From NCBI GenBank assembly GCA_002389265.1, contig DGOD01000317.1, forward strand, positions 1 through 10,630: a stretch of DNA of 10,630 nucleotides, in the 5' to 3' direction. Positions within the stretch are counted from its first letter, which is position 1. The number at the start of each line of letters is the position of its first letter. Origin of the DNA: Gammaproteobacteria bacterium UBA4475 (GTDB taxonomy: Bacteria; Pseudomonadota; Gammaproteobacteria; Pseudomonadales; Azotimanducaceae). A program made the position numbers and the translations under genes. Positions 1-10,630 of the stretch are shown here, in pieces. The notes beneath the pieces were generated by a model. The model did not search any database, was not told the origin of the DNA, and was given only the letters and a program-made list of their open reading frames with translations.

Positions 1-3000
1 ACCGACAATGGCCGCAGTCAAAACCGGCGGGTGGAAATTGTACTCAAAGGTGTCGAAATTCCCGGTAATTCAAAGCGTATTAACGCGAATGCCGAAATAT
101 TCAATGGCGAAAGTACAGTGAGACTGGCATTTCAATCAGCCGGCAATAAGCGGGGTAAGACCGATTCGGTAATATTACCCCTTAATAGGCTGGTTAGTGG
201 CTTCGATAGATTGAATGCTGCGGTGACAGCTCAGGCCGTTGGCAGTTGGGATGCGATTGAGGCCGAGCTGATGCTGGCGCCGGTGGCCGCACGGGCACCC
301 GACGTGCAAGGCTTGATTTCGGTGGTTGACGGTGCGCACTTGGCCAATGCCTCTAATTCAGTGAGATTTGATATGGACAGCCGCTTGACCCCGAAACTGA
401 GCGTCGATGGTGTTGAAGTCTCGAAGGAACAGATTGGATTCAGAATGGAGGATGAGGCCACCGGCAAGACAATTTACAATTATATTGGGGTCAGTTTTGG
501 TGAGCCTGGTGAGCATGAGCTCTTACTGCAGGGCCTTGATAGCTTTGGTATCGCACGCTTTGAGGAGACGGCGAATATCTTGCGGGTCGGCGATATCTTC
601 AGCATTCATGTGGCAGATGTCTCGGGAAATATCGCCGATGGCACGAGTCCGGTGAAACTTCGGTTGGAGCTCAGGGACAAGGCCGGTGAGGTGATCCCGG
701 CAGGGTCAGAGCTTCAATACAAGAGCGATGAGCTTCGGCCACTCGAGAAGAATTTGCGTCTGTCAGATCTGTCCCTGGCTCGTGATGGCGATTATGTGAA
801 AGTGTCTCGGGAAGGCGTGGTGCTGTTCAATCCGGTTAGTCGTAGTGGCAGCTACCGCGTCAGTTTCAAGCGTAACGATGCCGTTGAGGAAGTTGAGATT
901 TTTGTTGAACCGGAAAAACGTGACTGGATCATGGTGGGTATTGCCGAGGGTACCGTCGCCCATCGCACCTTGTCAGGTAATATGCAGCAATTAACTGAGG
1001 CTGGCCTTGACGATGAGTTGGATGCGGAAGGTCGCGTGGCGTTTTATGCCAAGGGCCAAATTAAAGGCGAATATGTGCTGACCATGGCCTATGACACCGC
1101 CAAAGAAAAGCGCAATGCCCTGCAGCAGACCATTGATCCCAATGCCTACTATAGCCTTTATGGTGATAAGAGTGCGGTTCAGTACGATGCGGCCAGTCGC
1201 GAGAAGCTTTTTTTGAAACTGGAGAAAGACCAGTTCTATGCTTTGTTCGGTGACTTCTCAACGGGCTTGTCGGGTAACGAATTGTCGACCTATTCGCGGA
1301 GCCTGACGGGCATCAAGTCGGAGTACAAGGGCGAGGTGTTCGAGTTCACGGGTTTTGTCAGTGAGGCCAATCAGGCGTTCGTCAAGGACGAGATTCGTGG
1401 TGATGGCACTTCGGGAGTCTATCGTCTGAAAGCTAACGATGTGTTGGTCAACAGCGAGAAGATTCGAATCGAAACCCGAGATCGATTCCACTCCCAGAAT
1501 ATAGTCACCACTCGTGAGATGAGCCGTTATGTGGATTACAATATTGATTACGCTGCCGGCACCCTGTTCTTCAAGGAACCGATTTTCAGTCAGGACACGG
1601 CTTTTAATCCGGTGTTTATCGTCGTCGACTACGAGTTGGAAGGCATTGGCCAGAATAAACTCAATGCCGGTGGTCGGGTCGCCTATAAGCCCAATGAGGC
1701 TGCCGAGATTGGTGTCACGCTGATCACCGAAGGGGTGCAGGGTCGCAAGGCTGGGTTGCTGGGTTCCGACCTGAAATACCAGATAAACGATAATACCGAG
1801 GTGCGTGCCGAGTTTGCTGTCAGCCGCAGTGAGTTCGGCGGTGAAAGCACTACGGGTTTGGCGGCGCTGGCAGAAATCACTCATCGTTCTGAAAATCTGG
1901 AAGCCAAGGGCTATGTGCGCGAACAAGAAGGCGGTTTTGGTCTGGGCCAGCAGAGTGGTGCTGAGTCGGGTACCCGCAAGATCGGTGCCGAATCAACCTA
2001 TGGCGTGACTCAAGACATGAGTATCACCGGTGATGTGTACCGGGAAACCAACCTGCAGAACGACAGCAACCAGGATGTCGCTGCCGTAGGCGTGCAGTAC
2101 AAGGCCGATGAGTACTCGGTAAATGCCGGCCTGCGCACGGCAGTGAGCGACGCTGGTGGGCAAGACCAGGTGTCTAATCAGTTGACCTTGGGCGGCAACT
2201 ATCGACTGCCCGACGGTAAAACCACTTTGAATGCCAGCGCCGATACCCCGTTGGGTGGCCAGGGCCAGGCGGCAAACTTCCCGCAGCGCTTGCGAGTGGG
2301 GCTTGATTACAAGCTCAACGACAAGATCACCTTGAAGGCCGAGCAGGAGTTTTCCTGGGGCGAAGAGTTGAACAGTCAGAAAACCCGTGTTGGCATGAAT
2401 GCCGGCTTGTGGAAGGGTGGTGAGTTGGTCACCAGTGTCAGTGCCGAAGACGAGGAAAATTCTCAGCGCCTGGCGGCGGTTGCCGGTCTCAAACAACGCT
2501 GGGAGATGAACGACAATTGGAGCTTTGACTTCGGCGTCGATCGCTCTCAGACCATCAAGGATTCAAGAGCGCCGCCGGCGTTGGCGGTGACCACCGTCTA
2601 TGCGAGCCCGGAGGGTAATGACTTTACCGCTGTCACATTTGGCTCTAAGTTTAGGAAAGATGCTTGGGACTGGGCGACTCGGGTAGAGTATCGAACTGCG
2701 GATACCGAAGATAAGATGAACTTGGCGACCAACGTCATCCATGACCTGGATGCAGGCCAGCAGCTACTGGCCCGACTCGATGTCCAAACTTCAGATAGTG
2801 ATAGCGCAGAGACTGAGCTCACGGGGGTTCAGCTTGGGTATGTCTATCGGCCGCAAGACAGCCGCTGGAGCCTGTTCAATCGTCTGGATCTATCCCATGG
2901 TTCGACGGCCACGCTGGGCTTCAGCACTCGAACTCAAAAGGTGGTCAACAATCTTAATGCTAATTTCCTGTGGCGCGAGGATACCCAAATCGCTTTTCAG

Positions 3001-3360
3001 TATGGCTTGAAGTATGTGGTGGATAACTTCGACCAAGATGAGTTCCGCGGCTTCACGGATCTGTATGGCGTAGAGGTGCGACACGACATGGGGGAGCGTT
3101 GGGATATCGGTTTCCAGAGTGGGCGTTACAGCAGCTATGCGGCTGATGTGGCTGACTACTCTTACGGCGTCTCGGTGGGTTACAGCATGGCGCGCAATGT
3201 TTGGATGTCGCTGGGCTATAATTTTACTGGTTTTAGCGATCCGGATTTTAGTGCCAGTGACTACACTGCTGAAGGTGTTTTTCTCAAGTACCGTTTCAAG
3301 TTTGATCAAAACTCCGGACGTGAATTGTTTCGCAGTGTTGGGTTCGGTAACCAGGATTGA
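1..3360 (+). CDS. Giant OmpA-linked outer-membrane beta-barrel protein, 5'-truncated by the window
   Basis: The frame is open from base 1 to a TGA at 3358-3360, giving 1119 visible residues, so the true start lies upstream. The first residues read TDNGRSQNRRVEIVL, the typical end of an OmpA-like peptidoglycan-binding domain (the GR-x-x-NRRVE pattern). A GTG at base 31 sits inside this motif and is not a real start. Roughly residues 15-310 are beta-rich and look Ig-like, ending in a segment beginning RDWIMVGIAEGTV. The remainder is rich in alternating polar and hydrophobic strands, Tyr and Gly, including YSLYGDKSAVQYD, YALFGDFSTGLS and SRSLTGIKSEY, as in very large OmpA-family barrel proteins of Gammaproteobacteria. 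The last likely strand, GVFLKYRFKF, is followed by a 16-residue non-strand tail, so the protein does not end on an aromatic residue as most barrels do. Probable role: outer-membrane anchor, adhesin or export pore; the exact function is not recognisable. Confidence 0.85.
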   Translation, partial: TDNGRSQNRRVEIVLKGVEIPGNSKRINANAEIFNGESTVRLAFQSAGNKRGKTDSVILPLNRLVSGFDRLNAAVTAQAVGSWDAIEAELMLAPVAARAPDVQGLISVVDGAHLANASNSVRFDMDSRLTPKLSVDGVEVSKEQIGFRMEDEATGKTIYNYIGVSFGEPGEHELLLQGLDSFGIARFEETANILRVGDIFSIHVADVSGNIADGTSPVKLRLELRDKAGEVIPAGSELQYKSDELRPLEKNLRLSDLSLARDGDYVKVSREGVVLFNPVSRSGSYRVSFKRNDAVEEVEIFVEPEKRDWIMVGIAEGTVAHRTLSGNMQQLTEAGLDDELDAEGRVAFYAKGQIKGEYVLTMAYDTAKEKRNALQQTIDPNAYYSLYGDKSAVQYDAASREKLFLKLEKDQFYALFGDFSTGLSGNELSTYSRSLTGIKSEYKGEVFEFTGFVSEANQAFVKDEIRGDGTSGVYRLKANDVLVNSEKIRIETRDRFHSQNIVTTREMSRYVDYNIDYAAGTLFFKEPIFSQDTAFNPVFIVVDYELEGIGQNKLNAGGRVAYKPNEAAEIGVTLITEGVQGRKAGLLGSDLKYQINDNTEVRAEFAVSRSEFGGESTTGLAALAEITHRSENLEAKGYVREQEGGFGLGQQSGAESGTRKIGAESTYGVTQDMSITGDVYRETNLQNDSNQDVAAVGVQYKADEYSVNAGLRTAVSDAGGQDQVSNQLTLGGNYRLPDGKTTLNASADTPLGGQGQAANFPQRLRVGLDYKLNDKITLKAEQEFSWGEELNSQKTRVGMNAGLWKGGELVTSVSAEDEENSQRLAAVAGLKQRWEMNDNWSFDFGVDRSQTIKDSRAPPALAVTTVYASPEGNDFTAVTFGSKFRKDAWDWATRVEYRTADTEDKMNLATNVIHDLDAGQQLLARLDVQTSDSDSAETELTGVQLGYVYRPQDSRWSLFNRLDLSHGSTATLGFSTRTQKVVNNLNANFLWREDTQIAFQYGLKYVVDNFDQDEFRGFTDLYGVEVRHDMGERWDIGFQSGRYSSYAADVADYSYGVSVGYSMARNVWMSLGYNFTGFSDPDFSASDYTAEGVFLKYRFKFDQNSGRELFRSVGFGNQD

Positions 3361-3476
3361 TTCACAGCGAGTATTTTGGGTGAGTCGATTGTGGTGACGA
3401 GGAGTGCTCGCACTGGATTGTTACCGGTTTTGATGCGTCAGCTATTATGAGGCGACAGGAGGGCTGAAAGGATGAT

Positions 3477-3764
3477 CTAGTGAGTCAGTTCCAGCAGGGT
3501 AATTTTTTCAGTACCTTCAAGCATGGGCGTGATTTCGGCAATGACCTGGCGCCGCTCAGCAGAGAAGAACCAACGGTCCCAGTCATCACGGGATTGCCAC
3601 TTTGACATGACAATGCGCCGGCGCGGGTTACTCGGGTCCTTCAGTGACTCACCCGACAGACAGCCCTCGGCCTTGACGACACTGCTCACGGTGCGTTTGA
3701 TTGTCGCGTCGTAGTAGTGTTCTAAACCTGGCGCGACGTTTCGTTCGATGAGAACCCTGATCAT
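3477..3764 (-). CDS. ABM-fold (antibiotic biosynthesis monooxygenase-like) small protein
   Basis: The 95-residue protein starts MIRVLIERNVAPGLEHYYDA and continues with a beta-alpha-beta pattern (GCLSGESLKDPSNPRRRIVMSKWQSRDDWDRWFFSAERR) typical of the dimeric ferredoxin-like ABM domain. Members are small cytosolic oxygenases or stress proteins; the substrate cannot be read here. The frame could be extended to a GTG at 3815, adding 17 residues. I prefer the ATG at 3764 because ABM domains normally begin at this strand and because a TATAAT hexamer lies inside the would-be extension. No strong Shine-Dalgarno sequence is visible before the ATG. The gene is convergent with the large outer-membrane gene, with about 116 bp between the two stops, and divergent from tusA. 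Confidence 0.85.
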   Translation of the reverse strand: MIRVLIERNVAPGLEHYYDATIKRTVSSVVKAEGCLSGESLKDPSNPRRRIVMSKWQSRDDWDRWFFSAERRQVIAEITPMLEGTEKITLLELTH

Positions 3765-3800
3765 GAATTTACCGGTGAAAACAAAGATTTCATGACACAA

Positions 3801-3829
3801 ATTATACGTGGTCACGTGCGGAATCGAAA
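3801..3829 (-). promoter_or_regulatory. Predicted sigma-70 promoter of the ABM-fold gene
   Basis: Reading the minus strand, a perfect TATAAT (plus-strand attata at 3801-3806) is preceded after 17 bp by a weak -35, TTTCGA (3824-3829). Transcription would start near 3794 and give a leader of about 30 nt before the ATG at 3764. The good -10 and poor -35 suggest modest or activator-assisted expression. Confidence 0.45.
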
Positions 3830-3906
3830 TAGCTGGAATGCAATTGTCAGGCTGAATATACCTGTCTAGGGTCGGCGCTACGGTTTATCAGGGTGTGCGC
3901 CACTCT

Positions 3907-3982
3907 TTATCGAGGTAGGCGCGTCTTCTCGAGGTAGGTGCGTCTTATCGAGGTAGGCGCGTCTTATCGAGGTAGGCGCGCC
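3907..3982. repeat. Four tandem copies of a 19-bp repeat upstream of tusA
   Basis: The unit TTATCGAGGTAGGCGCGTC occurs at 3907-3925, 3926-3944, 3945-3963 and 3964-3982. Copies 1 and 3 are identical. Copy 2 differs at two positions (TTCTC for TTATC, GGTGC for GGCGC). Copy 4 ends GCC instead of GTC. A degenerate earlier relative may begin at 3885 (TTATCAGGGTGTGCGC). The array ends 26 bp before the tusA ATG, so its last copy reaches the expected -35 position. It may be a regulatory array or simply a variable-number repeat made by replication slippage. Confidence 0.9.
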
Positions 3983-4001
3983 GCTGGAATCCGTGTATAA
4001 A
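3973..4001 (+). promoter_or_regulatory. Possible tusA-operon promoter partly built from the last repeat copy
   Basis: TATAAA (3996-4001) matches the -10 consensus at five of six positions. The hexamer 17 bp upstream, TAGGCG (3973-3978), belongs to the repeat and is a poor -35. If used, transcription would start at about 4008-4009, almost on the tusA ATG, giving a leaderless or nearly leaderless transcript. This fits the absence of a clear Shine-Dalgarno sequence. The assignment is weak because of the missing -35. Confidence 0.3.
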
Positions 4002-4008
4002 GTGCCCT

Positions 4009-4242
4009 ATGGAAATAGAAGCAGATTATGACATCGACGCGACCGGCTTGCGTTGCCCCGAACCCTTGATGGTGGTGCGCAACAAGATGATGGATATGGC
4101 GTCGGGTGACGTCGTCAAGGTGGTGGCGACTGATCCCTCGACTTCCTGGGACTTTGTCAAATATTGCAAGTTTTTGAATCACGAGTTGCTCCATCAGGAG
4201 CAGACCGACTCGGTGTATACCTACTGGATTAAAAAGGGCTGA
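4009..4242 (+). CDS. tusA: TusA-family sulfur carrier protein
   Basis: A 77-residue protein, the usual TusA length. It carries DATGLRCPEPLMVVRNKM near the N terminus, with the sulfur-accepting Cys16 in the CPEP motif (16-19), then VVKVVATDPSTSWDFVKYCKFLNHELL and the C-terminal YTYWIKK typical of the canonical tRNA-thiolation TusA. The family receives persulfide sulfur from the cysteine desulfurase IscS and passes it to the TusBCD/E relay and MnmA for 2-thiouridine at the tRNA wobble position. It also feeds sulfur to other pathways. The frame stays open upstream of the ATG, but the family N terminus fits this start. It heads a tight five-gene run; its TGA overlaps the proposed CTG start of the next gene. 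Confidence 0.95.
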   Translation: MEIEADYDIDATGLRCPEPLMVVRNKMMDMASGDVVKVVATDPSTSWDFVKYCKFLNHELLHQEQTDSVYTYWIKKG

Positions 4243-4736
4243 CCGACATCAGTAACCTATCCCACAGCTATTACTTCGCCTATGGTAGCAATATGAATCC
4301 AGACCGGGTTAGAACTCGGCAGATGGGTTTTGATCTGCACCTTGCCGGGCGATTGTCAGGCTATGAGTTGGCCTTTAATAAGCGTTCCCAAAAATATCCC
4401 GGTGCGGCATCGGCTAATGTCATGGTGGCCGCTGCCTCGAGTGTGGTGGAAGGCGTGATCTATCGCCTCACCGACGCGGATCAGATCACCGTGATGGATG
4501 TTTTCGAGGGTTACCCGAATCTCTACACTCGGGCGCAATTGGCCGTGCAAACCAGTCAAGGGGTATTTCAAGCCTGGACCTATATTGCTAATCCAGAACA
4601 TGTAGTGGCGGGTCTGAAGCCAGCCAGTTGGTACCTGGCGCACCTACTCGCCGGTGAGCCTTATCTGTCTGCGCCATATCATGCACGACTGCAACGCGTC
4701 GCCTGCTTGCCGGGGAGCGAGCAGGAGCCAGCGTGA
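4239..4736 (+). CDS. Gamma-glutamylcyclotransferase-like protein with probable CTG start
   Basis: From the proposed CTG the protein has 165 residues and begins [19 protein letters not shown]. It holds the family hallmark YGSN (15-18), which forms the substrate loop, and the likely catalytic Glu90 in [12 protein letters not shown]. Such proteins cyclise gamma-glutamyl amines or peptides to 5-oxoproline, or act on related amide bonds; the substrate here is unknown. The first ATG in frame (4293) would remove YGSN and cannot encode an active enzyme. The frame is closed upstream by TAA at 4230-4232, and between them there is no ATG, GTG or TTG. CTG at 4239 overlaps the tusA stop as CTGA, the same geometry as the common ATGA coupling, and a GGA 10 nt upstream may serve as ribosome site. 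Alternatives are an ATC start at 4248, a -1 shift from tusA at AAAAAG, or a sequence error. Confidence 0.85.
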
Positions 4737-5269
4737 CCCCAGCAGCTCAGATTATCCATATCTTCAATGGGCAATTCCAAGCGAGCCACCAGACTCGGCT
4801 GGTGGGTGCAGGCAGCGAGCCTCTGTATCTGCCCGCCACCGCCGGCCATTCCTGGCACCAAATAATCTTCCGTGCTGACTATGCTGCCAGTGCCTTACAT
4901 GAAGTGGCCCACTGGTGCCTGGCAGGAGCGCGAAGACGACAACTGGAAGACTATGGTTACTGGTATCAGGCAGATAGAGACTTTGATCGGCAACAACAAT
5001 TCGAACAGGTCGAAGGTAAGCCCCAGGCGCTGGAATGGATTTTCAGTCAGGCAGCCGGCCTGCCGTTTCGCCTCAGCAGCGATAACTTCGATGCGGCCAA
5101 TCTCGATCGCCCTCGTCAGCAAGCGTGGGTTCGCGACCAAGCACGTGGGTTGATCAGTCAGGGGCTACCCGTGCGGGCGCAACAATTTGCCGAGGCCCTG
5201 GCTGTTGGAATGCCGAAGGGCGGCGCGGACTTTGCTACACTGAGCGCCTACGCGCAATTACCGGATTAG
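4733..5269 (+). CDS. epmC: Elongation factor P hydroxylase EpmC (YfcM family)
   Basis: A 178-residue protein, close to E. coli YfcM in length. Diagnostic motifs are [10 protein letters not shown] (56-65), whose two His and Glu are likely metal ligands or active-site residues, [12 protein letters not shown] (67-78), and [15 protein letters not shown] (90-104). EpmC hydroxylates the modified Lys34 of EF-P after EpmB and EpmA have attached beta-lysine; EF-P relieves ribosome stalling at polyproline. Neither epmA nor epmB is in the window. The GTG start overlaps the preceding stop as GTGA, which implies translational coupling. The presence of epmC implies that EF-P lysylation occurs in this organism. 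Confidence 0.95.
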
Positions 5270-5273
5270 TTTT

Positions 5274-5681
5274 ATGACGTTTCCTGCAGGCTACCAGACC
5301 GACTCGGGCTATGATCAGGCCGAAGATCATATTGGTCCTTTCTATTTCAAACGTGAGGGCGATGCCTACGAGTTTGCCTTCCTGGCCGGTGCGCAGCACT
5401 GCAATGCTAATCAAATTGTCCATGGCGGGGTGCTTATGACCTTCGCCGACTATGGCCTTTGTATGGTGGCGACCGACGGCTATGAGGCGGAAAGCTGTGT
5501 CACGGTGAGTTTCAACAGTGAGTTTGTTGCTGCCGCCGAAATCGGCCAGATAGTGACCTGCCAGGCAGAGGTTATGCGTAAGACCCGCTCCATGGTGTTT
5601 GTTCGCGGTCAGGTCTGTGCTCAGAATGAGATCGTTATGGGCTTCAGCGCGGTCGTGAAACGGCTACTGCCTCGTGACTGA
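5274..5681 (+). CDS. PaaI-type hotdog-fold thioesterase
   Basis: A 135-residue single-domain hotdog protein. The motif AQHCNANQIVHGGVLMTFADYGLCMVA (40-66) carries the conserved Asn46, the HGG turn (50-52) at the start of the central helix, and Asp59, the usual acidic residue of PaaI/4HBT acyl-CoA thioesterases. The reaction is hydrolysis of an acyl-CoA thioester in the cytosol; the acyl group cannot be inferred. The ATG lies 4 bp after the epmC stop, and its last 8 bp overlap the next gene. No strong ribosome site is visible before it, which suggests coupling to epmC translation. Confidence 0.88.
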   Translation: MTFPAGYQTDSGYDQAEDHIGPFYFKREGDAYEFAFLAGAQHCNANQIVHGGVLMTFADYGLCMVATDGYEAESCVTVSFNSEFVAAAEIGQIVTCQAEVMRKTRSMVFVRGQVCAQNEIVMGFSAVVKRLLPRD

Positions 5682-6588
5682 TACCCTGCATCTGGTGGAC
5701 GCATCGATTTATGTCTTTCGCGCCTATTTTTCCTTACCGCCGAGTTTTACCGATCACAAGAATGAGCCGGTCAATGCCGTGCACGGCTACACAAGTTTTC
5801 TCCTGGATTTACTCGAGCGCCAGCCGGATTATGTGGCCTGTGCCTTTGATGAGAGTCTCAATACCTGCTTTCGAAATGGCATTTTCCCGGCCTACAAGGC
5901 TAATCGAGAATTGCCCGATGATAATCTGCTGTATCAATTCCAACAGTGTCAGCGGATCACTGAATTGCTCGGTATCCAGCACTATGCGCTGCCGACCTTC
6001 GAGGCCGACGATATTATCGGCAGCCTCACTCAAGTTTGGCGTGGCTTGATGAATGCCGGTCGAGTCGTGATATTGACCCGGGATAAGGATTTAGGCCAGT
6101 TGTTGGAAGCGGGTGATGAACTGTGGGATTTTGCCGCGGATACTCGCGCCGGACCCGCAGGGATCAGAGAAAAGTTTGGCGTTCGGGTCGACCAGTTGGC
6201 CGACTACCTGGCATTGGCGGGCGACAGTGTCGACAATATACCCGGTGCCCCGGGTATCGGCGCGAAAACGGCGGCAATACTATTACAGACATTTGATTCA
6301 CTCAGCGAATTGCTGGCGCGTACGTCGGAAGTTGAGCAGTCGAGTATTCGCGGAGCGAAGAGAATCGCGGCGACACTGGAGAGTCACCGACAGCAGTTGC
6401 AGTTGTATCGCCAAATCACAGCTATTAAGTGTGATATACCGTTGGAGTTTGAGTGCATCGACCTGCGCCCGGCGCAGTGCGATCCGGCGGCCTTGGCGGT
6501 GTTTGCTGACGAGATGCGCTTGAGCGAGCGCTTGCGTATCCGTCTGGCCCAGCAAAGCGAGGGGCAAGTCATAGGTGGCCATAAATAG
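5674..6588 (+). CDS. Stand-alone 5'-3' exonuclease / flap endonuclease (Pol I N-domain type)
   Basis: The 304 residues match the 5' nuclease domain of DNA polymerase I from end to end, with no polymerase part. Metal and substrate motifs are present in order: Asp9 in LVDASIYVFRAY, AFDE (57-60), YKANR (74-78), EADD (110-113), TRDKDLGQL (135-143), GDSVDNIPG (183-191) and the helix-three-turn-helix GIGAKTA (194-200). The C-terminal stretch IRGAKRIAATLESH...ITAIKCDIPLEF also parallels Pol I. It should cleave 5' flaps or RNA primers during repair and lagging-strand maturation. It is longer than E. coli Xni/ExoIX (about 250 residues) and keeps all visible acidic residues. GTG is taken as the start (GTGACTGATACC), overlapping the thioesterase stop by 8 bp; the Pol I domain begins at the same point. 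Confidence 0.92.
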   Translation: MTDTLHLVDASIYVFRAYFSLPPSFTDHKNEPVNAVHGYTSFLLDLLERQPDYVACAFDESLNTCFRNGIFPAYKANRELPDDNLLYQFQQCQRITELLGIQHYALPTFEADDIIGSLTQVWRGLMNAGRVVILTRDKDLGQLLEAGDELWDFAADTRAGPAGIREKFGVRVDQLADYLALAGDSVDNIPGAPGIGAKTAAILLQTFDSLSELLARTSEVEQSSIRGAKRIAATLESHRQQLQLYRQITAIKCDIPLEFECIDLRPAQCDPAALAVFADEMRLSERLRIRLAQQSEGQVIGGHK

Positions 6589-6592
6589 CCGC

Positions 6593-6625
6593 GGGTCAGT
6601 GCTGGGTTAGTGCTGGGTCAGTGCT
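6593..6625. repeat. Three tandem copies of an 11-bp repeat after the exonuclease gene
   Basis: GGGTCAGTGCT at 6593-6603, GGGTTAGTGCT at 6604-6614 and GGGTCAGTGCT at 6615-6625. They start 4 bp after the exonuclease stop codon, in the intergenic space facing a convergent gene. There is no inverted symmetry, so this is not a terminator hairpin. The likely origin is replication slippage. Confidence 0.9.
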
Positions 6626-6670
6626 GAAGGATTATGGCATCAGTGATCACGGGTTTCGAAGGTGAGTGTT

Positions 6671-6757
6671 ATGTCAGATATCAGCCTAAGTGTGCAGGAT
6701 ATGCTGAATGACTTTGTCGACGGCAAGGGACGAGCCACTGCGCAGCGCTCGGCGTAA
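6671..6757 (+). CDS. Possible 28-codon small ORF overlapping a minus-strand gene's 3' end
   Basis: ATG at 6671 is preceded by AAGGTGAG (6659-6666), a good Shine-Dalgarno match at short spacing. It opens a frame MSDISLSVQDMLNDFVDGKG ending RATAQRSA at TAA 6755-6757. Most of it is antisense to the end of the hypothetical gene at 6686-7156. It could be a true small protein, the start of a gene whose remainder was deleted, or chance. No family is recognised. Confidence 0.15.
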   Translation: MSDISLSVQDMLNDFVDGKGRATAQRSA

Positions 6758-7156
6758 TTGACTGATCACCAGCTTACGTTCCTCAATCACTGACGGACTG
6801 AGACTGACCCTGGGCTCGAGCGGCAAGACCGTGCTGGCGTTGTCCAGGGTCGGGTCCACATAAATTGGATCGCAAGCCGCACTTAACTTTAGGAATGCCT
6901 TATGAGTAAGGCACGCCTGATCAACACCGTCTTCTCGAATGGTGTCGGCAAAACGCATATAACCTTCCTCCTCCAGCCATAACAATGCGAAAAAGCCAGA
7001 GGTATATCGTGGGCTATGCAGGCCATATTCGTCCGGCTCATCGATGCCGGCAACTTCGTCGACATACAGGGCGAACTTCGATGGAAAATTCGAATAAAGG
7101 AGATTTAATGCCACCGCAATGTGCCGGTAAAAGTTTTCAATATTGATATCAGCCAT
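6686..7156 (-). CDS. Conserved-looking hypothetical protein, possibly winged-helix-like
   Basis: A 156-residue protein from the preferred ATG at 7156 (MADINIENFYRHIAVALNLLYSNFP). A longer frame begins with TTG at 7183 or ATG at 7180, adding 8-9 residues. I do not recognise a named family. Visible features are an amphipathic helix (ENFYRHIAVALNLLYSNF), an acidic segment (VDEVAGIDEPDEYG), a second helix with FFALLWLEEEGYMRF and a third with DQACLTHKAFLKL. The helix, helix, 'EEGYMRF' strand order is reminiscent of a winged-helix protein. The C terminus (SVIEERKLVISQLRRALRSGSSLAVDKVIQHIL) is helical and basic. It is soluble, without signal peptide or membrane segment. It is convergent with the exonuclease gene and divergent from the YjfI-PspA operon. 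Codon use resembles its neighbours, so it is probably a real native gene. Confidence 0.7.
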   Translation of the reverse strand: MADINIENFYRHIAVALNLLYSNFPSKFALYVDEVAGIDEPDEYGLHSPRYTSGFFALLWLEEEGYMRFADTIREDGVDQACLTHKAFLKLSAACDPIYVDPTLDNASTVLPLEPRVSLSPSVIEERKLVISQLRRALRSGSSLAVDKVIQHILHT

Positions 7157-7162
7157 AGGTTG

Positions 7163-7168
7163 ATTATA
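7163..7168 (-). promoter_or_regulatory. TATAAT hexamer just before the hypothetical gene start
   Basis: On the minus strand TATAAT (plus-strand attata at 7163-7168) ends 6 nt before the ATG at 7156, so a transcript started from it would begin at or within a base or two of that ATG. No good -35 exists at 16-18 bp spacing (CGCGCA at 17). Either this is a weak promoter giving a leaderless message or the match is chance inside a longer coding frame. Confidence 0.25.
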
Positions 7169-7262
7169 GCGTTCGAACATCAAACTGCGCGTGTCTTGAT
7201 GCAGCCGGTAGAAATCCTTTTATCAACGGTGGGCCTCGGGTGATTCCGCGGGTAGATTCACC

Positions 7263-7290
7263 TTGACATATTATGTCGCCGCGCTAGACT
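7263..7290 (+). promoter_or_regulatory. Sigma-70 promoter of the YjfI-PspA-RHH-rhomboid operon
   Basis: A perfect -35 TTGACA (7263-7268), a 16-bp spacer and TAGACT (7285-7290, four of six matches to TATAAT). Transcription should begin near 7297, leaving a leader of about 50 nt to the GTG at 7349. The -35 box lies inside the first of two identical palindromes, so a bound regulator would compete with RNA polymerase. Confidence 0.6.
7265..7277. promoter_or_regulatory. Operator copy 1: perfect 6-1-6 palindrome over the -35 box
   Basis: GACATATTATGTC is a perfect inverted repeat (GACATA, central T, TATGTC). The base before it is T in both copies, so the shared identical word is TGACATATTATGTC (14 bp). 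It overlaps the last four bases of the TTGACA -35. The size and symmetry fit a dimeric helix-turn-helix or ribbon-helix-helix regulator; I do not recognise the motif as that of a specific known regulator. Confidence 0.65.
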
Positions 7291-7301
7291 TCGGGCTGAG
7301 T

Positions 7302-7314
7302 GACATATTATGTC
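7302..7314. promoter_or_regulatory. Operator copy 2: identical palindrome near the transcript start
   Basis: The same GACATATTATGTC recurs with centre-to-centre distance of 37 bp from copy 1 (7271 to 7308). That is about 3.5 helical turns, so the two sites would face opposite sides of the helix. It lies just downstream of the predicted transcription start (about +6 to +18) and before the ribosome site. This arrangement is typical of repression, by blocking both polymerase binding and promoter escape. Confidence 0.65.
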
Positions 7315-7348
7315 CATTGGCTGGGCGCTGAGCCCAAGGAGTGGCGTT

Positions 7349-7756
7349 GTGAATACCCAGGATCTGGCTTTGCGCCTGACAGATCTCAGTGGTTATGCTG
7401 GTTATCAGTTTGACTGCCAACCGATACCCGGCGAGATCGGTGTGTTGCAGATCACCGTGGGCGACTATGAAGAGATTCCGGCATTTCTGTCCGTGACTGA
7501 CAGTCAGATTATCTGCATGACCCATCTGTTCAATGACAATGAAGTGATCACCGCCAAGCGCGCCATGATGCTGGAAGAAATGCTTGAACTGAATATTCCC
7601 ATGCCGTTGTCAGCGTTTTCAAAGATTGGTAATCGCTATGTCGTATTTGGCTCACTATCTGTGAATTCCAGCATTGAAGATATTTGCCACGAACTGATCA
7701 CACTGACTGAAAATGCCGCTGAGGCACTCACAGTTTTGGAAGAATATATTCGTTAG
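7349..7756 (+). CDS. yjfI: YjfI-family (DUF2170) protein
   Basis: A 135-residue cytosolic protein. The signature block runs through DYEEIPAFLSVTDSQIICMTHLFNDNEV (39-66) and IPMPLSAFSKIGNRYVVFGSLSVNSSIEDI (83-112), as in E. coli YjfI. In E. coli yjfI sits directly before the pspA-like yjfJ, and the same order is seen here, so it is probably a partner or modulator of the following PspA-like protein. Its biochemical role is unknown. The frame opens earlier (ATG at 7310), but GTG 7349 is chosen because AAGGAG (7336-7341) lies 7 nt before it and because an earlier start would lie inside operator copy 2. Confidence 0.88.
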   Translation: MNTQDLALRLTDLSGYAGYQFDCQPIPGEIGVLQITVGDYEEIPAFLSVTDSQIICMTHLFNDNEVITAKRAMMLEEMLELNIPMPLSAFSKIGNRYVVFGSLSVNSSIEDICHELITLTENAAEALTVLEEYIR

Positions 7757-7784
7757 GTCAGACAAAATCACGAGGAGCAATAGC

Positions 7785-8474
7785 ATGAGTATTTTAAAGA
7801 AAATCATGACGGCGGTTCGCGGTGGTGCTCGAGAAATGGGTGAGCTGGTGGTGGATGCAAATGCTGTCCGTATCTTCGAGCAGGAAATCCGTGAAGCCCA
7901 GACGCATCTGCGTAAAGCCAAGTATGATCTGACCGATGTTATGGCCAAAGCAATGCAAGCCAGCCGACAGATTCAGAGCCTGCATCATGAAATAGATGAA
8001 CATGAAGGATTTGTGGTGCGCGCCATCGAGCAGAGCGATGAAGCATTAGCATTATCAATATCAGAAAAAATCTCAGGGTTAGAGACGGATCTCGAGGAGC
8101 AGCGTGAGGTGCAGGTCACATTCAGCGGTCAGGTAGAGCATCTGCGCTCCCTAGTGTCAAAGACTGAGCGCCAGATTCGAAAGTTTGAACGGCAGTTGAG
8201 CATGCTCAAGACCACCGAGAGCGTCCAAAAAGCCAGTGCCGCAATTGCTGATAATTTCGCGGCCAGCAGTTCAAAAATGCACTCGGCTCGTGATTCTCTG
8301 GCGCGAATCAAGCAACGCCAACAGGAAAAGTTTGATCAAATGAGCGCCGCCGAGGCGGTGCAGGCAGAGACAATGGATGAAAGCCTGACTGAAAAGCTCC
8401 GCAGTGCCGGTATGATTCAAGATAAAACCAGTGCCAAACAGGTGCTCGCCCGGATCAAAGCCGGTCAAAGGTAA
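7785..8474 (+). CDS. PspA/IM30-family (YjfJ-like) membrane-stress protein
   Basis: 229 residues beginning MSILKKIMTAVRGGAREMGELVVDANAVRIFEQEIREA, the amphipathic N-terminal helix and start of the long coiled coil of PspA/IM30 proteins. Heptad-rich helices continue to about residue 195 with no membrane span or signal peptide. The C terminus SLTEKLRSAGMIQDKTSAKQVLARIKAGQR matches the extended tail of YjfJ-like members. The family assembles ESCRT-III-like polymers on the cytosolic face of stressed inner membrane. A GAGGAG ribosome site (7772-7777) lies 7 nt before the ATG, which decides this start over an open frame from 7713. The gap to yjfI is 28 bp. No pspF, pspB or pspC gene is in the window, so control is probably not the classical sigma-54 Psp system. 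Confidence 0.92.
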   Translation: MSILKKIMTAVRGGAREMGELVVDANAVRIFEQEIREAQTHLRKAKYDLTDVMAKAMQASRQIQSLHHEIDEHEGFVVRAIEQSDEALALSISEKISGLETDLEEQREVQVTFSGQVEHLRSLVSKTERQIRKFERQLSMLKTTESVQKASAAIADNFAASSSKMHSARDSLARIKQRQQEKFDQMSAAEAVQAETMDESLTEKLRSAGMIQDKTSAKQVLARIKAGQR

Positions 8475-8496
8475 GGCTGGGTGAGTAGGAGGATAA

Positions 8497-8835
8497 ATGT
8501 CGATCAGCGGTAAGTGGGAAAAAGAAAAAAGTGCCCTTAAGGCCGTGCAGGTGGCCTTTGATGTGGGGGATGATGTGAACCAGTTGATTCGATTCGAAGC
8601 GCTGACTCAGGGTATTAATCCGACAGACCGGGTACGGCAGTTGTTGGGTTTGGCAGTGAACGCCCGACCGATACGTCCACGATTGTCAATCTCTCTGTCA
8701 GAGCAAGACTTTGCCGAGCTCGCGGTGCGATTTGGAGTTGATGCGAGCGATCGACTGAAGATCCGTCAGATTGCCGCTGAAAAACTGATTCAACACCTCA
8801 ACGAGGTGAAACGGGATGAGGTGATGCAGGATTAA
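8497..8835 (+). CDS. Small protein with two ribbon-helix-helix-like segments
   Basis: 112 residues; no named family recognised. Two stretches share a strand-helix-helix plan. The first is KAVQVAFDV (15-23) followed by DDVNQLIRFEALTQ and NPTDRVRQLLGL. The second is RPRLSISLS (60-68) followed by EQDFAELAVRFG and ASDRLKIRQIAAEKLI. Each resembles a ribbon-helix-helix unit, so the protein could be a tandem RHH DNA-binding protein. A linker with ARPIRPR is basic. It is co-transcribed between the PspA-like gene (22-bp gap) and the rhomboid gene (1-bp gap) and has a strong AGGAGG ribosome site at 8487-8492. It is the only DNA-binding candidate in the operon and may bind the twin palindromes upstream of yjfI; that is inference. 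Confidence 0.75.
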   Translation: MSISGKWEKEKSALKAVQVAFDVGDDVNQLIRFEALTQGINPTDRVRQLLGLAVNARPIRPRLSISLSEQDFAELAVRFGVDASDRLKIRQIAAEKLIQHLNEVKRDEVMQD

Positions 8836-8836
8836 C

Positions 8837-9424
8837 TTGCCTCGATTGGTCGTGAATCAATGGCTAGGCAGCTTACGACGTGTTTTCTGGCTCGTCGTCC
8901 TGATCTGGACCCTACAGGCCGTTAATAGCGCTTATGGCATGAATTTCAACGCACTAGGTATTTATCCCCGTGACTGGCAGGGTTTATCGGGTATCTTCAT
9001 CTGGCCATTGTTGCATGCCAATGTAGTCCATTTGTTGATGAACACAGTGCCGCTGCTGATTTTTGGTTTCTTCGTTGCGCTGCGCGGCACAGGCGCGTTC
9101 ATCAAGGCGACGCTGCTGATTGTGATAGTCGGTGGACTCGGCGTATGGATCTTCGGTCGACCTGCGTATCATATTGGCGCCAGTGGCCTGGTGTTTGGTT
9201 ATTTGGGTTTTCTGTTGGCCATTGGAATTTATGAGAAACGGCTGGGTAGCCTGTTAGTCGGTGGCATGATGTTGTTTTATTACGGCGGCATGATTTTTGG
9301 TGTCCTGCCTCAGAATGGTTTTGTTTCCTGGGAAGGACATCTATCCGGGCTATTGGCAGGGGTGCTGGCGGCACGTTTGTTGGCTAGGCCTGAGCGGCCT
9401 AAGCAGCGGTCTGAGCGAAAGTAA
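8837..9424 (+). CDS. Rhomboid-family intramembrane serine protease
   Basis: A 195-residue polytopic inner-membrane protein with about six hydrophobic segments. Catalytic features are HANVVHLLMN (60-69, matching the H-x4-HLxxN motif of TM2), the nucleophile Ser116 in GASGLVFG (114-121), and His168 in WEGHLSGLLAG (165-173). All residues needed for the Ser-His dyad are present. TTG is the chosen start: GCAGGA in the end of the preceding gene lies about 6 nt upstream, the stop of that gene is 1 bp away, and no ATG occurs before the first membrane segment. Placed last in an operon with PspA- and YjfI-like proteins, it probably cleaves or degrades membrane substrates during envelope stress. The tail PERPKQRSERK is basic and should be cytosolic. 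Confidence 0.92.
   Translation: MPRLVVNQWLGSLRRVFWLVVLIWTLQAVNSAYGMNFNALGIYPRDWQGLSGIFIWPLLHANVVHLLMNTVPLLIFGFFVALRGTGAFIKATLLIVIVGGLGVWIFGRPAYHIGASGLVFGYLGFLLAIGIYEKRLGSLLVGGMMLFYYGGMIFGVLPQNGFVSWEGHLSGLLAGVLAARLLARPERPKQRSERK
9385..9401. other. Hairpin in the 3' end of the rhomboid gene
   Basis: TAGGCC (9385-9390), a 5-nt loop TGAGC and GGCCTA (9396-9401) form a perfect 6-bp GC-rich stem inside the last codons. No T tract follows, so it is not a standard intrinsic terminator. It may stabilise the mRNA 3' end or be incidental to the coding sequence. No better terminator is visible in the 76 bp between this gene and the convergent UspE-like gene. Confidence 0.25.
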
Positions 9425-9500
9425 TAGCGCTACCCCAGGGGTCGAGTGCGTTCCAAACTGTAGGGCGTTTGGTGGTTGTGGGTCAGCACTGTCAATGGTC

Positions 9501-10391
9501 TTAGCGTAAGACCACCACATCACACTGGGTATATTGCAGGATCGTCTCGGAGGTGTTGCCGATCACGAAGCTTTTGACACCAGTTCGGCCAACGGTACCC
9601 ATCACCAATATCTCAGCCTGGGTTTCTTCGGCGAGGCTGCGTAGGCGCATGGCAGGTCGGCCTTCCTCGATATACAGGTAATTGAAGCTAACATTGGCCG
9701 CGTCGGTGAGCTTGGCAATGGCCTTGCGGGCCACCCGCTCGATGTCATCTCGCAGTTGCTGAAAATTGATGCCCACGGCTGCTTGTCCGGCCCAGGGCTC
9801 TAGCAGCGGGTAGCTGCAGACGATAGCCAGTTCGCCGCCCAGAATAGATGCTAGCTGATCTGCTTCAATCAGCACTTTTTTGCTCAGCTCAAACTGATCC
9901 TCGTTCAGTGCGTCAATCGCCGCCATGATGATCGGCGCCTCGACCCAAGCGCTGGGTTTTACCAACATAACGGGAATGGTTGAGTGTCGCAGTAGATTCC
10001 AGTCCTGGGGTGTGCGAGTGGAGAATGCTCTGTCTTCTTCGAGATTGGTCGCCTTGATGATCAGGTCACTCTGGCTGACCTCTGCAGCATGAAGAATGCC
10101 CTGCCATTCATCTTTATGCCAAAGCGTCGCGGAGTCGAGAGACTTGACCTTGTGGCGCACGCTATCAAGCTGGTCTTCGAGCCAGCTTTCCCCAGCCGAG
10201 AGAATAAACGTCTTCAGCGTTTGATCTTTTTCGATCGCCTGAAGTGGTAGATCTGCCAGGCTCTCGTAGACCACATGAATGACCTCAAGCTCGGCATCTG
10301 CAGCATTGGCGAGAATGGCGGCCTTTTCGAGGACGAAAACTGCGCCTTCATCTCGTGTTAACGCCACCAAGATTCTTTCAACTCCGAGCAT
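9501..10391 (-). CDS. UspE-like tandem universal stress protein
   Basis: 296 residues forming two Usp domains. Domain 1 begins MLGVERILVALTRDEGAVFVLEKAAILANAADAELEVIHVV and ends NLLRHSTIPVMLVKPS. Domain 2 begins PIIMAAIDALNEDQFELSKKVLIEADQLASILGGELAIV and ends VMGTVGRTGVKSFVIGNTSETILQYTQCDVVVLR. The glycine-rich GTVGRTG...GN element resembles the nucleotide-binding loop, with Asn in place of the usual Ser/Thr after the last Gly. UspE-type proteins support survival under stress, stationary phase and anaerobiosis. The ATG at 10391 is preferred over one at 10451: it has AAGTGAGG 8 nt upstream, the Usp fold begins directly there, and the upstream ATG lies inside the FNR box. The gene is monocistronic here and convergent with the rhomboid operon. 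Confidence 0.92.
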   Translation of the reverse strand: MLGVERILVALTRDEGAVFVLEKAAILANAADAELEVIHVVYESLADLPLQAIEKDQTLKTFILSAGESWLEDQLDSVRHKVKSLDSATLWHKDEWQGILHAAEVSQSDLIIKATNLEEDRAFSTRTPQDWNLLRHSTIPVMLVKPSAWVEAPIIMAAIDALNEDQFELSKKVLIEADQLASILGGELAIVCSYPLLEPWAGQAAVGINFQQLRDDIERVARKAIAKLTDAANVSFNYLYIEEGRPAMRLRSLAEETQAEILVMGTVGRTGVKSFVIGNTSETILQYTQCDVVVLR

Positions 10392-10422
10392 GTTGATCGC
10401 CTCACTTAACTCTGATGTTTGG

Positions 10423-10464
10423 AGTCTGGCTGATGTGCTGGCGACCGACATTGATGCGGATCAA
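10423..10464 (-). promoter_or_regulatory. FNR/ANR-type promoter of the UspE-like gene (box 10451-10464)
   Basis: TTGATGCGGATCAA (10451-10464) is a perfect match to the FNR/ANR consensus TTGAT-N4-ATCAA. On the minus strand it is followed after exactly 22 bp by CAGACT (10423-10428), a three-of-six -10. If this is the -10, the box centres at -41.5, the classic class II activation position. Transcription would begin near 10416, leaving a leader of about 25 nt with a Shine-Dalgarno before the ATG at 10391. A poor -10 and the box in place of a -35 are what an activator-dependent promoter shows. Oxygen limitation should therefore induce the gene. Confidence 0.8.
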
Positions 10465-10630
10465 TGGATTCAGGCTAAGTGGATGCGTAATAGTGAGCGG
10501 CTCAGCTCAGCTGGTCGGAGTTGCCGCGATCGGCTTGGTGACGCTAAACCTGTGAGCATTTCAATTCAGATTAGCCAACAAGATATTCGATGCGCGAACT
10601 GGGGCTGGTAACCAAATGACTATGCCGCAG
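10465..10630. other. Gene-free upstream region at the window edge
   Basis: I see no supportable gene here. An ATG at 10616 on the plus strand could start a divergent gene cut off after five codons. On the minus strand a frame open from the window edge to a TAA near 10570 could be the tail of another gene. Neither can be judged. If a divergent gene exists, the FNR box would lie between the two. Confidence 0.4.

Follow-up and report, generated by a model that had tools for sequence, protein, structure and literature searches.

Paired palindromes before a DUF2170-PspA operon are a conserved operator and point to a ribbon-helix-helix-like protein of the same operon as candidate regulator

The window analysed here, a stretch of 10,630 nucleotides from the assembly of Gammaproteobacteria bacterium UBA4475 (contig DGOD01000317.1), carries on its forward strand a proposed operon of four genes. 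The first encodes a DUF2170 (YjfI, BacA-like) protein (7349..7756; Pfam PF09938, E 2.4e-31; the GTG start is our choice) and is followed by a PspA/IM30 family gene (7785..8474; PF04012, E 1.8e-30), both matches lying above the cut-off. The third gene, U112 (8497..8835), encodes a protein of 112 aa, and the last a rhomboid-family membrane protease (8837..9424; PF01694, E 2.8e-23). On the reverse strand, a divergent 165-aa ORF with no Pfam or NCBIfam match (6686..7183) shares the intergenic region with the operon. Homologues of this ORF start less than 400 bases from the site pair, again divergently, at three related loci (L056, L064, L070), and it could be controlled by the same operators or independently of them.

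The intergenic region holds two copies of GACATATTATGTC, at 7265-7277 and 7302-7314, both exact when read on the forward strand, each a perfect 13-bp inverted repeat of the 6-1-6 type and each directly preceded by a T. All of this, together with the 37-bp spacing of the copies, had been described in an earlier sequence-only reading of the same DNA and is exact in the sequence. Since first-order Markov simulations average 2.7 such palindromes per window, against the four present, a lone palindrome of this kind is unremarkable, but none of the 400 simulations produced two identical ones within 100 bp. A genome scan, which the same reading had proposed, finds the exact word twice in the 3,845,368-base assembly (389 contigs, 89.7% complete), both times here and nowhere else in these 3.85 Mb, and the reversed word used as control has no match in the whole assembly. 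Allowing up to two mismatches gives 47 matches in the genome, 15 on the forward and 32 on the reverse strand; as the reversed word gives 34, these weak matches are mostly noise.

The upstream copy, operator 1 (7265..7277), overlaps a -35 hexamer, as TTGACA (7263..7268, forward strand) consists of TT plus the first letters of the palindrome. A -10-like TAGACT (7285..7290, forward strand), assigned by consensus match only, follows after a 16-bp spacer and places the inferred start of transcription near 7297; the downstream copy, operator 2 (7302..7314), begins about 5 nt later, just 3' of that start. The overlap of the first copy with the -35 and the position of the second just after the predicted start had both been claimed, and both are seen in the window.

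The exact word was found in 17 of 58 relatives' genomes, this one included, and in 13 of the 17 as a pair 32-40 bp apart, while the reversed word was found in one of the 58. Among 64 distinct DUF2170-pspA promoters with U112 at most 4 kb downstream, 57 contain the exact palindrome, mostly paired, and 63 the core CATAWTATG; these are distinct sequences from fetched loci and not 64 independent lineages, and promoters with fewer than 60 bases upstream as well as duplicates in the last 120 bases were left out of the count. Information content was measured on sites picked by this core, whose columns are full by construction. Upstream of DUF2170 in relatives, the palindromes are kept while the flanks diverge, and this conservation, with the absence of the word elsewhere in the assembly, supports the earlier proposal of a dedicated operator and regulator. 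By our tally, 14 numbered families have exact sites upstream of DUF2170, and Marinicella and Zooshikella are among the named relatives with U112 beside DUF2170. That the palindromes are chance or a transcript hairpin, rather than protein sites, would fit the roughly 2.7 single palindromes expected in such a window and the stray words described below (G285, G133, G160, L208, L210), but is rejected on the simulations and on conservation across 14 families; moreover, the upstream site would not be transcribed because it lies 5' of the inferred start. We regard this explanation as extremely improbable and, judged from sequence, the palindrome pair is a real, conserved operator.

The overlap with promoter elements is also a recurring feature. 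Indeed, 40 of the 51 paired DUF2170 promoters have a TT 5' of the first site, and in 46 of the 64 DUF2170 promoters with U112 a TTGACA is formed with a palindrome. In 35 of 54 TTGACA cases, the best -10 match spaced 16-18 bp away agrees in 4 or 5 of its 6 letters, compared with at least 4 letters in 17% of random places. This layout, in which the -35 usually falls inside the upstream copy and the second copy sits close to the start site, suggests repression. Across 52 intervals in relatives, the spacing varies between 15 and 46 bp, with 35 bp the commonest value (13 intervals), which rules out a fixed helix phase; the earlier argument that 37 bp puts the sites on opposite helix faces is thus not general.

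It had further been claimed that the operon is regulated in place of the sigma-54/PspF control of the classical Psp system. Six -24/-12-like sites at up to two mismatches occur in the window (chance mean 7.0), none of them within 500 bases of 7263-7314, and a sigma-54 promoter at the operon is rejected on that basis. Similarly, no PspF-like gene was found by Pfam among the neighbouring ORFs tested, which encode the unknown 165-aa protein, an exonuclease and a universal stress protein. With its sigma-70-like hexamers, the operon differs from the classical system (PspF, sigma-54, pspABC), with which it shares PspA as effector, and the claim is consistent with these findings, short of proof. A sigma-54 promoter has been proposed for the bac operon of P. 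aeruginosa, in which bacA is a DUF2170 gene and bacB a pspA gene and BacA is suggested to restrain its own operon, according to the available portion of that report (Wallart et al. 2024, PMC10948618); the gene pair is shared with the window and the proposed promoter differs. For a bac-type comparison, 28 of the 29 genomes in the order sample with DUF2170 and no U112 lack the word at the DUF2170 promoter, none of them known to be P. aeruginosa.

The word follows U112 from genome to genome. In a sample of 293 genomes of the order, U112 was found in 29, the word in 35 and both in 25, so that the word is present in 25/29 genomes with U112 vs 10/264 without it; the reversed word is in 8/293. U112 occurs without the exact word in G040, G117, G152 (74% complete) and G261, and the word without U112 in G057, G106, G133, G160, G162, G174, G188, G193, G241 and G267. 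DUF2170 was found in 57 genomes of the order, and its promoter carries the exact word in 24 of 28 with U112 vs 1 of 29 without (G106). In the class sample (369 genomes, five of them in common with the order sample), U112 was found in 13, the word in 13 and both in 9, with U112 alone in G396, G523, G553 and G603, the word alone in G415, G521, G565 and G654, and the reversed word in 9/369. The corresponding Fisher values, which ignore relatedness, are 4e-24 (order), 6e-11 (DUF2170 promoters) and 2e-12 (class). At the level of fetched loci, to which a second set of 24 DUF2170 promoters without U112 is confined (the order-wide contrast uses coordinates from the searches of the 293 genomes), the core CATAWTATG is present in 5/24, namely at three truncated contigs (L066, L069, L084), in G185 (L182) and in G106 (L185). 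The remaining 19, which include four paralogues in U112-bearing genomes, lack it. The regulator, left unnamed in the sequence-only reading, is thereby traced to a likely source, as these results point to the ribbon-helix-helix-like gene of the same operon.

The main exception is G106, which has three exact sites (L185-L187); the promoters that hold them have counterparts in G185, a genome of the same genus, in stretches 65-80% identical. No U112 was found in G106, and the 10-kb region that holds U112 in G185 is missing there apart from 42 bases. Such a genome is what would be expected if another transcription factor, encoded elsewhere, bound the palindromes and U112 were an operon passenger with another role, and gene order alone cannot tell a passenger from a regulator. 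The lack of sites at the U112-less DUF2170 paralogues of the four U112-bearing genomes argues against this explanation, which we consider unlikely. Conversely, G553 and G603 have U112 with neither DUF2170 in the fetched stretch nor a site before U112.

As to the nature of U112, the protein of the window has no Pfam family at E 0.1. Its structural model resembles tandem ribbon-helix-helix proteins best, weakly, and the four top-ranking structural matches listed, whose alignments begin at residue 23-24 and end at 105-107, comprise AvtR, two F-relaxosome chains and single-chain Arc. At the sequence level, U112 carries conserved strand-like motifs; a half-against-half profile comparison gave no signal of an internal repeat, and no sequence match to ribbon-helix-helix chains was found in the PDB, the sole chain listed being a mitochondrial ribosomal protein (E 0.12 and 0.44), which was rejected. 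The PHROGs collection gave no match for the window protein; of two homologues compared with it, one matched an Arc-like repressor family (E 0.011). By modelling, the assignment of U112 as a tandem ribbon-helix-helix protein of the TraY/AvtR type can be considered partly shown. Both named proteins differ in their setting: F-plasmid TraY acts at oriT in conjugation (PMC12117103, as far as the parts of it seen here go), with no U112-RHH chain sequence match in the PDB, and AvtR (4hv0) belongs to an archaeal lipothrixvirus and has a different operator sequence in the sections available of PMC5569661, its sequence relationship to U112 not being shown.

A further link between site and protein comes from operators that depart from the common word. 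The GAC pair is replaced by two GCCATAATATGGC sites each in G040 and G117 and by one GCCATATTATGGC and one GCCATAATATGGA in G285, giving GCCATAWTATGGC-type sites in these three genomes, while G151 has one hybrid and one exact site. In strand motif 2 of U112, position 64 is Gly in G040, G117, G285 and G151 and Ser or Thr in the others, with GCC half-sites numbering 12/12 with Gly64 and GAC half-sites 226/229 with Ser/Thr64. In G011, a similar strand 1 goes with Ser64 and an exact GAC site. Residue 64 does not explain the CCC half-sites of G396 and G523 or the irregular sites of G499, and among 10 genomes of the family of G285 U112 was found only in G285, so the GCC group could not be widened there. 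The Gly64 group represents at most a few events and, because the genomes are few and related, the covariation is only suggestive; operator and residue 64 nonetheless appear to change together, which speaks against a passenger role.

In relatives, the word stands before three sets of genes: DUF2170-pspA, NfeD and X333, a gene without assigned family. A single site precedes NfeD in 11 loci, where two SPFH genes are present in 11/11, and X333 in 5 loci, where DUF350 and spermine-synthase genes are present in 5/5 (Pfam was run on one locus of each kind). In the genome of the window, the NfeD match starts with query residue 58 on the very first base of contig C271; because the gene is cut by the contig end, its promoter lies outside the assembly. 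Five genomes of 5.8-6.9 Mb (G070, G134, G161, G185, G106) have single sites upstream of PilZ-START and zinc-ribbon genes and of genes for unknown proteins of 251 aa and 129 aa, in varied combinations. G304 has an exact palindrome (L188, 4590) 134 nt upstream of rpoH, which may connect the heat-shock sigma factor, sigma-32, with these sites in that lineage. The NfeD-SPFH loci also offer a second argument for a factor other than U112, in that 7/11 contain an OmpR-type response regulator (L065, L068, L077, L079, L080, L081, L083). In L068 a 723-aa histidine kinase follows it, and for both proteins the best NCBIfam matches are dedicated-sortase-system models, below cut-off. However, the other four NfeD loci lack the regulator, which may be encoded at another place in those genomes, and proteins of the OmpR type usually bind direct repeats.

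U112 thus remains the favoured regulator, and we consider it likely that it is an autoregulating tandem ribbon-helix-helix repressor of a PspA/SPFH/polyamine-enzyme regulon that binds the palindromes, a proposal resting on models, structural neighbours, co-occurrence and covariation. The palindromes would then be operators of a protein encoded in the operon under their control. A single chain with two strand-helix-helix units would be a DNA-binding unit alone, as in F TraY and AvtR; we infer one chain per half-site (GACAT/ATGTC), with strand pairs in the major groove and two chains per palindrome. On the upstream copy U112 would hide the -35 TTGACA, and on the downstream copy it would block the start region, thereby repressing its own operon, DUF2170-PspA-U112-rhomboid; through the single sites in related genomes, it would also repress the NfeD-SPFH and DUF350/spermine-synthase operons. 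Relief by a membrane- or polyamine-related signal is assumed, possibly relayed by the CesT-like DUF2170 protein or PspA. Alternatively, U112 may bind the sites and activate, or do either by dose like AvtR, which both represses and activates according to the portion of a review available (PMC5569661), and further sites 160-260 bases before DUF2170 in six loci (L228, L232, L235, L237, L238, L239) are in a possible activator position; most paired promoters, with the -35 inside the upstream site and the second site near the start region, have the arrangement of a repressor, which makes activation improbable.

YjfI-PspA systems are widespread, and little has been reported on their control. The sections available of Ravi et al. 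(2024, PMC11237479) describe DUF2170 as CesT/Tir-like, list a spermine-synthase/DUF350 operon and report that some such operons end with a ribbon-helix-helix transcription factor gene. Their CesT/Tir(DUF2170)-PspA operons share core genes with that of the window; their RHH gene is not equated with U112 here and, unlike the palindromes described above, no operator is given for it in those sections. The literature searched yielded no operator for the RHH gene of DUF2170-PspA operons, no mention of the GACATATTATGTC word itself and no paper joining pspA, yjfI and rhomboid. The shared site ties together SPFH-NfeD, DUF350 and spermine synthase, and in some lineages PilZ-START or rpoH, earlier linked by gene neighbourhood. 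With moderate confidence, we extend the proposal to a chromosomal TraY-like tandem RHH protein without Pfam family as master regulator, across many gammaproteobacterial families, of a second Psp response that is driven by sigma-70 and in which PspA/DUF2170, SPFH-NfeD and polyamine-synthase/DUF350 would form one regulon with a near-invariant 13-bp operator and natural switches (GAC to GCC with Ser/Thr64 to Gly). U112, a so far unstudied small protein encoded in the same operon, probably switches a membrane-stress gene set on and off. The near-invariant operator and the operon-encoded candidate regulator make the proposal directly testable, and the covariation provides a natural example from which RHH specificity could be read.

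Some occurrences of the word fall outside this scheme. In G285, G133 and G160, a stray exact word lies at the apparent ribosome-binding site and start codon of one conserved gene (L202 3176, L206 4567, L207 4721), which looks like a coincidence of two signals and not an operator. At the word-only loci L074, L200 and L204-L210 no target was recognised, and we ascribe the word there to chance; in L208 and L210 it lies inside a longer palindrome. No recognised target was found by the sites of L058, L190 and L191, and those of L067 and L078 are close to contig ends. The U112 homologues of L258 (G603) and L262 (G553) adjoin DUF58 and transglutaminase genes or an ion channel with an RCK domain. Finally, L195 (G151) contains a perfect 32-bp palindrome, GTTAACGTTAAGCGATATCGCTTAACGTTAAC, 317 bases before DUF2170.
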